DNA of 64,000 bases. Source: Thermodesulfovibrio thiophilus DSM 17215. Its GTDB lineage: Bacteria > Nitrospirota > Thermodesulfovibrionia > Thermodesulfovibrionales > Thermodesulfovibrionaceae. The notes beneath the pieces are model-generated. The model did not search any database, had not been told where the DNA came from, and saw only the letters and a list, made by a program, of their open reading frames with translations. Made by a program: the position numbers and the translations under genes. This document shows, piece by piece, positions 1-64,000 of the stretch; the stretch's first letter is position 1, and every line of letters begins with the position of its first letter. The stretch spans positions 62,001-126,000 of the forward strand of contig NZ_AUIU01000012.1 in assembly GCF_000423865.1 (NCBI RefSeq). Reading direction: 5' to 3'.

Positions 1-1137
1 TGTTTTTATGGCTCTGAACAGATGAAGTATATGACCTGCTCCATCATAGAGAAAACCTTTCCCTTCCTCTGCCTCTATTCTCTTTTCCTGTGGTGCCGGC
101 ACTCTTTCAAGGAGACTATTTAATCCCTTTGCGCCCACTTCCTTCGGTGTCTTAGCAAGAATAAGCCCACCCTTTTGTTCAATGCTTCCTAAAAGTGCAT
201 TAAGAATTATGATAGACCTTGCATTATAAAAGTAGTTCATAGTTCTTGCTGCAAACCATCCTGGATACAGTATCACCTTAGGTTTGTCAGCACTGAGCTG
301 TTTAGCTAGCTCTACTATCTCATAAGATGGTATTCCTGTCTCCTTTTCTGCCCAATCTGGAGTGTAAGGTTTTATGAAATTTTCAAGTTCTGGTAGTCCT
401 GTAATAAATCTTTCTACAAATTCCCTATCAAAGAGATTTTCTCTGAGAATTACGTGTATTAGAGCAAGATTGAATGCATAGTCTGTTCCAGGTCTTATCT
501 GCAAAAATTTTGTTGCTTTTGTAGCTGTTTTTGATACTCTTACATCTAAATAAGTAAGTCTCGCTCCATTGGATAAAGCTTTAATAATGTTGTTTGCCTC
601 TCTAACACCAAGAGATTCAAGCGCGTTTCTACCATAAAAAACCATATGCTTAGTATTTGAAAAATCATACCCAACCTCAGGTCTGCCATATCCAAGAAGA
701 GTTTGATAGGCAAGATCAACATTTTTTCTACAGAAATCATCATGACTGAAGTAATTTGGTGATCCTATTGATCTAAGAAAAACCCTTTGAATCTCTCCAA
801 ATAATCCTGCCCCTCTATCAACAAGAGCTATGGATTTTTTTCCATACTGAGATTGAATATTACCTATAGCTTCAGCTACATATTTAAAAGCTTCTTCCCA
901 GCTGGCTCTTTTAAACTGTCCTGAACCCCTCGGACCAATTCTTATCATGGGATATTGAAGCCTCTCAAAGTCATAAAGCAAAGATATCCCTGAAGACCCC
1001 CTGGCACAGAGACTATGCTCTATACCAGGTACATTAGGATTTCCTTCTATCCAATTGATTCGTTCATCTGTAACTTCAACTCTAATCGGACACCTTACCG
1101 AACACATTCCACATACACTATATAAAGAACGGTTCAT
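1..1137 (-). CDS. Molybdopterin oxidoreductase catalytic subunit, PsrA/PhsA-like (5' part; runs off the window)
   Basis: The first 379 codons of a DMSO-reductase-family catalytic subunit are present; the 3' end lies outside the window. The N-terminus carries a [4Fe-4S] motif with Cys9, Cys12, Cys16 and Cys44 (CGMCSVRC, then SLCARGSSG). Cys136 in DDFCRKN sits where this family places its molybdenum ligand. The segment around FYGRNALESLGVR fits the bis-MGD cofactor fold of polysulfide/thiosulfate reductases; formate or other substrates cannot be excluded. The ATG is preceded by AAGGAGG and, directly in frame, by a TAA, so no longer N-terminus is possible. There is therefore no Tat signal, unlike most PsrA/PhsA proteins, which suggests a cytoplasmic enzyme or export with a partner. 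It lies 14 nt after a TauE/SafE gene as last visible member of the sigma-54-type operon. Confidence 0.85.
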   Translation of the reverse strand, partial: MNRSLYSVCGMCSVRCPIRVEVTDERINWIEGNPNVPGIEHSLCARGSSGISLLYDFERLQYPMIRIGPRGSGQFKRASWEEAFKYVAEAIGNIQSQYGKKSIALVDRGAGLFGEIQRVFLRSIGSPNYFSHDDFCRKNVDLAYQTLLGYGRPEVGYDFSNTKHMVFYGRNALESLGVREANNIIKALSNGARLTYLDVRVSKTATKATKFLQIRPGTDYAFNLALIHVILRENLFDREFVERFITGLPELENFIKPYTPDWAEKETGIPSYEIVELAKQLSADKPKVILYPGWFAARTMNYFYNARSIIILNALLGSIEQKGGLILAKTPKEVGAKGLNSLLERVPAPQEKRIEAEEGKGFLYDGAGHILHLFRAIKT

Positions 1138-1151
1138 TTATATACCTCCTT

Positions 1152-1541
1152 CTAAAATACACCGAGTAAACTCAAAGCAAGAATCAAAAGTCCTACAACA
1201 GCTACTCGCTTAACCACAATAGGGCTTAATCTTTTAGCAATTCTTGGTCCTATGAAACCACCAAGAATTGCTGCTGGAAACATTATTAAAAAGAACACTA
1301 AATCAAAATTTCCAAAACCATAATGCCTGAGTGTGCCAGTTAATGTGTTAAAAAATATAGCAAGAAGTGAGCTTCCAACAACTACATACATTGGGAGTCT
1401 CATAAATACCGTCATAAGGGGAACCATAAATGGACCACCACCGAAACCAAACATAGAAGATAAAACTGCAATTAAAAATGCTCCAGGAATTCCTATCCAA
1501 AGGTTTGCTTTAAACTCCTGTCCCCAGAATTCTATTTTCAT
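1152..1541 (-). CDS. TauE/SafE-family permease, C-terminal-half protein
   Basis: This 129-residue membrane protein is about half the size of a normal TauE/SafE anion exporter (around 250 residues, 8 helices). It has roughly four transmembrane helices and one copy of the family repeat, with GFGGGPFMVPL after helix one. The ATG follows the stop of the preceding gene by 2 nt and has its own GGAGG, so it is a real, translationally coupled gene and not a frameshift remnant. The upstream neighbour carries the matching repeat (GAGGGFILNPILVLLGLP), so the two probably pair to form one transporter. The substrate is likely an oxidised sulfur anion (sulfite, thiosulfate or an organosulfonate), inferred from the family and the adjacent molybdoenzyme. 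Confidence 0.8.
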   Translation of the reverse strand: MKIEFWGQEFKANLWIGIPGAFLIAVLSSMFGFGGGPFMVPLMTVFMRLPMYVVVGSSLLAIFFNTLTGTLRHYGFGNFDLVFFLIMFPAAILGGFIGPRIAKRLSPIVVKRVAVVGLLILALSLLGVF

Positions 1542-1543
1542 AT

Positions 1544-2770
1544 TTATTTACCTCCTTCAGCTTTTTTCTTAGCTGCTTCTTCAGCTCTTTTCTTAAACTC
1601 TTTCAAAATTGCCTGTTCCTTCTTATGCTTTTCAAGATACCCTGGTGTTGTCTGCCAAAACATAAGTGCAGCAAGAATTATAAGTATCCATCCAAATATA
1701 AATTTAAACTGTGCAAGTGTTATAAGCTCAGTAAGTTTTGGGCCAATAAAAGCTCCAAGTATCATAGCTAACCCAAGAGCGATACCAAGTTTCCAGTTTA
1801 TAAATTTTATTTTGGAGTAGTTATAAACTCCACTGGCCTGAGAAAATAATACTGTTGGCATGACTGTTCCAGCAACAACTGTATGTGGCAGTCCGAGGAG
1901 TACAAGAATTGGATTAAGAATAAAGCCACCGCCTGCTCCCATAAGCACTCCGAAGGTTGTTACAACTAAAGCCAGAAAAAATGGTCCAAATAAATTCACT
2001 GTTCTACCTGCGTTAGACAGATAAACATTGGGAAGAGTAACCTTGTTTTCTACTGTAACAAGACTGCTCTTTAGTTCTTTATCAACTTTTGCCAGAATAA
2101 AGTACTTTCCTGGCGCAGTATTAGAAGGTAAATCTAATTCTGCTGTAAATGTTCCATCCTGTGCAATTTTAAGCTTTGATGAAAATATTGTTTCAACACT
2201 TCTAAACTTCGCCTTAAGAAGCTGCATTGATCTTCTTTTGTTGTCTTTTTCATCCATGGGTGGAAGCAAAGTTCCTCTTGAGCCAATTATACTTGCCCAT
2301 AGAGTGGTCTGGTATCTGTCAATTTTTCTCTTTGCAGGCTCTCCATAGACTGCATCAGCACCAGCGTCTTTGATAACCTTTGATACACTCCACTTACCAC
2401 CTTCCTTTTTAGCCTGATCAAGAATGTCTTTGTATTTTTCTGGAACAATCAAAGTATAGAAAGCTGGCATCTCATCTGTCATGTAGAAGATATAAGGTCT
2501 TTTGCCAGTTTTTGGATCAGGGTCTGTATCAAGCCTTGCTGCTCTTACATTTTTTTCAGACCATATTTCAATATAAACATCTTTTCCCTGAGGAGCTTTA
2601 CCGGTAATTGTAATTTTACCTCCTCCAGAAAGCTCTTTTCTGTCAACCTGTAAAACAATTCCTTCTTTTTGAGTCTCTGCAGATGTGACTGACTGTTGCT
2701 CTGCATAAATATTTGTTGAAAAAGCTATTGTAAACATTAAGATAATAGCCAATTTCCAAAAATTTTTCAT
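1544..2770 (-). CDS. TauE/SafE-family permease half with signal peptide and large periplasmic domain
   Basis: This 408-residue protein has three parts: a signal peptide (about 1-23, ending NIYA), a roughly 230-residue periplasmic region rich in beta-strand-like sequence, and a four-helix TauE/SafE repeat (about 260-372) containing GAGGGFILNPILVLLGLP. It ends in a Lys/Glu-rich cytoplasmic tail. A normal TauE/SafE protein lacks the periplasmic domain and has both membrane repeats in one chain; here the second repeat is in the next gene. The domain could bind the transported sulfur anion or a partner, which is inference. The start has a clear AAGGAGG. It lies 21 nt downstream of uspA in the same operon. 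Confidence 0.8.
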   Translation of the reverse strand: MKNFWKLAIILMFTIAFSTNIYAEQQSVTSAETQKEGIVLQVDRKELSGGGKITITGKAPQGKDVYIEIWSEKNVRAARLDTDPDPKTGKRPYIFYMTDEMPAFYTLIVPEKYKDILDQAKKEGGKWSVSKVIKDAGADAVYGEPAKRKIDRYQTTLWASIIGSRGTLLPPMDEKDNKRRSMQLLKAKFRSVETIFSSKLKIAQDGTFTAELDLPSNTAPGKYFILAKVDKELKSSLVTVENKVTLPNVYLSNAGRTVNLFGPFFLALVVTTFGVLMGAGGGFILNPILVLLGLPHTVVAGTVMPTVLFSQASGVYNYSKIKFINWKLGIALGLAMILGAFIGPKLTELITLAQFKFIFGWILIILAALMFWQTTPGYLEKHKKEQAILKEFKKRAEEAAKKKAEGGK

Positions 2771-2791
2771 AAATTGCCTCCTTTTTATAAG

Positions 2792-3208
2792 TTATCTCAC
2801 AATCAACACTGACTGCGCAGCATTGGATGCTACTTTCAGTGTTACGCTTCCAAAAAGAGTTCTTTCAGTAGCATCTTTACCCTTTGAGCCAATCACAATA
2901 AGATCATAGTTATTGTCCCTGGCATGATCAACAATGACATCCGCTGGTGTTCCTTCTAAAAGTAGAGTTTCTCCTTTCACCCCCTCTTCTTTAAGAATTT
3001 TCTTAGCAACATTAAGATTTCCCTCAGTTTCTGCTTTAAAAATGGATTCAACAGTTGCACAGTCAATTCCTATCTCTAAAAAACATACCTGTGGAACAAC
3101 GGATAAAACAGTAATGTGAGAGTCAAACTTTTTTGATAAGTTAATTGCTTCAGATAATGCTTTTTTGGACCATTCTGATCCATCATAGCAAACTAATATT
3201 TTCTTCAT
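2792..3208 (-). CDS. Universal stress protein, UspA family
   Basis: This 138-residue cytoplasmic UspA-fold protein begins MKKILVCYDGSEWS. It carries the ATP-binding signature G-x2-G-x9-G-S (GSKGKDATERTLFGS) near the C-terminus, so it probably binds ATP. The frame stays open another 20 codons upstream, but the chosen ATG has GGAGG six bases before it and matches the usual family N-terminus. It is first gene of the operon with the split TauE/SafE transporter and the molybdenum oxidoreductase. UspA proteins often accompany anion transporters, where they are thought to couple activity to energy state. A sigma-54 promoter lies about 100 nt upstream. Confidence 0.9.
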   Translation of the reverse strand: MKKILVCYDGSEWSKKALSEAINLSKKFDSHITVLSVVPQVCFLEIGIDCATVESIFKAETEGNLNVAKKILKEEGVKGETLLLEGTPADVIVDHARDNNYDLIVIGSKGKDATERTLFGSVTLKVASNAAQSVLIVR

Positions 3209-3310
3209 TTCATACCTCCAATTTTCTATTTTCTCATTACAAGGATTTAAAGCACCTCTTAATGACACGAAGAGAATATTTCATATGTCTCATCATCAGA
3301 AAATCGATAG

Positions 3311-3327
3311 TGCAATTACTTTGCCAA
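3311..3327 (-). promoter_or_regulatory. Sigma-54 (-24/-12) promoter of the uspA-tauE-molybdoenzyme operon
   Basis: The minus strand reads TTGGCAAAGTAATTGCA. The -24 GG and -12 GC dinucleotides are separated by exactly ten bases, as required by RpoN. It matches the consensus TGGCACG-N4-TTGCW except at the C and G of CACG. The predicted start site near 3300 gives a leader of about 90 nt for uspA. The two palindromes upstream support activation by an enhancer-binding protein. Confidence 0.7.
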
Positions 3328-3369
3328 TATGAAAGTTATTGATAAAACAGAGAATTTTTAAAGATTTGA

Positions 3370-3385
3370 TGTGCCTGATGGAACA
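3370..3385 (-). promoter_or_regulatory. Candidate enhancer-binding site, copy 2 (imperfect palindrome)
   Basis: The minus strand reads TGTTCCATCAGGCACA. It is an imperfect copy of the perfect palindrome centred 30 bp further upstream, with shared form TGTyCC-N4-GGnACA. Its centre lies about 77 bp upstream of the predicted sigma-54 start site. The spacing of close to three helical turns between the copies fits cooperative binding of an activator on one DNA face. Confidence 0.55.
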
Positions 3386-3394
3386 GAAGAAAAG

Positions 3395-3420
3395 TTAGCT
3401 GTCCCAAATGGGACAGCTAA
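3395..3420 (-). promoter_or_regulatory. Perfect palindrome: candidate enhancer site, possibly doubling as terminator of the aconitase gene
   Basis: An 11-bp perfect inverted repeat (TTAGCTGTCCC) with a 4-base spacer begins 7 nt after the aconitase stop codon. Its centre is about 107 bp upstream of the predicted sigma-54 start site, and a degenerate copy lies 30 bp nearer the promoter. The minus strand continues AACTTTTCTTC, a broken T-tract, so the RNA hairpin could also act as a weak intrinsic terminator. The repeated core TGTCCC/GGGACA makes protein binding the better reading. Confidence 0.6.
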
Positions 3421-3426
3421 GAAAAA

Positions 3427-5370
3427 TTAGTCTAAAACTTTTTTTCTCACATAGGGAAGAAGTCCTCCCTGCAGAATGAGTTCTTTTTCTCTTGAGTTTA
3501 AGTTTGAGCAAACCTCAAAAGAGAGATTCTTCGATAAATTAATAACTCTATATTTTTGTTCTTTCTTCAAAGATTCAATAATATTTTCAATTTTTAGTAC
3601 ATTGCCCTGCTCGATTTTTTCATAGTCTTCAGCATTTGAAAACATTAACGGAAGAATGCCAAAATTTATCAAATTTGCACGATGAATTCTTGCAAAGGAT
3701 TTTGAAATCACAGCTTTTATTCCAAGATACATTGGAGCAATAGCAGCATGCTCACGAGATGAGCCCTGTCCATAATTTTCTCCACCAACAATTATACCTC
3801 CACCATTCTGCTTTGCCAGCATTGCTCTATGATAAAAAGTTTCATCAATGTTTTTGAATATAAAAGTAGAAATCATAGGAATATTTGACCTGTATGGCAA
3901 AACCTGTGTACCTGCAGGCAGAATATCATCTGTTGTTATATTATCTGAAAGCTTAAGCAAAACCTCAGCAAATATAGTATCCTCAAGAGGCTCTTTTACA
4001 GGCACTTCTTTTATATTTGGACCTTTGATTATTTTTATATCTTTATGTTTTCTAGATAGAATTATCATATTATCATTTATCACAAAACTTTCAGGCTCTG
4101 GTATATCTTCAAGATCAATATCAGTCTCAAATGGATTAACAATTTGACCGTGCACTGATGCAAGAGCACAGACAACAGGAGATGCAAGATAAACCAGAGC
4201 ATCCTTTGTTCCAGAACGTCCTTTAAAATTACGATTATATGAACGAAGAGAAATCTGTCCACTTCCAGGTGCAGCTCCCATTCCAATACAGGGTCCACAA
4301 GCTGATTCAAGAAGTCTTGCACCAGCTTGAATCATAGTCTTTACAGAGCCATCACTGGCAAGCATCTCATAAACCTGCCTTGAACCCGGATTTATAAAAA
4401 GTGTTACCTCTTCATGGACGGTTTTATCTCTGAGTATTGAGGCTACTGTTTTCATTATTTTGTAGGAAGAATTTGTGCAGGAGCCAATGCAGATTTGATC
4501 AACTTTCATTCCTTGAAGCTCTTTGACTGAAATAACATTATCTGGACTGTGTGGCTGAGCAATCATTGGTTCTATCTCGGATAAATCAAGCTCTATAATT
4601 TCTGAATACTCTGCATCTTCATCAGCTTGAAGCTCCATCCATTGATGCTCTCTACCCTGAGCTTTTAAAAACTTCAATGTGTTTTCATCACTAGGAAAGA
4701 TAGATGTTGTTGCACCAAGTTCTGCACCCATATTGGTTATTGTTGCTCTTTCAGTAACCGAAAGGTCATTTACTCCGGGACCTCCATATTCAAATATTTT
4801 TCCAACTCCTCCTTTAACAGTAAGCATTTTTAAAAATGTAAGAATTATATCCATTGCTGTTACATAAGGTCTGCGAAGCTTTCCAGTTAGATAGACTTTT
4901 ACAATCTTTGGCATTGTAAATTCAAAAGGCATTCCAGCCATAACAGAAGCTGCTTCCAAGCCACCAACACCAATAGCAATCATTCCTGTTCCACCACCTG
5001 TTGGTGTATGACTGTCTGTACCAAGTGCAATTCTTCCCGGTGCGGCAAATCTTTCAAGATGAACCTGATGACATATTCCATTGCCAGGTCTTGAAAAATA
5101 AGCACCAAACCTTGCTGCAGCAGTCCTTAAAAAAAGATGATCATCCGCATTCATAAAGTTACTCTGAAGCATATTGTGGTCAACATAAGACACAGCAGTA
5201 GGAACTTTTACATGGTCAAGTCCTATTGCTTCAAACTCAAGCCAGGTCATTGTACCTGTTGCATCCTGAGTATAAACCTGATCTACTCTTACGCTAAGCA
5301 ACTCTCCAGTTTTTAAACTTCCGGCTGCAAGATGTGCATCAAAAATTTTTTCAACAATATTCTTACCCAT
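3427..5370 (-). CDS. Aconitate hydratase, Aquifex-type
   Basis: This 647-residue TCA-cycle enzyme interconverts citrate and isocitrate with a [4Fe-4S] cluster. Cluster cysteines are visible in IGSCTNSS and SACGPCIGMG; the swivel domain carries GENYGQGSSREHAA. The length is that of the short Aquifex-type family rather than the roughly 890-residue AcnA/AcnB. A related dehydratase role (homoaconitase or isopropylmalate isomerase) is less likely because those are usually shorter or split. The ATG at 5370 is preferred over a TTG one codon upstream because AGGAGG lies five bases before it. It is divergent from lysA and is followed by the palindrome described above. Confidence 0.9.
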   Translation of the reverse strand: MGKNIVEKIFDAHLAAGSLKTGELLSVRVDQVYTQDATGTMTWLEFEAIGLDHVKVPTAVSYVDHNMLQSNFMNADDHLFLRTAAARFGAYFSRPGNGICHQVHLERFAAPGRIALGTDSHTPTGGGTGMIAIGVGGLEAASVMAGMPFEFTMPKIVKVYLTGKLRRPYVTAMDIILTFLKMLTVKGGVGKIFEYGGPGVNDLSVTERATITNMGAELGATTSIFPSDENTLKFLKAQGREHQWMELQADEDAEYSEIIELDLSEIEPMIAQPHSPDNVISVKELQGMKVDQICIGSCTNSSYKIMKTVASILRDKTVHEEVTLFINPGSRQVYEMLASDGSVKTMIQAGARLLESACGPCIGMGAAPGSGQISLRSYNRNFKGRSGTKDALVYLASPVVCALASVHGQIVNPFETDIDLEDIPEPESFVINDNMIILSRKHKDIKIIKGPNIKEVPVKEPLEDTIFAEVLLKLSDNITTDDILPAGTQVLPYRSNIPMISTFIFKNIDETFYHRAMLAKQNGGGIIVGGENYGQGSSREHAAIAPMYLGIKAVISKSFARIHRANLINFGILPLMFSNAEDYEKIEQGNVLKIENIIESLKKEQKYRVINLSKNLSFEVCSNLNSREKELILQGGLLPYVRKKVLD

Positions 5371-5498
5371 CAAATCCTCCTGATTACTTTCAAATTTATT
5401 GGTCTATGTTGTAATAATGACTCTTCTTAACCTCTACAACTACATCTTTTTTCTTTATAAAAAACTCTAAAAATCTTAAAACTCTGAATTTATCAGGT

Positions 5499-5528
5499 TT
5501 GCCTGCAAATTAATATTTTAAGTATAAT
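5499..5528 (+). promoter_or_regulatory. Sigma-70-type promoter of lysA-dapF
   Basis: A -35 box TTGCCT (5499-5504) and a perfect -10 box TATAAT (5523-5528) are separated by 18 bp. The predicted start near 5535 leaves a leader of about 29 nt, which holds the AAAGGAGG ribosome site of lysA. Confidence 0.55.
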
Positions 5529-5563
5529 TATTATATTCAAAAAATTTCAAAAAGGAGGATTTT

Positions 5564-6820
5564 GTGCATTTCTTTACCTATAAAAATAACAAACTTTATG
5601 CAGAAGATATTGCTGTGTCTGAACTTGTAAGAGAATTTGGAACACCACTTTATATTTATAGTTATGCAACATTGATAAGACATATCAGAGCTTATGAGGA
5701 AGCTTTCTGTGAAGTACCGCATATAATATGCTATGCTGTAAAAGCCAATTCAAATCTTGCAATTTTAAGTCTATGTGCAGAGTTGGGTATCGGTGCAGAT
5801 ATTGTTTCTGGCGGAGAACTTTTCAGAGCTTTAAAAGCTGGAATTAAGCCTTTTAGAATTGTTTTTGCTGGCGTTGGCAAAACAGAGCAGGAAATTGAAT
5901 ATGCTTTAAAAAATAATATTTTAATGTTCAATGTTGAATCAGAAGCCGAGCTTTATAAAATAAATGAAGTTGCAAAAAAACTTAAAAAACATGCTTGCGT
6001 TGCCTTAAGGGTTAATCCAGATATTGATCCAAAGACACATAAATACATCGCAACAGGCCTTAGAACAAGCAAATTCGGAATTCCCATTGAAAAGGCACTT
6101 GAATATTATAAACTTGCCAAATCTCTTAAAAATATTAAAATTATAGGGATACACAAACACATTGGCTCTCAGATTACTGATACATCGGCCTATGTGGAAG
6201 CATTATCAAAAATTTTATCTCTTTATGATAAACTCGCAAAATACGATGTTGATATTGAATACATTGATATAGGCGGAGGTCTTGGAATTACATATAAAGA
6301 TGAAGAACCTCCGCTTCCAAAGGATCTTGCAAATGCACTAATTCCTCTTATTAAATCCAAGAAGGGTAAAATAATAGTTGAACCTGGAAGGTCTATTGTC
6401 GGGAATGCAGGAATTCTTGTAACAAAAGTTTTATATACAAAAGAAACAGGATCAAAAAACTTTATAATAGTTGACGCTGGTATGAATGACCTGATAAGAC
6501 CAAGTCTTTATGGTTCTTATCATGAAATTCTACCCGTAACTCCTGATAAAAGACAAAAAATAGTCACCGACATTGTCGGACCAATATGTGAATCAGGAGA
6601 TTTTCTTGCAAAGGACAGAGAAATTGAAAAAATAACTCCAGGAGAACATCTTGCTGTAATGAGCGCAGGTGCGTACGGATTCAGTATGTCATCTAATTAT
6701 AACAGTCGCCCGAGAGCTGCTGAAGTGCTCGTCAAAGGAGAAAACTATGCTTTAATAAGAAAAAGAGAAACATATAAAGACTTAATAAAAAATGAAATCA
6801 TACCGGAGGATATACTCTAA
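5564..6820 (+). CDS. lysA: Diaminopimelate decarboxylase
   Basis: This 418-residue PLP enzyme converts meso-diaminopimelate to lysine, the last step of lysine synthesis. Lys60 in CYAVKANSN is the PLP-binding lysine of the alanine-racemase-type barrel. HKHIGSQI, the glycine-rich EYIDIGGGLGI and CESGDFLAK near the C-terminus are the other signatures. The start is GTG, supported by AAAGGAGG seven bases before it. It overlaps dapF by one base (TAATG), so the two are translationally coupled and cover consecutive pathway steps. Length is typical for LysA. Confidence 0.96.
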   Translation: MHFFTYKNNKLYAEDIAVSELVREFGTPLYIYSYATLIRHIRAYEEAFCEVPHIICYAVKANSNLAILSLCAELGIGADIVSGGELFRALKAGIKPFRIVFAGVGKTEQEIEYALKNNILMFNVESEAELYKINEVAKKLKKHACVALRVNPDIDPKTHKYIATGLRTSKFGIPIEKALEYYKLAKSLKNIKIIGIHKHIGSQITDTSAYVEALSKILSLYDKLAKYDVDIEYIDIGGGLGITYKDEEPPLPKDLANALIPLIKSKKGKIIVEPGRSIVGNAGILVTKVLYTKETGSKNFIIVDAGMNDLIRPSLYGSYHEILPVTPDKRQKIVTDIVGPICESGDFLAKDREIEKITPGEHLAVMSAGAYGFSMSSNYNSRPRAAEVLVKGENYALIRKRETYKDLIKNEIIPEDIL

Positions 6821-7659
6821 TGAATAAAATTAACTTTGTTAAAATGCACGGACTTGGCAATGATTTTATTTTGATTGATTGTCTAAAACAGGATTTGCCA
6901 GATCCTCAGGCTTTTGCAATCAAATACTGTAATCGAAGATTTGGAATAGGTGCAGACCAGCTTTTATTAATCTATCCTTCCGAAATTGCAGATTTCAGCA
7001 TGAGAATTTTCAATGCTGATGGCTCAGAAGTTGAAATGTGTGGAAATGGAATAAGGTGCTTTGCAAAATATGTCTGGGATAGAGGGCTATCTCAAAAAGA
7101 AATACTGGATGTAGAAACTCTTGCAGGAATTATAAAACCAAAAAAAGTTGGAGAGCTTGTTCAGGTTGATATGGGAAATCCTGAATTTAGACCAGAAAAA
7201 ATCCCTGTTGATGCAGAGGGTGATATAGCCTTTGATATTGCACTTGAAGTGTATGGCTGGCATGCAAGACTTAACTGTGTAAGTATGGGGAATCCTCATG
7301 CTGTAATATTTCTTGAAGAAGATCCTAAAAATTTTGCAGTTTTAAAATATGGACCTGCAATTGAAACTCATCCTATTTTCCCAAAAAGAACGAATGTTGA
7401 GTTTGCCTTTGTAAAAAACAGTAAAGAAATAATTATGCGTGTCTGGGAAAGAGGAGCCGGAGAAACTCTTGCATGTGGTACTGGTGCATGTGCCACAGCT
7501 GTTGCTGCAATGAAAAAAAAGCTCGTTGAAAACAAAGTAACTGTTCATCTTCTAGGTGGAGATTTATTAATTGAATGGCAAGAAAATGGACATGTTTATA
7601 TGACAGGACCCGCTGAAGAGGTCTATGAAGGAACAGTAAAAGTTCCACAAATTGCTTGA
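6820..7659 (+). CDS. dapF: Diaminopimelate epimerase
   Basis: This 279-residue cofactor-independent epimerase converts LL- to meso-diaminopimelate, supplying lysine and peptidoglycan. The two catalytic cysteines are Cys74 (EMCGNGIRC) and Cys219 (LACGTGAC), and the N-terminal GLGNDFILID motif is present. The ATG shares one base with the lysA stop and follows GGAGG by 11 bases. The last 37 bases overlap the end of the convergent addB gene, with no terminator hairpin between them. Confidence 0.96.
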   Translation: MNKINFVKMHGLGNDFILIDCLKQDLPDPQAFAIKYCNRRFGIGADQLLLIYPSEIADFSMRIFNADGSEVEMCGNGIRCFAKYVWDRGLSQKEILDVETLAGIIKPKKVGELVQVDMGNPEFRPEKIPVDAEGDIAFDIALEVYGWHARLNCVSMGNPHAVIFLEEDPKNFAVLKYGPAIETHPIFPKRTNVEFAFVKNSKEIIMRVWERGAGETLACGTGACATAVAAMKKKLVENKVTVHLLGGDLLIEWQENGHVYMTGPAEEVYEGTVKVPQIA

Positions 7660-10415
7660 TAATCACAGAATTTACAATTTTTCTTGAAATCATATGTCGG
7701 TTGAAAGGGTATTTCTAAATTTTTAATTTCAGCTAAAAGACTCTTCATTATCTCAGAAATAATTGACAATCCCTGTCCTTTTTCAATTTCGTTCAATGGA
7801 TTAAAAAAAGCATCATTGTCGATTACATTTCGACCAAGTAAAAAATAATAACCTTCAAGATTTTGTGGATTAATTTTATATTTTTGGGAGTAAAGAAAGA
7901 CATACAGAGGAATTTGAAAACTTCCAATATATTTTGCCCATGATTGCCTGTCTTCAGTACTCAGCCTGTCGAACTTAATTTTAAGATGATCCTGTTTGCC
8001 GGTAATTTTATAATCAACAATAAAAATTTTTTCATTCACCTTTTCAACTTTATCTAATCTGCATGTAAATCTAGAGTCAAAGAAAGTTTCCTCAAAAAAT
8101 TCTTCAACTGAAATTATTTCGATTTTATGTATCTTTGAAATTTCTTGATAGTAATTTATAATTTCATGTAATCTGTCCAGTGTTTGAAGCTTTAATAAAT
8201 AAACTCTGCCTCGTATTTTATTTCCATATTGTTTCAAAAATATATTATCCAAAATTTTTTCTATTTCATTTATTAAATTCTTTTCATTCAAAACTCTACC
8301 TATTCTGAGTTTGAAATATTCCTTTAATGCTTCATGAACTATTATTCCGATATCACAACGATCTAAATCTGATGAAATATCTTTTTCTTTTTTGATCCCA
8401 AGAACATAGGAGTAATAAAATTTCAATCCGCATTTCAAATATTCATCGATTGCTGTTGCTGAAAATGAAAAATTTTTTAATATATCCATCATTTCATGAT
8501 TTTTAACAATGTTATCAGGCATTTTTCCTGCAAGATTAACTTTATAAATAACCGAATGTATCAAATCAGATTGATTATCCTCTAATATAGCTCCTTCTTT
8601 TTTTTCTATAATCCAGATTAATTTTTCGATGAATCTTGATCTTTCATATCTATCATTTTTTATATAAGCAATGTGAACCTCTTCTGCTCCTCTAATTAAT
8701 GTAGAAAAATAGTAATAAATCAGTTTTTCCCTGTCATGATACGTTGGTAATCCAAGAATTTTTCTAATTCTATATGGTAATAGATAGTCTTCAGAAAGAT
8801 TTGGAAAAACTCCTTCATTTAGATCAAGAAAAATAACTTTTTTGAACTTAATATTTCTTGTTTCAAGAAAACCAAGAATTTGTAATCCATTCAAAGGAAT
8901 ACCTTCAAAAGGAATATTCTGAGAAGCTATATAATTTTTAAAAAAGTTAAAGTAAGACTGCTTGAACTCGAACTTTATTTTATTTATTAAAGAGTTAGAG
9001 AGTTTTTCAAACTCAGTTAAAAAAGCTTCAACGTAAGGATAAAAAAGAGGATGATATTTTGCCGTGCTTTTGTCATAAATAAATATCAGCAATTCCCGAC
9101 ATGCATTTATAAACTCTTTAATATTACTAAAAGAAAGAAATTTTTTTATAGCATTTTCATGAATAAATTTAATATGTTCGCTAATTTCTTCTGCTGATAA
9201 AAAAGACTCACCTATGTTTTGAATAATCTTTGATGGAACTTCCTTTTCTATCCATTCAAGTTCAATAAATAACAGAGGTTTTTCGAATTTAAAAAATTCT
9301 TCCATCTCATGGAAAACTATCCTGCTTAATTCAGCACTATTTTTAAAAAAAATATTCTTTGTATACGGATGAAGCATAAATTTTAAGTAAAAAGGAACAT
9401 AAACCATATCATTTTCAATAGAGCTCAAAAGTTCAAATAAAGTTATGAAAAAGCCGTAAATTGGCGTTCTTGAAAGAGGATACCCCATAGAAATGTTATA
9501 ACTTCTTTCATCTAAATATGAAATCCCCTGTCTCACAAGAGGAAAAAGATTCTCAGCATCTGGAAGAACAATCACTGTTCTTTCATCCAGGCTATCAAAT
9601 TCTTTAATTATTTTACCTGCAACTTTAATTTCTCCATGTGTATCAGGACAGCTGTAAAATTTTATTTTGGTGTTTAAAGCTTCGTCATCATCCTGAAACA
9701 CTAAGAAAAAATTTTCTATTTTGCTTAATTTCTCAAGAATTATTTTTTCAGTCTTTGTAAAAGCAAAAAAACCTGCAAAAATTATTTTCTGAAAACTTAA
9801 ATATGAATTCAAATCTGCTTCTGCAACTGTTCTGTACCGTAAAGATCTTGTAGATAGATTTCTGTTGATTAATAACTCATAAAATTCTTTATATGTCTGT
9901 GAAAGAAATCTTAAGCTATTTCGGGAATTTACAGGTATCTCAACAAGTGTTTCCACTTCTTTCAGCTTATCAACTGAAATACCTTCGATATAAAGTTCCT
10001 CGAAAAGATTAAAGAGTTTTAAACCAATAGAGAAAAAATTATCAAATTTTTGAAAAAATGTGGTTAAAGAATTATTTTTTATGCATATTTCATAAATAAT
10101 TCCGGCAGCATCTATTGATTCAATTGAATTTGTATCATTTAATTTTTTAAAAATAAAGTTTATGAATTCATCTATTGAAAAAATACGAGGTGGAATAAAG
10201 GAAGTATTTATCTTTTCTGCCAGCGTTTTTCTTAAATAATGAGATGGTCTTTTACCTGGAAACACGACTACATTTTGGGAATAATTCAAGTTTTCTGAAT
10301 CAATAACTGATACTATACTTTCAATTAAATCCTGGTCTGAGGTTAGTATGATTTTTTGTCTTTCAGAAAGAAAATCTAATTTATCAATTAATTCTTTACT
10401 CTGATTCATATCCAT
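7623..10415 (-). CDS. addB: AddB-like ATP-dependent nuclease subunit (PD-(D/E)XK, Fe-S)
   Basis: This 930-residue protein is the second subunit of an AddAB-type helicase-nuclease that processes double-strand breaks for RecA. The N-terminal helicase-like part lacks an obvious intact Walker A. The C-terminal quarter is a PD-(D/E)XK nuclease (FIVDYKITGKQD) framed by four cysteines of a 4Fe-4S staple: one near residue 660 (LKCGLKF) and Cys914, Cys917 and Cys923 (CKFCDYQAIC). The family is highly divergent, so the call rests on the nuclease/Fe-S arrangement and on addA directly upstream with a 10-base overlap. Its 3' end overlaps dapF by 37 bases. Confidence 0.8.
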   Translation of the reverse strand: MDMNQSKELIDKLDFLSERQKIILTSDQDLIESIVSVIDSENLNYSQNVVVFPGKRPSHYLRKTLAEKINTSFIPPRIFSIDEFINFIFKKLNDTNSIESIDAAGIIYEICIKNNSLTTFFQKFDNFFSIGLKLFNLFEELYIEGISVDKLKEVETLVEIPVNSRNSLRFLSQTYKEFYELLINRNLSTRSLRYRTVAEADLNSYLSFQKIIFAGFFAFTKTEKIILEKLSKIENFFLVFQDDDEALNTKIKFYSCPDTHGEIKVAGKIIKEFDSLDERTVIVLPDAENLFPLVRQGISYLDERSYNISMGYPLSRTPIYGFFITLFELLSSIENDMVYVPFYLKFMLHPYTKNIFFKNSAELSRIVFHEMEEFFKFEKPLLFIELEWIEKEVPSKIIQNIGESFLSAEEISEHIKFIHENAIKKFLSFSNIKEFINACRELLIFIYDKSTAKYHPLFYPYVEAFLTEFEKLSNSLINKIKFEFKQSYFNFFKNYIASQNIPFEGIPLNGLQILGFLETRNIKFKKVIFLDLNEGVFPNLSEDYLLPYRIRKILGLPTYHDREKLIYYYFSTLIRGAEEVHIAYIKNDRYERSRFIEKLIWIIEKKEGAILEDNQSDLIHSVIYKVNLAGKMPDNIVKNHEMMDILKNFSFSATAIDEYLKCGLKFYYSYVLGIKKEKDISSDLDRCDIGIIVHEALKEYFKLRIGRVLNEKNLINEIEKILDNIFLKQYGNKIRGRVYLLKLQTLDRLHEIINYYQEISKIHKIEIISVEEFFEETFFDSRFTCRLDKVEKVNEKIFIVDYKITGKQDHLKIKFDRLSTEDRQSWAKYIGSFQIPLYVFLYSQKYKINPQNLEGYYFLLGRNVIDNDAFFNPLNEIEKGQGLSIISEIMKSLLAEIKNLEIPFQPTYDFKKNCKFCDYQAICGTFTVPS

Positions 10416-13400
10416 TTTATCTCTTCCATATCAAGATAATAAAGACATCCAGTAATAGTAAAATTTTTATAAATGTCTGAAGCCAGGTTTAAATATTTTT
10501 TTATTTGTCCAAAATGTTCTTCTGATGGATAACCTGTTTTATATTCAATAACTGTAACTTTATCTTTATCAATAACCACTCTATCAATCCTGTGAATTAA
10601 TCCTTTATGGTCTGAAATTTCAAATTCATTAAAAAAAATTCTGTCAGGCTTCTTAATAAATAATTCCCTCATTTGAGGATGATCAAGCATCTTCAGAATT
10701 GGCTTTTTGATTTCAGCAATGTCAAAATTTTTTCTTAAATCTCTGTTGATTTTTTCTATATTAGAATCAATTATATCTGTAAATTCTTCATTCCAGAAAT
10801 CTATTGAAGAAAGAACTCTGTGTATAAAATCTCCCCTGTCCTTTTCTTTTAAATGAATCATCTCTTGTGAAACAGGAAATTCAACAGGCAGTGAATGATG
10901 TTCAATTTTCATTATTTTTCTTTCAATATTAAGAGAATAAATTTTAGATAGTTTTGACCCCAATGGTTTGTCCGTAAAATTACAAAGAATATCAAAAGGG
11001 AAATTGCTTTCTTTTTTCATTTTTCCTATTACATATAGTTCATCCTGTGCTCTTGTAAAAGCCACATATAGCGTATTTAAAGAATCTGCCATCTTTGAAA
11101 CTTTTACAGAATCCTTGATCTCTTTCAACCTGTCACATTTATTTGCAAGTTTATCATTTATTTTCATTATACAAAGTGTTTCTTCATCAATTTCATTCAC
11201 TATATATTCATCTGTTTTTTCTCTGGAGTCCTCCAGAAATAAAATTACAACTGGAAAACCAAGTCCTTTTGCCTTATGAACTGTCATAATGTTGATAGCA
11301 TCTATATCAGCTCCCAATGTTATATCCCAGATTTTTTCATCCTCACTTGGATTTGAAAAAAACTCTATAAAATCTTTGATACTACTTAATCCTCGGCCTT
11401 CAAAACTTTTTACAAGTTCAAGAATTTTTAAAAAAGTAGCTTCTTCATCTGGCATAATCTCAAAAACTTTAAAATTGCTTAATGCTACAGACAAAAGATC
11501 ATAAATAGGTAAATATCCTGTAAGTTTAAACATATTTTGAAAATGATTCTCCCATAATGAAGGAAATGCTACCTGATAGTATTTGTATAACGGGGAGTTT
11601 TGCCTGTTTTTTATAATAAACTCCTGAATAGGTTGTAATGTTTTTATACTGTAACACTTTGATAAAAATTCTTTATAAAGATCTCCAAGAATAAAAATTG
11701 AAAAAGAAAAATCATCTACAGGGCTGTCAAGAAATTTAAGAAGATTTAAAATTTCAAAAGTAACCTTTCTTCTTCTTACATCAAGACTGCTATAGGAAAT
11801 AAACGGCAGAGTTAAATCATTTAACCATGAACTGATAGTAACCACATGGTCATTTTTTAATGCAAGAACTGCAATATCTTTAAAACTATATCCTCTTGCT
11901 CTGGTATCATTAATGATATCTATAAAATCTTTTTTTATTTTTGCTTCATTTTCTTCATCGTCTGAATAAAAAGTTTTAACCTCAACATAACCTTCTTGTT
12001 CATATTCTTTTTTTGAAAACTGTTCGTAACGGTCAAGCCCGGTAAGCTTAGCAGGATTGCAATAATCAGAATGATTAACTATATTTTCTTTGAAAAATTT
12101 TTCTACGAATTTTAAAATCATTCCTTTACTTCTATAATTAACACTGAGTTCTTCAACTATTTTATGAGCTGAAGGGAAAATATCTATTTTTTCAAGTTCA
12201 TTCATTATTCTGTAATCAGCACCACGAAAACTATAAATTGCCTGTTTGGTATCACCAACCACGAAAAGACTACCATTTTCTGATAGAGCATTCTCTATTA
12301 ACAGTTTCAGATTTGACCATTGAATAGGCGATGTGTCTTGAAACTCGTCAATAAGAAAATGATGTATTTTTTCTCCGAGCCTGAAATATATCTCTGGAAC
12401 TTTGAATTCGTTAATATATTGAGAAAGCAATTTATTTATGTCTTCTATAAATATTTTACTCTCTGTCTGCTTTACTACATTTAATTTTCGTTGGAAATTT
12501 TTAAAAATATGAAGATAAGGTAAATAAAAAGTTTTAGAATATAAAAAAGCATACTCATCAACAACTTCTTTAAATTCATCCCATAGAAGAATTATATCTT
12601 CATATTTTTGGGTTAAATTTTTATTTTTTGGTTTATTTACAGGGGGTGTTGATATCCCTCTATCAAGAATCTCCTTAAAATTCCTTGTTTTAATGATTGA
12701 TTCAAAAGAGTCATAAATCTGATTTTTTTTATTTCTTTCAAGCCCTGAAGATTTAAGCTCCTCAATAATCTTCTGCATCAGTTCTATTATTTTTTCTTCA
12801 GCTTCAAGTCTACGTTGCTCATCCAGTTCAGGATTAAAAAATTCTTTATTGTTAGCTGTGCTAATAGAATATAACGCTTTAATTTTTAAAAAAATTTCTT
12901 CCGCAGGATCCCAGAGAAAGTTATCCTTATTTTTTTTGATTTTTTCAATAATATTTCTAAACAACCTGATTTCAGGAGACTGTTCTTCAATATCTTTTAA
13001 AAATAAATCATAGGTATAATTCATCATTGCATCATTGTTCATGAGAATTTCAAAGTCTGGATTATAATCAAAATCCAGAGCTGAGGCTTTAAATATAGAA
13101 GTGACAAAACTATCTATTGTTTTTATTTGAAAATCGGAATAATTACTGAGTATATTTTCAAGTGCTTTTTCTGCCATAAATGACAAATCATCATCTTCTA
13201 TAGATAAAATCTTTAAAAATTCCTGCATTGTCTGCTGATTTTTAAAATACAAATCCTTGATCCATCCAAGAATTCTGCTTTTCATTTCATAAGCAGCATT
13301 ATTGGAAAATGTAATGGCAAGAATATGTTTCAAACTACTGTAAGGCACTTCATCTGAAAGTAAAAAAGAGACATATCTCTGTGTAAGAACCCTTGTTTTT

Positions 13401-13465
13401 CCGGAACCAGCAGATGCCTTAAGAATTACATAATGAGGTAATGGAAGCCTAAAAATTTCATTCAT
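10406..13465 (-). CDS. addA: AddA-like UvrD-family helicase/nuclease
   Basis: This 1019-residue SF1 helicase is the motor of the AddAB break-repair complex. Visible motifs are Walker A (ASAGSGKTRVLTQR, residues 17-30), motif II (LIDEFQDTSPIQW), motif III (VVGDTKQAIYSFRGAD), motif V (IMTVHKAKGLGFPVV) and motif VI (LYVAFTRAQDELYV). A C-terminal PD-(D/E)XK nuclease is marked by VIEYKTGYPSEE. There is no Shine-Dalgarno sequence before the ATG; an extended -10 box sits 10 bases upstream, predicting its own near-leaderless transcript in addition to read-through from ppdK. It overlaps addB by 10 bases. Confidence 0.88.
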   Translation of the reverse strand: MNEIFRLPLPHYVILKASAGSGKTRVLTQRYVSFLLSDEVPYSSLKHILAITFSNNAAYEMKSRILGWIKDLYFKNQQTMQEFLKILSIEDDDLSFMAEKALENILSNYSDFQIKTIDSFVTSIFKASALDFDYNPDFEILMNNDAMMNYTYDLFLKDIEEQSPEIRLFRNIIEKIKKNKDNFLWDPAEEIFLKIKALYSISTANNKEFFNPELDEQRRLEAEEKIIELMQKIIEELKSSGLERNKKNQIYDSFESIIKTRNFKEILDRGISTPPVNKPKNKNLTQKYEDIILLWDEFKEVVDEYAFLYSKTFYLPYLHIFKNFQRKLNVVKQTESKIFIEDINKLLSQYINEFKVPEIYFRLGEKIHHFLIDEFQDTSPIQWSNLKLLIENALSENGSLFVVGDTKQAIYSFRGADYRIMNELEKIDIFPSAHKIVEELSVNYRSKGMILKFVEKFFKENIVNHSDYCNPAKLTGLDRYEQFSKKEYEQEGYVEVKTFYSDDEENEAKIKKDFIDIINDTRARGYSFKDIAVLALKNDHVVTISSWLNDLTLPFISYSSLDVRRRKVTFEILNLLKFLDSPVDDFSFSIFILGDLYKEFLSKCYSIKTLQPIQEFIIKNRQNSPLYKYYQVAFPSLWENHFQNMFKLTGYLPIYDLLSVALSNFKVFEIMPDEEATFLKILELVKSFEGRGLSSIKDFIEFFSNPSEDEKIWDITLGADIDAINIMTVHKAKGLGFPVVILFLEDSREKTDEYIVNEIDEETLCIMKINDKLANKCDRLKEIKDSVKVSKMADSLNTLYVAFTRAQDELYVIGKMKKESNFPFDILCNFTDKPLGSKLSKIYSLNIERKIMKIEHHSLPVEFPVSQEMIHLKEKDRGDFIHRVLSSIDFWNEEFTDIIDSNIEKINRDLRKNFDIAEIKKPILKMLDHPQMRELFIKKPDRIFFNEFEISDHKGLIHRIDRVVIDKDKVTVIEYKTGYPSEEHFGQIKKYLNLASDIYKNFTITGCLYYLDMEEIKWI

Positions 13466-13475
13466 TAATTAAGTA

Positions 13476-13484
13476 ATTGTAACA
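13476..13484 (-). promoter_or_regulatory. Extended -10 promoter of addA
   Basis: The minus strand reads TGTTACAAT, an extended -10 ending 10 bases before the addA ATG. The gap between ppdK and addA also holds an 8-bp inverted repeat (TAAGTAAT at 13470-13477, ATTACTTA at 13493-13500). That could be an operator or a weak terminator. Confidence 0.4.
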
Positions 13485-13510
13485 TAGCAGTTATTACTTA
13501 ATCTATTTGT

Positions 13511-16231
13511 TTAAACGGTTGACTTTATAACTTCTGCTCCTTTTCCCTTTAAATTTGCATGCGCTGCTGCTAATTTAGCTATTGGAACTCTGTAAGGAGA
13601 ACAACTTACATAGTTAAGATTTATTTTGTGGCAGAACTCAATTGATTTCGGATCTCCACCATGTTCACCACATATTCCGACTTTGAGATTCTTGTTTGTC
13701 TTCCTTCCTTTTTTCACACCAATCTCCATAATCTGACCAACTCCTTCTGTGTCTATTGTAATGAATGGGTCATCTTCTATTATTTTATTATCAATATAGA
13801 AAGGTAAAAATTTTCCCGCATCATCTCTTGAAAGTCCAAACACAGACTGCGTTAAATCATTTGTTCCAAAGGAGAAAAATTCTGCTTCAGTAGCAATCTG
13901 ATCTGCTGTTATTGCAGCACGAGCAAGTTCTATCATTGTTCCAACCTTATACTCAACTTTTATTCTGTATTGTTTCATAACATCTTCTGATGTTTTCACG
14001 GTCAACTCTTTCATTAACTTCAATTCATTAACATGTGCCACAAGCGGAATCATTATCTCGGGTATAACTTTGATTTTCTTCTTGGCAAGCTCACAGGCTG
14101 CTTCCATTATAGCTCTTACCTGCATCTCATATATTTCTGGATATGTAACTCCAAGACGGCATCCTCTATGACCAAGCATTGGATTAAACTCTTCAAGAGC
14201 TTTAATTTTAGATTTAATTCTTCTGATGGAAACACCCATTTCATTAGAAAGAATCTCTATTTCTTCATCTGTTTTGGGTAAAAACTCATGAAGTGGTGGG
14301 TCAAGAAGTCTTATTGTTACAGGTAATCCTTTCATTTCTTTGAAAATACCAATGAAGTCTTTTTTCTGATAAGGTTTTATTTTATCTAGTGCTTTCTTTC
14401 GCTGATCAATATTATCTGAAAGAATCATTTCTCTGAATGCCCTGATCCTGTCTGGATCAAAAAACATATGTTCTGTTCGGCAAAGTCCAATTCCTGAAGC
14501 ACCAAAATCTCTAGCTACCCTTGCATCTTTTGGAGTATCAGCATTTGCCCTGACTTTAAGCTTACTAAGCTCATCAGTCCATTGCATAATAGTATAAAAT
14601 TCTTTTGAAAGTTTAGGCATAACAAGTGGTGCCTGTCCAAGAATAACCTCACCAGTAGTTCCATTTAATGTAATATAATCCCCCTCTTTAACAGTAATTT
14701 CTCCAGCTGTAAAACATTTTTCTTCTTCACGAATGGTTATCTCTCCGCAGCCAACAACACAACATTTGCCCATTCCTCTGCCAACAACAGCGGCATGAGA
14801 AGTCATGCCTCCTCGTGCTGTTAATATTCCCTGAGCAACTGCCATTCCGCCAATGTCCTCAGGTGATGTTTCATTTCTTACAAGAATAACCCTTTCTCCC
14901 TTTTCTACCCATTCTTCTGCATCCTGAGCTGAAAAAACAACCCTGCCAACCGCTGCTCCAGGGCTTGCAGGCAATCCTTTTGCTATAACTTTAACCTCTG
15001 CCTTTAGATCAATTGTAGGATGAAGAAGTTGATTGAGTTGTTCAGGTTCTATTCTTAAAAGAGCTATTTTTTTATCAATAAGTTTTTCATTTACCATATC
15101 AACAGCTATTTTTATTGCAGCTGCAGCTGTTCTTTTTCCAACTCTTGTCTGAAGCATATAGAGTTTGCCTTCCTGAATTGTAAACTCTATATCAAGCATG
15201 TCCTTGTAATGCTTCTCAAGTTTATTGCATATTTTTTCAAGTTGAGAATATATTTTTGGCATTCTTCTTTTAAGTTCTTCAATTTTTAAAGGAGTTCTGA
15301 TACCTGAAACAACATCTTCTCCCTGTGCATTTACCAGAAATTCAGCAAAAAATTTTTTTTCTCCTGTAGATGGATCTCTTGTAAAACCAACTCCTGTACC
15401 TGAATTTTCTCCCATATTACCAAAAACCATTGCAACAATATTACATGCTGTGCCAAGATCATCTGGTATTCCGTGAAGCCTTCTATAGGTTGCTGCTCTA
15501 TCTCCATACCATGAATCAAAAACAGCTTTTATTGCCATCCTAAGCTGTTCATAAGGGTCTGAAGGAAAATTAGTACCCGTCTCTTTTTTATAAAGTTCTT
15601 TATATTTTTTAACAAGAGTTTTAAAATCTTTTGCATCAAGTTCTGTATCTAATTGAACATCTTTTGCCTTTTTAGCTTCTTCAAGTAAATCTTCAAATTT
15701 TTTCCTGTCTATATTAGTAACAATACTTCCAAACATTGTAATAAATCTTCTATAGGTATCATATGCAAATTTTTCATTTTTTGTTTTCTTTATTAAACCT
15801 TTAAGGGTTTCATCATTTAATCCAAGATTTAATACTGTATCCATCATTCCTGGCATGGAAAACTTCGCACCTGATCTAACAGAAATAAGAAGCGGATTTT
15901 CAGGATTACCAAATTCAGAATTCATTGATTTTTCAACATTTTTCAGATTATTTAAAACTTCCTCCCACATTCTGTCAGGAAATTTTTTGCCAAGACTAAA
16001 ATATTCTCTACAGGCTTCTGTGGTAATTGTAAATCCTGATGGAACCGGAATTCCAAGATTGGTCATCTCAGCAAGTCCAGCTCCTTTCCCGCCGAGAAGA
16101 TCCTTCATTTGAGCTGTTCCTTCTGCTTTCCCATCTCCAAAATAGTAAACATATTTTTTCCCTGACGTTAATTTTTTTGATGTTGATGCTTTTTTGAGAG
16201 GCTTTTTTTGTTTTTTAGATGTCAAGGCCAT
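13511..16231 (-). CDS. ppdK: Pyruvate, phosphate dikinase
   Basis: This 906-residue PEP-utilising enzyme interconverts pyruvate, ATP and Pi with PEP, AMP and PPi. The order is an N-terminal ATP-grasp domain, the phosphohistidine swivel (GGMTSHAAVVGRGMGK) and the C-terminal PEP/pyruvate barrel with catalytic Cys in CGEHGGDP. It is slightly longer than usual because of a Lys/Ser-rich N-terminal extension of about 25 residues before YVYYFGDG. AGGAGG supports the start. In a thermophilic anaerobe it would serve gluconeogenesis from acetate or pyruvate. It is upstream of addA on the same strand, which is probably accidental. Confidence 0.96.
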   Translation of the reverse strand: MALTSKKQKKPLKKASTSKKLTSGKKYVYYFGDGKAEGTAQMKDLLGGKGAGLAEMTNLGIPVPSGFTITTEACREYFSLGKKFPDRMWEEVLNNLKNVEKSMNSEFGNPENPLLISVRSGAKFSMPGMMDTVLNLGLNDETLKGLIKKTKNEKFAYDTYRRFITMFGSIVTNIDRKKFEDLLEEAKKAKDVQLDTELDAKDFKTLVKKYKELYKKETGTNFPSDPYEQLRMAIKAVFDSWYGDRAATYRRLHGIPDDLGTACNIVAMVFGNMGENSGTGVGFTRDPSTGEKKFFAEFLVNAQGEDVVSGIRTPLKIEELKRRMPKIYSQLEKICNKLEKHYKDMLDIEFTIQEGKLYMLQTRVGKRTAAAAIKIAVDMVNEKLIDKKIALLRIEPEQLNQLLHPTIDLKAEVKVIAKGLPASPGAAVGRVVFSAQDAEEWVEKGERVILVRNETSPEDIGGMAVAQGILTARGGMTSHAAVVGRGMGKCCVVGCGEITIREEEKCFTAGEITVKEGDYITLNGTTGEVILGQAPLVMPKLSKEFYTIMQWTDELSKLKVRANADTPKDARVARDFGASGIGLCRTEHMFFDPDRIRAFREMILSDNIDQRKKALDKIKPYQKKDFIGIFKEMKGLPVTIRLLDPPLHEFLPKTDEEIEILSNEMGVSIRRIKSKIKALEEFNPMLGHRGCRLGVTYPEIYEMQVRAIMEAACELAKKKIKVIPEIMIPLVAHVNELKLMKELTVKTSEDVMKQYRIKVEYKVGTMIELARAAITADQIATEAEFFSFGTNDLTQSVFGLSRDDAGKFLPFYIDNKIIEDDPFITIDTEGVGQIMEIGVKKGRKTNKNLKVGICGEHGGDPKSIEFCHKINLNYVSCSPYRVPIAKLAAAHANLKGKGAEVIKSTV

Positions 16232-16270
16232 CTGAAAACTCCTCCTAAAGGTTTATTTAAATAGCTATTC

Positions 16271-16300
16271 ATATTACAATGATAAAGAAAGTTTTTTCAA
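16271..16300 (-). promoter_or_regulatory. Sigma-70-type promoter of ppdK
   Basis: On the minus strand a TTGAAA (-35, 16300-16295) and a TAATAT (-10, 16276-16271) are separated by 18 bp. The predicted start near 16264 gives a leader of about 33 nt with a strong ribosome site. Confidence 0.5.
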
Positions 16301-16343
16301 GAAAATATTGACTTTTTAAAAAAACTATTTCAAACTAAGCTTC

Positions 16344-17507
16344 ATGGAAGAAATTTTTATTAAACCTTTAAAAAAATACGGAAGTCTCTGGATTTATAAA
16401 AATGAAATTCTATCAGACATCACGCATTTAACTCCCGGTAGTCTCCTAAGAGTTTATGAATCAAGATCAAATAAAATTATTGGAACAGGATATATAAACC
16501 CAAAATCAACAATTTCTATAAGACTTCTCAGTTTTAAAAAAGAAAATATAGATGCTGAATTTTTTCATCAAAAATTTCAACAGGCAATAAAATACAGAGA
16601 AGAATTTTTAGGACTTAAACATAGCTATCGAATGATATATAGTGAATCTGACGGGCTTCCGGGCTTGATAGTGGATAAATACAATAATTGCCTTGTAATT
16701 CAGATTCTGACCGCTGGAATGGAGACTTTTAAGGATTTAATAATCGAACTTTTAGATAAAATTACTAATCCAGAGATTATCGTTCTTAAAAATGACTCTT
16801 CATCAAGATTGAAAGAGGGTCTTGTAACAGAGAAAAAAATAGTGAAAGGAGAACTCAGCGAACTTCCAGTGATTTATGAAGATGATGTTAAATTTTTAGT
16901 TAACCCAGTTCATGGACAAAAAACAGGCTTTTTTCTGGATCAGAGAGAAAATAGGCTATTTCTTAAACAATTCATTACTGCTGGAGAAGGACTTGACCTT
17001 TTTTGCTATATTGGTTCATGGAGTATTCATCTCGCAAAAAAGGGAGCAAGTGTTACAGGAATTGACAGTTCAGAGCATGCAATAAATTCAGCGAGAGATA
17101 ATGCAAAAATTAATAATTTGAATGAAAAATGTAAATTTATAAAAGCTGATGTATTTAACTATCTTAAATGGGAGATAAAAAAGAACAAACGCTATGACTT
17201 CATGGTGGTTGATCCGCCTGCTTTTGTAAAATCAAAAAATCAGAAAGACGATGCTATCGAAGGATATTTAACTTTAAATAGTTTAGCGTTAAAACTTTTG
17301 AAAAAAGATGGGATCCTTACCACATCATCATGTTCACAGCACATATCAGACTTTGAATTCTCAGAAATAATTAAGGAAGCTCTTTCACGAAATAAAAGAA
17401 CAGGAAAGGTATTATATAAAGGAATCCAGAGCAAGGATCATCCAATACTTTTAACTATGCCAGAAACAGCTTATCTGAAATGTTTAATAGTTAAACTATT
17501 TGACTAA
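16344..17507 (+). CDS. rlmI: SAM-dependent 23S rRNA m5C methyltransferase, RlmI-like
   Basis: This 387-residue protein has an N-terminal PUA RNA-binding domain and a C-terminal Rossmann methyltransferase. Motif I is GLDLFCYIGSWSIHLAKKG, motif IV is VVDPPAFVKS, and a catalytic cysteine lies in TSSCSQHI, as in cytosine-5 rRNA methyltransferases of the RlmI/RlmO group. NPVHGQKTGFFLDQRENR is the family hallmark. The exact target base cannot be read from sequence. There is no Shine-Dalgarno; a TTGACT -35 at 16308-16313 with a poor -10 at 16331 suggests leaderless expression. It opens the long plus-strand run to 26143. Confidence 0.88.
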   Translation: MEEIFIKPLKKYGSLWIYKNEILSDITHLTPGSLLRVYESRSNKIIGTGYINPKSTISIRLLSFKKENIDAEFFHQKFQQAIKYREEFLGLKHSYRMIYSESDGLPGLIVDKYNNCLVIQILTAGMETFKDLIIELLDKITNPEIIVLKNDSSSRLKEGLVTEKKIVKGELSELPVIYEDDVKFLVNPVHGQKTGFFLDQRENRLFLKQFITAGEGLDLFCYIGSWSIHLAKKGASVTGIDSSEHAINSARDNAKINNLNEKCKFIKADVFNYLKWEIKKNKRYDFMVVDPPAFVKSKNQKDDAIEGYLTLNSLALKLLKKDGILTTSSCSQHISDFEFSEIIKEALSRNKRTGKVLYKGIQSKDHPILLTMPETAYLKCLIVKLFD

Positions 17508-17529
17508 AAAACCATATTTTAATTAAACT
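17500..17529 (+). promoter_or_regulatory. Promoter of tpiA, predicted leaderless
   Basis: TTGACT (17500-17505), overlapping the rlmI stop codon, and TAAACT (17524-17529) are 18 bp apart. The -10 ends 8 bases before the tpiA ATG, which has no ribosome site. Confidence 0.45.
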
Positions 17530-17537
17530 TTTAAATT

Positions 17538-18290
17538 ATGCGAATGAAATTTTTCATGGCAAACTGGAAGATGCACAAGACTGTTCAAGAAGCGCTTGAG
17601 TTTTTAAAAGATTTCATTCCATCTGTTCAGGGTATATCTGACAGAGAAATTGGTATAGCTCCTGCATTTGTATGCATTGACAGTATGTCAAAAGCTTTAA
17701 GGGATACAGATATAAAAGTTGGGGCTCAAAATGTTTTTTATGAAAATAAAGGAGCATATACCGGAGAAGTATCTCCAGTAATGCTTAAAGACTTAAATAT
17801 TGATTATGTAATAATTGGCCATTCAGAAAGACGAAAATATTTTCATGAGACAGATGAAATAATTAATCTTAAAATAAAGGCAACTATGAGTGAAAACCTA
17901 AATGTGATTTTCTGTATTGGCGAAACACTTGAAGAAAGAGAATCAGAGAAAACATTTGATGTTTTAAAAAAACAAATTGAAAAAGGACTTGAAAATATAG
18001 AAAAATATGACTCTTTAGTATTGGCTTATGAACCTGTATGGGCAATTGGAACAGGAAAAGTGGCATCTGAATTGCAAATTGAAGAAGCTCATGCATTTAT
18101 AAAAAATAGATTAAAAGATATTTATTCAGATAAAGCTGACAGAATAAGAATACTTTACGGTGGAAGTGTTAGTCCTGAAAATATTCATTCAATAATGAAT
18201 ATTGCCAATGTTGACGGAGTCCTTGTCGGCGGTGCCAGTCTTGACCCTGAAAAGTTTTTAAAAATTATAAAATATGAAGAACGAAAATAA
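17538..18290 (+). CDS. tpiA: Triosephosphate isomerase
   Basis: This 250-residue glycolytic/gluconeogenic enzyme interconverts glyceraldehyde-3-phosphate and dihydroxyacetone phosphate. The catalytic residues are visible: Lys11 (ANWKMHK), His95 (IIGHSERR) and Glu165 (LAYEPVWAIGTGKVA), and the phosphate loop is LYGGSVSPEN. Two start codons are possible (MRM); the upstream ATG is preferred because a -10 box lies 8 bases before it and neither has a Shine-Dalgarno. It is followed after 16 nt by secG, a neighbour pair common in bacteria. Confidence 0.97.
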   Translation: MRMKFFMANWKMHKTVQEALEFLKDFIPSVQGISDREIGIAPAFVCIDSMSKALRDTDIKVGAQNVFYENKGAYTGEVSPVMLKDLNIDYVIIGHSERRKYFHETDEIINLKIKATMSENLNVIFCIGETLEERESEKTFDVLKKQIEKGLENIEKYDSLVLAYEPVWAIGTGKVASELQIEEAHAFIKNRLKDIYSDKADRIRILYGGSVSPENIHSIMNIANVDGVLVGGASLDPEKFLKIIKYEERK

Positions 18291-18306
18291 ATAGGGAGGA
18301 AATTTT

Positions 18307-18630
18307 ATGAAAACATTGCTTTTAACTTTTCACATAATACTCTGTTTGGTTATGATTGCTGTAGTTCTTCTTCACAGAGGTAAAGGAGCTGAACTTGGAC
18401 CTGCCTTTGGAGGAGGCTCTTCACAGACTCTTTTTGGTCCAAGAGGTGCTGCTACTTTTCTTAACAAAGTAGCAACCATTGTGGCTGTGTTATTTATGCT
18501 TTCTTCTTTCTTTCTGACCTATATTACTACAAGAAATAAATCTGTTGTCTCAGATGTCAATATTCCTCAACAAACTCAACCAGTTCAGCCAGCCCAGCAA
18601 CCAACAGGAGAACAACCTCAACAAAAGTAG
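18307..18630 (+). CDS. secG: Preprotein translocase subunit SecG
   Basis: This 107-residue inner-membrane protein has two transmembrane helices (about 2-22 and 55-76) joined by the conserved loop GAELGPAFGGGSSQTLFG, followed by a Gln/Pro-rich cytoplasmic tail. SecG assists SecYE in protein export. A GGGAGG ribosome site precedes the ATG. The stop codon directly abuts the ATG of the next gene, so the two are coupled. Confidence 0.95.
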   Translation: MKTLLLTFHIILCLVMIAVVLLHRGKGAELGPAFGGGSSQTLFGPRGAATFLNKVATIVAVLFMLSSFFLTYITTRNKSVVSDVNIPQQTQPVQPAQQPTGEQPQQK

Positions 18631-20217
18631 ATGTTAAAAAAATATGGCAGATTTATTCTTTTTTTAACTTTATTTATTTTTTCCTGCCAGAGAGCCCCTG
18701 ATATAAAAGAACCATTCTCTTTAACCGGAGCTTCTTCTGCTGATGCTAAAAGACTTCTACCTCTCTTTGCTTCAGACTCAGCAAGTGCCGATATAAGCGG
18801 AAGAGTTTTTAATGGACTTACAAAATATGACAAAAATCTTAATATTGTTGGAGACCTCGCTGAGAAATGGATTATATCAAAAAATGGTAAAGAAATTATT
18901 TTTTATCTCAGAAAAGGAGTTAAATGGCATGATGGTATAGAATTTACTGCAGAGGATGTTGTATTCACATATAAAGCAATTACTGATCCTCGTAATCCAA
19001 CACCTTATAGCAGTACCTACGGCCCGGTGAAAGAAGTGAAAGCCATTGATAAATACACTGTGAAAATTTTATATGAAAAACCTTTTGCACCTTCGCTTGA
19101 ATCATGGGGAATGGGAATTCTTCCAAAACATTTGCTCGAGGGTAAAGAACTGTTTAACTCTCCACTTAACAGAGCTCCTGTTGGCACAGGCCCTTACAAA
19201 ATGAAAGAATGGGTAACAGGACAGAGAATTATCCTTGAACGAAATCAAAACTACTTTGAAGGTTTACCTTTTTTCGAAAAATTTATTTCAAGAATTATAC
19301 CCGATGCATCCACAATGTTTCTTGAACTGAGATTTGGTGGAATAGATTATATGGGACTTAATCCTGCGCAATATAAATATTATGGTACAAAAGATTTTTT
19401 TAAAACATACTTCAATGTTTACCGCTATCCATCTTTTGGATATACCTATATTGGATATAATCTTGAAAATGTTTTATTTTCGGATAAAAAAGTTCGTCAG
19501 GCGATTGCTCATTCCATAAACAAAAAAGAAGTCATTGAAGGAGTTCTTCTTGGATATGGAAGCCCTTGTACAGGACCATTTCCACCTTCTTCATGGGCAT
19601 TCAATCCTGATGTAACAGATTTTGAGTATTCACCTGAGAAAGCAAAAAATATTCTTTATGAACTTGGATGGAGAACTGGTAATGACGGTATTCTGGTAAA
19701 AGATGGGAAAAGATTTTCATTTATTCTGCTTGTTAATCAGGGCAATGAAGGCAGACTTAAAACAGCACAAATTATAAAAGAGCAACTAAAAAACGTTGGA
19801 ATTGACCTGAATATAAGAGTTCTTGAATGGCAAAGTTTTCTAGAACTTGTTACAAAAAGGCAATTTCAGGCAGTATTACTTGGCTGGTCACTTTCTCATG
19901 ACCCTGATTTATATGATATATTCCATTCTTCTAAAACTAAACCTGGAGAGTTCAATTTTGTCAGTTACAGCAATCCATATGTTGATAGATTAATTGAGCA
20001 GGCACGAGGAATCCTCAACAGAGATGAAAGGAAAAAGCTTTATTTTAAAATTCATAAACTTATCACAGAAGATCAACCTTATACATTTCTTTATGTTCCT
20101 GACACAATTATTGCTGTAAATAAGAGGATTAAAGGCATTGAACCTGCTCCTGCAGGAATATGGCATAACTATATTTTCTGGTATGTGCCAAAAAATACCA
20201 TGGACTGGTATAATTAA
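18631..20217 (+). CDS. Oligopeptide/dipeptide ABC transporter substrate-binding lipoprotein
   Basis: This 528-residue protein belongs to solute-binding family 5 (DppA/OppA type). A lipoprotein signal ends in LFIFSC, with the lipidated cysteine at about residue 19. The mature part has family features such as RKGVKWHDGIEFTAEDVVFTY and a bilobal length. The cargo is probably a peptide or another small molecule such as nickel; sequence does not decide. No cognate permease or ATPase genes are adjacent, so the partners are elsewhere. The ATG follows the secG stop with no gap and no Shine-Dalgarno, indicating translational coupling. Confidence 0.9.
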   Translation: MLKKYGRFILFLTLFIFSCQRAPDIKEPFSLTGASSADAKRLLPLFASDSASADISGRVFNGLTKYDKNLNIVGDLAEKWIISKNGKEIIFYLRKGVKWHDGIEFTAEDVVFTYKAITDPRNPTPYSSTYGPVKEVKAIDKYTVKILYEKPFAPSLESWGMGILPKHLLEGKELFNSPLNRAPVGTGPYKMKEWVTGQRIILERNQNYFEGLPFFEKFISRIIPDASTMFLELRFGGIDYMGLNPAQYKYYGTKDFFKTYFNVYRYPSFGYTYIGYNLENVLFSDKKVRQAIAHSINKKEVIEGVLLGYGSPCTGPFPPSSWAFNPDVTDFEYSPEKAKNILYELGWRTGNDGILVKDGKRFSFILLVNQGNEGRLKTAQIIKEQLKNVGIDLNIRVLEWQSFLELVTKRQFQAVLLGWSLSHDPDLYDIFHSSKTKPGEFNFVSYSNPYVDRLIEQARGILNRDERKKLYFKIHKLITEDQPYTFLYVPDTIIAVNKRIKGIEPAPAGIWHNYIFWYVPKNTMDWYN

Positions 20218-20221
20218 AACT

Positions 20222-20869
20222 ATGAGGCTTTTATATCAAAAACATAGACTGTTATTTAAAACCTTGACAATTAATTTATTATGTATTTTTTTATTGTTAA
20301 CACTCTCCTATGCTCAGAATACCACTTTATCCAAAATTGAAACCGCATATAAAAATATAGATGATGCAAGTGGGAATTTTATTCAGATAAGTTATATAAA
20401 AGAACTTGGAAAAACTCAAAAATTTAATGGAAAATTTTTTATAAAGGGCGACAAAATAAGATGGCAGTATTCTGGAAATTTTTCCCAGGTAGTTTATCTC
20501 AATAGAAAAATGCTCACTGTTTATGACAAAACAAATAAACAGGCAATACAGAGCAGTTTTACAGAAGATAAATACGGACAGCTGCCTATTGCACTTCTTT
20601 CAAGAATGGCTGATATTAAAAAGGATTTTGAAGTTGCAGAAAATAAAGAAAACACTTTGATTCTGGTTCCTAAAACTAAAATGGGCAACATTAAAAGAAT
20701 CGAACTGGTTATTAATGAAAACGAATTTCCAATTAAATCTCTTAAGATTACTGATACTATGGCAAATATAATAACAATTGAATTTAACAATGTAAAAATA
20801 AATACAACTCTCAGAGATTCATTATTTAATTTCATTCCCAGGAAAGATGACACAGTATTACAGTATTAA
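20222..20869 (+). CDS. lolA: Outer-membrane lipoprotein carrier protein LolA
   Basis: This 215-residue periplasmic chaperone carries lipoproteins from the inner-membrane Lol complex to the outer membrane, so the cell has an outer membrane. A signal peptide spans about residues 1-35 (ending LTLSYAQ). The mature sequence shows the LolA pattern GNFIQISYIKEL, then GKFFIKGDKIRWQYSG. The frame is open further upstream inside the preceding gene, but the ATG chosen gives a proper signal peptide and lies 4 nt after the lipoprotein gene. Placement after a lipoprotein gene fits its role. Confidence 0.88.
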   Translation: MRLLYQKHRLLFKTLTINLLCIFLLLTLSYAQNTTLSKIETAYKNIDDASGNFIQISYIKELGKTQKFNGKFFIKGDKIRWQYSGNFSQVVYLNRKMLTVYDKTNKQAIQSSFTEDKYGQLPIALLSRMADIKKDFEVAENKENTLILVPKTKMGNIKRIELVINENEFPIKSLKITDTMANIITIEFNNVKINTTLRDSLFNFIPRKDDTVLQY

Positions 20870-20918
20870 AGTTTTTCTCATTTAATTTAAAGAAACCAGA
20901 GTATAATTGGAGGTGAGG

Positions 20919-21869
20919 ATGAGTAAAAGAAAAATTGCCATAACAATGGGAGATCCTGCTGGAATAGGTGCAGAAATTATCGTCAAAGCCTTTGCTCAGG
21001 AAGATATCTATAAAATATGCAATCCTGTTGTCATAGGAGACAGAGCGGTTATAAAAGAAGTTATCAAAACAATAAATATAGATTTTGACCCTGATAATAT
21101 AGAAATATTAAATCTCAATGAAGTGAAAAACCCTTCAAAACTTCACAAAGGAAAGCCTTCTGAAGAATCTGGAAGAGCCTCATTTTCCTATATCAGGAAA
21201 GCTGTAGAACTTTACAGACTTGGAATAGTTGAAGCAATTGTTACAGCACCAATTACAAAAATTGCTTTGAAAATGGCTGGACTTCCATGGATTGGACATA
21301 CAGATATGCTTGCGAGTCTAACCAATGTTGAAGATTATGCAATGGCTTTTTACAGTGAACCATTAAAATTAATACTTGCAACCATTCATGTGCCTCTTAA
21401 AGATGTTCCATATCTTATAAAAAAAGAAAAAGTTATCAAATCCATATTTTTTGGACAAAAAGCCTGCGAAATGCTTCAGATTGAAAATCCTCGAATTGCA
21501 ATATCAGGTCTTAATCCACACGCAGGAGAAGATGGAATTATGGGAAGAGAGGAAATCGATGAAATTATGCCCGCTGTTAAAGAAGCAAGATCTCTTGGTA
21601 TAAATGTGTCAGGTCCTTATCCAGCTGATTCTATTTTCTGGCGTGCGTCAAAAGGTGAATTTGATATGATTGTTGCCATGTATCATGATCAAGGGCTTGC
21701 ACCATTTAAACTGTTAGCCTTTGATAAAGGTGTAAACTTTACTGTAGGGCTTCCATTTATTAGAACTTCTCCTGACCATGGAACAGCTTATGATATAGCA
21801 TGGCAGGGGAAAGCTAATCCTGCAAGCCTCATCGAGGCAATAAAACTTGCTGCAAGGATGGTACTATGA
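20919..21869 (+). CDS. pdxA: 4-hydroxythreonine-4-phosphate dehydrogenase PdxA
   Basis: This 316-residue NAD-dependent, metal-requiring enzyme works in the DXP-dependent pyridoxal phosphate pathway. It begins MSKRKIAITMGDPAGIGAE, a near-perfect family N-terminus, and has the metal-binding histidine segments GLNPHAGEDG and MYHDQGLAPFK. The ATG is chosen over a TTG four codons upstream because GGAGGTGAGG lies just before it. It overlaps the next gene by 4 bases (ATGA). Confidence 0.96.
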   Translation: MSKRKIAITMGDPAGIGAEIIVKAFAQEDIYKICNPVVIGDRAVIKEVIKTINIDFDPDNIEILNLNEVKNPSKLHKGKPSEESGRASFSYIRKAVELYRLGIVEAIVTAPITKIALKMAGLPWIGHTDMLASLTNVEDYAMAFYSEPLKLILATIHVPLKDVPYLIKKEKVIKSIFFGQKACEMLQIENPRIAISGLNPHAGEDGIMGREEIDEIMPAVKEARSLGINVSGPYPADSIFWRASKGEFDMIVAMYHDQGLAPFKLLAFDKGVNFTVGLPFIRTSPDHGTAYDIAWQGKANPASLIEAIKLAARMVL

Positions 21870-22966
21870 AACTTTTTACACCCTTTGAAATTAAAACAAT
21901 TAAGATGCAAAACAGAATAGTACGTTCTGCAACATTTGAAAAAATGGCTGATGAAGACGGTTTTGTCACAGAGGAGCTTATAAATTTTTATGTAACTCTT
22001 GCAAGAGGTGGAGCTGGATTAATAATCACAGGTAATGCTCTGGTTCACGTATCAGGCAGAAGTGCTCCTAAAATGATATGTATTCATAATGATTTTTATG
22101 TTGAGGGCCTTAAAAAACTCACAAATGCTGTTCATAAAGCTGGTGGGAAAATAGTGATTCAACTTAGTCACGGAGGAAGACAGTGTGCATCAATTTTTCT
22201 TGGTGGTTCACAGCCCGTAGCGCCTTCATCTATTTATGAACCTGTTTATAAAGTAATGCCCAGAGAATTAAAGCAGGAAGAAATCTGGGAAATAATAGAA
22301 TCTTTTGGCAGTGCAGCCAGACGAGCAAAAGAAGCAGGATTTGACGGAGTTCAGCTCCATGGTGCTCATGGATATTTAATAAATCAGTTTCTATCTCCTT
22401 ATACAAACAGAAGAAATGACTACTGGGGAGGAGACGAAGAGCGAAGATTTCACTTTCTTGAAGAAGTTTACGAAAGCATAAGATACAATGTTGGCTTTGA
22501 CTATCCTGTAATGATAAAACTCAATGCCTGTGATTTTATTGAAGGAGGATTAAAACTTGAAGATAGCTTAAAAATTGCCAAAAGACTTAAAAATTTAGGA
22601 ATTGATGCCATTGAGGTAAGTGGGGGCATAGTGGAATCTAAACCAGAAGAAAGACCTGTCAGAATAAAGATAGATTCTCCAGAAAAGGAAGCATACTTCA
22701 GAGAATTTTCAAAAGAATTCAAAAAAAATCTGAAAATTCCAGTTATGCTTGTTGGTGGAATTCGCTCTCGCTCTGTAGCAGAAGAAATCTTGCAAAAAAA
22801 TGAAGCAGATCTTATTTCTCTTTCACGACCATTAATCCGAGAACCTGATTTACCGCTAAAATGGATGAAAGATAAAGAAAGGTCTGACTGCATATCCTGT
22901 AATGGATGCATGAGATTTATAAAATTACCTCATGTAAAGTGTATCCAACTTGAAAAAAAGCGATAA
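21866..22966 (+). CDS. NADH:flavin oxidoreductase, old yellow enzyme family
   Basis: This 366-residue FMN barrel protein has the family segments QLSHGGRQ and [20 protein letters not shown], followed by NRRNDYWGG. The C-terminus holds CISCNGC with a further Cys 11 residues later (HVKC). This resembles the 4Fe-4S loop of the longer 2,4-dienoyl-CoA reductase branch, yet the protein ends there and lacks the extra FAD/NAD domains. The substrate (an enone, enoate or quinone-like compound) is unknown. It overlaps pdxA by 4 bases with an AAGGATGG ribosome site. Confidence 0.88.
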
Positions 22967-23007
22967 ATTGCTTTAATTTAATTGATAAATTTTTAAGGAG
23001 GCTTGAT

Positions 23008-24462
23008 TTGGGACTGAATAATCTAACACTTGTGGAATTAGGAAAAATGATTCACAAAGGAGAAGTAAGACCTCATGAAATTTTAATAGATATATTTAAT
23101 AGAATACAGGAGGTAGAAGGTAAAGTAAAGTCTTTTATAACTTTAACAATTGAAAAAGCCTATGAAATGGCTAAAGATGCTGAAAATACAATTTTTACAG
23201 GTAAAAAAAATATTGCTACAGGGATTCCTATTGCTATAAAAGATAATATCTGCACAAAAGGTATCCTCACTACATGTGCTTCAAAAATTCTTTACAATTT
23301 TTATCCTCCATATGAAAGCACTGTCACAGAAAAACTTTTAAAAGAAAAATATGTTCTCGTAGGCAAAACAAATATGGATGAATTTGCAATGGGTTCTTCA
23401 ACTGAAAACTCAGGATTTCATATTACCAGAAATCCATGGAATCTCGAAAGAGTTCCAGGTGGAAGTTCAGGTGGAAGTGCTGCAGCTGTTGCTGCTGATG
23501 AATGTATTGCTGCACTTGGTTCTGATACAGGAGGTTCTATCAGACAACCTGCTTCTTTCTGTGGTGTTGTCGGATTAAAACCAACCTACGGAAGAGTTTC
23601 CCGTTTCGGTTTAGTTGCTTTTGCATCGTCCCTTGACCAGATAGGTCCATTAACAAAATGTGTTGCTGATTCTGCCCTGTTAATGAATGTTATCGCTGGA
23701 TACACTCATATGGATTCAACTTCCGTTCCCATAAAACCAGCTGATTTTACCGAAAAATTGGGAAAGGAAATAAAAAATTTTAAAATTGGTATTCCTAAAG
23801 AATATTTCATTAAAGGAATGGACAAAGAAGTCGAAGAACGAGTTAATGAAGCGATAAAACATCTTGAGTCTCTTGGCTGTATTCCGATTGAAATATCTCT
23901 ACCCCATACTGAGTATGCTGTTGCCACTTACTATATTATAGCCACATCAGAGGCGTCTTCTAATCTTGCAAGATATGATGGAGTAAAATACGGGCTCAGG
24001 GTTGAAGGAAAAGACCTATTGGACATGTATATGAAAACCCGTAGCAAAGGCTTTGGTGCAGAAGTCAAGAGAAGAATTATGCTCGGTACATACTGCCTTT
24101 CAGCAGGATATTATGATGCTTACTATAAAAAAGCACAACAGGTTAGAACTTTAATTAAAAACGATTTTGAAAAAGCGTTTAAAGAAGTTAATTTTATTGT
24201 AACACCGACTGTTCCTTCCACTGCATTTAAAATTGGTGAAAAAATAGATGATCCATTACAGATGTATCTATCTGACATCTTTACAATTTCTGTAAATCTC
24301 GGAGGACTGCCTGCCATATCAATTCCATGCGGATTCAATAAGGACGGACTTCCAGTTGGGCTTCAAATAATTGGTAAACCTTTTAATGAATCTGAAATTC
24401 TTCAACTTGCTTTTGCCTATGAACAGTCAACTCCATGGCATACAAAGAAACCATTATTATAA
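23008..24462 (+). CDS. gatA: Aspartyl/glutamyl-tRNA amidotransferase subunit A
   Basis: This 484-residue amidase-signature protein is the glutaminase of GatCAB, which converts Glu-tRNA-Gln (and Asp-tRNA-Asn) to the amidated forms. The Ser-cisSer-Lys triad is Lys78 (AIKDN), Ser153 (PGGSSGGS) and Ser177 ([11 protein letters not shown]). The start is TTG, supported by AAGGAGG and the absence of a nearby ATG. No gatC lies in the 41 nt upstream, so the small third subunit must be encoded elsewhere. It is 10 nt before gatB. Confidence 0.96.
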
Positions 24463-24472
24463 AGGAGTGAAA

Positions 24473-25903
24473 ATGCAATACGAAGCAGTAATTGGACTTG
24501 AAGTACATGCTCAGCTTTTAACACAAAGTAAAATATTCTGTAGCTGTTCCACTCAATTTGGATCAGAACCAAATACTCAAGTATGCCCTGTGTGTCTTGG
24601 TATGCCAGGTGTACTTCCAGTATTAAATAAAAAAGCTGTTGAATATACTATTAAAACAGGCCTTGCAATGAATTGCAAGATTGCTTCTTACAGTAGATTT
24701 GCAAGAAAAAACTATTTCTATCCTGATCTTCCAAAGGGATATCAAATAAGTCAGTATGAGCTTCCATTGTGTGAGGAAGGATATCTTGAGATAACAGTTA
24801 ATAACGAAAGAAGAAAAATCCGTATAAAAAGAATTCATCTTGAAGAAGATGCGGGTAAAAACATACATGACCCATCTGGTTACAGTTTTGTTGATTTTAA
24901 CAGAACCGGCGTTCCTTTAATGGAAATAGTATCTGAGCCTGATATAAAAACACCTGCTGAAGCAGCTTCATATATGAAAAAATTAAGAACTATTCTGAGA
25001 TATCTTGGAGTTTGTGATGGCAATCTTGAACAGGGTTCCCTGAGATGTGATGCAAACATTTCTATTAGACCTGTGGGAAGCAAAGAATTTGGTGTTAAAA
25101 CCGAGATAAAAAATATCAACTCTTTTCGCTTCGTTGAAAAAGCTCTGGAATACGAAATTAAAAGACAAATACGAATTCTCACTGATGGTGGTAAAATTAC
25201 TCAGGAAACAAGGCTCTGGGATTCACAGACAGGCACTACTCAATCAATGCGTTCAAAAGAAGAAGCACATGATTACAGATATTTTCCTGAACCTGACCTT
25301 GTACCTGTGGTTGTTTCAAAAGATTTCATTGAAAGAATAAAAAAGGACATGCCTGAACTGCCTGACAACAAAATTGAAAAATTTATTAAACAATATAATC
25401 TACCTAACTATGACGCTGAAATTCTAACAGAAGAAAAGTCTATTGCAGAGTGGTTTGAAGAAGCAGTAAAACTGGGCGGTAAACCAAAAGAAGTATCAAA
25501 TTGGATAATGGGTGAGCTTCTGAGATTACTTAATGAAGAAAACAAAGATATAACACAATGTTCTGTAAAGCCATCTCAACTTGTTGAGTTAATAGGATTA
25601 ATTGAAAAGGGAACAATAAACAGAAATACTGCAAAAGAAGTGTTTGAAGAAATGTACAAAACTGGCAAAACTGCTGAAAATATTGTAAAAGAAAAAGGAC
25701 TTACCCAGATTTCTGATGATGCTATTTTAATAGAAGCAATAAAGGAGGTAATATCCAAAAATCCTAAAGAAGTTGAAAGATTTAAAAATGGAGAAGAAAA
25801 ACTTATAGGATTTTTTGTTGGACAGGTTATGAAAAATACAAAGGGTAAAGCCAATCCAAAACTAGTTAATGAACTTATTTTAAAGCTTTTAAAGGACTCA
25901 TAA
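24473..25903 (+). CDS. gatB: Aspartyl/glutamyl-tRNA amidotransferase subunit B
   Basis: This 476-residue subunit binds tRNA, activates the misacylated Glu/Asp side chain and transfers ammonia from GatA. It has the typical start [15 protein letters not shown], zinc-type cysteines ([17 protein letters not shown]), the core [15 protein letters not shown] and the C-terminal YqeY-like tail domain. An AAAGGAG site fixes the ATG, although the frame is open 34 codons upstream inside gatA. Its stop codon is immediately followed by the start of a small cytochrome gene. Confidence 0.97.
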
Positions 25904-26143
25904 ATGCCGTTTATAGGTATAATTTTTTTAATAATTATTTTTATATCAGCTAATGCTTTTGCTTTAAAATGCGATAAATGTCATAAAAATGATAATTCTA
26001 TTACGCAAATATCTCAAGAAAAAGGGATAAAAACCAAACAAGACCTGGTTAATAAATTAAGAAAAGGTTCAAAGGCAAAACTTCATCAACATTTAAGTGA
26101 CAATGATATTAATGAGGCAGCAAAGCAGATAAATTTGAAATAA
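25904..26143 (+). CDS. Very small secreted monohaem c-type cytochrome
   Basis: This 79-residue protein has a signal peptide (about 1-20) followed at once by a CxxCH haem motif, Cys23, Cys26 and His27. The mature part of about 59 residues is smaller than normal class I cytochromes and contains no methionine after the haem motif. His61 or His63 (LHQHL) are the only obvious distal ligands. It starts directly at the gatB stop with AAAGGA upstream, so it is co-expressed with gatAB although unrelated in function. It probably acts in the periplasm as an electron carrier; its partner is unknown. It ends one base from the convergent ilvE. Confidence 0.75.
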   Translation: MPFIGIIFLIIIFISANAFALKCDKCHKNDNSITQISQEKGIKTKQDLVNKLRKGSKAKLHQHLSDNDINEAAKQINLK

Positions 26144-26144
26144 A

Positions 26145-27059
26145 TTATACAAAATCAAGCCAGTGTTTATATTTAGGAGATTTACCTTTTACTATATCAA
26201 AAAATAAATTCTGTATTTTCCCTGTAACCAAACCACAACTTCCTGATCCTATAATCCGTCCATCAATTTCTCTTATAGGAGTTATTTCAGCAGCTGTTCC
26301 AGTAAAAAAGACCTCATCAGATATATATAATTCATCGCGTGTAAATCTTTCTTCTCGTACTTCAATTCCTAAATCTTTAGCAATATTAATAACAGTATCC
26401 CTTGTAACTCCTTCAAGAATCGAAGTTAAAGGAGTGGTTTTTAGAATACCTTTGCGTACCATAAAAATATTTTCTCCGCTTCCTTCAGAGACATAGCCTT
26501 CTGTATCAAGTAAAATAGCCTCATCAAAGCCACACGAAACTGCTTCAATCTTTGCAAGCTGTCCATTGACATAATAACCTGCTACTTTACCCCTTGACAT
26601 ACTAGAATTAACATGATTACGAATAAATGAAGATGTCTTAACCTTTATTCCATTTTGAATAGCATCCTTTCCAAGATAAGCTCCCCAACTCCAGGCAGCT
26701 ATTGCAACTTGAATAGGATTATTTTTAGGATAAACACCCATGCTGCCATATCCAATAAAAACTATAGGTCTTATATAGCAAGAATTGATTTTGTTAATTC
26801 TTATTGTCTCTTTTATTGCATCATAAATTTCAGTTTCAGTAAAAGGAATTTTTAGCGTAAAAATATGGGCTGATTTAAAAAGCCTTTCTACATGTTCTTT
26901 TAACCTGAAAACAGCAGGACCTTCCTCTGTCTCATAACATCTAATTCCTTCAAAGAGAGCAAGACCATAATGAAGAGAATGAGTTAGAACATGAATTTTT
27001 GCATCATCCCAGTTAACAAATTTTCCATCCATCCATATTTTTTCTGTTTTCGGAATCAC
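26145..27059 (-). CDS. ilvE: Branched-chain amino acid aminotransferase
   Basis: This 304-residue fold-type IV PLP enzyme makes or degrades valine, leucine and isoleucine. Family segments include [20 protein letters not shown], the Lys-containing [30 protein letters not shown] and [12 protein letters not shown]. The start is a GTG whose N-terminus ([19 protein letters not shown]) matches the family. It has no ribosome site, but a TTGACT/TTTAAT promoter lies so close that the mRNA should be leaderless. Its 3' end is one base from the convergent cytochrome gene. Confidence 0.94.
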
Positions 27060-27066
27060 GAAAAAT

Positions 27067-27096
27067 ATTAAACCATATTTTTCAAGATTAAGTCAA
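27067..27096 (-). promoter_or_regulatory. Promoter of ilvE, predicted leaderless
   Basis: The minus strand has TTGACT (27096-27091), an 18-bp spacer ending in TGG, and TTTAAT (27072-27067). The -10 ends 7 bases before the GTG start of ilvE, so transcription should begin at or next to the start codon. Confidence 0.55.
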
Positions 27097-27194
27097 ATAT
27101 TTTACTCTACCACTCTATTGCATTTCATATTAAATAACAAAACTATCATCCCTACAGTATTATAAAAAGCTTATAAGGCTGACAAAACAAATAA

Positions 27195-27203
27195 TGTTAT
27201 AAT
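27195..27203 (+). promoter_or_regulatory. Extended -10 promoter of the UbiA-type prenyltransferase gene
   Basis: TGTTATAAT is a perfect extended -10 box that ends 9 bases before the ATG. No Shine-Dalgarno is present, so a leader of at most a few bases is predicted. Confidence 0.55.
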
Positions 27204-27212
27204 ATTTTTGAT

Positions 27213-28076
27213 ATGTCAATTACAAACAAAGCTGCTGTGTATCTCAACATGATCAAGATTGAACACAGTATTTTTGCCCTTCCATTTGCTTTTGCCGGAG
27301 CATTACTTGCTCAAGGTGGTATTCCAACATTCGAAAAAATATTCTGGATTACTGTTGCAATGGTTACTGCACGAGCATCTGCCTTCGGATTTAACAGAAT
27401 TATTGACAGAAAGATTGATGCGATGAATCCAAGAACAGCAAATAGAGAAATACCTTCTGGTAAAATCAAACTCTGGGAAGCGTTTTTATTCACAGTTATA
27501 TGCCTTGTAGTGTTTGTTTATTCTGCATGGATGCTTAACTCCTTATGCTTTAAACTTTCACCTCTGGCAATAGCCATTCTATTCATTTATTCATATACAA
27601 AGAGATTCACATGGGCATGTCACTTTGTTTTAGGTATAGCATTAGCACTTGCACCTCTGGGAGCATGGATTGCTATAAGAGGAAATTTTGACTGGGATAT
27701 CATTCCTATGGTGTTTACTGTAATTTTCTGGCTTGCGGGATTTGATACCCTTTATGCTTTGTGGGATATTGAGTTTGATAAAAAATACGGAATATATTCA
27801 ATTCCGAGAATCTACGGAGTTAAAAAGGCGATAAATTTTGCAAGATTCTTTCATTTTATTGCATGGAGCTTTTTAGTTTTAACTGGTATTGTTTTTAAAC
27901 TCAATATATTTTACTGGATAGGTATGTTTATAGTTGCATATCTATTTATTCACGAACATAGAGTTGTCAGACCTGATGACCTTTCAAAACTGAATATAGC
28001 CTTTTTCAACATGAACGGTTATATAAGCGTTGCAGTGTTTATTTTTACTGCAATGAGTATTTTGATAAAGGTTTAG
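27213..28076 (+). CDS. UbiA-family polyprenyltransferase, probable menaquinone prenyltransferase (MqnP-like)
   Basis: This 287-residue integral membrane protein has about 8 helices and the two Asp-rich UbiA motifs, NRIIDRKIDAMNPRTANRE and DTLYALWDIEFDKKYGI. It attaches a polyprenyl chain to an aromatic acid. A futalosine-pathway gene (mqnD) occurs in this window and no ubiquinone genes are expected in an anaerobe. The likely substrate is therefore 1,4-dihydroxy-6-naphthoate, making this MqnP. A 4-hydroxybenzoate role cannot be ruled out from sequence. The deaminase-family gene 171 bp downstream may belong to the same pathway. Confidence 0.82.
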   Translation: MSITNKAAVYLNMIKIEHSIFALPFAFAGALLAQGGIPTFEKIFWITVAMVTARASAFGFNRIIDRKIDAMNPRTANREIPSGKIKLWEAFLFTVICLVVFVYSAWMLNSLCFKLSPLAIAILFIYSYTKRFTWACHFVLGIALALAPLGAWIAIRGNFDWDIIPMVFTVIFWLAGFDTLYALWDIEFDKKYGIYSIPRIYGVKKAINFARFFHFIAWSFLVLTGIVFKLNIFYWIGMFIVAYLFIHEHRVVRPDDLSKLNIAFFNMNGYISVAVFIFTAMSILIKV

Positions 28077-28247
28077 TTCCATCAGAATTTTGAGTTTTTA
28101 TATGTTATTCTGCAATTCCGAAAAACAGATCGGAGTTTATGATGAACATTTTAGCTACATTAAGAATGACAAGATAATTTTAATAGGATCTTGAAGTTAT
28201 TTATTATTTTAAATGTAACATTTAAAGCCTCATAAAGGAGAACGATT

Positions 28248-29567
28248 ATGAACTCAATCTTTATTATTCGTGGCCAATATATTATTACCATGAACGAACA
28301 TGACGAAGTTCTTAACAACTCTGGTGTTGTTGTGAAGGACGATAAAATCATTGATATTGGCGACTTTTCTGAACTTTTAAAAAAATATAAAGATTATCCT
28401 GTTCAGATATATGGCAATTCTCATTCTGTTTTAATGCCAGGCTTTATAAACACGCATACACATGCTGCAATGGTTTTATTTCGCGGAATTGCAGATGATT
28501 TACCTCTAAAACAATGGCTTAATGAACATATATGGCCAAGAGAGGCAAAATTTTTAAGCCCTGAATTTGTTTATGATGGGAGCTGCCTTGCATGCCTTGA
28601 GATGTTAAAAAGTGGCACAACAACCTTCAATGATATGTATTTTTTCCCGGAATCGATTGCAAAGGCAGCAAAAAAACTTAATATAAGAGCAGTTATAGGA
28701 CAGGGAGTTTTTGATTTCTCAACTCCATTTGGTAAAAATGCTGAAGATTACTTAAATAGAGCTTTAGAATTTATCGAGAAATCTAAAACCAATGAATTAA
28801 TAATTCCAGCTGTTGCTCCACATGCTATTTACACCTGTTGCAAAGAAACATTGATTAAATCCAGAGATCTGGCATTGAAGCATGATCTATTGATTCATAT
28901 TCATCTTAGTGAAACATTCCAGGAAGTTGAAGAATGTATAAGAAATTATGGCAAAAGACCTGTTAAATATCTTAAAAATATAGGTTTTCTTGAAGGAAAA
29001 ATTATAGCTGCCCATTCAGTATGGTTAAATGATGAAGAAATTGAAATCATGGGAAACCACAATGTTGGAGTTTCGCACTGCATTGAAAGTAATCTCAAAC
29101 TTGCAAGCGGAATAGCACCTGTAGCAAAGATGCTTAAAAGGGGTATAAAAGTTAGTATGGGAACAGATGGAGCTGCAAGTAATAATAATCTAGATCTTCT
29201 TGAAGAGAGTTCTATTGCTGCAAAAGTTCAAAAAGGTATCACTGGTAATCCTACAGTGCTTGATGTAAAAACATGTATGAAAATACTGACAATATGGGCA
29301 GCAGAGGCATTAGGAATTGAAAAAGAAGTTGGCAGTATAGAAACTGGCAAAAAAGCTGACCTTGTGCTAATGAATCTTAATAAACCTCATTTACAGCCAG
29401 TTTATGATATATATTCAACAATAATATATTCTGCAAAAGCTTCAGATATTGAAGATGTCTTTGTAAATGGAGTTCCTGTCATAACGAGCGGTAAACATCA
29501 ATTTGTGGATGAGGACACATTAATTGAAAAAGCAGTATGGTGGAGCAGGCAGGTTCAAAAATTATAA
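28248..29567 (+). CDS. Amidohydrolase of the MTA/SAH deaminase family; possible aminofutalosine deaminase
   Basis: This 439-residue metal-dependent deaminase has the zinc motif HTHAAMVLFRG, further metal histidines in HIHLSETFQEVEEC and AAHSVWLND, and the catalytic Asp in GTDGAASNNNLD. The family deaminates 5'-methylthioadenosine and S-adenosylhomocysteine, and in some bacteria 6-amino-6-deoxyfutalosine in menaquinone synthesis. The UbiA-type prenyltransferase just upstream favours a menaquinone role. The 6-oxopurine-type phosphorylase at 34158 favours methylthioadenosine salvage; both may be true. AAAGGAG supports the ATG. Confidence 0.85.
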   Translation: MNSIFIIRGQYIITMNEHDEVLNNSGVVVKDDKIIDIGDFSELLKKYKDYPVQIYGNSHSVLMPGFINTHTHAAMVLFRGIADDLPLKQWLNEHIWPREAKFLSPEFVYDGSCLACLEMLKSGTTTFNDMYFFPESIAKAAKKLNIRAVIGQGVFDFSTPFGKNAEDYLNRALEFIEKSKTNELIIPAVAPHAIYTCCKETLIKSRDLALKHDLLIHIHLSETFQEVEECIRNYGKRPVKYLKNIGFLEGKIIAAHSVWLNDEEIEIMGNHNVGVSHCIESNLKLASGIAPVAKMLKRGIKVSMGTDGAASNNNLDLLEESSIAAKVQKGITGNPTVLDVKTCMKILTIWAAEALGIEKEVGSIETGKKADLVLMNLNKPHLQPVYDIYSTIIYSAKASDIEDVFVNGVPVITSGKHQFVDEDTLIEKAVWWSRQVQKL

Positions 29568-29573
29568 AATAAT

Positions 29574-30428
29574 CTAATTTTTTAACAACTCATAAACAAG
29601 CATCTCAAGACTACATGCCCGTGCCTGTCGCAATGAAATATTTGTTTTGTAGAGAAGTCCATAAATACGACTATCAGCACTTGTTCTGTTTGTGTAATAC
29701 CAGTTCAAAGCACCCAGAATCATATCTGACTCTATATCCTTTAATTTTTCAAGGATTTTAAAGGCTTTTTCTTTGTCTTTTTTTTGTATTGCATCTACAA
29801 GATCAAATGCCGTGGCATCACTCATTTCAGAAAGAATATCCTTTATATCAAAAAGCCCAACAGTCGATTTATCTGTAAGAAGTGCTATTTTTTCAATCTC
29901 TGATGAGATCAATCCTGGTTGACCACCTGTAACATCAATTAAGTAATAAATAGCATCTGATTTTAGATTAAGCTTATTTTCAGTAGCTTTGTAGGTTACC
30001 CATAACGAAAGCTCTCTTTCGTATATATCCAGATTGTAAATTTTACATTGTTTATTTTTTTTTAAAAAATCTATTTCTTTTAAAATTTCTTTGCTTGAAG
30101 TATTACAAACAATAATCAACGTAACTGAAAAAGAAGCAGTTGATAATATTTTTTCAAGCCATTCAATTCTTTTTTCACTTTTTTTAATTTTTTCAAAGTT
30201 ATAAACAATTAAAATTCTTTTTTCAGAAAATAAAGATGCGGCAGTCATTAAAGAAGTTACATCAACCTCCTCCGGAGATTCATAGGTTTCAATAGCAATT
30301 GAATCAAAGTATTTTCTTACAAGCCTCAGTGCTTCAAATAAAAAATACGATTCTGTTGCATAACAGAAATATATTGTATTTAAAAGTCCTTTTTTTATCT
30401 CAACTTCAAATTTTTCAATTTCAAGCAT
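29574..30428 (-). CDS. holA: DNA polymerase III subunit delta
   Basis: This 284-residue clamp-loader subunit opens the beta sliding clamp. It has the expected N-terminal layout (YFCYATESYFLFEALRLVRKYF), a degenerate AAA+ core without Walker A, and a C-terminal helical segment (DLVDAIQKKDKEKAFKILEKL, with LGALNWYY following). At 284 residues it is somewhat shorter than the roughly 340-residue E. coli HolA. It sits downstream of lptE, the classic lptE-holA order. The 3' end lies 6 nt from the convergent deaminase gene. Confidence 0.88.
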   Translation of the reverse strand: MLEIEKFEVEIKKGLLNTIYFCYATESYFLFEALRLVRKYFDSIAIETYESPEEVDVTSLMTAASLFSEKRILIVYNFEKIKKSEKRIEWLEKILSTASFSVTLIIVCNTSSKEILKEIDFLKKNKQCKIYNLDIYERELSLWVTYKATENKLNLKSDAIYYLIDVTGGQPGLISSEIEKIALLTDKSTVGLFDIKDILSEMSDATAFDLVDAIQKKDKEKAFKILEKLKDIESDMILGALNWYYTNRTSADSRIYGLLYKTNISLRQARACSLEMLVYELLKN

Positions 30429-30497
30429 GATTTACTCACTGAAAGTTAATTATATTAATTTTTTAAATATTAAATTTTTTTATCAGTTCTAATGATT

Positions 30498-31037
30498 TTA
30501 CTCATCTGATGAATCTTTTTGTTGCTCATTTTTGGGTTCGACTTCAAAAATAAGCCTCCGCATCATATCATCGCATATATCCTGTATCAAGCTTTCAATT
30601 GCAAGGCTTTTATCCGCAATTATACTTTGCAAATCTCTTGTAGTTCTAAAAAAGGTTATAAATGGAGATCCAGGGTTAAACTCTTTAAGTTTATTACCTT
30701 TTGCATCATAAACCGTTGTTTTAACATTAATAACAACCTGATACTCCACAGTATTATATCCTATTTCTGACATGGTAAGAAGCTGATAATTTGTAATCTG
30801 AATATCAATCACTCTGTTTGCTGAGGATGTAATAGTAAAACCGTTATCAATAAGTTTCTGATAAGCAATGCTTCTCATTTTATCCTGGAGCCCGGGTTCA
30901 AGTGTAAGATTCTCAACATTTCTCAAATAAACTTCCTGAAATGGTAGATCAGCTTTTGTATAAATTTTATATCCGCAACTATTAATAATGAACCCAGAGA
31001 TTAATAATATTAATATTAAAATTTTTTCTTTACTCAT
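30498..31037 (-). CDS. lptE: LPS-assembly lipoprotein LptE
   Basis: This 179-residue outer-membrane lipoprotein plugs LptD, the lipopolysaccharide transporter, and shows that the cell makes LPS or a similar glycolipid. A lipoprotein signal ends IINSC (lipidated Cys about 21), directly followed by GYKIY, the family hallmark. The rest fits the DUF799/LptE beta-alpha fold (VEYQVVINVKTTVYD). The start has AAGGAG. It is first of the lptE-holA pair, 69 nt upstream of holA. The C-terminus is Glu/Lys/Ser rich. Confidence 0.88.
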   Translation of the reverse strand: MSKEKILILILLISGFIINSCGYKIYTKADLPFQEVYLRNVENLTLEPGLQDKMRSIAYQKLIDNGFTITSSANRVIDIQITNYQLLTMSEIGYNTVEYQVVINVKTTVYDAKGNKLKEFNPGSPFITFFRTTRDLQSIIADKSLAIESLIQDICDDMMRRLIFEVEPKNEQQKDSSDE

Positions 31038-31190
31038 ACGTTCTCCTTATCCAGAGCTTTTACAAATTTTAATAATAATTATTTAAATCAAAAAATTTTA
31101 ACATGTATTATGATACCATAAATAAAATTACACTTAAAATCTAATCAGCTATTGAAAAATACGCTTTATATTGAAACCTAATTATTGAAG

Positions 31191-31219
31191 TTTGATTTTT
31201 AAAAAATTGGAAAATCAAA
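31191..31219. repeat. Inverted repeat upstream of the TPR-protein gene
   Basis: TTTGATTTT (31191-31199) and AAAATCAAA (31211-31219) form a 9-bp inverted repeat with an 11-base spacer, immediately upstream of the TPR-gene promoter. It could be an operator. AT-rich repeats of this size also arise by chance in such a genome, so confidence is low. Confidence 0.3.
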
Positions 31220-31241
31220 ATATTTTACATTTATACAATTG

Positions 31242-31250
31242 TGATAAAAT
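31242..31250 (+). promoter_or_regulatory. Extended -10 promoter of the TPR-protein gene, predicted leaderless
   Basis: TGATAAAAT ends 5 bases before the ATG at 31256, so the predicted start site coincides with the start codon. TTTACA at 31224-31229 may be a poorly spaced -35. Confidence 0.45.
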
Positions 31251-31255
31251 ATTTA

Positions 31256-32125
31256 ATGCGACATTTGATTATAATTATTTTCCTGTTGATTATTCCAGGT
31301 TTGCTTTTTGCAGAAGAATCAGCGTATGTATTTGTTGTCGATGGAAACTTATATCCTCTTTATGGATATAAAATAGTTCCAACTCACAAAGATAATCTAT
31401 ATATCACAAAAATAGCTCCAATAAAAAAATGGATTGCATCAGTTAAGTCACAATTAATAGTTGCACGGGATGGATATGTATATCCTGTAAAGGATTCAAT
31501 TATTGTTGATAAAGCAAAAGGAATTGCTGTTTTACTGGTTGATTTTTATGGCAGAAAGTCTCTTTATTTTAATCCTGAAGAAAATTTAACAGATAGAGAT
31601 ATATCAGTGCTTATTGAAAATAAACAATCAGTTATTGCAAAAGTTAACAAAATATTCTCATCCGAACTTAAAAAATTTGGAATTAATCAGGGGAGAAAAA
31701 TATACAGCTCATCTGACTATAATGCATTAGCAGAGTATTATGAAAACAGTGGACAATGGGATAAAGCTATATCAGTTTACGAAAAGTTACTTAAAGAAGA
31801 CCCAAAAAATCAGAAAATTATAAAGAAAATTGGAATACTTTACTACCAGATAAGTGATTTTAAAAAAGCTAGAGAATACTTGTTAATGTTACCCGCAAAT
31901 GAAGAAGTCATTGCAAAAGTTGCAGGAATTTATATAATTGAAAAAAATTTTGAAGGTGCTTTAAAAGTAATTAATAATTCTGGATTAAATTCTCCATATC
32001 TGCATTATCTAAAAGGTATAATCTACTATCTTTCAGATAAAAAAAATGATGCTTACAAAGAAGTCTCAATCCTGCTTAATATGGATAACCGTCTTGCACA
32101 AAATCTGAGAGATCTATTGAAATAG
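31256..32125 (+). CDS. Secreted tetratricopeptide-repeat protein
   Basis: This 289-residue protein has a signal peptide (about 1-20, IIPGLLFAEES) and an N-terminal beta-rich region of about 110 residues. About four TPR-like helical pairs follow from residue 145 on (NALAEYYENSGQWDKAISVY, then KKIGILYYQISDFKKAREYL). TPR units bind other proteins, so a periplasmic scaffold or assembly role is plausible; no specific function can be assigned. A GTG five codons upstream is also in frame but would overlap the -10 box, so the ATG is chosen. It is monocistronic and ends 7 nt from the convergent Pif1-like gene. Confidence 0.75.
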   Translation: MRHLIIIIFLLIIPGLLFAEESAYVFVVDGNLYPLYGYKIVPTHKDNLYITKIAPIKKWIASVKSQLIVARDGYVYPVKDSIIVDKAKGIAVLLVDFYGRKSLYFNPEENLTDRDISVLIENKQSVIAKVNKIFSSELKKFGINQGRKIYSSSDYNALAEYYENSGQWDKAISVYEKLLKEDPKNQKIIKKIGILYYQISDFKKAREYLLMLPANEEVIAKVAGIYIIEKNFEGALKVINNSGLNSPYLHYLKGIIYYLSDKKNDAYKEVSILLNMDNRLAQNLRDLLK

Positions 32126-32132
32126 AAATAGC

Positions 32133-33692
32133 CTAATTTACAACTTTTACATCCAGAATTTTTTCTACATTAAAATGTCTTTCCTGCTTTCTAAGCATGC
32201 AGAAAGCCTTTAAACCAAGAAACTTTTTATCTCCATACTCCATATATCCAATATAACTTGGTTTTAATACCCTCTTTGATTTTATATCTGTAGATTTTAA
32301 ATAAAGAATCTCAATTTCTTTTCCCTCATTGATTGCATTTTCAATTATTGAAATTTTTTCTTCAAGTGGAAGAGTTTTTTCTGCATATTTGTACTGAAAT
32401 TGAGTTAGAAATCTCACAATCCTTCTATCAAGCAGAATATGTTTTTTGGAAACAGGTTTTTTAAGAATAAGACCATCAATAGAACGACACCGTGAAAGCG
32501 CAACATAAAGCTGCCCATGAGAAAATGTCCCTTTTCCTATATCCAAAATCATTTTATCAAATGTGAGTCCCTGACTTTTATGGATTGTAATAGCCCATGC
32601 AAGCTTTAAAGGATACTGAGTAAACTGCCCAACCACATCTGTTAATATTTTTTTCTTAGCTCTATCATAGTAAAATTCATACATTTCCCAAGTAAATGGA
32701 GTAACTTCAACAACTTCTCCATTGGTAAGTTCAACTACGATTATATCTGATTCTGTTTTTCGCGTTTGAATATCAACAATTTTCCCTATATCACCATTTA
32801 TCCATCTACCTTTTGAATCGTTATTAAGAAGCATCACCTGTGCATCAACTTTCAATATAAGTTCCTGTGATGTGGGAAGATCTGATTCAGTGAATTCTCC
32901 ATCAATATATCCATAGTATTTAACTTCTTTATTTTTTATTTTTGAAATTTTATCCGAGTTTATTTCCTCTGCTGTTTTATTGGTTGGAGTAAGATAAATA
33001 TAGAAAGCATCTTCATCTAGATTAAAATCGGGCTTAACTCTTGTATTTAATTTTTCAATAATTTCATCTGTAATTGTGTTATTTCTTATTGAATTGAGAA
33101 TTTCAAGAAATTCTATCTCAGACTGTCTGTAAACTTTCTCAAGTTCAACGAATTCAAACTCACATTCTTTAAAAACACTCGCATCAAAAAAATATGGCGT
33201 TTTATAAAAATCTTTAAAAATCCATCGTTCTCGTGATGTAACAACAGGAGGAAGCTGATATAAATCCCCAATAAATATCATCTGAATGTCGCCAAAAGGT
33301 TTCTTTTTAATTTTTCCGTGTATTCGTAAAAAACAATCAATACAATCAAGAATATCAGCCCTTACCATTGATATTTCATCAATAACAATACAGTCCAGTT
33401 TTTTATAGAGATGCGGATTTTTCGGTCTTATTTCTCTTATCTTGTGCATGGTTACATCAGGCTTGAAACCAAAAAATGAATGAACTGTCTGGCCTTTTAC
33501 ATTTACAGCTGCTACTCCTGTTGGTGCAAGTACTGCAACTTCTTTTTTCGTGTTTGCTCTGAAGTAATTTAAAAATGTTGACTTCCCTGTTCCAGCTCTT
33601 CCTGTTATAAATAAATTCCTATCTGTCTCTTCTGCAAGATGCAATGCTTTAAGGAATGCTTCATTCAAATCAATCTCTTTAAAATCATTCAT
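32133..33692 (-). CDS. Pif1-family DNA helicase with C-terminal WYL domain
   Basis: This 519-residue SF1B helicase has Walker A at residues 31-38 (GRAGTGKS), APTGVAAVNVKGQTVHSFFG, motif II (IVIDEISMV), QMIFIGDLYQLPPV and ITIHKSQGLTFDKMILD. The last 65 or so residues (ILYLKSTDIKSKRVLKPSYI onward) look like a WYL domain, which in other proteins binds nucleic acid or nucleotide ligands. Pif1 helicases unwind G-quadruplexes and stalled forks. The ATG overlaps the stop of the upstream L,D-transpeptidase gene by 4 bases. Its 3' end abuts the TPR gene. Confidence 0.87.
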   Translation of the reverse strand: MNDFKEIDLNEAFLKALHLAEETDRNLFITGRAGTGKSTFLNYFRANTKKEVAVLAPTGVAAVNVKGQTVHSFFGFKPDVTMHKIREIRPKNPHLYKKLDCIVIDEISMVRADILDCIDCFLRIHGKIKKKPFGDIQMIFIGDLYQLPPVVTSRERWIFKDFYKTPYFFDASVFKECEFEFVELEKVYRQSEIEFLEILNSIRNNTITDEIIEKLNTRVKPDFNLDEDAFYIYLTPTNKTAEEINSDKISKIKNKEVKYYGYIDGEFTESDLPTSQELILKVDAQVMLLNNDSKGRWINGDIGKIVDIQTRKTESDIIVVELTNGEVVEVTPFTWEMYEFYYDRAKKKILTDVVGQFTQYPLKLAWAITIHKSQGLTFDKMILDIGKGTFSHGQLYVALSRCRSIDGLILKKPVSKKHILLDRRIVRFLTQFQYKYAEKTLPLEEKISIIENAINEGKEIEILYLKSTDIKSKRVLKPSYIGYMEYGDKKFLGLKAFCMLRKQERHFNVEKILDVKVVN

Positions 33693-34183
33693 GGCAAAAT
33701 TTCTATTGGTGTACCGTTAGGAACAAGCTTCCATATTTCATCCATTTCTTCGTTGGTTACAGCAATGCATCCTTCTGTCCAGTCTTCAATTATATGATAT
33801 TTGCCAAGATATTCAACTTTTTTTGAAAGTCCATGAATCATAATTTCACCACCTGGATTGATATGAAATCTTATTGCGTGGTCATAATCCTGTCCATTTG
33901 GATATGATATCTTCAGGGATTTATAAAAATTGCTGTTAGGATTTCTTCCAATTATATAGTACCTTCCTTCAGGAGTTTTTCCATCGCCCTGAGAAACCTT
34001 TTTACCTGTAGGATTCTTACCGAGTGCTATCCTGTATGATTTAATGATTTTACCTTCTTTCATTAAAAACATAACTCTCTTGGATTTAATAACAACAATC
34101 AGATCAGCAAATTCATTCGCTAATACAGTGTTAACAAAAAAAATAACAATTAAAACACTAAAAAGAACTATTCTTAAGAACAT
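33689..34183 (-). CDS. L,D-transpeptidase (YkuD domain), exported
   Basis: This 164-residue protein has a signal peptide (about 1-22, ending VLANEF) and one YkuD catalytic domain. The motif is intact: His117 (IMIHGLS) and Cys139 (DWTEGCIAVTNEEMDEI). Such enzymes form 3-3 peptidoglycan cross-links or attach proteins to peptidoglycan. Its first 26 bases overlap the end of the MTA-phosphorylase-family gene, and its end overlaps the Pif1 gene, so the three genes form one tight unit. There is no clear Shine-Dalgarno at the ATG. Confidence 0.9.
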   Translation of the reverse strand: MFLRIVLFSVLIVIFFVNTVLANEFADLIVVIKSKRVMFLMKEGKIIKSYRIALGKNPTGKKVSQGDGKTPEGRYYIIGRNPNSNFYKSLKISYPNGQDYDHAIRFHINPGGEIMIHGLSKKVEYLGKYHIIEDWTEGCIAVTNEEMDEIWKLVPNGTPIEILP

Positions 34184-34937
34184 CTTTGCAATAACAATTC
34201 CTTTCCCTGGGTAAAATTTTTATAGATTCTTTTACGAGCAACCCAACTGTTTGCAATGCATTATGCATTGTGTCAACAACTTCTTTCACAGTGAGAGGAT
34301 TTTTTGATATTCCTGCAGCATAGTTTGCAATAACAGCTACAGCAGCATAACATATCTGAGCTTCCCTTGCCAGTGAAGCCTCAGGCATAAGAGTCATTCC
34401 AATAATGTCTGCACCAATTTTTTTAAAAAATTTTATTTCAGCAGATGTTTCAAGTCTTGGTCCATTAACACATATATACGTTCCGTGTCGTATAACATTA
34501 ACACCAATTTTTTTAGCTGTCTCTAACAAACATCGCCTCATTTCACTACAGAACGGTTCTGTAAAATCTATATGAACTACCCTGTCAGTATCATAAAATG
34601 TATTGTTTCTAACACCCTGCGTAAAATCTATAATCTGGTCAGGTATGACTATAGTACCAGGAACTATATTTTCCTTGAGTGAACCAGTGGCAAAGATAGC
34701 AAATAATCTTTCTATCCCAATTTGTTTGAATCCATATATATTAGCCCTATAATTAACCTTATGTGGAGCAATAGAGTGCTTCTGACCATGCCTTTTAAGA
34801 AAGCAAACTGTAGTTTTTTCAAGTTTTTGAATCTCATAAGGAGCTGATGGATCACCATATGGAGTTTTTATGGTGATTGTTTCGTTTTCTAGCTCTGATT
34901 CACTTAATCCACTTCCGCCTATTATTCCTATTTTCAC
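34158..34937 (-). CDS. MTA phosphorylase/purine nucleoside phosphorylase family enzyme, probably 6-oxopurine (methylthioinosine) type
   Basis: This 259-residue enzyme has the phosphate loop IIGGSGLSE, FLKRHGQKHSIAPHKVNYRA and GPRLETSAEI. In MTA phosphorylase an Asp (TDYD in the human enzyme) recognises the 6-amino group. Here the aligned sequence is ANYA with Asn205, as in 6-oxopurine-specific phosphorylases. That argues for methylthioinosine, inosine or guanosine as substrate rather than MTA. A deaminase of the MTA/SAH family at 28248 could supply methylthioinosine. The start is GTG with only a weak ribosome site, 30 nt after the tRNA-Arg. Confidence 0.85.
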   Translation of the reverse strand: MKIGIIGGSGLSESELENETITIKTPYGDPSAPYEIQKLEKTTVCFLKRHGQKHSIAPHKVNYRANIYGFKQIGIERLFAIFATGSLKENIVPGTIVIPDQIIDFTQGVRNNTFYDTDRVVHIDFTEPFCSEMRRCLLETAKKIGVNVIRHGTYICVNGPRLETSAEIKFFKKIGADIIGMTLMPEASLAREAQICYAAVAVIANYAAGISKNPLTVKEVVDTMHNALQTVGLLVKESIKILPRERNCYCKDVLKNSSF

Positions 34938-34967
34938 GGATTATCTGCTCTTTAGTTTTTATTCTTA

Positions 34968-35041
34968 CGCGCCCAGGAGGATTTGAACCCCCGACCTACG
35001 GATTCGTAGTCCGCCGCTCTATCCTACTGAGCTATGGGCGC
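34968..35041 (-). tRNA. tRNA-Arg (anticodon ACG)
   Basis: A complete cloverleaf is visible on the minus strand: acceptor stem GCGCCCA/TGGGCGC, D-arm GCTCAGTAGGATAGAGC, anticodon loop CTACGAA within a 5-bp stem, T-arm with GGTTCAAATCC, and discriminator G. The anticodon ACG (inosine-modified in vivo) reads CGU/CGC/CGA. The CCA end is not encoded. It lies between queF and the phosphorylase gene on the same strand, so it may be cut out of a queF transcript. Confidence 0.96.
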
Positions 35042-35061
35042 TAAAAATATTATAACACAGT

Positions 35062-35430
35062 TTATTTGCTCTCAGATGACAGTTTTATAACGGTTTTCAC
35101 GTTACCCCGTGGATTAAAATCTCCGATTATTTCTAATACTCTTGGTTTAAGAAGACTATAAAGGTCATCATAGATTTTATTTACTGCTGCTTCATGAGAA
35201 ATATGCTCATCCCTGTAAGAGTTAAGATACAGCTTTAAAGCTTTTAACTCAACAATTTTTTTATCGGGTATATAGTTGATTTGTATTGTTGCAAAATCAG
35301 GGTATCCTGATCTTGGACAGAGACAAGTAAATTCAGGAAAACTGATTTCAATTCTGTAATCCCTGTCAGGATATGGATTATCCCATGACTCAAGCTGAGC
35401 TTCTTTAATGGCTTTTTCACCATACAACAT
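35062..35430 (-). CDS. queF: NADPH-dependent 7-cyano-7-deazaguanine reductase
   Basis: This 122-residue enzyme reduces preQ0 to preQ1 for the queuosine modification of tRNA. Catalytic Cys38 and Asp45 lie in [14 protein letters not shown], and the family-defining substrate motif is [20 protein letters not shown]. It is of the short, single-domain (YkvM) class. A GGGAGG site fixes the start. It is 15 nt downstream of hemH and just upstream of a tRNA gene. Confidence 0.96.
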
Positions 35431-35445
35431 CGTTTTTAAACCTCC

Positions 35446-36369
35446 CTATAAAGAGTCTAATACCAGATTTTTTAGAACCTCAATAAATTCGGGCAACGTA
35501 TTCAATGAAGGAACTCTATATAAATCAAGCCCGAGAATGTTTGCTTTTTCTTTATAAACAATATCTATTTCATATAATGTTTCAATATGGTCAGAAACAA
35601 AGCTAACAGGAACAACTAATGTTTTTTTTATACCATTTTTAGCCAATGCTTCAATTGTTTCTTCAGTTGATGGCTTAACCCATTGAACTGGTCCTGTTCT
35701 GCTTTGATAACATATTTTCCACTGCTTTAATCTCATTTTGCTGACAATTGCTCTTACTGTTCTTTCAACTTCTGAGATATACGGATCACCTTTTTTATAA
35801 AGTGAATATGGAATTCCATGAGCACTGAAAAGAACAAAAGCATCACTTCCATATTTTTCAAATGATTTTTCAATCTGTTGTATCCACACATCAATAAAAA
35901 GAGAATAATCACACCAGGAATCTATAATTTTAAATTCAAAAATTCCATTCGCTAATTTTTTGAATCTTTCAACTGCAGATAATGTTGTAGCAGTGCAAAA
36001 CTGTGGATAAAGAGAAAGTACAACAACTTTTTTTATATGAGAGTTCTTAAATTCATCCACACCATCTTCAATAAATGGATACCAATAGCTCATTCCAGCA
36101 AGAACTTTAAAACCTGATCCAAGGGCATTTTCAAGGCAGACTGCCTGGTCAATTGTAATTTCTTTGAGTGGAGATTTTCCTCCAATCCTTTCATATGCTT
36201 TTTTTACTTTGTCTGCTCTCAAAAAAGATATTAACCATGCCATAGGTTTTTGCATAATCCCAAAGCTTGCTATGTAGGGATCACTGAAAAGATTATAAAG
36301 AAAAGGTTTAACAGCCTCAAGACTGTCAGGACCTCCCATATTAAGCAATAACACACCGACTTTACTCAT
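35446..36369 (-). CDS. hemH: Ferrochelatase
   Basis: This 307-residue enzyme inserts Fe2+ into a porphyrin (protoporphyrin IX or coproporphyrin III). It begins MSKVGVLLLNMGGPDS and has the catalytic histidine segment FSAHGIPYSLYKKGDPY, plus YQSRTGPVQWVKPST and VSFVSDHIETLYEID. The frame is open 20 codons upstream, but the ATG at 36369 follows AGGAGATGG and gives the family N-terminus. It overlaps the ubiX stop by 8 bases. Haem is needed by the cytochrome and the predicted globin in this window. Confidence 0.94.
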   Translation of the reverse strand: MSKVGVLLLNMGGPDSLEAVKPFLYNLFSDPYIASFGIMQKPMAWLISFLRADKVKKAYERIGGKSPLKEITIDQAVCLENALGSGFKVLAGMSYWYPFIEDGVDEFKNSHIKKVVVLSLYPQFCTATTLSAVERFKKLANGIFEFKIIDSWCDYSLFIDVWIQQIEKSFEKYGSDAFVLFSAHGIPYSLYKKGDPYISEVERTVRAIVSKMRLKQWKICYQSRTGPVQWVKPSTEETIEALAKNGIKKTLVVPVSFVSDHIETLYEIDIVYKEKANILGLDLYRVPSLNTLPEFIEVLKNLVLDSL

Positions 36370-36931
36370 TCCATCTCCTGTAAAGATTATTTTTAATCCC
36401 CATACTATCAAGAAGTTTGCCAGCAACAAAATTCACAATATCATCAATACGTTCAGGTTTATGATAGAAAGCCGGTACAGGAGGTGCTATAGTAACTCCA
36501 ATTCTGGCAAGCTTAAGCATATTTTCAAGATGAATCACACTGAATGGCATCTCTCTTGGTGCAATAACAAGCTTCCTATTTTCCTTAATTGTTACATCAG
36601 CAACTCTTGTTATTAAATTATCCGCATAACCATTAGCAATAGCAGAGAGTGTTTTCATGGAACATGGAACAATAAACATTCCGGCTGTTTTATAAGAGCC
36701 ACTTGCAGGTGAGGCATCAATTTGAGTTTCATCGTAAATATTCATGCTGTAGTTAGTGAATCTCTTTTTAAATTCATCCAAACTTTTATATTCTGTTTCA
36801 AGTTTCATTACATGTACAGCGGAGTGAGATAAAATTAAAGATACTTCAAAATTATTAAGAAGTTCCTCAAAAAGTTTGATTCCGTAGATTATACCTGAAG
36901 CTCCGGTTATTGCTAAAACAAGTTTTCTCAT
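36362..36931 (-). CDS. ubiX: Flavin prenyltransferase UbiX
   Basis: This 189-residue flavoprotein makes prenylated FMN, the cofactor of UbiD-type decarboxylases. It shows the FMN loop AITGASGIIYGIKLFEEL, the segment IVPCSMKTLSAIANGYADNLI and RKLVIAPREMPFSVIHLENM. In a futalosine-type cell the partner would be the UbiD-like MqnL. It has no ribosome site; an extended -10 box ends six bases before the ATG. It overlaps hemH by 8 bases and is divergent from ubiB. Confidence 0.95.
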   Translation of the reverse strand: MRKLVLAITGASGIIYGIKLFEELLNNFEVSLILSHSAVHVMKLETEYKSLDEFKKRFTNYSMNIYDETQIDASPASGSYKTAGMFIVPCSMKTLSAIANGYADNLITRVADVTIKENRKLVIAPREMPFSVIHLENMLKLARIGVTIAPPVPAFYHKPERIDDIVNFVAGKLLDSMGIKNNLYRRWNE

Positions 36932-36937
36932 TTTTAT

Positions 36938-36946
36938 ATAGTAACA
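36938..36946 (-). promoter_or_regulatory. Extended -10 promoter of ubiX-hemH-queF, predicted leaderless
   Basis: The minus strand reads TGTTACTAT, ending 6 bases before the ubiX ATG. An overlapping TATATA is an alternative but is too close to the ATG. Confidence 0.45.
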
Positions 36947-37012
36947 TTTAAATTTCTTAATAAAGAAATCATCATCAACCTGAAAATTTAATAATGTGTA
37001 AATTACTCATTT

Positions 37013-37021
37013 TGTTATAAT
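37013..37021 (+). promoter_or_regulatory. Extended -10 promoter of ubiB
   Basis: TGTTATAAT is a perfect extended -10 box ending 11 bases before the ubiB ATG, which has no Shine-Dalgarno. The predicted leader is about 4-5 nt. Confidence 0.5.
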
Positions 37022-37032
37022 AGTTTCATTAA

Positions 37033-38730
37033 ATGAATATCTTTAGATTGAGAAAAACATATCGTTCAGCCAAGAGACTTCAGGAAATAATCAATGTTTT
37101 CATTAAACACGGATTTGGCCAGATAATTGATCAGATTCATCTTGGAAGATTTATCACTTTAAAAAAGAGACTCCGAAGTTTTGGAACATGGACTTACTAT
37201 AAAGTACCCACTGTTGCTGAGAGGTTAAGAATAGCATTTGAAGAATTGGGTCCAACATTTATAAAGCTCGGGCAACTTCTTTCTTCACGTCCGGATCTTG
37301 TCACTATGAGTTATGCGAAGGAATTTAAAAAATTACAGGACAGAGTGCCAACATTTCCTATCGAACAGGTTTATCAAACAATAGAAGAAGAACTCGGAAT
37401 GCCTGTTGCAAAAATCTTTCAGGATTTTAATCCAGAACCAATTGGTTCTGCATCCATTGCACAGGTTCACAACGCTATATTAATGAATGGGACAAAAGTA
37501 ATTGTCAAAGTAAGACGACCAGGGATCGAAGAACAGATAATGCTTGACCTTAATATACTTCAAGGCCTAGCTAAACTTATTGAAAAATATGTGCCTGAAA
37601 GCAAATTATTTGATCCAGTTGGAATTGTTGATGAGTTTGCAAAGTCTATTACAAAAGAACTTGATTTCAGAAGAGAAGCAAGAAATGCACTAATCTTTAG
37701 AGAAAATTTTAAAGATTATAAAAAAGTTTATATTCCTTATGTTTTTAAGGAGTTTACAACTAAAAAAATTCTCGTTATGGAGAAAGTTGAAGGTGTAAGA
37801 ATTGATGATATCAACTCAATCAAAGAAAAAGGTCTTGATATTGAAGGTATTTTAAATATAGTTATTGATATGTATTTTAAACAAATTTTTGATCATGGTT
37901 TTTTCCATGGTGATCCTCATCCAGGAAATATCCTTGTCACAGATGATGCGCGCGTAGCTCTTGTGGATTTTGGAATAACAGGTAAAATTGACGAAGAGTT
38001 TAAAGAATCCTATGCCAATATAGCAATCGCCATAATAAATCAGAATATTGATAAACTTATCACAGAGTATCTTAAACTCGGAATCATTCCAGATGATATT
38101 GATAGAGAAAAACTTGAAAAGGAGCTCAAAGACGATATAGAAGATATTCTGTATCCTATTTATGCTTATAGAATTGAAGAAATTCAGATATCTGAACTCA
38201 TTGAGTCAATCATGAAGGTAGCTTTAAAACACAGACTTAGGTTTTTACCAGAGCTTTTATTGATTGACAAAGTTCTTATTATGCTTGAGGGTTTGACAAA
38301 AGAACTTTGCCCTGATAAATCAATTATTGAACTCATAAAACCCTATGCCAGAGAAATAATTTCAAAAAGAATTCATCCTGATTTTTATCTTAATAAAACT
38401 TTTAAAATAATACGTGAATTAAGGGATGCTGTTGAAAATATTCCATTTCAGATTAAAAAGCTCTTAAAAAAAGCCGTCAAGGATGAAATAACTGTCAGAA
38501 TGTATCATGTTAATCTTCCAGAGTTTATTAAAGATATTGACAGAGCAAGTAATAAAATATCATTCAGCCTGATTGTAAGTGCTATGATACTTAGTTCTTC
38601 TATAATGCATGCAAGTCAGGTAAAGCCTTTAATATATGGAGTTTCACTTTTTGGACTCATAATAGGTGTGGTTGCTTTTTTTCTTGGTTTATGGTTGCTT
38701 ATATCAATAATCAGATCGGGTAAACTGTGA
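37033..38730 (+). CDS. ubiB: UbiB/ABC1-family atypical kinase
   Basis: This 565-residue membrane-associated protein-kinase-like ATPase is needed for isoprenoid quinone synthesis in other bacteria. It has the KxGQ motif (FIKLGQLLSSRPDL), the Ala-rich nucleotide loop (GSASIAQVHNA), catalytic HGDPHPGNILV and metal-binding LVDFGITGKI. Two C-terminal transmembrane helices span about 515-560. In this presumed anaerobe it would act on menaquinone synthesis or lipid handling; this is inference. It is divergent from ubiX and convergent with pilD. Confidence 0.93.
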   Translation: MNIFRLRKTYRSAKRLQEIINVFIKHGFGQIIDQIHLGRFITLKKRLRSFGTWTYYKVPTVAERLRIAFEELGPTFIKLGQLLSSRPDLVTMSYAKEFKKLQDRVPTFPIEQVYQTIEEELGMPVAKIFQDFNPEPIGSASIAQVHNAILMNGTKVIVKVRRPGIEEQIMLDLNILQGLAKLIEKYVPESKLFDPVGIVDEFAKSITKELDFRREARNALIFRENFKDYKKVYIPYVFKEFTTKKILVMEKVEGVRIDDINSIKEKGLDIEGILNIVIDMYFKQIFDHGFFHGDPHPGNILVTDDARVALVDFGITGKIDEEFKESYANIAIAIINQNIDKLITEYLKLGIIPDDIDREKLEKELKDDIEDILYPIYAYRIEEIQISELIESIMKVALKHRLRFLPELLLIDKVLIMLEGLTKELCPDKSIIELIKPYAREIISKRIHPDFYLNKTFKIIRELRDAVENIPFQIKKLLKKAVKDEITVRMYHVNLPEFIKDIDRASNKISFSLIVSAMILSSSIMHASQVKPLIYGVSLFGLIIGVVAFFLGLWLLISIIRSGKL

Positions 38731-38754
38731 ATTAAATAGGCTACTGTTTTGCTT

Positions 38755-39498
38755 TTATTTAAAATACCATTTCAAAATTCTCTCACCAAAGAAGAGACAT
38801 ATTATCGCGCCTAGAGAAAGAAAAGGCCCAAAAGGAATTTTTCTATTTTTAGTTTTTTTCAAAATAACAACGCCTGCTATTGAACCAATCAGACTTCCAA
38901 TAAAAACAGTAAGCAAAGCAAATTTCCAACCCAAAAAAGCTCCTACTGCTCCATTAAGCTTTATATCACCTCCTCCCATTCCACCTCTACTAATGATTGA
39001 AACCAGCAGAAGACTGCCACCGCCTACAACTATGCCAATTAGAGATTCCACAATGTTTGATGCAATATTTGAAGAGCAAGAAGGTAAAAACGATATCATC
39101 ATTCCAAGAACAATTAAAGGAATTGAAATAGCATCCGGAATAATCTGAAACTCGATATCAATAAATGACAGGACTAAAAGTGCTGATATAAAAATCAAAA
39201 TAAAAGGTAGCTGTAAAATTAATCCAAACTTTAAATATGAAAGAAGATAAAAAATTCCATTTAATATCTCAACAACAGGATATCTGGCAGGAATCCTGGC
39301 TTTACAGTAAGCACATTTTCCTTGAAGTAATAAAAAACTTAAGACAGGGATATTATGCCAGGGTTTGATTGGTTTGCCACAGAAAGGACAGAATGAATAT
39401 GGGCTAACTATTGAAATTTTTCTTGGTAGTCTGTAAATACAAACATTAAGAAATGAACCGATCACAAGACCAAGGACAAGAAATATCAGAGATTCCAC
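38755..39498 (-). CDS. pilD: Prepilin peptidase (type IV leader peptidase)
   Basis: This 247-residue aspartic protease of the inner membrane cleaves and N-methylates type IV pilins or type II secretion pseudopilins. It has the N-terminal hydrophobic segment, a zinc-type cysteine set Cys37, Cys40, Cys62 and Cys65 (CPFCGKP, CAYCKAR), and catalytic aspartates in SFIDIEFQIIPD and GGGDIKL. About seven more helices follow. The start is GTG, and its first 13 bases overlap the upstream coiled-coil gene. No pilin genes are nearby. Confidence 0.93.
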   Translation of the reverse strand: MESLIFLVLGLVIGSFLNVCIYRLPRKISIVSPYSFCPFCGKPIKPWHNIPVLSFLLLQGKCAYCKARIPARYPVVEILNGIFYLLSYLKFGLILQLPFILIFISALLVLSFIDIEFQIIPDAISIPLIVLGMMISFLPSCSSNIASNIVESLIGIVVGGGSLLLVSIISRGGMGGGDIKLNGAVGAFLGWKFALLTVFIGSLIGSIAGVVILKKTKNRKIPFGPFLSLGAIICLFFGERILKWYFK

Positions 39499-39806
39499 CT
39501 GCTCATGTCCTTAAGTTCGTCCATTTTCTTTTTTTTATTTTCTATGTCAGTCTCCAGTTCTTTTATCTCTCTCATCAGATTTGATAATTTTTCATGATCT
39601 TTAATGTTTAAATCACTTCCCCATAAACTATATATTTCTTTGCCGATCTCTTTAAGTAATTCATCTCTTTTACTGGCAATTTTGTTCATCTCTCCAATAA
39701 GCCTTAAAACGTTTATCTCTACCTTTAACCTTTCCGAAATAACAGAAGCCCAGAATTTAAACGTTTTAAGGCCTTGTGAAAAATCCTTTTTAATAATCTC
39801 AATCAT
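39486..39806 (-). CDS. Small coiled-coil protein of unknown function
   Basis: This 106-residue charged protein has no signal peptide and no cysteine. From about residue 35 on it shows heptad-like patterns, ending in a strong coiled coil (LMREIKELETDIENKKKKMD). It is a real gene by context: AGGTGGGG precedes the ATG, the TatD/radical-SAM stop is 3 bases upstream, and its end overlaps pilD by 13 bases. I do not recognise a family. Its position before pilD could suggest a pilus-related role, but gene order here is generally mixed. Confidence 0.65.
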   Translation of the reverse strand: MIEIIKKDFSQGLKTFKFWASVISERLKVEINVLRLIGEMNKIASKRDELLKEIGKEIYSLWGSDLNIKDHEKLSNLMREIKELETDIENKKKKMDELKDMSRWNL

Positions 39807-39809
39807 TTT

Positions 39810-41159
39810 TTACCCCACCTGATCAAGATGTCTCACTTTAAAATTAACATTGAGAGAGTTAGCAATCTCTTCACATTTTTTAAGGTCAACTCTCTCCATA
39901 TCAACAACAGTTACCTGAACATAAGGAACATATTTTTTAGCATCTTTTATAAATTCTATAACTTCATCATATGCGTTCGGATTTGATGGATTGCAAATTT
40001 GATTATATGTCTCTTTATCTTGAGCATTAAGACTGATTGATATTGAATCAATCAAACCTTCAAGTTCAGGTAAAATTCTCCTTCCATGAATTAGATTGCC
40101 ATGTCCATTTGTATTAATTCTAACCCTGCCACCATTTTCTTTTATCCACTTTGCAATATCTTTAATCAAATCCAGTCTTAAAAAAGGCTCGCCATAACCA
40201 CAAAAAACAACTTCTCTATATAATTTAGGATCTCCTATAGCTTCAATCAAATCTTTGAGTGAGGGTTCTTTCTCTAATCTTAAATTATGCCCCTTTACAT
40301 AATCTGTGTGAAATCGCACACAGAATCGGCAAATATTTGTACATCTATTGGTAACATTCAAATACAGAGAGTCTCGAATTTTGTAGGCTATTTCACCTCT
40401 GGGCAGGTCTCCTATACGAAAAAGTCTGTTTACATTTACCGTTGTTATTCTATCAATATCCTCAACTGTTACTCCTTTTATTTCTGCCAGAGCCTTAGCT
40501 ATGAAAAACAAATAGGACGGTTCATTTTTTCTGCCACGCATGGGTTCAGGTGCAAGATATGGAGCATCTGTTTCAATCATCAAGTATTCATCAGGAATAT
40601 ACTTTACAACTTCTTTAATTTTTTGAGCATTTTTAAATGTAATCACTCCAGAGATTGAAATAAAAAAACCAAGTTCTATAGCTTCTTTTGCCTGTTTTAT
40701 ATTACCACCAAAACAATGCATAACTCCTTTATTAACACCAGATTCTTTTAAAATTTTTATGGTATCTTCAAATGCTTCTCTTGAGTGAACAACAACAGGA
40801 AGTCCAACATCTCTGGCAAGCTCAAGCTGTCTAGCAAATGCTGATTGTTGAATATGTCTTGGTGAATAATCATAGTGATAGTCAAGCCCGATTTCACCTA
40901 TGGCAATTACTTTAGGATGTCTGCTTAATTCAAAAATTCTTTTTAATATCTCATTATTCAGCTTATCTGCATCATGTGGATGAAGCCCAACAGTTGCATA
41001 AACCATTGGATAATCATCAGCAATTTTTACAGCTTGTTCGATACTTTCAGGATCAGAACTAACTGTAATAATAGTGTTTACTCCAGCATCAAAAGAACGT
41101 CTTATTACGTCAGGAAGCTCTTTTTTAAACATCTCAAGATGGCAGTGACTGTCAATCAT
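39810..41159 (-). CDS. TatD-family metal-dependent hydrolase fused to a radical SAM domain
   Basis: This 449-residue fusion has residues 1-250 as a complete TatD DNase-type barrel: His5/His7 (DSHCHLE), GEIGLDYHYDYSP, VVHSREAF, MHCFGG and Asp198 (ETDAPYLAP). Residues 258-449 are a compact radical SAM domain with Cys273, Cys277 and Cys280 (NRCTNICRFC), the glycine motif FCGYGEPFLR and the strand RVRINTNGHGN. TatD-linked radical SAM proteins are a known family, usually separate genes. The 192-residue length suggests no auxiliary clusters. The substrate is unknown. It overlaps apgM by 4 bases. Confidence 0.9.
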   Translation of the reverse strand: MIDSHCHLEMFKKELPDVIRRSFDAGVNTIITVSSDPESIEQAVKIADDYPMVYATVGLHPHDADKLNNEILKRIFELSRHPKVIAIGEIGLDYHYDYSPRHIQQSAFARQLELARDVGLPVVVHSREAFEDTIKILKESGVNKGVMHCFGGNIKQAKEAIELGFFISISGVITFKNAQKIKEVVKYIPDEYLMIETDAPYLAPEPMRGRKNEPSYLFFIAKALAEIKGVTVEDIDRITTVNVNRLFRIGDLPRGEIAYKIRDSLYLNVTNRCTNICRFCVRFHTDYVKGHNLRLEKEPSLKDLIEAIGDPKLYREVVFCGYGEPFLRLDLIKDIAKWIKENGGRVRINTNGHGNLIHGRRILPELEGLIDSISISLNAQDKETYNQICNPSNPNAYDEVIEFIKDAKKYVPYVQVTVVDMERVDLKKCEEIANSLNVNFKVRHLDQVG

Positions 41160-42358
41160 GCTCCAAATTTCCTGAGTCTTAATGAATTTGCCAAAACAAG
41201 TGGCATAATTGATATAGCTGGAATTATCCCAAGTTCTCCTTTAAGACATTCTCTTTCAGTAAAAGAATTAACTAAACCACCAAGAACATATGGAGATTTT
41301 ATGAGCACTGGAACAGGATGCCAGCTATGTGCCTTAAGTAAACTTGGAGTGCTGTGATCTCCTGTAATTACTAAAACATCAGGATTCAATGATAAAATTT
41401 CAGGTAAATAGCCATCAAACTCTTCTATTTTCTTTACCTTAGCTTCAAAGTTTCCATCTTCGCCAAATGAGTCAACCTTTTTAATATGAAGAAATAAAAA
41501 ATCATAGTTTTGATAAACTTTTTTCAATAATCCTATCTCCTCTTTTATATCACCTTCAACACTAAGCGTCTCCATCCCAAGCAGTCTTGTAATCCCCCTA
41601 TACATTGGATATACAGCAATTGAACATGCTTTAAGTCCATATTTTTTATCAAATGATGGAATATGCGGAATAACAGAGAATCCTCTTAACAAAATATAGT
41701 TGGCTTTTTCTTCATTTTTCAGGAGTTCTTCTGCCATTTTGATAAACTGTCTGGCTATCTCTGCAACTTCTCTGGATTCTTCGTTTAAAGGAACAGGTTC
41801 TTGAGGTGGTTGTCCCTCTTTCTGCGGGTCTGTATCTATAACCATTGCCTGTTTATCTGTTATGGTTTTTGGAAATCGCATTACAAGACAAAATCTATGC
41901 TCTTTACCTGATTTAAGAATAATTTTTACTCCATTAATCTCCTTTATCTTTTCTGAAAGTTTTTTTGTAAGTTCAATATTTTTCTCTGTTGGAATTCGTC
42001 CTGCTCTTCTGTCAACAATTATTCCATCTTTTATTGTTGCATAGTTACACCTGAGGGCAACATCTGATCTTTCAAGCTCTATTCCAAGACCAAGCGCCTC
42101 AAGAACACCTCTTCCAATCTCATACTGAAGCGGGTCATATCCAAAAACTCCAAAATGACCAGGTCCACTTCCAGGAGTAATTCCATAAGCTACAGGAATA
42201 TGAAGTCCACATGCAGAGACTTTTGCGAGATTATCAATATTTGGTTTATTTGCTGCTTCAAGCTCGGTTTTTTTATTTATTGGAAGTCCCCCTACTCCAT
42301 CAAGAATAATAAAAACAATTTTAGTATCATTTTTTTGAATTAAAGAAGAAATATCCAT
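41156..42358 (-). CDS. apgM: Cofactor-independent phosphoglycerate mutase, archaeal type
   Basis: This 400-residue alkaline-phosphatase-superfamily enzyme interconverts 3- and 2-phosphoglycerate. It has the metal-binding start FIILDGVGGLP, the catalytic-serine region TPGSGPGHFGVFGYDP and the C-terminal metal site VITGDHSTPSLLKAHSWHPVP. It differs from the 510-residue GpmI of most bacteria and is typical of archaea and some thermophilic bacteria. It has GGAGG and a separate promoter with extended -10 TGTTATATT (42403-42395). The tatD fusion follows with a 4-base overlap. Confidence 0.94.
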   Translation of the reverse strand: MDISSLIQKNDTKIVFIILDGVGGLPINKKTELEAANKPNIDNLAKVSACGLHIPVAYGITPGSGPGHFGVFGYDPLQYEIGRGVLEALGLGIELERSDVALRCNYATIKDGIIVDRRAGRIPTEKNIELTKKLSEKIKEINGVKIILKSGKEHRFCLVMRFPKTITDKQAMVIDTDPQKEGQPPQEPVPLNEESREVAEIARQFIKMAEELLKNEEKANYILLRGFSVIPHIPSFDKKYGLKACSIAVYPMYRGITRLLGMETLSVEGDIKEEIGLLKKVYQNYDFLFLHIKKVDSFGEDGNFEAKVKKIEEFDGYLPEILSLNPDVLVITGDHSTPSLLKAHSWHPVPVLIKSPYVLGGLVNSFTERECLKGELGIIPAISIMPLVLANSLRLRKFGA

Positions 42359-42394
42359 AAGTCCTCCTGTTGTCAGGCTTGAAAATATGTTATT

Positions 42395-42403
42395 AATATA
42401 ACA
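42395..42403 (-). promoter_or_regulatory. Extended -10 promoter of the apgM operon
   Basis: The minus strand reads TGTTATATT. The predicted start near 42388 gives a leader of about 30 nt containing GGAGG, a contrast to the leaderless promoters in this window. Confidence 0.45.
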
Positions 42404-42477
42404 AAAAATTAGTTTAAAATTAAAACATGCATTAGATTACTGAAGAAAATTCCAACCAATTTAAAAACTAAAATTGA

Positions 42478-42486
42478 TGCTATAAT
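42478..42486 (+). promoter_or_regulatory. Extended -10 promoter of ogt, predicted leaderless
   Basis: TGCTATAAT is a perfect extended -10 box that ends 7 bases before the ogt ATG. No ribosome site is present. Confidence 0.55.
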
Positions 42487-42493
42487 AACAAAA

Positions 42494-42970
42494 ATGTATT
42501 TTACCTGTATAAAAACTCCTATCGGTTTATTGAAAATAGAATTTGACTCCTTCTTTTCAGTTCAAAAAATTTATAAAGTTAATAAATATGAAAACACCAG
42601 CATTCCTGATACTGCCTTAAAGTTCGTTGAACAGATAGATTTGTATTTCAAAGGTAAATTAATTAATTTTAATTATCCTTTAAATATAAAACATCTTTCA
42701 GAGTTTGATAAAAAAGTAATGGAATTAATTAATCAAATTCCTTATGGTTATACTACCACATATAAATGGATTGCAAAACAACTTAACACATCACCAAGAG
42801 CTGTTGGACAGGCTTTAAAAAGAAATCCTTTGCCAATTATTATTCCATGTCATCGAGTAATAAACTCCGATGGCACATCAGGGGGATACAGCCTTGGAAT
42901 AGAAGAAAAAAAATGGCTTATTAAGCATGAACAAACTATCTTATATAAGCCTCTGTCACATAAAGTCTGA
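42494..42970 (+). CDS. ogt: Methylated-DNA--[protein]-cysteine S-methyltransferase
   Basis: This 158-residue suicide repair protein removes alkyl groups from O6-alkylguanine. The acceptor is Cys119 in PIIIPCHRVIN, followed by the conserved SDGTSGGYSLGIEEKKWLI. The recognition helix is SPRAVGQALKRNP. A short N-terminal domain precedes this, so it is of the Ogt type without an Ada transcription part. The last 35 bases overlap the convergent glgP. There is no Shine-Dalgarno; a leaderless promoter is described separately. Confidence 0.94.
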   Translation: MYFTCIKTPIGLLKIEFDSFFSVQKIYKVNKYENTSIPDTALKFVEQIDLYFKGKLINFNYPLNIKHLSEFDKKVMELINQIPYGYTTTYKWIAKQLNTSPRAVGQALKRNPLPIIIPCHRVINSDGTSGGYSLGIEEKKWLIKHEQTILYKPLSHKV

Positions 42971-44630
42971 TCATTCTATGAGTATTGAAATAGTATGCAT
43001 TCATGGCTATGGCACTTTTCATTATATTTATCCAATTGGAACGATTTTCATAGAACAACGGTAAAATTTCATTGGAAAGTTTATAGTAAATATCCTCCAC
43101 ATCTCGTCTAGTATCAGAAGTTTCATCCATCCCCCCAATTGCCCAACCAGTATAACCCTCTATCCATCCCTCTATCCACCATCCATCAAGAACACTTAAA
43201 TTGGGAACTCCATTGTGAGCTGCTTTCATTCCAGATGTGCCTGATGCTTCATAAGGTTTCAATGGATTATTAAGCCATATATCAACCCCTGCTACAAGTT
43301 TCATTGCCATTTCCATATCATAGTTTGGAATATAAACAATTTTTAGTCTGTCCTTCATCCTTTCTTTAACTTCAAAAATTTTTTGAATGATCTTTTTACC
43401 ACCTTCATCCTGTGGATGAGCCTTGCCAGCATAGATAATCTGAATTCTGCCTTCTCCAATCATTGCAAGTCTATCAGGATCCAAAAAGAGCAAATCTGCT
43501 CTTTTATAAGGAGTTACTCTTCTTGCAAATCCGATTGTAAAAGTATCATAATTAAGATTTGCAGCTGTAATTCTATTTACGTAATCTATTAAATGTTTTT
43601 TGGCTTCCACATGAGCATTCCATACTTCCTCAGAAGGGATTCTCCATGCTCTTACAAATATTTCAGGCTCATTTGCCCAACCGAAATGATACTTACTATA
43701 AAGTTTCTTAAAAGATTCTGAAACCCATGTATAAGTGTGTACTCCATTTGTTATTGCATGGATTTCATAACCGGGAAACATTTTTTCAGAGACTTCCTCA
43801 TGTTTTTTGGAAACTCCATTTATAAACTCACTTAAATTAAACCCAAGAAGAGTCATATTAAGCATACCATCACCAGCAAGTTTTTTTATCAGCCACAAAG
43901 GAACAGGTTCTCCGAGCATTTTTTGTACCAATTCATATGGGAATCTATCATGTCCTGCTTCAACAGGTGTATGAGTCGTAAATACACATACATCTTTAAC
44001 TTTATCTATGTCCCATACAAGGTCCTCAGACCATACTTCCTCAATTGGTTTTTTGAATTTGTTGAGTAATTCTAAAGTAAGGAAACTTGAGTGTCCTTCA
44101 TTCATATGATACTTGTTTATCTGAAACCCGAGATTATCCAGAATTCTCACTCCTCCGATTCCAAGAATAATTTCTTGTTTTAAACGATATTGCAAGTCTC
44201 CTCCATACAGAAAATGAGTAATTGTTCTGTCTTCAGATGTATTTTCTGGAATATCTGTATCAAGAAATAAGACCGGAACCTTTCCGCCTGTGATGCTTTC
44301 TATAACATAAAGCCATGCAGTTACATAAACAGGTTTGCCTTCTATCATTACCTCAACTTTTACATCAAGTTTGCTCAGATATTTTTCAATATCCCATGGA
44401 TCAGGATGTTCAATCTGTCTTCCAAAAGGATCAAGTTCTTGTTTAAAATATCCCATCCTGTGAATTAGAGTAATTCCCACCATTGGAATTCTTAAATCAG
44501 CCGCTGATTTAAGCGTATCTCCTGCTAAAATACCGAGACCTCCGCTATATGTATGCATCTCAGGTCTTATTCCTATTTCCATTGAAAAATAAGCAATTCT
44601 TCCTTCTTTTAAAAATTCCTCTACAACCAT
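42936..44630 (-). CDS. glgP: Alpha-glucan phosphorylase, short GT35 type
   Basis: This 564-residue PLP enzyme releases glucose-1-phosphate from glycogen or maltodextrin. It belongs to the short phosphorylase subfamily found in thermophiles, compared with about 800 residues in E. coli GlgP. Visible features are FSMEIGIRPEMHTYSGGLG at the N-terminus, the nucleophile region YHMNEGHSS, and the PLP lysine in SGTSGMKAAHNGVPN. AGGAAGGG precedes the ATG. It overlaps the mqnD stop by 10 bases and is convergent with ogt. Confidence 0.93.
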   Translation of the reverse strand: MVVEEFLKEGRIAYFSMEIGIRPEMHTYSGGLGILAGDTLKSAADLRIPMVGITLIHRMGYFKQELDPFGRQIEHPDPWDIEKYLSKLDVKVEVMIEGKPVYVTAWLYVIESITGGKVPVLFLDTDIPENTSEDRTITHFLYGGDLQYRLKQEIILGIGGVRILDNLGFQINKYHMNEGHSSFLTLELLNKFKKPIEEVWSEDLVWDIDKVKDVCVFTTHTPVEAGHDRFPYELVQKMLGEPVPLWLIKKLAGDGMLNMTLLGFNLSEFINGVSKKHEEVSEKMFPGYEIHAITNGVHTYTWVSESFKKLYSKYHFGWANEPEIFVRAWRIPSEEVWNAHVEAKKHLIDYVNRITAANLNYDTFTIGFARRVTPYKRADLLFLDPDRLAMIGEGRIQIIYAGKAHPQDEGGKKIIQKIFEVKERMKDRLKIVYIPNYDMEMAMKLVAGVDIWLNNPLKPYEASGTSGMKAAHNGVPNLSVLDGWWIEGWIEGYTGWAIGGMDETSDTRRDVEDIYYKLSNEILPLFYENRSNWINIMKSAIAMNAYYFNTHRMIRLYVTEAYIR

Positions 44631-45427
44631 ATTCCCTTCCTCTGTATTTTTTTTATTAGCTCATCTATTGCATGGAATCCTATAGGCTCCATATCAAAGG
44701 TAAATTTATTAACATAGCAGTCTATATGTGATTTTATAACATTTTCATCGAGCTCCTGAGCGTACTTTTTAGCAAACTTTATTGCTTCATCAAAATGAGA
44801 ATAAGCATAATTTAAGCTCTCTCTGATAGTTTTTTCAAGTGTTTTGTTTATGTTTAATGATTTTTTAGCAACAATACAACCAAGAGGAATGGGCAAAGAA
44901 GTCTCATTCATCCAGAACTGCCCAAGATCAACAACTAATTTGAGTCCTTTTGATGCGTAGATAAAACGTCCCTCATGAATTAAAACACCCATGTCAACCT
45001 TTTCTTCAACAATACTATCAATAATCTGATGAAATTGCATGATGTCAAGTATATATTTTTTATCATGGAATTTTTTCTGCCAGTAAAACCACATAAGCGC
45101 TGAAGCAGTTGTCAACTTTCCAGGCAAAGCAATTTTTATAGTGGAAAGATTTTTGAGTTTATCTGGATACTTGGTAACTACTAAAGGACCATATTCTGAC
45201 AGAGCCCCACCTGAAGACAGCAGGTCATAGTTTGGTTTGACATGATAAAATGCATGAGCTGAAATTTTTGAAATATCAAGAGCATTTTTTATACATAAAT
45301 CATTTAAAGTTTCAACATCCTCTATAACAAAATCAAAGTTTAAGCCTTCCGTGTTTATCTTTTGCTCAATAATTCCGAAAAAAATAAAAATATCATTTGG
45401 GCATGGAGATATTCCAAATTTTAACAT
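44621..45427 (-). CDS. mqnD: 1,4-dihydroxy-6-naphthoate synthase
   Basis: This 268-residue enzyme converts cyclic dehypoxanthine futalosine to 1,4-dihydroxy-6-naphthoate, a step of the futalosine menaquinone pathway. It begins MLKFGISPCPNDIFIFFG, the MqnD signature, and keeps the two-lobed periplasmic-binding-protein-like fold (LDISKISAHAFYHV, VDMGVLIHEGRF). It is firm evidence that this organism uses the futalosine route. It has no ribosome site and an extended -10 box 6 bases before the ATG. glgP overlaps its end by 10 bases. Confidence 0.93.
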   Translation of the reverse strand: MLKFGISPCPNDIFIFFGIIEQKINTEGLNFDFVIEDVETLNDLCIKNALDISKISAHAFYHVKPNYDLLSSGGALSEYGPLVVTKYPDKLKNLSTIKIALPGKLTTASALMWFYWQKKFHDKKYILDIMQFHQIIDSIVEEKVDMGVLIHEGRFIYASKGLKLVVDLGQFWMNETSLPIPLGCIVAKKSLNINKTLEKTIRESLNYAYSHFDEAIKFAKKYAQELDENVIKSHIDCYVNKFTFDMEPIGFHAIDELIKKIQRKGIWL

Positions 45428-45433
45428 TTAATA

Positions 45434-45442
45434 ATTTTAGCA
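45434..45442 (-). promoter_or_regulatory. Extended -10 promoter of mqnD-glgP, predicted leaderless
   Basis: The minus strand reads TGCTAAAAT, ending 6 bases before the mqnD ATG, which lacks a Shine-Dalgarno. Confidence 0.5.
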
Positions 45443-45511
45443 GATATTGAAACATTTGTGTAATCTATGATAACTTAAAAATTAATAAATTTTAATCAGG
45501 AGGGAATAAAT

Positions 45512-45826
45512 TTGGCAACTACAACTAAAAGATCAACAGTAAAGAAAAGAAGTAGATCAGTATTAAAAAGGATAAGACAGAATGAGACAAGAAGGCTAAG
45601 AAATCAAGCATGGAGGACTCAAATCAAAACATGTGTAAAGAAGGTTGAAGAAACCATCGAAAAAAATGACAGAGATTCAATTCAAGCTGTTTTAAATGAA
45701 ACAATAAAAACAATAAGTAAAGCTGCTTCAAAAGGTGTTATTCATAAAAATACCGCTTCAAGAAAGATATCTAGATTAGTTAAAAAAGTTAATAATGCTT
45801 TACAACTATCCATGTCATCTAATTAA
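45512..45826 (+). CDS. rpsT: 30S ribosomal protein S20
   Basis: This 104-residue, strongly basic protein binds 16S rRNA in the body of the small subunit. It has the S20 pattern KKRSRSVLKRIRQNETRRLR at the N-terminus and KGVIHKNTASRKISRLVKK at the C-terminus. The start is TTG, preceded by AGGAGGG; no ATG is available nearby. It is about 15 residues longer than E. coli S20. It is monocistronic, divergent from mqnD, with 109 nt to the next gene holding only that gene's AAGGAGG. Confidence 0.96.
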   Translation: MATTTKRSTVKKRSRSVLKRIRQNETRRLRNQAWRTQIKTCVKKVEETIEKNDRDSIQAVLNETIKTISKAASKGVIHKNTASRKISRLVKKVNNALQLSMSSN

Positions 45827-45935
45827 ATTACTATCTTATACAAGGCAGTATACCATGGTGAGTCTTTGAAAAATTCGGATGATGTGTTTTTTAATACTTC
45901 AACCCTGTTCTTTTAAATAAAAGGAGGAAATCAGA

Positions 45936-46673
45936 ATGCAAGCCCTTAAAGGAAAGGTTGCGTTTATTACAGGCGCATCTAAAGGAATTGGATTAGCAAC
46001 GGCCGAAAGATTTGCTAAAGAAGGTTGTAACCTTGTCCTGTCAGCAAGATCTGAAATCCTGCTTGAAGAGATTTCCAATAAAATTGAAAATTTATATAAA
46101 GTAAAAGCTATATCAATAGCTGGAGATCTTACTAATTCTGACAATATTGAAAAAGCCTTTAAAATTCTCAAAGAAAATTTTAACAAAATTGACATTCTCA
46201 TAAATAATGCTGGAAGAGGAATTTTTAACTATATTGAAAATGGCTCACTAAAAGAATGGAAAGATGTTATAGATTTGAATCTCACAGCATTAATTCACTG
46301 CACTCATCTTGCCGTAAACATGATGATTCCAGCCAGAAGTGGACATATTATTAATATTTCTTCAGTGGCTGGAAGAATTGGAATCTCTGGATGGTCAGTT
46401 TATTGTGCTACAAAATGGGCAGTTGTTGGTTTCAGCGACTCAATCCGCAAAGAATTAACAAAGTACAATATTCGTGTTACTGTAATTGAACCTGGAGTGG
46501 TTACAACAGAATGGGGAGAGAATATGCCTGAAGAATGGATAAAAGGTAGACAGGAAATGAAAGCTCCTCTTAAACCAGAAAATATTGCTGAGGCAATCTA
46601 CTATGTTGTAACTCAACCTGAACATGTATCAGTGAATGAACTTTTAATAAGACCAACGGAACAGGAAAGATGA
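45936..46673 (+). CDS. Short-chain dehydrogenase/reductase
   Basis: This 245-residue classical SDR has the NAD(P) loop ITGASKGIGLATAERFAKEG, LINNAGRG, the catalytic Ser in INISSVAGRIG and the Tyr-Lys pair of YCATKWAVVGF. The closest generic description is 3-oxoacyl-ACP-reductase-like, but the substrate cannot be deduced. AAGGAGG precedes the ATG. It overlaps moaC by 4 bases, which does not by itself imply a role in molybdopterin synthesis. Confidence 0.9.
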   Translation: MQALKGKVAFITGASKGIGLATAERFAKEGCNLVLSARSEILLEEISNKIENLYKVKAISIAGDLTNSDNIEKAFKILKENFNKIDILINNAGRGIFNYIENGSLKEWKDVIDLNLTALIHCTHLAVNMMIPARSGHIINISSVAGRIGISGWSVYCATKWAVVGFSDSIRKELTKYNIRVTVIEPGVVTTEWGENMPEEWIKGRQEMKAPLKPENIAEAIYYVVTQPEHVSVNELLIRPTEQER

Positions 46674-47146
46674 GTCTCACACATTTTGATGAAAAAGGAC
46701 AGGCAAGAATGGTTGATATTACAGGCAAACCTATAACTGAAAGAGTGGCGGTTATCGAAGGATTTGTAAAAATGAAACCTGAAACTCTTGAGCTGATTTT
46801 AAATAAAGAAATTGCAAAAGGTGATGTTTTTCAGGTTGCTCGTCTAGCAGGAATTATGGCTGCAAAGATGACTCCTCATTTAATCCCCTTGTGCCATCCT
46901 TTGCCTATCACATCTGTTGAGATTGATTTTGAGCCAGATATAAAAAACTCACAGGTAAAAATAAAAACCACTGTAAAGACATCAGGACAAACTGGAGTTG
47001 AAATGGAAGGCATGGTTGCAACTTCTATAGCAGCTTTAACAGTTTATGATATGTGCAAAGCTGTTGATAAAGAAATGATTATTGGTGAGATAAAACTTAT
47101 TTATAAATCTGGCGGTAAAAGTGGTGAGTTTATAAGAAAGACCTAA
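46670..47146 (+). CDS. moaC: Cyclic pyranopterin monophosphate synthase
   Basis: This 158-residue enzyme, together with MoaA, makes cyclic pyranopterin monophosphate, the first molybdopterin intermediate. It has LIPLCHPLPITSVEIDF, TGVEMEGMVATSIAALTVYD and MCKAVDKEM, all MoaC signatures. Molybdopterin is needed by the oxidoreductase at the window start. AGGAAAG precedes the ATG, which overlaps the SDR stop. Its stop codon and that of the convergent hypothetical gene share bases (CTAA). Confidence 0.96.
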   Translation: MSLTHFDEKGQARMVDITGKPITERVAVIEGFVKMKPETLELILNKEIAKGDVFQVARLAGIMAAKMTPHLIPLCHPLPITSVEIDFEPDIKNSQVKIKTTVKTSGQTGVEMEGMVATSIAALTVYDMCKAVDKEMIIGEIKLIYKSGGKSGEFIRKT

Positions 47147-47646
47147 TCGTGATCTGACCCCCCGCCACCATAAAGTTGTTTTTCAACTCGTGGGTTAAGA
47201 TTTGTAAAAATAGTTATTATACTGTCTTTCTTTTTGTAAACCGTCTCTACAGGTTCTAAAATTCCAAATACCCATGGAAAATATACTGGTTTCAGCTCAT
47301 AACCAAATGCATTTTCTTCATCTTTTATTGTTGAACATTTAATAGTACTTACAAAAGACGGATTTTTTAAAATTTCATTCACTATTTTCAAAGCTTCCTT
47401 ATCATTTAAATTTTTAAATATTCTATATTTAAACTCTGGAGCATAGGGGCTGATAATAACTTTATCGTCAACTTTATCAAGAACTATAAATGTCTCTGGA
47501 TCATTAATGAAAGCATTGGCATAAATAATTAAATCAAAATTGCCCTTTATATTTTGATCATTACATTGTTCCAGTGTAAGGGAATGTAGGGTTAAGGGTA
47601 AAATCAAAACTACTAAAACAGCTGCTATTATTCCAATTAATTTCAT
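47143..47646 (-). CDS. Secreted or membrane-anchored protein of unknown function
   Basis: This 167-residue protein has an N-terminal signal peptide or anchor (about 1-22) and two cysteines after it (LEQCND and IKCSTIKDE) that could form a disulfide. It has a mixed alpha/beta mature part and ends in a Gly/Asp/His tail (YGGGGSDHD). I do not recognise a family. No ribosome site is present; a TATAAT ends six bases before the ATG. Only 21 bp separate its start codon from that of the divergent ABC-transporter gene, so the two may be jointly regulated. Its stop overlaps the moaC stop. Confidence 0.6.
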   Translation of the reverse strand: MKLIGIIAAVLVVLILPLTLHSLTLEQCNDQNIKGNFDLIIYANAFINDPETFIVLDKVDDKVIISPYAPEFKYRIFKNLNDKEALKIVNEILKNPSFVSTIKCSTIKDEENAFGYELKPVYFPWVFGILEPVETVYKKKDSIITIFTNLNPRVEKQLYGGGGSDHD

Positions 47647-47652
47647 ACATTA

Positions 47653-47660
47653 ATTATACT
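47653..47660. promoter_or_regulatory. Overlapping divergent -10 boxes in a 21-bp intergenic space
   Basis: The plus strand has TATACT (47655-47660) ending 7 bases before the ABC-ATPase ATG. The minus strand has TATAAT (47658-47653) ending 6 bases before the ATG of the hypothetical gene. The two boxes share four bases, so RNA polymerase cannot occupy both at once. Each -35 region would lie inside the neighbouring coding sequence. Confidence 0.5.
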
Positions 47661-47667
47661 AAAATTT

Positions 47668-48390
47668 ATGGCAGCAGTACAAGGAAAAAATTTAGTCAAA
47701 TATTACAAAAAATTTAAAGCTTTAAATTCTGTAACTTTTGAAATAAAAGAAGGTGAATGCTTTGGTTTTCTTGGTCCCAATGGAGCAGGAAAAACAACCC
47801 TTATGGGAATGATTTATGGATTTATAACGCCTTCAGAAGGAGAAATAGAAATCTTTAATCAAAAATTTAATAAACATACTTTATCAGAAATAAAAAAAAG
47901 AATAGGCGTCATCCCGCAGGACAACAACCTCGATCCTGATCTAAACGTTCTAGAAAATCTCATAGTCTATGCAAGATATTTTGACATTAACAGAAAAAAA
48001 GCAACCCAAAAAGCCATAGAGCTTCTTGAATTTGTAAAACTGGATGATTGGATCAGCATAAATGTAAGAAAACTTTCAGGAGGAATGCAGAGAAAGCTCA
48101 TCTTTGCTAGAGGACTTATAAATGACCCTGATCTTATAATTCTTGATGAGCCTACAACAGGCCTTGACCCACGCAGCAGAAGACAGATATGGGAAAAAAT
48201 TGAGGTGCTTAAACATTCTGGTAAAACTCTCATTCTTACAACACATTATATGGAAGAAGCTGAAAAACTATGCGATAGAATCGCAATGATGGATAAAGGT
48301 AAAATTTTAGTTATTGACACTCCTGAGAATTTATCTATTAAATTTGGTGGAAATCTTGAACATGTTTATTTAAATATGACAGAGGGATAG
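47668..48390 (+). CDS. ABC-2-type transporter ATP-binding protein (DrrA/NodI class)
   Basis: This 240-residue ATPase has Walker A (GPNGAGKTT), the Q-loop (GVIPQDNNLDPDL), signature LSGGMQRKL, Walker B plus D-loop (LIILDEPTTGLDPRS) and the H-loop (LTTHYMEEAEKLCDR). It is the motor of a two-gene exporter with the permease 2 nt downstream. NodIJ, DrrAB and YadGH-type exporters share this layout; the cargo (lipid, drug or polysaccharide) is unknown. It has no Shine-Dalgarno and a predicted leaderless promoter. Confidence 0.92.
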   Translation: MAAVQGKNLVKYYKKFKALNSVTFEIKEGECFGFLGPNGAGKTTLMGMIYGFITPSEGEIEIFNQKFNKHTLSEIKKRIGVIPQDNNLDPDLNVLENLIVYARYFDINRKKATQKAIELLEFVKLDDWISINVRKLSGGMQRKLIFARGLINDPDLIILDEPTTGLDPRSRRQIWEKIEVLKHSGKTLILTTHYMEEAEKLCDRIAMMDKGKILVIDTPENLSIKFGGNLEHVYLNMTEG

Positions 48391-48392
48391 AA

Positions 48393-49151
48393 ATGAACTT
48401 TAAAAGAGCCATTAGAGTATGGCAGAGAAATGCAACAGTTTATAAAAAACTATATCGTTCAAGTCTGACACTTAATTTTTTCGAACCAATGTTTTATCTG
48501 CTCGCACTTGGTTATGGGCTTGGAGGATTCATAAGAGAAATCAATGGCATGTCATATATTGATTTCATTGCTCCTGGTATTGTTATGTCATCAGGCATGT
48601 TTGCTGCATGCTATGAATGTACCTATGGAACATATGTAAGAATGTTTTATCAGAAAACTTTTGATGCAATTTTAGCAACACCGATAAATTTCAATGAACT
48701 TGTTCTTGGTGAGTTGCTATGGGGAGCAACAAAGAGCTTGATTTATGGAACAATTATAGTTTTTGTAATATCTTTTTTCGGAGTTGTTCAGTCTTTTTAT
48801 ATTGCCTTTATTTTACCGATAATTGCAATCTGCGGATTAATATTTGCAAGCCTGTCCTTGATTGCAACAGCTATAGTTCCAGGAATTGATTCCTTTAACT
48901 ACTTTTACACTCTTATTCTAACTCCTCTGTTTTTATTTTCAGGAATATTTTTTCCACTTGATGGAATGCCTGAGATTGTAGTGAAAATCTCAAATATTAA
49001 TCCGTTACTGCATCTTGTAAACATTTCAAGGGCATTCTGCTATGGACAAGTTTCACACATTCTTATTTATGATCTTGCAATAATTTTATTGTACGGGATT
49101 ATTTTCGTTCCTTTACCTTTTATTCTGTTAAAAAAACGTTATGTTTTATAA
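48393..49151 (+). CDS. ABC-2-type transporter permease (DrrB/NodJ class)
   Basis: This 252-residue inner-membrane protein has six predicted helices and the ABC-2 permease pattern: a long amphipathic N-terminus, YIDFIAPGIVMSSGMFAA, then TYVRMFYQKTFDAILATPIN. LFLFSGIFFPLDGMPE follows in the last third, with NPLLHLVNISRA after it. It forms a homodimer with two copies of the ATPase encoded 2 nt upstream. GAGGGA precedes the ATG. No substrate can be assigned. Confidence 0.91.
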   Translation: MNFKRAIRVWQRNATVYKKLYRSSLTLNFFEPMFYLLALGYGLGGFIREINGMSYIDFIAPGIVMSSGMFAACYECTYGTYVRMFYQKTFDAILATPINFNELVLGELLWGATKSLIYGTIIVFVISFFGVVQSFYIAFILPIIAICGLIFASLSLIATAIVPGIDSFNYFYTLILTPLFLFSGIFFPLDGMPEIVVKISNINPLLHLVNISRAFCYGQVSHILIYDLAIILLYGIIFVPLPFILLKKRYVL

Positions 49152-49175
49152 AAAATGTTCAACATAAAAAATAAA

Positions 49176-49256
49176 TGCGAGAGGAGGGATTTGAACCCTC
49201 ACGGGCTTCCCCACTGGATCCTAAGTCCAGCGCGTCTGCCATTCCGCCACTCTCGC
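49176..49256 (-). tRNA. tRNA-Leu (anticodon TAG)
   Basis: A class II tRNA is visible on the minus strand: acceptor stem GCGAGAG/CTCTCGC, anticodon loop CTTAGGA in a CTGGA/TCCAG stem, a long variable arm (GGGGAAGCCCG) and T-arm GGTTCAAATCC, with discriminator A. The anticodon UAG reads CUN leucine codons. The CCA end is not encoded. It lies 22 nt after the purD stop on the same strand and could be processed from the nucleotide superoperon transcript. Confidence 0.96.
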
Positions 49257-49278
49257 TTATTTTCATTTTAAATAATTC

Positions 49279-50544
49279 TCAGACAGTTAATCCAATGTCT
49301 TTTCTATACTGCATTCCATCAAAATGAATTAGTTCAATAGCACTGTATACTTTATTTCTTGCATCTTTTAAATCTTGCCCAAGTGCAGTAATTCCTAAAA
49401 CTCTTCCACCATTTGTAACAATCTTTCCTTCTTCATCAAATCCAGTTCCTGAATGAAAAACCATTACATCCTTTAACCTTTTAACCATTTCAAGTCCGGA
49501 AATTGGTATTCCCTTTTTATAAGTCCCAGGATATCCATGAGAGGCTAAAATTACACATAAAGAGGCTTCATCTTTCCACTTAACATTCACTTTTGAAAGT
49601 CTCTGTTCTGAAATTGACATAAAAATATCAATTATGTCTGTTTCAAGTCTTGGAAGTATTACCTGAGTTTCAGGATCACCAAATCTACAGTTAAATTCAA
49701 GCACATAAGGTTTACCATTGACAATCATTAAACCTGCATAAAGAATTCCTTTATAGATAATACCTTCTGCCCTCAACCCCATAATAGTAGGTTGTATCAC
49801 TGTTTCAAGAATTTCTTTTTCAAGTTCAGGAGTAATTATGGGATTTGGACTAAATGTTCCCATACCTCCTGTGTTTGGACCTTCATCATTGTCAAGAAGT
49901 CTTTTATGGTCCTTTGATGTAACCATTGGAATAATGGTTTTACCATCTGTAAATACCAAATATGAAACTTCCTGCCCCTGTAAGCATTCCTCAATTACAA
50001 CTCTATCTCCAGCAGGTCCAAATACTTTTTCCTTCATTATCAATTTTAAAGCATCCATGGCCTCATCATGAGTTTTAGCTATAAAAACTCCTTTACCAGC
50101 CGCGAGTCCATCAGCTTTTATAACTATCGGAGCACCTTTAAGTCGTATGTATTCTTCAGCATATGTGTAGGAGTTAAAAACTTGATAGTTTGCAGTGGGA
50201 ATTTTATATCGCTTCATGAACTCTTTTGCGAATACCTTACTGCCTTCAATCTGAGCTCCTGCTTTTGTTGGTCCAATAATTTTTCTCCCTTCCTTCAAAA
50301 ATAAATCAACAATTCCCTTTGCAAGAGGTTCTTCAGGTCCAACAACTGTAAGGTCAATCCATTCGTATTTAACAAAATCTACAAAAGTTGATAAATTTTT
50401 GCTTTCAACTTCTATACATTCAGATATTTCTGATATGCCTGCATTTCCAGGAGCACAGTAAATCCTATCCACAACTCTTGATTGACTTAGCTTCCATATA
50501 ATGGCATGTTCCCTTCCTCCAGAGCCTATAACAAGAACTTTCAT
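49279..50544 (-). CDS. purD: Phosphoribosylamine--glycine ligase
   Basis: This 421-residue ATP-grasp enzyme makes glycinamide ribonucleotide, step two of purine synthesis. It begins MKVLVIGSGGREHAIIWKL and shows IVIKADGLAAGKGVFIA, GPNTGGMGTFSPNPI and VLEFNCRFGDPETQVILPRL. GAGGAGG precedes the ATG, which overlaps the stop of the protoglobin/PsiE gene by 4 bases. It is the last protein gene of the superoperon that starts at pyrR. Confidence 0.97.
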   Translation of the reverse strand: MKVLVIGSGGREHAIIWKLSQSRVVDRIYCAPGNAGISEISECIEVESKNLSTFVDFVKYEWIDLTVVGPEEPLAKGIVDLFLKEGRKIIGPTKAGAQIEGSKVFAKEFMKRYKIPTANYQVFNSYTYAEEYIRLKGAPIVIKADGLAAGKGVFIAKTHDEAMDALKLIMKEKVFGPAGDRVVIEECLQGQEVSYLVFTDGKTIIPMVTSKDHKRLLDNDEGPNTGGMGTFSPNPIITPELEKEILETVIQPTIMGLRAEGIIYKGILYAGLMIVNGKPYVLEFNCRFGDPETQVILPRLETDIIDIFMSISEQRLSKVNVKWKDEASLCVILASHGYPGTYKKGIPISGLEMVKRLKDVMVFHSGTGFDEEGKIVTNGGRVLGITALGQDLKDARNKVYSAIELIHFDGMQYRKDIGLTV

Positions 50545-51437
50545 TTTCGTTCCTCCTCGGTCTTCTTAACTAACCAGTAAATAATTCCGATAACAAGAAC
50601 TGAAGCTACAAGAGTTGCAATAAAGTCAATAGAATCGTGTTTTAATGTTGATATCATTACTTCTCTTATATTCGTAACCAATGCAACACCGACAAAAACA
50701 CTAATTTTAAATTTACCACCTCTAAGATGTGCAATTTCTGTATTTATAAGTTCAAGCATAACCCACAGTATAAGGACCGAACCCAGAGCTGTTACAATTG
50801 TCTGGTCCAGTTTGCCTGTGAAAATTTCATATATATCTCTTCCGCATAGATATATTACCGCTCCTGTAAGAAACATCAAACCCAATATAAGCACCACACT
50901 TGTAATGTTTGCAAAAGTTTCACCAAATTTTACCACTCTGCTTTTTGCTCTATAAGCTAAAGAATACCCTTTTATTTCTTCTTCTAAATAAGCAGATGTG
51001 ATGATGTCAAGATTCATGTCGAGAATTTTATTTAAAGAAATAATGTATTTTTGTCTTTCTTTATCAGATTCTATTTCTTCACAAAGAATATCCACACATA
51101 TATTTCTAACAATATCTATAGATCGATTAGTAAAATGCGGGTCAACTCCAACTTTTTCATGCTTCTGTCCTATTTTTATTATAGAATCATAAAAAAAGTT
51201 ATCGTACTTACCTGAAAAAAGATTGATAAACCATAAACGCACCAGCTTCATCACATGTTTAATTAAAGAATCACTCTTAAAAACTTTTTTAGCCGAATCA
51301 GTAGCATTTACCCATTGATATAACGCATCGACAACTCTGTCAACTCTCTGTTCCATAATAGACCTGAGTTGTACAAGTCTGAGTTCATCTTCTGTTGTGA
51401 AATAATAATTGGCTTTGATTTCTCTAAATGTTCTCAT
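50541..51437 (-). CDS. Protoglobin-domain haem sensor fused to a PsiE-type membrane domain
   Basis: This 298-residue protein has residues 1-165 resembling a protoglobin/globin-coupled-sensor domain. The probable proximal haem ligand is His93 in IGQKHEKVGVDPHF, a pattern typical of the F-helix of this group. Residues 175-292 form four predicted helices resembling the PsiE family (FLTGAVIYLCGRDIYEIF, ALGSVLILWVMLELINTEIA). The likely role is sensing O2, NO or CO at the inner membrane; the output is unknown. Its ATG shares one base with the purH stop and lacks a ribosome site, while its stop overlaps purD. It is therefore translated as part of the purine genes. The haem assignment is motif-based. 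Confidence 0.75.
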   Translation of the reverse strand: MRTFREIKANYYFTTEDELRLVQLRSIMEQRVDRVVDALYQWVNATDSAKKVFKSDSLIKHVMKLVRLWFINLFSGKYDNFFYDSIIKIGQKHEKVGVDPHFTNRSIDIVRNICVDILCEEIESDKERQKYIISLNKILDMNLDIITSAYLEEEIKGYSLAYRAKSRVVKFGETFANITSVVLILGLMFLTGAVIYLCGRDIYEIFTGKLDQTIVTALGSVLILWVMLELINTEIAHLRGGKFKISVFVGVALVTNIREVMISTLKHDSIDFIATLVASVLVIGIIYWLVKKTEEERK

Positions 51438-52972
51438 CAGTGTCTGAAATGTCTTATTCCTGTAAATATCATTGCCATATTATACTGATCTGCAGCATCA
51501 ATAACTTCCTGATCTCTTAAAGAACCACCTGGCTGAATTACTGCTGTAACACCATTCTGAGCTAATACATCAATATTATCTCTGAATGGAAAAAATCCAT
51601 CTGAAGCAACAACTGTATCTTTTAGTGTGCTTAATGCATGCATTGCTCCAATTTTTGCTGAAAATACTCTGCTTGTCTGTCCAATCCCCAATCCAACTGT
51701 TTTATCTTCTTTTGCATAAACAATGGCATTTGATTTTACATGTTTGCATACCTTCCATGCAAAAAGTAAAGCTTTCAATTCATCATCTGTTGGTTTTCTC
51801 TTTGTTACCACTCTTATGTTTGTAAATTCATCACTGACCTTATCCCATTCCTGCACTATAAATCCTCCAAGAATTCTCTTTAAATCAAAACCAGATGGAT
51901 TAATTCCCTGTGAAAGATTTTTAAATCTAAGAAGTCTTAGATTTTTCTTTGACGCAAAAATCTTAAGGGCATCGATATCAAACTCTGGGGCTACTATAAC
52001 TTCATAAAAACTCTGAATTACTTCTTGTGCTGTTTTACTGTCAACGGTTCTGTTAAAAACAATTATCCCTCCAAAAGCACTTATAGGGTCACATTCAAAC
52101 GCTTTTTTATAAGCAGTGTGAATACTCTCTCCAATTGCCACTCCACATGGATTGTTATGTTTTACAATGGCACATACTGGCTCATTAAATTCGGAAGCAA
52201 GAAACACCGCTGAGTGTGTATCAAGATAGTTATTGAATGACATCTCTTTACCCTGAAGAACCTCTGCGTCTATTAAAGATGGAGTTTCATTTATGCTATA
52301 AAGAGCTGCTTTTTGATGTGGATTTTCTCCATAGCGTAAAACCCTTATCATTTTAAGTGGCATTGTCCATTCTTCTTTAAAATCTTTAAAACTGGTTGTT
52401 TTATCAAAATAATCTGATATCAAAGCATCATATCTTGCTGTGTGAGAAAAAACTTTTTTTGCAAGCTCGAATCTTCTTTCAGTAGATATTTCACCTTTTT
52501 TAATTTCTTCAATTACTGAAGAATAATCATCAGGATCAACCAGAACAATTACATGTTTATAATTTTTTGCAGCTGCTCTTAAAAGTGTGGGTCCACCAAT
52601 ATCAATATTTTCTATTACCTCATCCAGACTAACACTTTCTTTTTTTATCGTTGCTTCGAATGGATATAAATTAACAACAACCATATCTATTGGTTTTATG
52701 CCAAGTCGTTGCATTGTTTCTATATCTTCAGAGGTATCTCTTCTTGCAAGAATGCCTCCATGAACAAGTGGATGAAGTGTTTTAACTCTTCCATCCATTA
52801 TTTCAGGAAATCCGGTATAATCTGAAACATCAGTTACATCTATTCCAGCATCCCTGAGTAATTTTGCTGTTCCACCTGTAGAAAGGATATCAATACCAGC
52901 ACTGGTAAGTTCTTTTGCAAAATCAACAATACCCTTTTTGTCGGAAACACTGATTAATGCCCTTTTAATCAC
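51437..52972 (-). CDS. purH: Bifunctional AICAR formyltransferase/IMP cyclohydrolase
   Basis: This 511-residue enzyme performs the last two steps of IMP synthesis. The N-terminal MGS-like IMP cyclohydrolase domain ([35 protein letters not shown]) is followed by the formyltransferase domain with catalytic Lys-His in [13 protein letters not shown] and the C-terminal [11 protein letters not shown]. The start is GTG with GGAGG eight bases before it. It overlaps carB by 4 bases upstream and the protoglobin gene by one base downstream. Confidence 0.97.
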
Positions 52973-55900
52973 CCCTGCACCTCCCTGTGATACTCCTGTA
53001 ACGATTTTATACTGATAGGTTTTTCTTTTAGTCTTTTTATGGCTTTAATTATTGCATTTGCTGCAGAAACTGTTGTTGCATATGGAATTTTATACTGTAA
53101 AGCACCTCGTCTAAGATACATTGAATCTTTCTGAGCCTGTTTACCAAACACTGTATTTACTATAAAATTAAGTTGTCTGTTTTTTATAAGGTCAAGTACA
53201 TTTGGACGCCCTTCCTGCAGTTTGTTGACAATTTCCACAGTTAATCCATTTTCTTTTAAATATTTAGCTGTTCCACGAGTTGCTATAACTGTAAAACCAA
53301 GATTAATAAATTCTTTGGTAATCGGAATAATATGTGGCTTATCTTTATCCTTGACACTGATAAAAACACTGCCACTTAATGGAATCTTACCCATTGCACT
53401 CATCTGTGCTTTAGCATATGCAAGTCCAAAGTCTTCATCTATCCCCATTACTTCTCCTGTAGATTTCATCTCAGGACCTAAAATCACATCTACCTCAGGA
53501 AATTTATCAAAAGGAAAAATAGCTTCCTTAACTGTAACATATGGAATCTTTATTTGATCTCTTAATCCGAGTTCTTTAAGAGTTTTGCCTATCATAATCT
53601 TTGACGCCATTGCTGCAAGTGGCACTCCTATACTTTTACTTACATACGGGATTGTTCTGGATGCTCTTGGATTAACTTCAAGAACATAAATTTCAGAATC
53701 TTTCACAGCATATTGAACATTCATTAAACCTTTGACATTAAGCTTTTTAGCTATGGCAATCGTCTCTTCTTTAATTTGTTCAATTATTTCATATGGGAGT
53801 GAATATGGAGGAAGTGAGCAGGCTGAATCACCTGAATGAATTCCTGCTTCCTCAATATGCTGCATAATTCCACCAATCACAACATCCACTCCATCAGAGA
53901 TTGCGTCAACATCAACTTCTATTGCATCCTCAAGATATCTATCAATAAGTACAGGATGGTCTTCAGATGCCTTAACAGCTTCTTGCATATATCTTTTTAA
54001 AGAATCCTCATCATAAACAATTTCCATAGCTCTTCCACCAAGAACATATGAAGGCCTTACAAGAATGGGATAATCAAGCTGTTTTGCAATCTTCAAAGCT
54101 TCGCCGGTTGAGGTTGCAATACCACTTGGAGGCTGTTTCAGATTAAGTCTGTCAATAAGCTCCTTGAAACGCTTTCTATCTTCTGCTCTATCAATTGCAT
54201 CAGCATCTGTTCCGAGTATCTTAACTCCATAGGACTCAAGAGCTTTAGCAAGCTTTAAAGGAGTTTGCCCACCAAATTGAAGAATAACGCCAATAGGTTT
54301 TTCTCTCTCAATTATATGTAAAACATCTTCAAGTGTAAGAGGTTCAAAATATAACCTATCTGATGTATCATAATCTGTGCTTACTGTCTCCGGGTTACAG
54401 TTAATCATTATGGTTTCATATCCTGATTCCCTTAAGCCAATCACCGAGTGAACACAACAGTAATCAAACTCTATCCCCTGCCCGATTCTGTTTGGACCTG
54501 AACCAAGAATAATAACTTTATCTATATTCGATGTTGGTGGCGCATCTGAGTCATTGAGATACAATATTTTTTCCGTACTGTCTCTGTTATCAGAATTAGA
54601 ATTACATAAATAATACTCTCTTTCATAACAAGAATACATGTAAGGAGTATAAGCCTCAAATTCTGCTGCACATGTATCAACAAGCTTGTAGACGGGCTTG
54701 ATACCTGTTTGCTTTCTTATTAATCGTATTTCTTCTTCTTTATTCCCTGTTAAAGATGCTATTCTTTTGTCTGAAAGTCCATTTTGTTTTGCAATAAACA
54801 GTATTTCTTTTAATTCATCCTGATGCATACTAAAAATATCTATCTGTTTAAGTTTATTTTCTATTTCAACAACTTCTTTAATATTATTCAAAAACCATGG
54901 ATCAATTCTGCTAAATTCATAAATCTCTCCTATGCTAAAGCCTCTTCTTATTGCCTCTGCAATGTACCATATTCTTTCTGCAGTTGGATTTTTAAGCCTC
55001 CATATTATCTCTTCATATGACGATTCTATCTCTTCAAGTCCATAAGAACCTATCTCTAAAGAACGAATAGCCTTACCAAGAGCCTCTTTAAATGTTCTTC
55101 CAATTGCCATTACCTCTCCAACTGATTTCATCTGAGTAGTAAGCACCCTGTTTGCTTCGGGAAACTTTTCAAAAGTAAAACGAGGAATCTTGACAACAAC
55201 ATAGTCAAGAACAGGTTCAAAGCTTGCTGGAGTAACTTTAGTTATATCATTTGGAATCTCTTCAAGAGTATATCCAACAGCAAGCTTAGCAGCAATTTTT
55301 GCTATTGGAAAACCTGTTGCTTTAGAAGCCAATGCTGAACTACGCGATACTCTTGGGTTCATCTCAATTATGACCATACGTCCATTTTCAGGATTAACAG
55401 CAAACTGAATATTACTTCCACCTGTATCCACTCCAATCTCTCTAATTGCATTTATGGCCGCATCTCTCATTAGTTGATATTCTCTGTCTGTGAGTGTCTG
55501 AACAGGTGCAACTGTAATTGAATCACCTGTATGAATCCCCATTGGATCAAAATTTTCTATTGAGCAGATTATAACAACATTATCTGCTTTATCTCGCATA
55601 ACCTCAAGTTCAAACTCTTTCCATCCAAGAAGACTTTCTTCAATTAAAACCTGGTTAACAGGACTTAATTTTAGTCCTCTTTCAAGAAAGATTTTGTATT
55701 CTTCAATATTATATGCTATTCCACCACCAGTGCCTCCTAATGTAAAAGCCGGTCTTAATATAGCAGGAAAACCAATATAGTCAATCGCATCAAGTCCTTC
55801 CTCCAGTGAATTTACTGCTGCTGAACGTGCAACTTCAAGTCCTATCTTTGTCATGGCATTCTTAAAAAGCTCTCTGTCCTCAGCTTTCTTTATCGCGTGA

Positions 55901-56259
55901 AGACTTGCTCCAATAAGCTCAACAGAGTATTTATCCAGAACACCTGCCTCACCAAGCTCAACAGCAAGATTCAGAGCTGTCTGGCCCCCAAGGGTGGGAA
56001 GCAAAGCATCAGGCGTTTCTCTTTTTATAATGAGCTCTAGAATCTCTGAAGTTAAAGGTTCAATGTAAGTTCTATCAGCCATTGATGGATCTGTCATGAT
56101 GGTTGCCGGATTTGAATTGACAAGAATAACTTCATAACCTTCCTGTCGCAATGCTTTACATGCCTGCACACCTGAGTAGTCAAACTCACAAGCCTGTCCG
56201 ATTATTATTGGGCCAGAGCCAATTATCAAAATCTTTTTAATATCTCTTCTCTTTGGCAT
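52969..56259 (-). CDS. carB: Carbamoyl-phosphate synthase large subunit
   Basis: This 1096-residue subunit makes carbamoyl phosphate from bicarbonate, ammonia and two ATP for pyrimidines and arginine. Two homologous ATP-grasp halves are visible ([20 protein letters not shown] and [20 protein letters not shown]), followed by a C-terminal MGS-like allosteric domain ([15 protein letters not shown]). The N-terminus [18 protein letters not shown] matches E. coli CarB, which fixes the ATG although the frame is open 17 codons upstream. The ATG is one base after the stop of the preceding coiled-coil gene, with GGAGG 15 bases away, so translation is probably coupled. Confidence 0.97.
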
Positions 56260-56260
56260 A

Positions 56261-56500
56261 CTATTTAAGTAAATCCTCCAGTCCTTTGAGTCTTTTTTTC
56301 GTTCTTTCAAGCGCTAAAAATTTATCATATAATTTTTTAATTTTTTTGTTTTTGAGCATTTCTTCATTGATTTCGGAAACTTTTATACCTAGCTTTTCTT
56401 CCAGAGTTTTTATTTCTTTTTCATAAGATTTTATATAGTCTTTGCAAATATTAATTTCACGCATTGTAGAAATCCATAATTCATCATATGTTATAGGCAT
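56261..56500 (-). CDS. Small coiled-coil protein encoded between carA and carB
   Basis: This 79-residue, highly charged protein is predicted to be almost entirely helical ([20 protein letters not shown] and [17 protein letters not shown]). It has a proper TGGAGG ribosome site, an 11-nt gap from carA and a stop one base before the carB ATG, so it is very probably expressed. I do not recognise a family. It might assist assembly of carbamoyl-phosphate synthase, or serve only to couple carB translation; both are guesses. Confidence 0.65.
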
Positions 56501-56511
56501 AAAACCTCCAT

Positions 56512-57588
56512 TTATCCAACAAGTTGTCTGAATCTCTCAAAAACATCAAGTGCATCATTTGGTCCAGGACCTGCCTCTGGATGATGCTGCACTGAGAAAA
56601 TAGGATATTCAACGTGCTCCATCCCTTCCTCTGTTCCGTCATATAGATTTTTATGAGTAAGCCTTACCTGACCTTTAAGACTTGATATATCAACACAGTA
56701 GTTATGATTTTGTGCTGTAATAGCGATTTTACCAGTTTTTAAGTTTTTCACAGGATGATTCCCACCATGATGCCCGAATTTAAGTTTATAAATTCGTCCA
56801 CCAAGAGCAAGTCCTATCAATTGATGTCCAAGACATATTCCAAAAAGAGGTTTTTTATTAATGAGTTTTTTAATATTCTCCACAGCATATCTTAGAATCC
56901 TGGGATCTCCAGGTCCATTGCCAAGTAAGATACAGTCTGGATTCAATTCTAATGCTGCCTCTGCAGAGGTTTTAGCCGGAACAAGATACACTGAAAATCC
57001 GACTCTTTTTAAATTTTTCAGTATGCTCAACTTTACTCCAAAATCATAGACAACACAGAGAGGACTTCCATCCTGAAAGTGATGCATCTCAGGATGTCTG
57101 GATGAAACTGTGCTTACATGGTCTATATCTGATATATCAGGATGAGCAAGAATTTTTTTGTGCAAACTCACAGGATCAAGATCAGTTGTTGATATGATTC
57201 CCATTTGAGCACCTCTGTCTCTTATATGCTTTGTAAGAGCACGGGTATCAATTCCATGAATTCCAACAACCCCATATTTTTTAAGATATTCTCCTAATCC
57301 TTCTTTTGAACGCCAGTTACTAGGATAATCTTTATACTCTCTCACAACAAACCCTTCAACTTTTAGTCCTCCTGAAGATTCAATATCTTCTTCATTTACT
57401 CCATAATTTCCTATCTGGGTATACGTCATAACGACTATCTGTCCTTTGTATGAAGGATCTGTAATAATTTCTTGATATCCTGTAATTGAAGTATTAAAAA
57501 CTACCTCTCCAATATTTTCTTCCTCTGCTCCAAAGCTAAGACCTTCAAATACAGTTCCATCTTTCAAAACAAGCATTGCTTTTTTCAT
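56512..57588 (-). CDS. carA: Carbamoyl-phosphate synthase small subunit
   Basis: This 358-residue glutamine amidotransferase delivers ammonia to CarB. It has the N-terminal CarA domain (LVLKDGTVFEGLSFG, FNTSITGYQEIITDPSY) and a class I GATase domain with nucleophile Cys252 (FGICLGHQLIGLALGG) and the His-x-Glu of QHHPEAGPGP. The ATG shares one base with the pyrC stop (TAATG). A small coiled-coil gene separates it from carB. Confidence 0.97.
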   Translation of the reverse strand: MKKAMLVLKDGTVFEGLSFGAEEENIGEVVFNTSITGYQEIITDPSYKGQIVVMTYTQIGNYGVNEEDIESSGGLKVEGFVVREYKDYPSNWRSKEGLGEYLKKYGVVGIHGIDTRALTKHIRDRGAQMGIISTTDLDPVSLHKKILAHPDISDIDHVSTVSSRHPEMHHFQDGSPLCVVYDFGVKLSILKNLKRVGFSVYLVPAKTSAEAALELNPDCILLGNGPGDPRILRYAVENIKKLINKKPLFGICLGHQLIGLALGGRIYKLKFGHHGGNHPVKNLKTGKIAITAQNHNYCVDISSLKGQVRLTHKNLYDGTEEGMEHVEYPIFSVQHHPEAGPGPNDALDVFERFRQLVG

Positions 57589-58913
57589 TATTCATTCCTC
57601 ATATCAAAAACTTTTTTGCCTTTGAATGCCATTAAAATCTTGCCTTTAAGTTGCCACCCATTAAAGGGTGTATTCTGACCCAGTGAGACAAATTTTTCTT
57701 TCTCTACAGTCCAATCTCTATTTATATCAACAACTATTAAATCTGCATCCATCCCTTCTTTTATTCCTGATTTATATATATTCAATATCTTAGCTGGATT
57801 AACTGTAAACTTTTCAATAAGTTCTGTAATAGTTAATACACCTGCATGAACGAGTTTAAGGCTTAATGAAAATGCTGTTTCAAGTCCTGATATTCCATTT
57901 ACTGCTTCCTGAAATGGAACTTTCTTTTCATCTATATGATGTGGCGCGTGGTCTGTCGCGATTACATCAATTACGCCGCTTTTCAGAGCTTCCTTTATTG
58001 CCTCTCTATCTTCTTCAGTTTTTAAGGGTGGATTTACCTTTGCATTTGTATTATAACCTGAGACTGCATCCTCAGTAAGAGTAAAGTAGTGTGGACAGGT
58101 TTCAGCGGTTATAGGAACTCCTTCCTCTTTTGCCCTTTTAATTAAATCTATTGAACCTTTACTTGAAACATGGGCAATATGTAAAGGTGCTTTAAAATGC
58201 TTACTTAAGATTATATCTCTTGCAACCATGACTTCTTCTGAAGCCTTCGGAATTCCTTTAAGTCCAAGATAAAAAGATATCTTCCCTTCATTCATTACTC
58301 CATCTTCACTTAATAATATATTCTCGCAATGGGAAATTATTGGTGCACCAATAGCCTTTGAATACTCAAGCGCTCTTCTCATAATAAGAGAGTTCATGAC
58401 AGGCATTCCATCATCTGAAAAAGCTACACATCCAGCCTCTTTGAGTATAGCCATCTCAGAAAGTTCTTGTCCTTTAAGTCCTTTTGTTATAGCTCCTACT
58501 GGATAAACATCACAGCTACCCTCTTCTTTTGCCTTTGCAAGAATATAATAAGTGACTTCAGGAGTATCATTCACAGGAAAGGTGTTTGCCATACAACATA
58601 CAGAACTAAAACCCCCTCTGATAGCAGCAAGTGTTCCTGTGCGAATTGTTTCTTTATATTCATATCCAGGCTCTCTTAAATGTGTATGCATATCTATTAA
58701 ACCCGGGAATATATAAAGTCCTGTGGCGTCTATCTCTATAGAGTTAGCTTTTTCTTTAGATTTAGTTTTTTTTAGACTTCTATCAGAATGAGGAATGTCC
58801 TTTTCTTTAAAAACCAGAGTTTTAATAATACCATTATCAATAATTAAATCAGCAATTCCATTTTTGCCTGTAAAAGGATCAATAATGTAAGCATTATAAA
58901 TTTTTATTAACAC
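57588..58913 (-). CDS. pyrC: Dihydroorotase
   Basis: This 441-residue class I dihydroorotase cyclises carbamoyl-aspartate. Zinc ligands lie in GLIDMHTHLREPGYEYKET, and the catalytic Asp in VIATDHAPHHIDEKK. It keeps the ISHCEN and HIAHVSSKGS segments and so appears active, unlike the PyrC' pseudo-enzymes. An inserted Lys/Ser-rich stretch near residue 45 (SLKKTKSKEKANS) lengthens it slightly. The start is GTG with AAAGGAG upstream, 2 nt after the pyrB stop. Confidence 0.95.
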   Translation of the reverse strand: MLIKIYNAYIIDPFTGKNGIADLIIDNGIIKTLVFKEKDIPHSDRSLKKTKSKEKANSIEIDATGLYIFPGLIDMHTHLREPGYEYKETIRTGTLAAIRGGFSSVCCMANTFPVNDTPEVTYYILAKAKEEGSCDVYPVGAITKGLKGQELSEMAILKEAGCVAFSDDGMPVMNSLIMRRALEYSKAIGAPIISHCENILLSEDGVMNEGKISFYLGLKGIPKASEEVMVARDIILSKHFKAPLHIAHVSSKGSIDLIKRAKEEGVPITAETCPHYFTLTEDAVSGYNTNAKVNPPLKTEEDREAIKEALKSGVIDVIATDHAPHHIDEKKVPFQEAVNGISGLETAFSLSLKLVHAGVLTITELIEKFTVNPAKILNIYKSGIKEGMDADLIVVDINRDWTVEKEKFVSLGQNTPFNGWQLKGKILMAFKGKKVFDMRNE

Positions 58914-58915
58914 TA

Positions 58916-59821
58916 CTACTCCTTTGGAGTTAAAAGATATATAACAGCCATTCTTGTAGCAATTCCATTTGTAACCTGTCTTAAAATTATTGAACGTGGA
59001 CTGTCAGCAACTTCTGTTGAAATCTCTACACCTCTATTCATTGGCCCAGGATGCATAATAATTGCATCCTGTTTTAGATATCTGAATACCTCCTTTTTAA
59101 CTCCCCATACATGAAAATATTCTTTAAGAGACGGAATAAAAGCGCCCTTTTGTCTTTCAAGTTGTATCCTTAAAAGCATGACAACATCAACATTTTTTAA
59201 TCCTTCTTTAAGATCATAAAAAAATTTTACATTCTCAGGAATTTCAGTTGGAAGTAAAGTTGAAGGACCTATAAATCGTATTTCTGTATCAAACTTACTT
59301 AAAAGATATAGATTTGATCTTGCAACTCTACTATGTATTACATCTCCAACAATTGCTATTTTTAGATTATCCAGTCTTCCCTTAACCTCAAGAATACTGA
59401 AAGCATCAAGCAAGGCTTGAGTTGGATGCTCATTTGTTCCGTCTCCTGCATTTATGACAGATGCAGGTGTATGATTTGCTACAAACTCAGCTGCTCCAGA
59501 GGCAGAATGTCTGATGATGACATAATCAACACTATAAGACTCGATGGTTTTTAAAGTGTCATAAAGTGTTTCTCCTTTTACAACACTGCTTGTACTAACA
59601 GAAAAATTTAAAACATCAAGGCTCAATCGTTTTTCAGCAAGCTCAAAGGATGTGCGAGTTCTTGTTGAAGGTTCAAAAAAAAGATTAATTGCGGTTTTTC
59701 CCCTCAGAGTAGGAACTTTTTTAATATCTCTTCCAAGAACTTCCTTAAAAGCCTTTGTTGTATTGAGAATTTCCTCAATATCCCGTCTAGAAAGCTCTTT
59801 TATTGAAACAAGGTCTTTCAT
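58916..59821 (-). CDS. pyrB: Aspartate carbamoyltransferase catalytic subunit
   Basis: This 301-residue enzyme joins carbamoyl phosphate and aspartate. The carbamoyl-phosphate loop is FFEPSTRTRTSFELAEKRL, and VINAGDGTNEHPTQALLDAF and IMHPGPMNRGVEIS are also conserved. No pyrI regulatory subunit is nearby. With class I dihydroorotase next door it could form a PyrB-PyrC complex as in Aquifex; this is inference. Its ATG overlaps the pyrR stop by 4 bases. Confidence 0.97.
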   Translation of the reverse strand: MKDLVSIKELSRRDIEEILNTTKAFKEVLGRDIKKVPTLRGKTAINLFFEPSTRTRTSFELAEKRLSLDVLNFSVSTSSVVKGETLYDTLKTIESYSVDYVIIRHSASGAAEFVANHTPASVINAGDGTNEHPTQALLDAFSILEVKGRLDNLKIAIVGDVIHSRVARSNLYLLSKFDTEIRFIGPSTLLPTEIPENVKFFYDLKEGLKNVDVVMLLRIQLERQKGAFIPSLKEYFHVWGVKKEVFRYLKQDAIIMHPGPMNRGVEISTEVADSPRSIILRQVTNGIATRMAVIYLLTPKE

Positions 59822-60348
59822 TGTGTAATCAATAAAACTGAATCCTTTCCTGAATTTTCTTTCAGATGCAACTTTATCTTTTCCTTGCGTGATGTTGGAA
59901 TGTATTTTCCAGTATAGTTAGGCATAATTGGAAGTTCCCTGTGCCCTCTATCTATCAAAACAGCAAGCTGTATCTCAGCAGGCCTGCCAAAATCCATTAA
60001 AGCATCCATTGCTGCTCTTACAGATCTTCCAGTAAAAAGCACATCATCAACAAGGATAACCTTTTTCCCATCTATGCTAAATGGGATGTTAGTTGGCTTT
60101 ATTTCTTTTCGTTTTTTTGAAATACTTATATCATCTCTGTAAAATGATATATCAAGACTGCCTACAGGCACATCAATTCCTTCTATTTCTTTTATTTTAT
60201 TTTTAATCCTCTTAGCAAGATAAACTCCACCAGTAACAATCCCTATAATGCAGATATTGTCAGCTCCTTTGTTCTTTTCCAATATTTCATGGGTAATCCT
60301 CATGAGGATTCTTTCTATTTCTTTTTCATTAAGAAGTTCTTTTTCCAT
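59818..60348 (-). CDS. pyrR: PyrR: pyrimidine operon regulator / uracil phosphoribosyltransferase
   Basis: This 176-residue type I phosphoribosyltransferase has the PRPP loop KVILVDDVLFTGRSVRAAMD and typical PyrR spacing (IVTGGVYLAKRI, DISFYRDDI). In Bacillus it binds pyr mRNA and causes attenuation; many homologues are also UPRTases. The frame is open 12 codons upstream, but that ATG would lie at the -10 box, so the second ATG is chosen. It is the first gene of the pyr-car-pur superoperon. The leader is only about 20 nt, too short for an attenuator. Confidence 0.93.
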   Translation of the reverse strand: MEKELLNEKEIERILMRITHEILEKNKGADNICIIGIVTGGVYLAKRIKNKIKEIEGIDVPVGSLDISFYRDDISISKKRKEIKPTNIPFSIDGKKVILVDDVLFTGRSVRAAMDALMDFGRPAEIQLAVLIDRGHRELPIMPNYTGKYIPTSRKEKIKLHLKENSGKDSVLLITQ

Positions 60349-60375
60349 AATGAGAGATAAACCTGAAATCAATAA

Positions 60376-60381
60376 ATTATA
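60376..60381 (-). promoter_or_regulatory. -10 box of the pyrR superoperon
   Basis: A perfect TATAAT on the minus strand (60381-60376) lies 27 bases before the chosen pyrR ATG, predicting a start near 60369 and a leader of about 20 nt. No strong -35 is seen. This is the only clear promoter found upstream of the 11-kb superoperon. Confidence 0.45.
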
Positions 60382-60624
60382 CATGATTTAAAAAATTTTT
60401 TCTATAAAACTTCTATTCTCAATTCATACATACAAAAATTCAAATTCCCAGATATGAAATTTTACACTCATTTTTGCTGATAGTGATCTTGTAAATTTTA
60501 GAAGTATTTGATAATACAGACATGAGTTTATAACATTCTATAGTGTTATGCCCTTACAACTTGCTGACTTAAAAAAACAATTTTAAGTGATAATTGAAGC
60601 TTGCAAATTTAATTTACTTTAAGG

Positions 60625-60630
60625 TATAAA
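60625..60630 (+). promoter_or_regulatory. -10 box of the mltD-like gene, predicted leaderless
   Basis: TATAAA ends 7 bases before the ATG at 60638, with TTGCAA (60601-60606) 18 bp upstream as a possible -35. The rest of the 250-bp intergenic space (60382-60631) holds only a weak AT-rich inverted repeat (60567-60588). Confidence 0.4.
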
Positions 60631-60637
60631 AATGGTT

Positions 60638-61834
60638 ATGAAAAAATTTGCTATTTTATTTTTTTTTGTTATTTTAAATTTTTCAATTCCATGTTACTCT
60701 GAAGATATTACTCCAACTATAAAACAAGATGAAAAAAAAGAAGCAATAATTGCAAAGGATGAAGAATTTCAACTTTTGCCTGATACAAAGCAAAGTTTTA
60801 TTGAAAAAGTTGAAAAAAATATCAGTCTATTCTCAGAGAATTTAAAAGAAAGATTTTCTATCTGGCTGTCTCGTTCAACAAAATATATAGAAAAGATGAA
60901 AGAGATTCTAACTGAAAAGGGCTTACCAGAAGACCTGGTTTATCTACCTTTAATAGAGAGTGGATTCAATGTAAATGCTCGCTCAAGAGCAAAAGCTGTT
61001 GGACCATGGCAGTTTATTGAAAGTACTGCTAAAAGATATGGATTAGTAATTGACTGGTGGCGGGATGAAAGAAAAGATCCGATAAAATCTACTGTTGCTG
61101 CTGCAGAGTATTTAAAATATCTATATAAAATGTTTGGTGACTGGTCACTTGCTCTTGCAGCTTATAATGCTGGTGAGGGCAGAGTGTATCGGGCTGTTAA
61201 TAGATTTGGAGAGAATGATTACTGGAATCTTCTTAATACAACATATTTGCCAAATGAAACCAAAAACTATGTACCCAAATATATTGCTGCTATAACAATT
61301 GCAAAACAACCTGAAAACTATGGTTTTGATTCTATTAAAGAACATGAAAGTATGAGTTATGCAGAGATTAATATACCTTCTCCAACAGACCTTGCTGTAA
61401 TTGCAAAATGTGCTCAGGTGGATGTAAATATTATAAAAGAGCTTAATCCAGAACTTAAAAGATGGTCTACTCCAATGAATGTTCAAAACTATACAATAAG
61501 AATTCCTGAAGAGAAAAAAGATATTTTTATGTCTAATTTCGAACAAATACCCTCTAAAAAAAGATTCAGTCATGACACATATATTGTAAAAAAAGGTGAT
61601 ACTGTTTATAAGATTGCTAAGAAAACAGGCCTTTCTACTACTGTGCTTTATGAAATGAATGAAACTGAAATATTCAAACAACTAAAACCAGGAACGCAGA
61701 TAATGATTCCACCACATGACAAATTCACACCTTCTAATGAAGATAAATTTTATGAAAAAAAGAGTGTAAAAAAGACAAAAGTCGCAAAGAAAAAATCTTC
61801 TAGTACCAAAAATCGTAAAAAAATTCGTCGATAA
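60638..61834 (+). CDS. mltD: Membrane-bound lytic murein transglycosylase, MltD-like, with LysM
   Basis: This 398-residue exported enzyme cleaves peptidoglycan glycan strands. In order: signal peptide (about 1-20, ending PCYS), a helical linker, an SLT domain with catalytic Glu in LVYLPLIESGFN plus AVGPWQFI and SLALAAYNAGEG, a connecting domain, a LysM repeat (YIVKKGDTVYKIAKKTGLS) and a Lys/Ser-rich basic tail. The ATG at 60638 is preferred over one two codons upstream because it gives a typical signal peptide and sits 7 bases after a -10 box. It is convergent with the oxoamine synthase gene, 72 nt away. Confidence 0.9.
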   Translation: MKKFAILFFFVILNFSIPCYSEDITPTIKQDEKKEAIIAKDEEFQLLPDTKQSFIEKVEKNISLFSENLKERFSIWLSRSTKYIEKMKEILTEKGLPEDLVYLPLIESGFNVNARSRAKAVGPWQFIESTAKRYGLVIDWWRDERKDPIKSTVAAAEYLKYLYKMFGDWSLALAAYNAGEGRVYRAVNRFGENDYWNLLNTTYLPNETKNYVPKYIAAITIAKQPENYGFDSIKEHESMSYAEINIPSPTDLAVIAKCAQVDVNIIKELNPELKRWSTPMNVQNYTIRIPEEKKDIFMSNFEQIPSKKRFSHDTYIVKKGDTVYKIAKKTGLSTTVLYEMNETEIFKQLKPGTQIMIPPHDKFTPSNEDKFYEKKSVKKTKVAKKKSSSTKNRKKIRR

Positions 61835-61906
61835 AAAAGTATATTATATATCTAACAAACACACAAACTAAATTAAAAATCAATTAACCACAGATTGAAC
61901 AATTAT

Positions 61907-63127
61907 CTAAATAACTCCTAAAGCCTTACCAACTTTTTTGAATGCTTCAAGAACCCTATCAAGATGCTCATCTGTATGAGTTGCCATGTAGCTTGTTCTG
62001 ATTAAAGCTTTCCCAGGAGGAACTGCTGGAGACACTGCAACATTGGCAAAAATTCCCTCTTCTTGAAGCATCATAACAAATTTGAAAGCAAGTTCATCCT
62101 CTCCAACAATTACAGGAATTATGGGAGTTTCAGCAACACCAATATCAAATTCAAGCTCTCTGAAGCTTTTTAGCATCTTATTTGTATTCCTCCATAGTTG
62201 TTCTCTGCGCTCTGGTTCATTTTCAATTATATCTATCGCTGCCGAGACTGCTGCTACTGACGCAGGCGGAGGACTCGCACTGAATATAAAAGCACGACCA
62301 AAGTGTTTGATATAATTGATAACATCTCTTGCTCCTGCAATAAATCCTCCAATTGACGCAAGGGATTTACTGTATGTTCCCATTACAAGATCAATATCTT
62401 CCTCAACACCAAAATGTTCGGATGTTCCACGACCTGTTTGACCAAGAACACCTATTCCATGAGCATCATCAACCATAAGTCTCGCACCATATTTTTTACA
62501 TAGTTTCACAACTTCCGGTAGTTTGGCAATATCACCTTCCATACTGAAAACTCCATCCACAATAACAAGCTTTGGTTTCCCATTGCATTCCTTTAAAACT
62601 CTTTCTAAATCTTCAATATCATTGTGTTTATATCTTTTAACTTCTCCAAAAGAAAGACGACAACCATCAACTATACTTGCATGATCCATTTTATCAATAA
62701 TCACGACATCATCTTTGCCAATCAATGACGAAATAACACCAAGGTTTACCTGAAAACCTGTTGAAAATATCAGCGCTGATTCTTTTCTCATAAATTTTGC
62801 AAGTTTTTCTTCAAGTTCTATATGAATATCGAGAGTTCCGTTCAAAAATCTTGAACCAGCACATCCTGTTCCATATTTTTTAATAGCATTAATTGCAGCT
62901 TCTTTTACTTTAGGATGATTAGTCAGCCCGAGATAATTATTTGAACCAATCATTATCAGCTTTTTTCCATTCATTATTACTTCAGGCCCCTGAGCGGACT
63001 CAATCACTCTGAAATACGGATAAACTCCCTTCTTTTGAAGTTCGTATGCTGTCGTAAATTTAAAACATTTTTCAAACACATCTTTCCTCATATCCATTTG
63101 TTTATTCTGTACCACTTTGCTGTCCAT
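61907..63127 (-). CDS. Alpha-oxoamine synthase (serine palmitoyltransferase / Kbl / BioF family)
   Basis: This 406-residue PLP enzyme condenses an amino acid with an acyl thioester. His149 ([10 protein letters not shown]) stacks on [14 protein letters not shown] (Asp220, His223) positions the ring and Lys254 ([12 protein letters not shown]) binds [12 protein letters not shown]-like ([14 protein letters not shown]) and the C-terminal end GKALGVI resemble bacterial serine palmitoyltransferase more than BioF or glycine C-acetyltransferase. An epimerase/reductase gene overlaps it upstream by 40 bases, as expected for a lipid long-chain-base pathway. AAGGAAGGG supports the start. Confidence 0.85.
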
Positions 63128-64000
63128 TGCATCCCTTCCTTTAGATTAGTTTTTGTTTTAAAGCCAAGCAACTGCTCCGATTTCTCTGTAGAACAAACCC
63201 AGCAGGGCTGACTGAGTTCTTTTAATTTATCGGTATTTATTATACTTTTTTTATCGAATTTTTGAAAGAGTTCAATAAAAATTTTACCAATTATCTCAGG
63301 AATCTTAATTCTAACAGGCTTTTTCCCTATTGCTTCTGATATAGCATCAACTATTTGATTTGTTCTATATGGTTCTGAGTCAGCTATAAAAAAGGTTTCA
63401 CCAATTGCTCTGGCACTTTTAGAAGCATTGATAATGCCTTCTACAAGGTCATTTGCATAAACCATAGAATAATGTCCTTCTTTGAAATATAAAACCATGC
63501 CTATTTTTACCATTTTAAAAAATGTAAGAAAATCACTATCTCTTGGACCATATACAGCAGGAGGTCTTACAATTGTAACAGGAACTTTATCTATGTAAAA
63601 CTGCACAGCTTTCTCACCAAGAAGTTTACTCCTTCCATACTCAGAAACAGGTTTTGGTTCAGTATTTTCATCCACTGGTTTTCCATTAATGCATGGTCCC
63701 ACTGCTGCAAGACTGCTTACATGCACAAATCTTTTAATCTCTTGATTAAGTTCAGCGACAAGTTCTATAAGATTTTTTGTTCCAGTATAATTTGACTGAA
63801 AAAATTCTTCAGGATGCGATGCTTTTGTAATTCCTGAAAGATTATAAACATAATCAAAATTCCATTCAATTTTTTTTAAGCTCTCCTTTTGAGAACAGTC
63901 TCCCTGGATTATCTTTACATTTAATCCCTTAAGAAAACGAAGTTTTAAAGGATTTCTTACAAGACAATATACTTCAACGCTGTCTTTTAAAAGTGCTTCT
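63088..64000 (-). CDS. NAD-dependent epimerase/dehydratase family protein (5' end outside the window)
   Basis: At least 304 residues of an extended SDR; the N-terminal nucleotide-binding GxxGxxG lies beyond the window end. The frame is open to base 64000 and already reads through the beta-strand YVYNLSGIT, then [12 protein letters not shown]. The catalytic Tyr-x3-Lys is in [13 protein letters not shown], followed by [18 protein letters not shown]. It resembles 3-beta-hydroxysteroid-dehydrogenase-like or sugar epimerases. Its 3' end overlaps the oxoamine synthase by 40 bases, suggesting the two act on the same product, possibly as a ketone reductase. Confidence 0.85.

Follow-up and report, generated by a model that had tools for sequence, protein, structure and literature searches.

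In the AioXSR system, arsenite oxidase is expressed from a sigma-54 promoter under the control of a PhnD-fold protein, a kinase and an NtrC-type regulator, which also activate an mcp gene (PMC7533571, PMC5908839). For Desulfovibrio vulgaris, the parts of PMC4641369 considered here place the response regulators DVU0110 and DVUA0057 at the sigma-54-dependent TSUP permease operon DVU0132-DVU0133, and report nine sigma-54 operons that encode TSUP/PSE transporters. A third relevant case is Thermodesulfovibrio sp. N1, for which the passages of PMC5165239 considered here describe a Psr-linked cluster lacking NuoEFG (THER_0567-0582) and suggest that it may couple sulfur chemistry to the pumping of protons. 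Sigma-54 control of TSUP/TauE permeases is already documented, as is the Psr-Nuo cluster; new, as far as the literature searched shows, are the operator, a three-component regulator of the PhnD type and a unit that extends to Psr and complex I. That search, which covered few subscription papers, returned no description of the operator, of a PhnD/sigma-54/thiosulfate system or of TauE-Psr-Nuo regulation.

The Thermodesulfovibrio locus shares features with each of these systems and departs from each. As in AioXSR, ArxXSR and ArrXSR, a PhnD-fold periplasmic protein, a kinase and an NtrC-type regulator are encoded together, a sigma-54 promoter lies before a molybdoenzyme operon, and a gene for a methyl-accepting protein is associated with it. 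Unlike in those systems, the sensor lipoprotein carries two PhnD domains and is by sequence closest to PtxB, and TauE, a PsrA-like enzyme, complex I and YeeE/YedE-type transporters take the place of arsenite oxidase as targets. By analogy, we regard the Thermodesulfovibrio system as one that works like AioXSR, but with sulfur targets. With the DVU0110/DVUA0057 case it has in common the NtrC-type response regulators and TSUP (TauE-type) permeases in a sulfate reducer, but the PhnD-type sensor and Psr-Nuo genes are unreported for D. vulgaris in the parts of PMC4641369 considered, and the TGTCCC-N4-GGGACA operator was not found in its text (its motif figures lie outside this comparison). The gene cluster, its arrangement and the proposal that links proton pumping to sulfur chemistry are the same as for THER_0567-0582, whereas regulation and the upstream usp-tauE genes are not treated in the passages of PMC5165239 considered.

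We analyzed a 64-kb stretch of the Thermodesulfovibrio thiophilus genome, which as a whole we call the window. We are fairly confident that positions 3311-3420 of the window form the control region of a sigma-54-dependent sulfur-respiration operon with a three-component regulator. The relevant features are as follows.

1-1137, minus strand: start of a PsrA/PhsA-type molybdoenzyme (695 aa in full), which continues past the window edge.
1152-1541, minus strand: tauE2, second half of a TauE/SafE permease, 129 aa (PF01925 positions 123-237).
1544-2770, minus strand: tauE1, N-terminal domain and first half of a TauE/SafE (TSUP) permease, 408 aa (PF01925 positions 2-114).
2792-3208, minus strand: uspA-type universal stress protein, 138 aa, first gene of the operon (PF00582).
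3299-3301, minus strand: predicted transcription start, about 12 nt after the -12 GC, placed by sequence geometry only.
3311-3327, minus strand: -24/-12 sigma-54 promoter element TTGGCAAAGTAATTGCA, from the sequence, conserved in the genus.
3332-3345, minus strand: IHF-like element TTATCAATAACTTT between operator 2 and the promoter, a block in the alignment with a putative function.
3370-3385, minus strand: predicted operator 2, TGTTCCATCAGGCACA, a degenerate dyad TGTTCC-N4-GGCACA, from the sequence and relatives.
3400-3415, minus strand: predicted operator 1, TGTCCCATTTGGGACA, a perfect dyad TGTCCC-N4-GGGACA, from the sequence and relatives.

A preliminary description of this DNA had placed a well-spaced -24/-12 element on the minus strand and, upstream of it, a perfect palindrome and a degenerate copy, and all of these positions were confirmed. 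The spacing of TTGGCAAAGTAATTGCA is GG-N10-GC, that of a sigma-54 promoter. Operator 1 is the core of a perfect 12+12 bp inverted repeat (3395-3420), its start is 30 bp from that of operator 2, and the dyads are centred about 107 and 77 bp before the predicted start near 3300. Neither perfect palindromes nor tandem pairs occurred in 60 simulated 64-kb sequences with the dinucleotide content of the window; the real window has one tandem pair, that at 3370-3415. Single palindromes with up to three mismatches number seven in the window against 7.9 expected, so a lone loose palindrome is unremarkable, and what carries weight is that one copy is perfect, that the two are paired, where they stand and that they are conserved. 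Our genome-wide statements on T. thiophilus rest on pattern searches. The search for the palindrome, which the preliminary description had proposed as a check, found no further intergenic operator: six other matches to TGTNCCN4GGNACA are present in the genome, five within coding sequence (mostly over codons for V-P-x-G-T-like peptides) and one at a parS-like site. Because these six are coding or parS-like, there is no wider regulon in this genome at that strictness, and we rejected a genome-wide regulon of the palindrome in T. thiophilus. The parS-like (ParB) site, TTTTGTTCCACGTGGAACAAAA, is intergenic and matched the loose palindrome pattern (G000:C11:23699-23714; L010:4001-4016). A sigma-54-like match at 18061 was also rejected, as it falls inside a coding gene.

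Conservation of the palindromes and of the -24/-12 element in close relatives had been set beforehand as a test, and the region passed it. Orthologs of tauE1 were found in 14 of the 16 Thermodesulfovibrio genomes, and 12 genomes have both dyads (or recognizable remnants) and TGGCA-N6-TTGC directly ahead of usp. The dyads are 30-32 bp apart in nearly all relatives with near-constant distances to the promoter and operon, and 83-91 bp separate the start of dyad 1 from the -24 element in 14 genomes. This fixed position of tandem dyads relative to the promoter supports the enhancer-binding-protein (EBP) layout that had been proposed. In operator 1, TGT-NCC and GGN-ACA are invariant in 14 genomes and the flanking arms vary; operator 2 is more degenerate across relatives, and two genomes (G013 and G014) keep operator 1 with a weak second dyad. 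The TGGCA-N6-TTGC block is conserved in 13 of 14 genomes of the genus, with an invariant -24 element, and it is degraded only in G003, the one genome that has lost the -12 GC. There the sequence at -12 is TTGTTA and only a remnant of usp is left, yet the two operators and the regulator gene are retained (L066); without a -12 element in this promoter, some other promoter must serve the operon in that genome. G002 keeps the promoter-operator block about 300 bp farther upstream of usp, behind an insertion. This insertion, between the sigma-54 promoter and usp, is roughly 330 bp of repeat-like sequence (L067). The promoter alignment also contains an IHF-site-like block, TTTCAATAA-N-TT, between operator 2 and the promoter, and the T. 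thiophilus genome has four HU/IHF-family genes. Lastly, a composite pattern of the promoter, 62-92 bp and TGTNCCN4GGNACA, searched in the 16 genus genomes and in reversed controls, occurred exactly once per genome in 13 of them and never in the controls; it is missing from G003 and from two incomplete genomes, neither of which yielded the operon.

The preliminary description had named a sulfur-anion transporter and a polysulfide/thiosulfate-reductase-like enzyme as the target. The genes match PF01925 and the Thermus polysulfide/thiosulfate reductase 2vpw, and the operon runs further than had been proposed, into a complex I that lacks NuoEFG. 2vpw is the best solved relative of the molybdoenzyme (E 7.7e-105), with ArrA far lower; against the PhsA model the enzyme scores 526 bits, under the model cut-off of 694 bits, and no export signal is evident at its N-terminus. 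Past the window (G000:C10:47651-62000) lie an FeS protein gene, nuoB-D-I-A-C-H-J-K-L-M-N and an MCP gene, so that the full order is usp-tauE1-tauE2-PsrA-like molybdoenzyme-FeS protein-nuoBDIACHJKLMN, and the psrA-like and psrB-like genes are followed by a complex I set without NuoEFG, as in the Psr-linked cluster of Thermodesulfovibrio sp. N1. It is possible, if unlikely, that the sigma-54 unit comprises usp-tauE1-tauE2 only and that the molybdoenzyme and complex I genes have promoters of their own: tauE1-tauE2 occurs in many genomes without mol or nuo genes behind it, G003 keeps the genes without the promoter, and a single unit would presuppose read-through across the 17.6 kb from the promoter to nuoN. 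However, the gaps from usp through nuoK are tiny or the genes overlap, and the usp-tauE-mol-fes-nuo order is kept in nearly every locus-bearing genome of the genus that is readable that far, which argues for one long unit. A few further observations concern the operon itself. The methyl-accepting chemotaxis protein gene lies within the nuo set in T. thiophilus (G000:C10:50465-52048; L088:14465-16048) and after nuoN in relatives, which parallels the mcp gene under AioR control. In G001, a transposase-like gene and others split the operon between the FeS gene and nuoB (L062, oriented 9250-13600), and the interrupting genes include a second copy of the ORF found ahead of usp. Five operons (G004, G006, G007, G008 and G010; L070-L074) contain an extra gene for a single-domain PhnD-like binding protein (PF12974), which could supply or sense the substrate.

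For the activator, T. thiophilus encodes 13 strong PF00158 proteins and one weaker one, and GAFTGA loops are present in these sequences. In six Thermodesulfovibrio genomes (G001, G004, G006, G007, G014 and G015), the nuo operon ends next to a convergently oriented cassette that encodes a PhnD-type lipoprotein (PF12974), a histidine kinase (HisKA/HATPase) and an NtrC-type response regulator (PF00072-PF00158-PF02954). In T. thiophilus the regulator gene is not adjacent to the usp-tauE operon; the ortholog is a 461-aa protein (G000:C12:3567-4952) with 73-76% identity (the next-best EBP has about 45%), and kinase and lipoprotein genes adjoin it behind murJ-like and MBL-fold genes. In other Nitrospirota the cassette is found directly upstream of (usp-)tauE, with regulators that are 54-59% identical (L138, L142, L158, G136 and G209), and in L138, L142, G136 and G209 the cassette and tauE come with the same tandem operators and a promoter. 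Two of these genomes, G136 and G209, carry the cassette and the operator-promoter region along with MBL-fold and/or murJ-like genes, an arrangement that joins both cassette placements found in Thermodesulfovibrio. In every class-A locus that we read, the linked EBP is a REC-type regulator. The likely activator of the operon, from these gene neighborhoods, is the NtrC-type regulator encoded with the PhnD-like lipoprotein and histidine kinase. The dedicated activator that the preliminary description had postulated without recognizing it is thus supported, as a specific NtrC-type regulator is linked to the operon across Nitrospirota genera and its helix covaries with the palindrome (see below). 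That description had missed the three-component PhnD-type sensor system to which this regulator belongs. An EBP gene 18 kb from the operon in G013 was rejected as a candidate, as it belongs to another family (an ortholog of the C16 EBP of T. thiophilus) and is unlinked elsewhere.

We also ran the tandem-operator pattern over 396 Nitrospirota genomes without conditioning on tauE. This yielded 18 places, each in a different genome; the reversed control gave none. Thirteen are at tauE1, and one lies just after a class-A regulator at a contig end. Two (G170 and G291) precede a gene for a PF04143 sulfur transporter of the YeeE/YedE type, and in G291 PhnD-lipoprotein and kinase genes are near that site. 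Another is 0.9 kb ahead of a PhnD-type gene (G048), and the last, in a genome of the same genus (G084), is near a contig end with no target assigned. At the PF04143 genes, which represent a second target class, tandem TGTCCC operators are accompanied by a -24/-12 element (L235:1063-2711; L229:3409-5085).

Sequence and comparison show the elements and how they are conserved, the order of the genes, the link between operator and regulator, and the covariation of operator and helix, and from these we infer a chain of events. The periplasmic lipoprotein, with its two PhnD-type domains, would detect an oxyanion, most likely a sulfur oxyanion, and signal to the membrane histidine kinase, which would then phosphorylate the NtrC-type regulator (G000:C12:3567-4952). 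The two TGTCCC-N4-GGGACA dyads are three helical turns apart, and the phosphorylated regulator would bind both on the same face of the helix; an IHF-like protein may bend the DNA so that the regulator reaches and activates the sigma-54 polymerase at -24/-12. Read-through as far as nuoN would give one long message for usp, the two-part TauE permease, the PsrA-like molybdoenzyme and its FeS subunit, and a complex I that lacks the NADH module.

The sensor has PtxB, which binds phosphite, as its best PDB match (2.5e-21), with ArrX weaker (3e-11) and no match to AioX within E 0.001. Its domains thus belong to the PhnD/PtxB/ArrX fold family, and the layout equals that of AioXSR (PMC5908839, PMC7533571), so that the same architecture might instead answer to phosphite, a phosphonate or an arsenic oxyanion, with the operon serving that compound. 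We think this improbable, as the targets are TauE, a PsrA-like enzyme and, in two genomes, the PF04143 sulfur transporter; the molybdoenzyme is nearest to polysulfide/thiosulfate reductase, of the PsrA/PhsA type rather than an arsenite oxidase or arsenate reductase; and no aio, arx or ptx genes were seen in the loci. What the targets have in common is the handling of sulfur and not a particular enzyme, and this makes a sulfur oxyanion the most likely signal, judged only from target genes and with a sensor whose closest solved relatives are phosphite-binding PtxB proteins. On balance we lean towards a previously unrecognized Nitrospirota three-component sigma-54 system that senses a sulfur oxyanion (for example thiosulfate or sulfite) and induces TauE/YedE-type transport and a molybdoenzyme-driven complex I. 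A specific candidate activator, its operator and a target set can thereby be named for a respiratory operon in which a complex I without its NADH module would be fed by a PsrA-like molybdoenzyme. The two-domain PhnD-type branch with sulfur-handling targets would, if this is true, extend PhnD-type signaling from arsenic to sulfur, and the ligand of the sensor would reveal the substrate of the TauE permease and the molybdoenzyme. The hosts matter for the sulfur cycle of hot and deep environments; T. thiophilus is here termed a hot-spring sulfate reducer.

The class-A regulators that we read have the helix SRKQLRTKMK, paired with TGTCCC-N4-GGGACA pairs 30-32 bp apart. In L158 the helix is TRRQLRTKMKNL and the operator TGTACC..GGTACA, while in a sister class (L145, L148 and L157) the helix RKVLWKK(I/L)KEY goes with pairs of GTTCCC-N4-GGGAAC separated by 43-44 bp. 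The distances in both classes come close to whole helical turns. Among the T. thiophilus EBPs compared, the RKQLRTKMK helix occurs in the G000:C12 regulator alone. No other indirect evidence speaks as strongly for the regulator reading the palindrome as this covariation over few independent classes. It also bears on the reading in which the sigma-54 promoter is as described but another EBP activates it, such as the GAF-domain NifA-like protein G000:C9:16920, a reading that we hold to be quite improbable. The upstream activator sequences of NifA are TGT-N10-ACA and lie ahead of sigma-54 promoters; TGTCCC-N4-GGGACA formally fits these half-sites with equal spacing, the GAF-type EBP adjoins glnB/glnK-like and amtB-like genes (L094:1574-3094; G000:C9 about 16470-17990), and the 14 PF00158 proteins, strong and weak, offer other candidates. 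However, the inner CCC/GGG, which NifA sites do not need, is conserved here, and the linked EBP is a REC-domain response regulator in six Thermodesulfovibrio genomes and several other genera and never the GAF protein in the loci read, quite apart from the covariation of the operator with the response regulator's helix.

Returning to the response regulator and its dyads, the gene upstream of the promoter-operator block is an aconitase gene, a membrane-protein gene or a divergent ribonucleotide-reductase-like gene, depending on the genome, and as the block stays while these vary, it belongs to the operon and not to aconitase. That the perfect palindrome is instead the intrinsic terminator of the upstream aconitase gene, with the rest coincidence, is highly improbable and this identity was rejected: the palindrome lies 7 bp past the stop codon of the aconitase gene and forms a strong hairpin, but in place of a proper T-tract an interrupted one follows (CTTTTCTTCT). 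Conservation is limited to the 6+6 bp core, five of 14 genomes have broken core pairs, and the flanks are not kept paired. The palindrome is also present in genomes with another gene upstream, a divergent one in G007, and the second dyad and the fixed promoter distance are left unexplained. As a side effect, the palindrome may terminate acn transcripts.

Sigma-54-like elements are found ahead of tauE in other phyla as well. In Desulfobacterota, seven loci (L178, L184, L192, L198, L204, L205 and L208) have sigma-54-like promoters ahead of tauE1, and several related loci encode a different EBP class with the helix ERQAFQRLLRR. The tauE loci of Desulfobulbaceae likewise combine sigma-54-like promoters with another EBP class.

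Follow-up and report, generated by a model that had tools for sequence, protein, structure and literature searches.

The 21 bp at positions 47647-47667 of the window analyzed here, a 64,000-nucleotide stretch of one contig of Thermodesulfovibrio thiophilus DSM 17215, probably form a minimal bidirectional sigma-70-type promoter that yields two leaderless transcripts. RNA polymerase would engage a near-symmetric -10 core, ATTATACT, in either orientation, with one orientation chosen per binding event. Read leftward, the core would serve as TATAAT and the RNA would start at or beside the ATG at 47646; read rightward, it would serve as TATACT, with the RNA starting at or beside the ATG at 47668. 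Neither mRNA would have a leader, and each would be translated without the help of a Shine-Dalgarno (SD) sequence, so that the same 21 bp would provide the two promoters as well as the contexts of the two translation starts. The genes would probably be expressed independently at ordinary strength, with no switch between them. We infer transcription of both strands, the exact transcription start sites (TSSs), and leaderless translation from the sequence; the case for bidirectional use draws on an invariant 11-mer set against variable fourfold-degenerate sites, tight spacing, the lack of SD motifs on either side, paralogues that keep the leftward -10, a relocated ABC gene that keeps TATACT, and two further divergent pairs of the same design found genus-wide.

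Layout of the gap and the genes beside it

Inspection of the sequence places the ATG of a secreted-protein gene at 47646 on the minus strand and that of an ABC exporter ATPase gene at 47668 on the plus strand, exactly the 21-bp separation that the initial annotation had given. The features are as follows.

47143-47646, minus strand: secreted protein of 167 aa, family not assigned, signal-peptide-like N-terminus; homologues in 43 of 61 genomes of the genus and order
47631-47636, plus strand: rightward -35 position, TTCCAA (3/6 match, spacer 18), inside the secreted-protein gene; not conserved
47647-47667, no strand assigned: predicted shared intergenic bidirectional promoter, 21 bp, sequence ACATTAATTATACTAAAATTT
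47653-47663, no strand assigned: near-palindromic core 11-mer ATTATACTAAA
47658-47653, minus strand: -10 hexamer TATAAT of the secreted-protein gene, 6 nt from its ATG; predicted TSS about 47646
47655-47660, plus strand: -10 hexamer TATACT of the ABC gene, 7 nt from its ATG; predicted TSS about 47667-47668
47668-48390, plus strand: ABC-2 exporter ATPase, 240 aa (PF00005)
47677-47682, minus strand: leftward -35 position, TTGTAC (3/6 match, spacer 18), inside the ABC gene; not conserved
48393-49151, plus strand: ABC-2 permease (PF01061), starting 2 bp after the ATPase

The two hexamers have 47655-47658 in common, and the four-base overlap described initially is therefore exact. The -35 regions had been placed inside the opposite genes; the positions do fall there, but they hold no real -35 hexamer (best match 3/6), and none is kept in relatives. 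A promoter scan requiring 9 of 12 matches lists no site at 47647-47667. The window has a GC content of 0.33, in a genome of 1.87 Mb, and the octamer ATTATACT occurs in it nine times against 3.8 expected, a count reached in 0 of 100 shuffles; a further copy lies at 47216-47223, within the secreted-protein gene.

Taken by itself, this layout is little better than chance would give, which counts against the bidirectional reading: when the same 21 bases were shuffled 200,000 times, 5.0% of the results matched or bettered both -10s at 5-8 nt from each start, and 216 of the 63,979 21-mers in the window (0.34%) carry two equally good -10s at 5-8 nt. Because the gap is A+T-rich and about one shuffle in twenty does equally well, a single genome is weak evidence, and it is conservation across the genus that sets the layout apart from chance.

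The ABC-2 exporter assignment clears the curated Pfam cut-offs comfortably (PF00005, 126 bits against 25; PF01061, 70.3 against 26.9), and the permease is probably co-transcribed with the ATPase. Two subfamily assignments were rejected, since scores fell below the curated NCBIfam cut-offs: DrrA (TIGR01188, 257.9 against 312.45) and NodJ (TIGR01291, 193.5 against 206.65). The neighborhood comprises an SDR gene, moaC, the ATPase and permease genes, a tRNA-Leu gene, and what we take to be a purD-type gene. moaC (+) converges on the secreted-protein gene (-), and their stop codons share a 4-bp overlap at 47143-47146; the identical overlap is seen in several relatives (for example, L015, L016, L017, L018, and L020).

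Neither NCBIfam nor Pfam has a family that the secreted protein matches above cut-off, and a PDB profile search returned a single chance-level match (E 0.19). Its AlphaFold model (mean pLDDT 82) has no Foldseek match at E <= 0.001; a second look at the model gave matches all at Z <= 4.5, with CheC/FliY-type domains leading, a resemblance of the predicted fold at most. The gene is present in four copies in its own genome (the other copies being L010, L011, and L012, and one copy broken by two stops) and in one, rarely two, in other genomes of the genus. A mobile-element origin was considered for this multi-copy gene; its unusual 3' tail occurs once within 864 kb of the same genome.

Conservation and start signals across the genus

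Sixteen genomes of the genus, including that of T. thiophilus itself, were searched for the secreted-protein gene at E <= 0.001. It is present in 14; the two misses are genomes that are 56% and 63% complete. The comparison takes the best locus per genome (n = 14), leaving out a second copy in G003 and treating the three paralogues of T. thiophilus separately; a scan of named genomes gave six loci, every one duplicating a locus of the set.

Looked for in relatives, as the initial annotation had proposed, conservation of the 21 bp is found in the core: ATTATACTAAA stands directly upstream of the secreted-protein gene, unchanged, in 13 of the 14 loci, and the 4-bp overlap of opposite-strand -10s is invariant with it. 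A reading frame starts rightward in 12 of the 13 core-bearing loci. Nine are ABC genes, among them that of G008, which is divided between two contigs that have sequence in common at their ends; two are truncated ABC genes (L017 and L018), and one is unrelated (L020). The gap, computed from spacers, is 20-22 bp in all 12 loci with a right-hand gene and exactly 21 bp in nine. Set against this, fourfold-degenerate sites at invariant residues of eight ABC genes (the comparison omits the split gene of G008 and the separate gene of G014) are invariant in 0 of 40 cases, with a mean pairwise identity of 0.39. By this comparison neutral sites are saturated and the 11-mer is frozen. The shared divergent promoter with overlapping -10s that was first proposed thus appears well supported by conservation in the genus.

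What is conserved is confined to this core and its spacing. No -35 hexamer is common to the genus loci in either direction, the best matches being 2-5 of 6 and varying by genome, and a search for a conserved extended -10 found none. The C that breaks the palindrome is invariant, with ATTATACT in 13/13 core-bearing loci and the symmetric ATTATAAT in none.

The distances to the start codons are equally constrained. On the left, TATAAT ends 6 nt short of the start codon at 11 of 13 loci (5 nt and 7 nt at one each); on the right, all 12 loci have TATACT ending 6-8 nt from the start. SD motifs are missing ahead of the start in all 13 left and 12 right cases. A sigma-70 -10 at such a distance places the TSS at or beside the start codon. 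Since both -10s end 5-8 nt from the start codons and SD motifs are lacking, both mRNAs are predicted to be leaderless, an aspect that the initial annotation missed. The pattern agrees with that of leaderless genes preceded by TANNNT about 12 bp upstream of the start, as described in passages of PMC3160421: here TANNNT about 11-14 bp upstream, with no SD, is found on the left in 13/13 core loci and on the right in 12/12.

Judged from rough tallies based on crude longest-ORF starts, the T. thiophilus genome is otherwise largely SD-led: among 682 called genes, 291 have an SD only, 100 have TANNNT only (at -14 to -11), two have both, and 289 have neither. Divergent starts with TANNNT and no SD number 31 of 84 in a 464-kb subset. 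The gene miaA serves as a one-way leaderless control: of its 14 located starts (one further row was not locatable), 11 have TATAAT 5-8 nt upstream, in variable surroundings; on this comparison it shows that the genus uses such starts. The titles of search results gave no literature on leaderless starts in Thermodesulfovibrio. Among 16 homologue loci inspected at the level of the order, four from other genera (L026, L028, L029, and L031) carry TATTAT, TATAAT, or TAAAAT 6 nt before a plausible ATG, with no SD; others do not show this pattern.

Natural experiments and alternative readings

Several genomes have lost, moved, or replaced one partner. All three paralogues of the left gene in T. thiophilus have TATAAT or TATTAT exactly 6 nt before the ATG; in the two closest (on C12, and the broken copy on C16), the plus-strand TATACT is lost. 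The C12 paralogue carries a remnant of the ABC 5' end. That copy was duplicated together with the predicted shared promoter and this remnant. In G014, about 1 Mb separates the ABC gene from the left gene. The ABC gene retains ATTATACT, its TATACT standing 7 nt ahead of a GTG start; the left gene there no longer has the core and, on our reading, carries GGAG about 9 nt before an in-frame ATG, although the ORF tool prefers an upstream TTG to that ATG. G005 (L020) has a different gene on the plus side, starting 8 nt from TATACT. In G012 (L016), the ABC gene is absent and miaA converges on the locus, yet the whole 11-mer is kept; conservation there cannot come from two-way use unless the loss is recent, which counts against the bidirectional reading. 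In all, four relatives retain the 11-mer with an ABC gene that is truncated, missing, or replaced.

The persistence of the core in G012 is what would be expected if it drove only the secreted-protein gene, with the ABC genes transcribed from elsewhere and TATACT a by-product of -10 symmetry, and TATAAT is indeed the better (consensus) hexamer. Such one-way use is nevertheless unlikely. TATACT stands at its narrow distance from every right-hand start, the relocated ABC gene of G014 has the same hexamer, and the ABC gene has neither an SD nor another start signal ahead of it. The AAA beyond TATAAT is also invariant, and where the ABC gene is lacking, as in the two closest paralogues, TATACT has decayed and the leftward -10 persists. 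An invariant, near-palindromic stretch of 11 bp could also bind a regulator of both genes, its resemblance to a -10 being incidental; this we regard as very improbable, given that the 11-mer fits two -10 hexamers whose distances to the start codons are fixed, and that other micro-gaps conserve different cores that are also readable as -10s.

The initial annotation went on to envision a mutual-exclusion switch, in which polymerase bound one way blocks the other and the two genes toggle, their expression anticorrelated. The underlying premise is sound on geometry, in that overlapping -10s would preclude simultaneous binding and admit one polymerase at a time, and in E. coli strong activation of one direction lowered the opposite RNA (passages of PMC12825309). 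At basal activity, though, the same source reports no competition at five of five E. coli bidirectional promoters, which fire too weakly to compete. The present locus has no conserved -35 and hence no sign of a strong promoter, and none of the adjoining genes is a regulator (a distant one is conceivable). The separation of the two genes in G014, each with its own start signal, and the fate of the ABC gene in four relatives also speak against toggling, as does a divergent pair of Mycobacterium tuberculosis with two leaderless mRNAs, which are induced together (passages of PMC3898074). The switch therefore seems improbable, although it may be conceivable if some activator drives one side. With neither a -35 nor an adjacent regulator, independent low-level firing of the bidirectional promoter is the better prediction.

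Similar pairs and relation to known promoters

The layout is not confined to this locus. Gene calling over 864 kb (46%) of the T. thiophilus genome gave 76 divergent pairs. In five of them the longest-ORF starts are 1-30 bp apart, and four pairs allow a dual-leaderless arrangement with a gap of 15-21 bp. In one (L088/L089, G000:C9:220377-220391), with genes we presume to be a DUF gene and a nagA-like gene, the gap ATGNTATGATAAAAN is exactly 15 bp in 15/15 genomes that have the gene (it is absent from 1/16), with 13 of 15 bases invariant. In another (L088, G000:C9, about 204484-204503), presumably of a response-regulator gene and dtd, the gap is 19-21 bp in 12 of 13 genomes and 27 bp in one, with a conserved core that is TATGATATATTAACATAA-like and TGATATATTAACATAA-like over the genus; three of 16 genomes have no dtd match, and the left gene is recognized only by similarity of its first codons. 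An SNase/aroK divergent pair is looser and less regular over the genus, and for one more micro-gap pair (20 bp, on contig 10) the left gene turned up in only 1 of 16 genus genomes. In 400-kb samples, dual-leaderless options occur at 22 and 36 bp in G012 and only at 35 and 43 bp in G026, an outgroup of the same order. We put at about even the chance that Thermodesulfovibrio has recurrent dual-leaderless bidirectional promoters, with gaps of 15-22 bp, one shared -10 core, no -35 or ribosome-binding site, and near letter-for-letter conservation in at least three unrelated pairs, and that at the present locus the invariant C sets a fixed output ratio rather than a switch.

Should the reading hold, this would be about the smallest unit driving two genes, 21 bp containing two promoters and two translation starts. 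Its strict conservation would make bidirectional promoters, known hitherto mainly from TSS maps, visible to comparative genomics, and the genomes in which a partner is lost, replaced, or moved offer natural experiments on what maintains each half. The pattern also points to widespread leaderless starts in Thermodesulfovibrio.

Both ingredients are already known. A near-symmetric -10 used in either orientation is established for E. coli and other bacteria (passages of PMC12825309); passages of PMC10268837 likewise treat bacterial bidirectional promoters with one -10 engaged either way and define the class by divergent TSSs 7-25 bp apart. The Introduction of PMC12825309 states that such promoters take one polymerase at a time, and the same paper describes competition as arising only once one direction is substantially strengthened. 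The present locus resembles these Warman-Grainger bidirectional promoters, as portrayed in those passages, in its shared -10 region read on both strands, in lacking a strong -35, as most of them do, and in its TSS distance of about 21-22 bp as predicted from the -10 positions. Within the class that distance counts against the bidirectional reading, as spacings of 10, 18, and 23 bp are described as common in E. coli (PMC12825309, in part). The locus differs in that start codons coincide with predicted TSSs, so that both mRNAs are predicted to be leaderless, and in its genus-invariant core; the Warman-Grainger passages drawn on here (PMC12825309 and PMC10268837) do not mention leaderless mRNAs.

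From the other side, the locus resembles TANNNT leaderless genes (passages of PMC3160421 and PMC12340547) in having a -10 that ends 5-8 nt before the start codon with no SD; those passages, unlike the present pair, describe such genes singly. In text searches of the portions available, "divergent" and "bidirectional" were absent from PMC12340547 and PMC3160421, and "Nitrospira" and "Thermodesulfovibrio" were absent from PMC3160421. The M. tuberculosis pair prpD (Rv1130)/Rv1129c is alike in being made up of divergent neighbors with two leaderless mRNAs (predicted ones here); its genes are induced together, not exclusively, and the likeness, drawn from passages of PMC3898074, takes in neither its TSS distance nor any shared -10. 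Bidirectional promoters and leaderless genes are thus each familiar, and M. tuberculosis has at least one divergent dual-leaderless pair (PMC3898074, in part). A shared -10 core giving two leaderless mRNAs was not described in the portions of the literature searched, and such a description may exist. The locus is best viewed as a putative Warman-Grainger-type bidirectional promoter, a variant with two leaderless transcripts.
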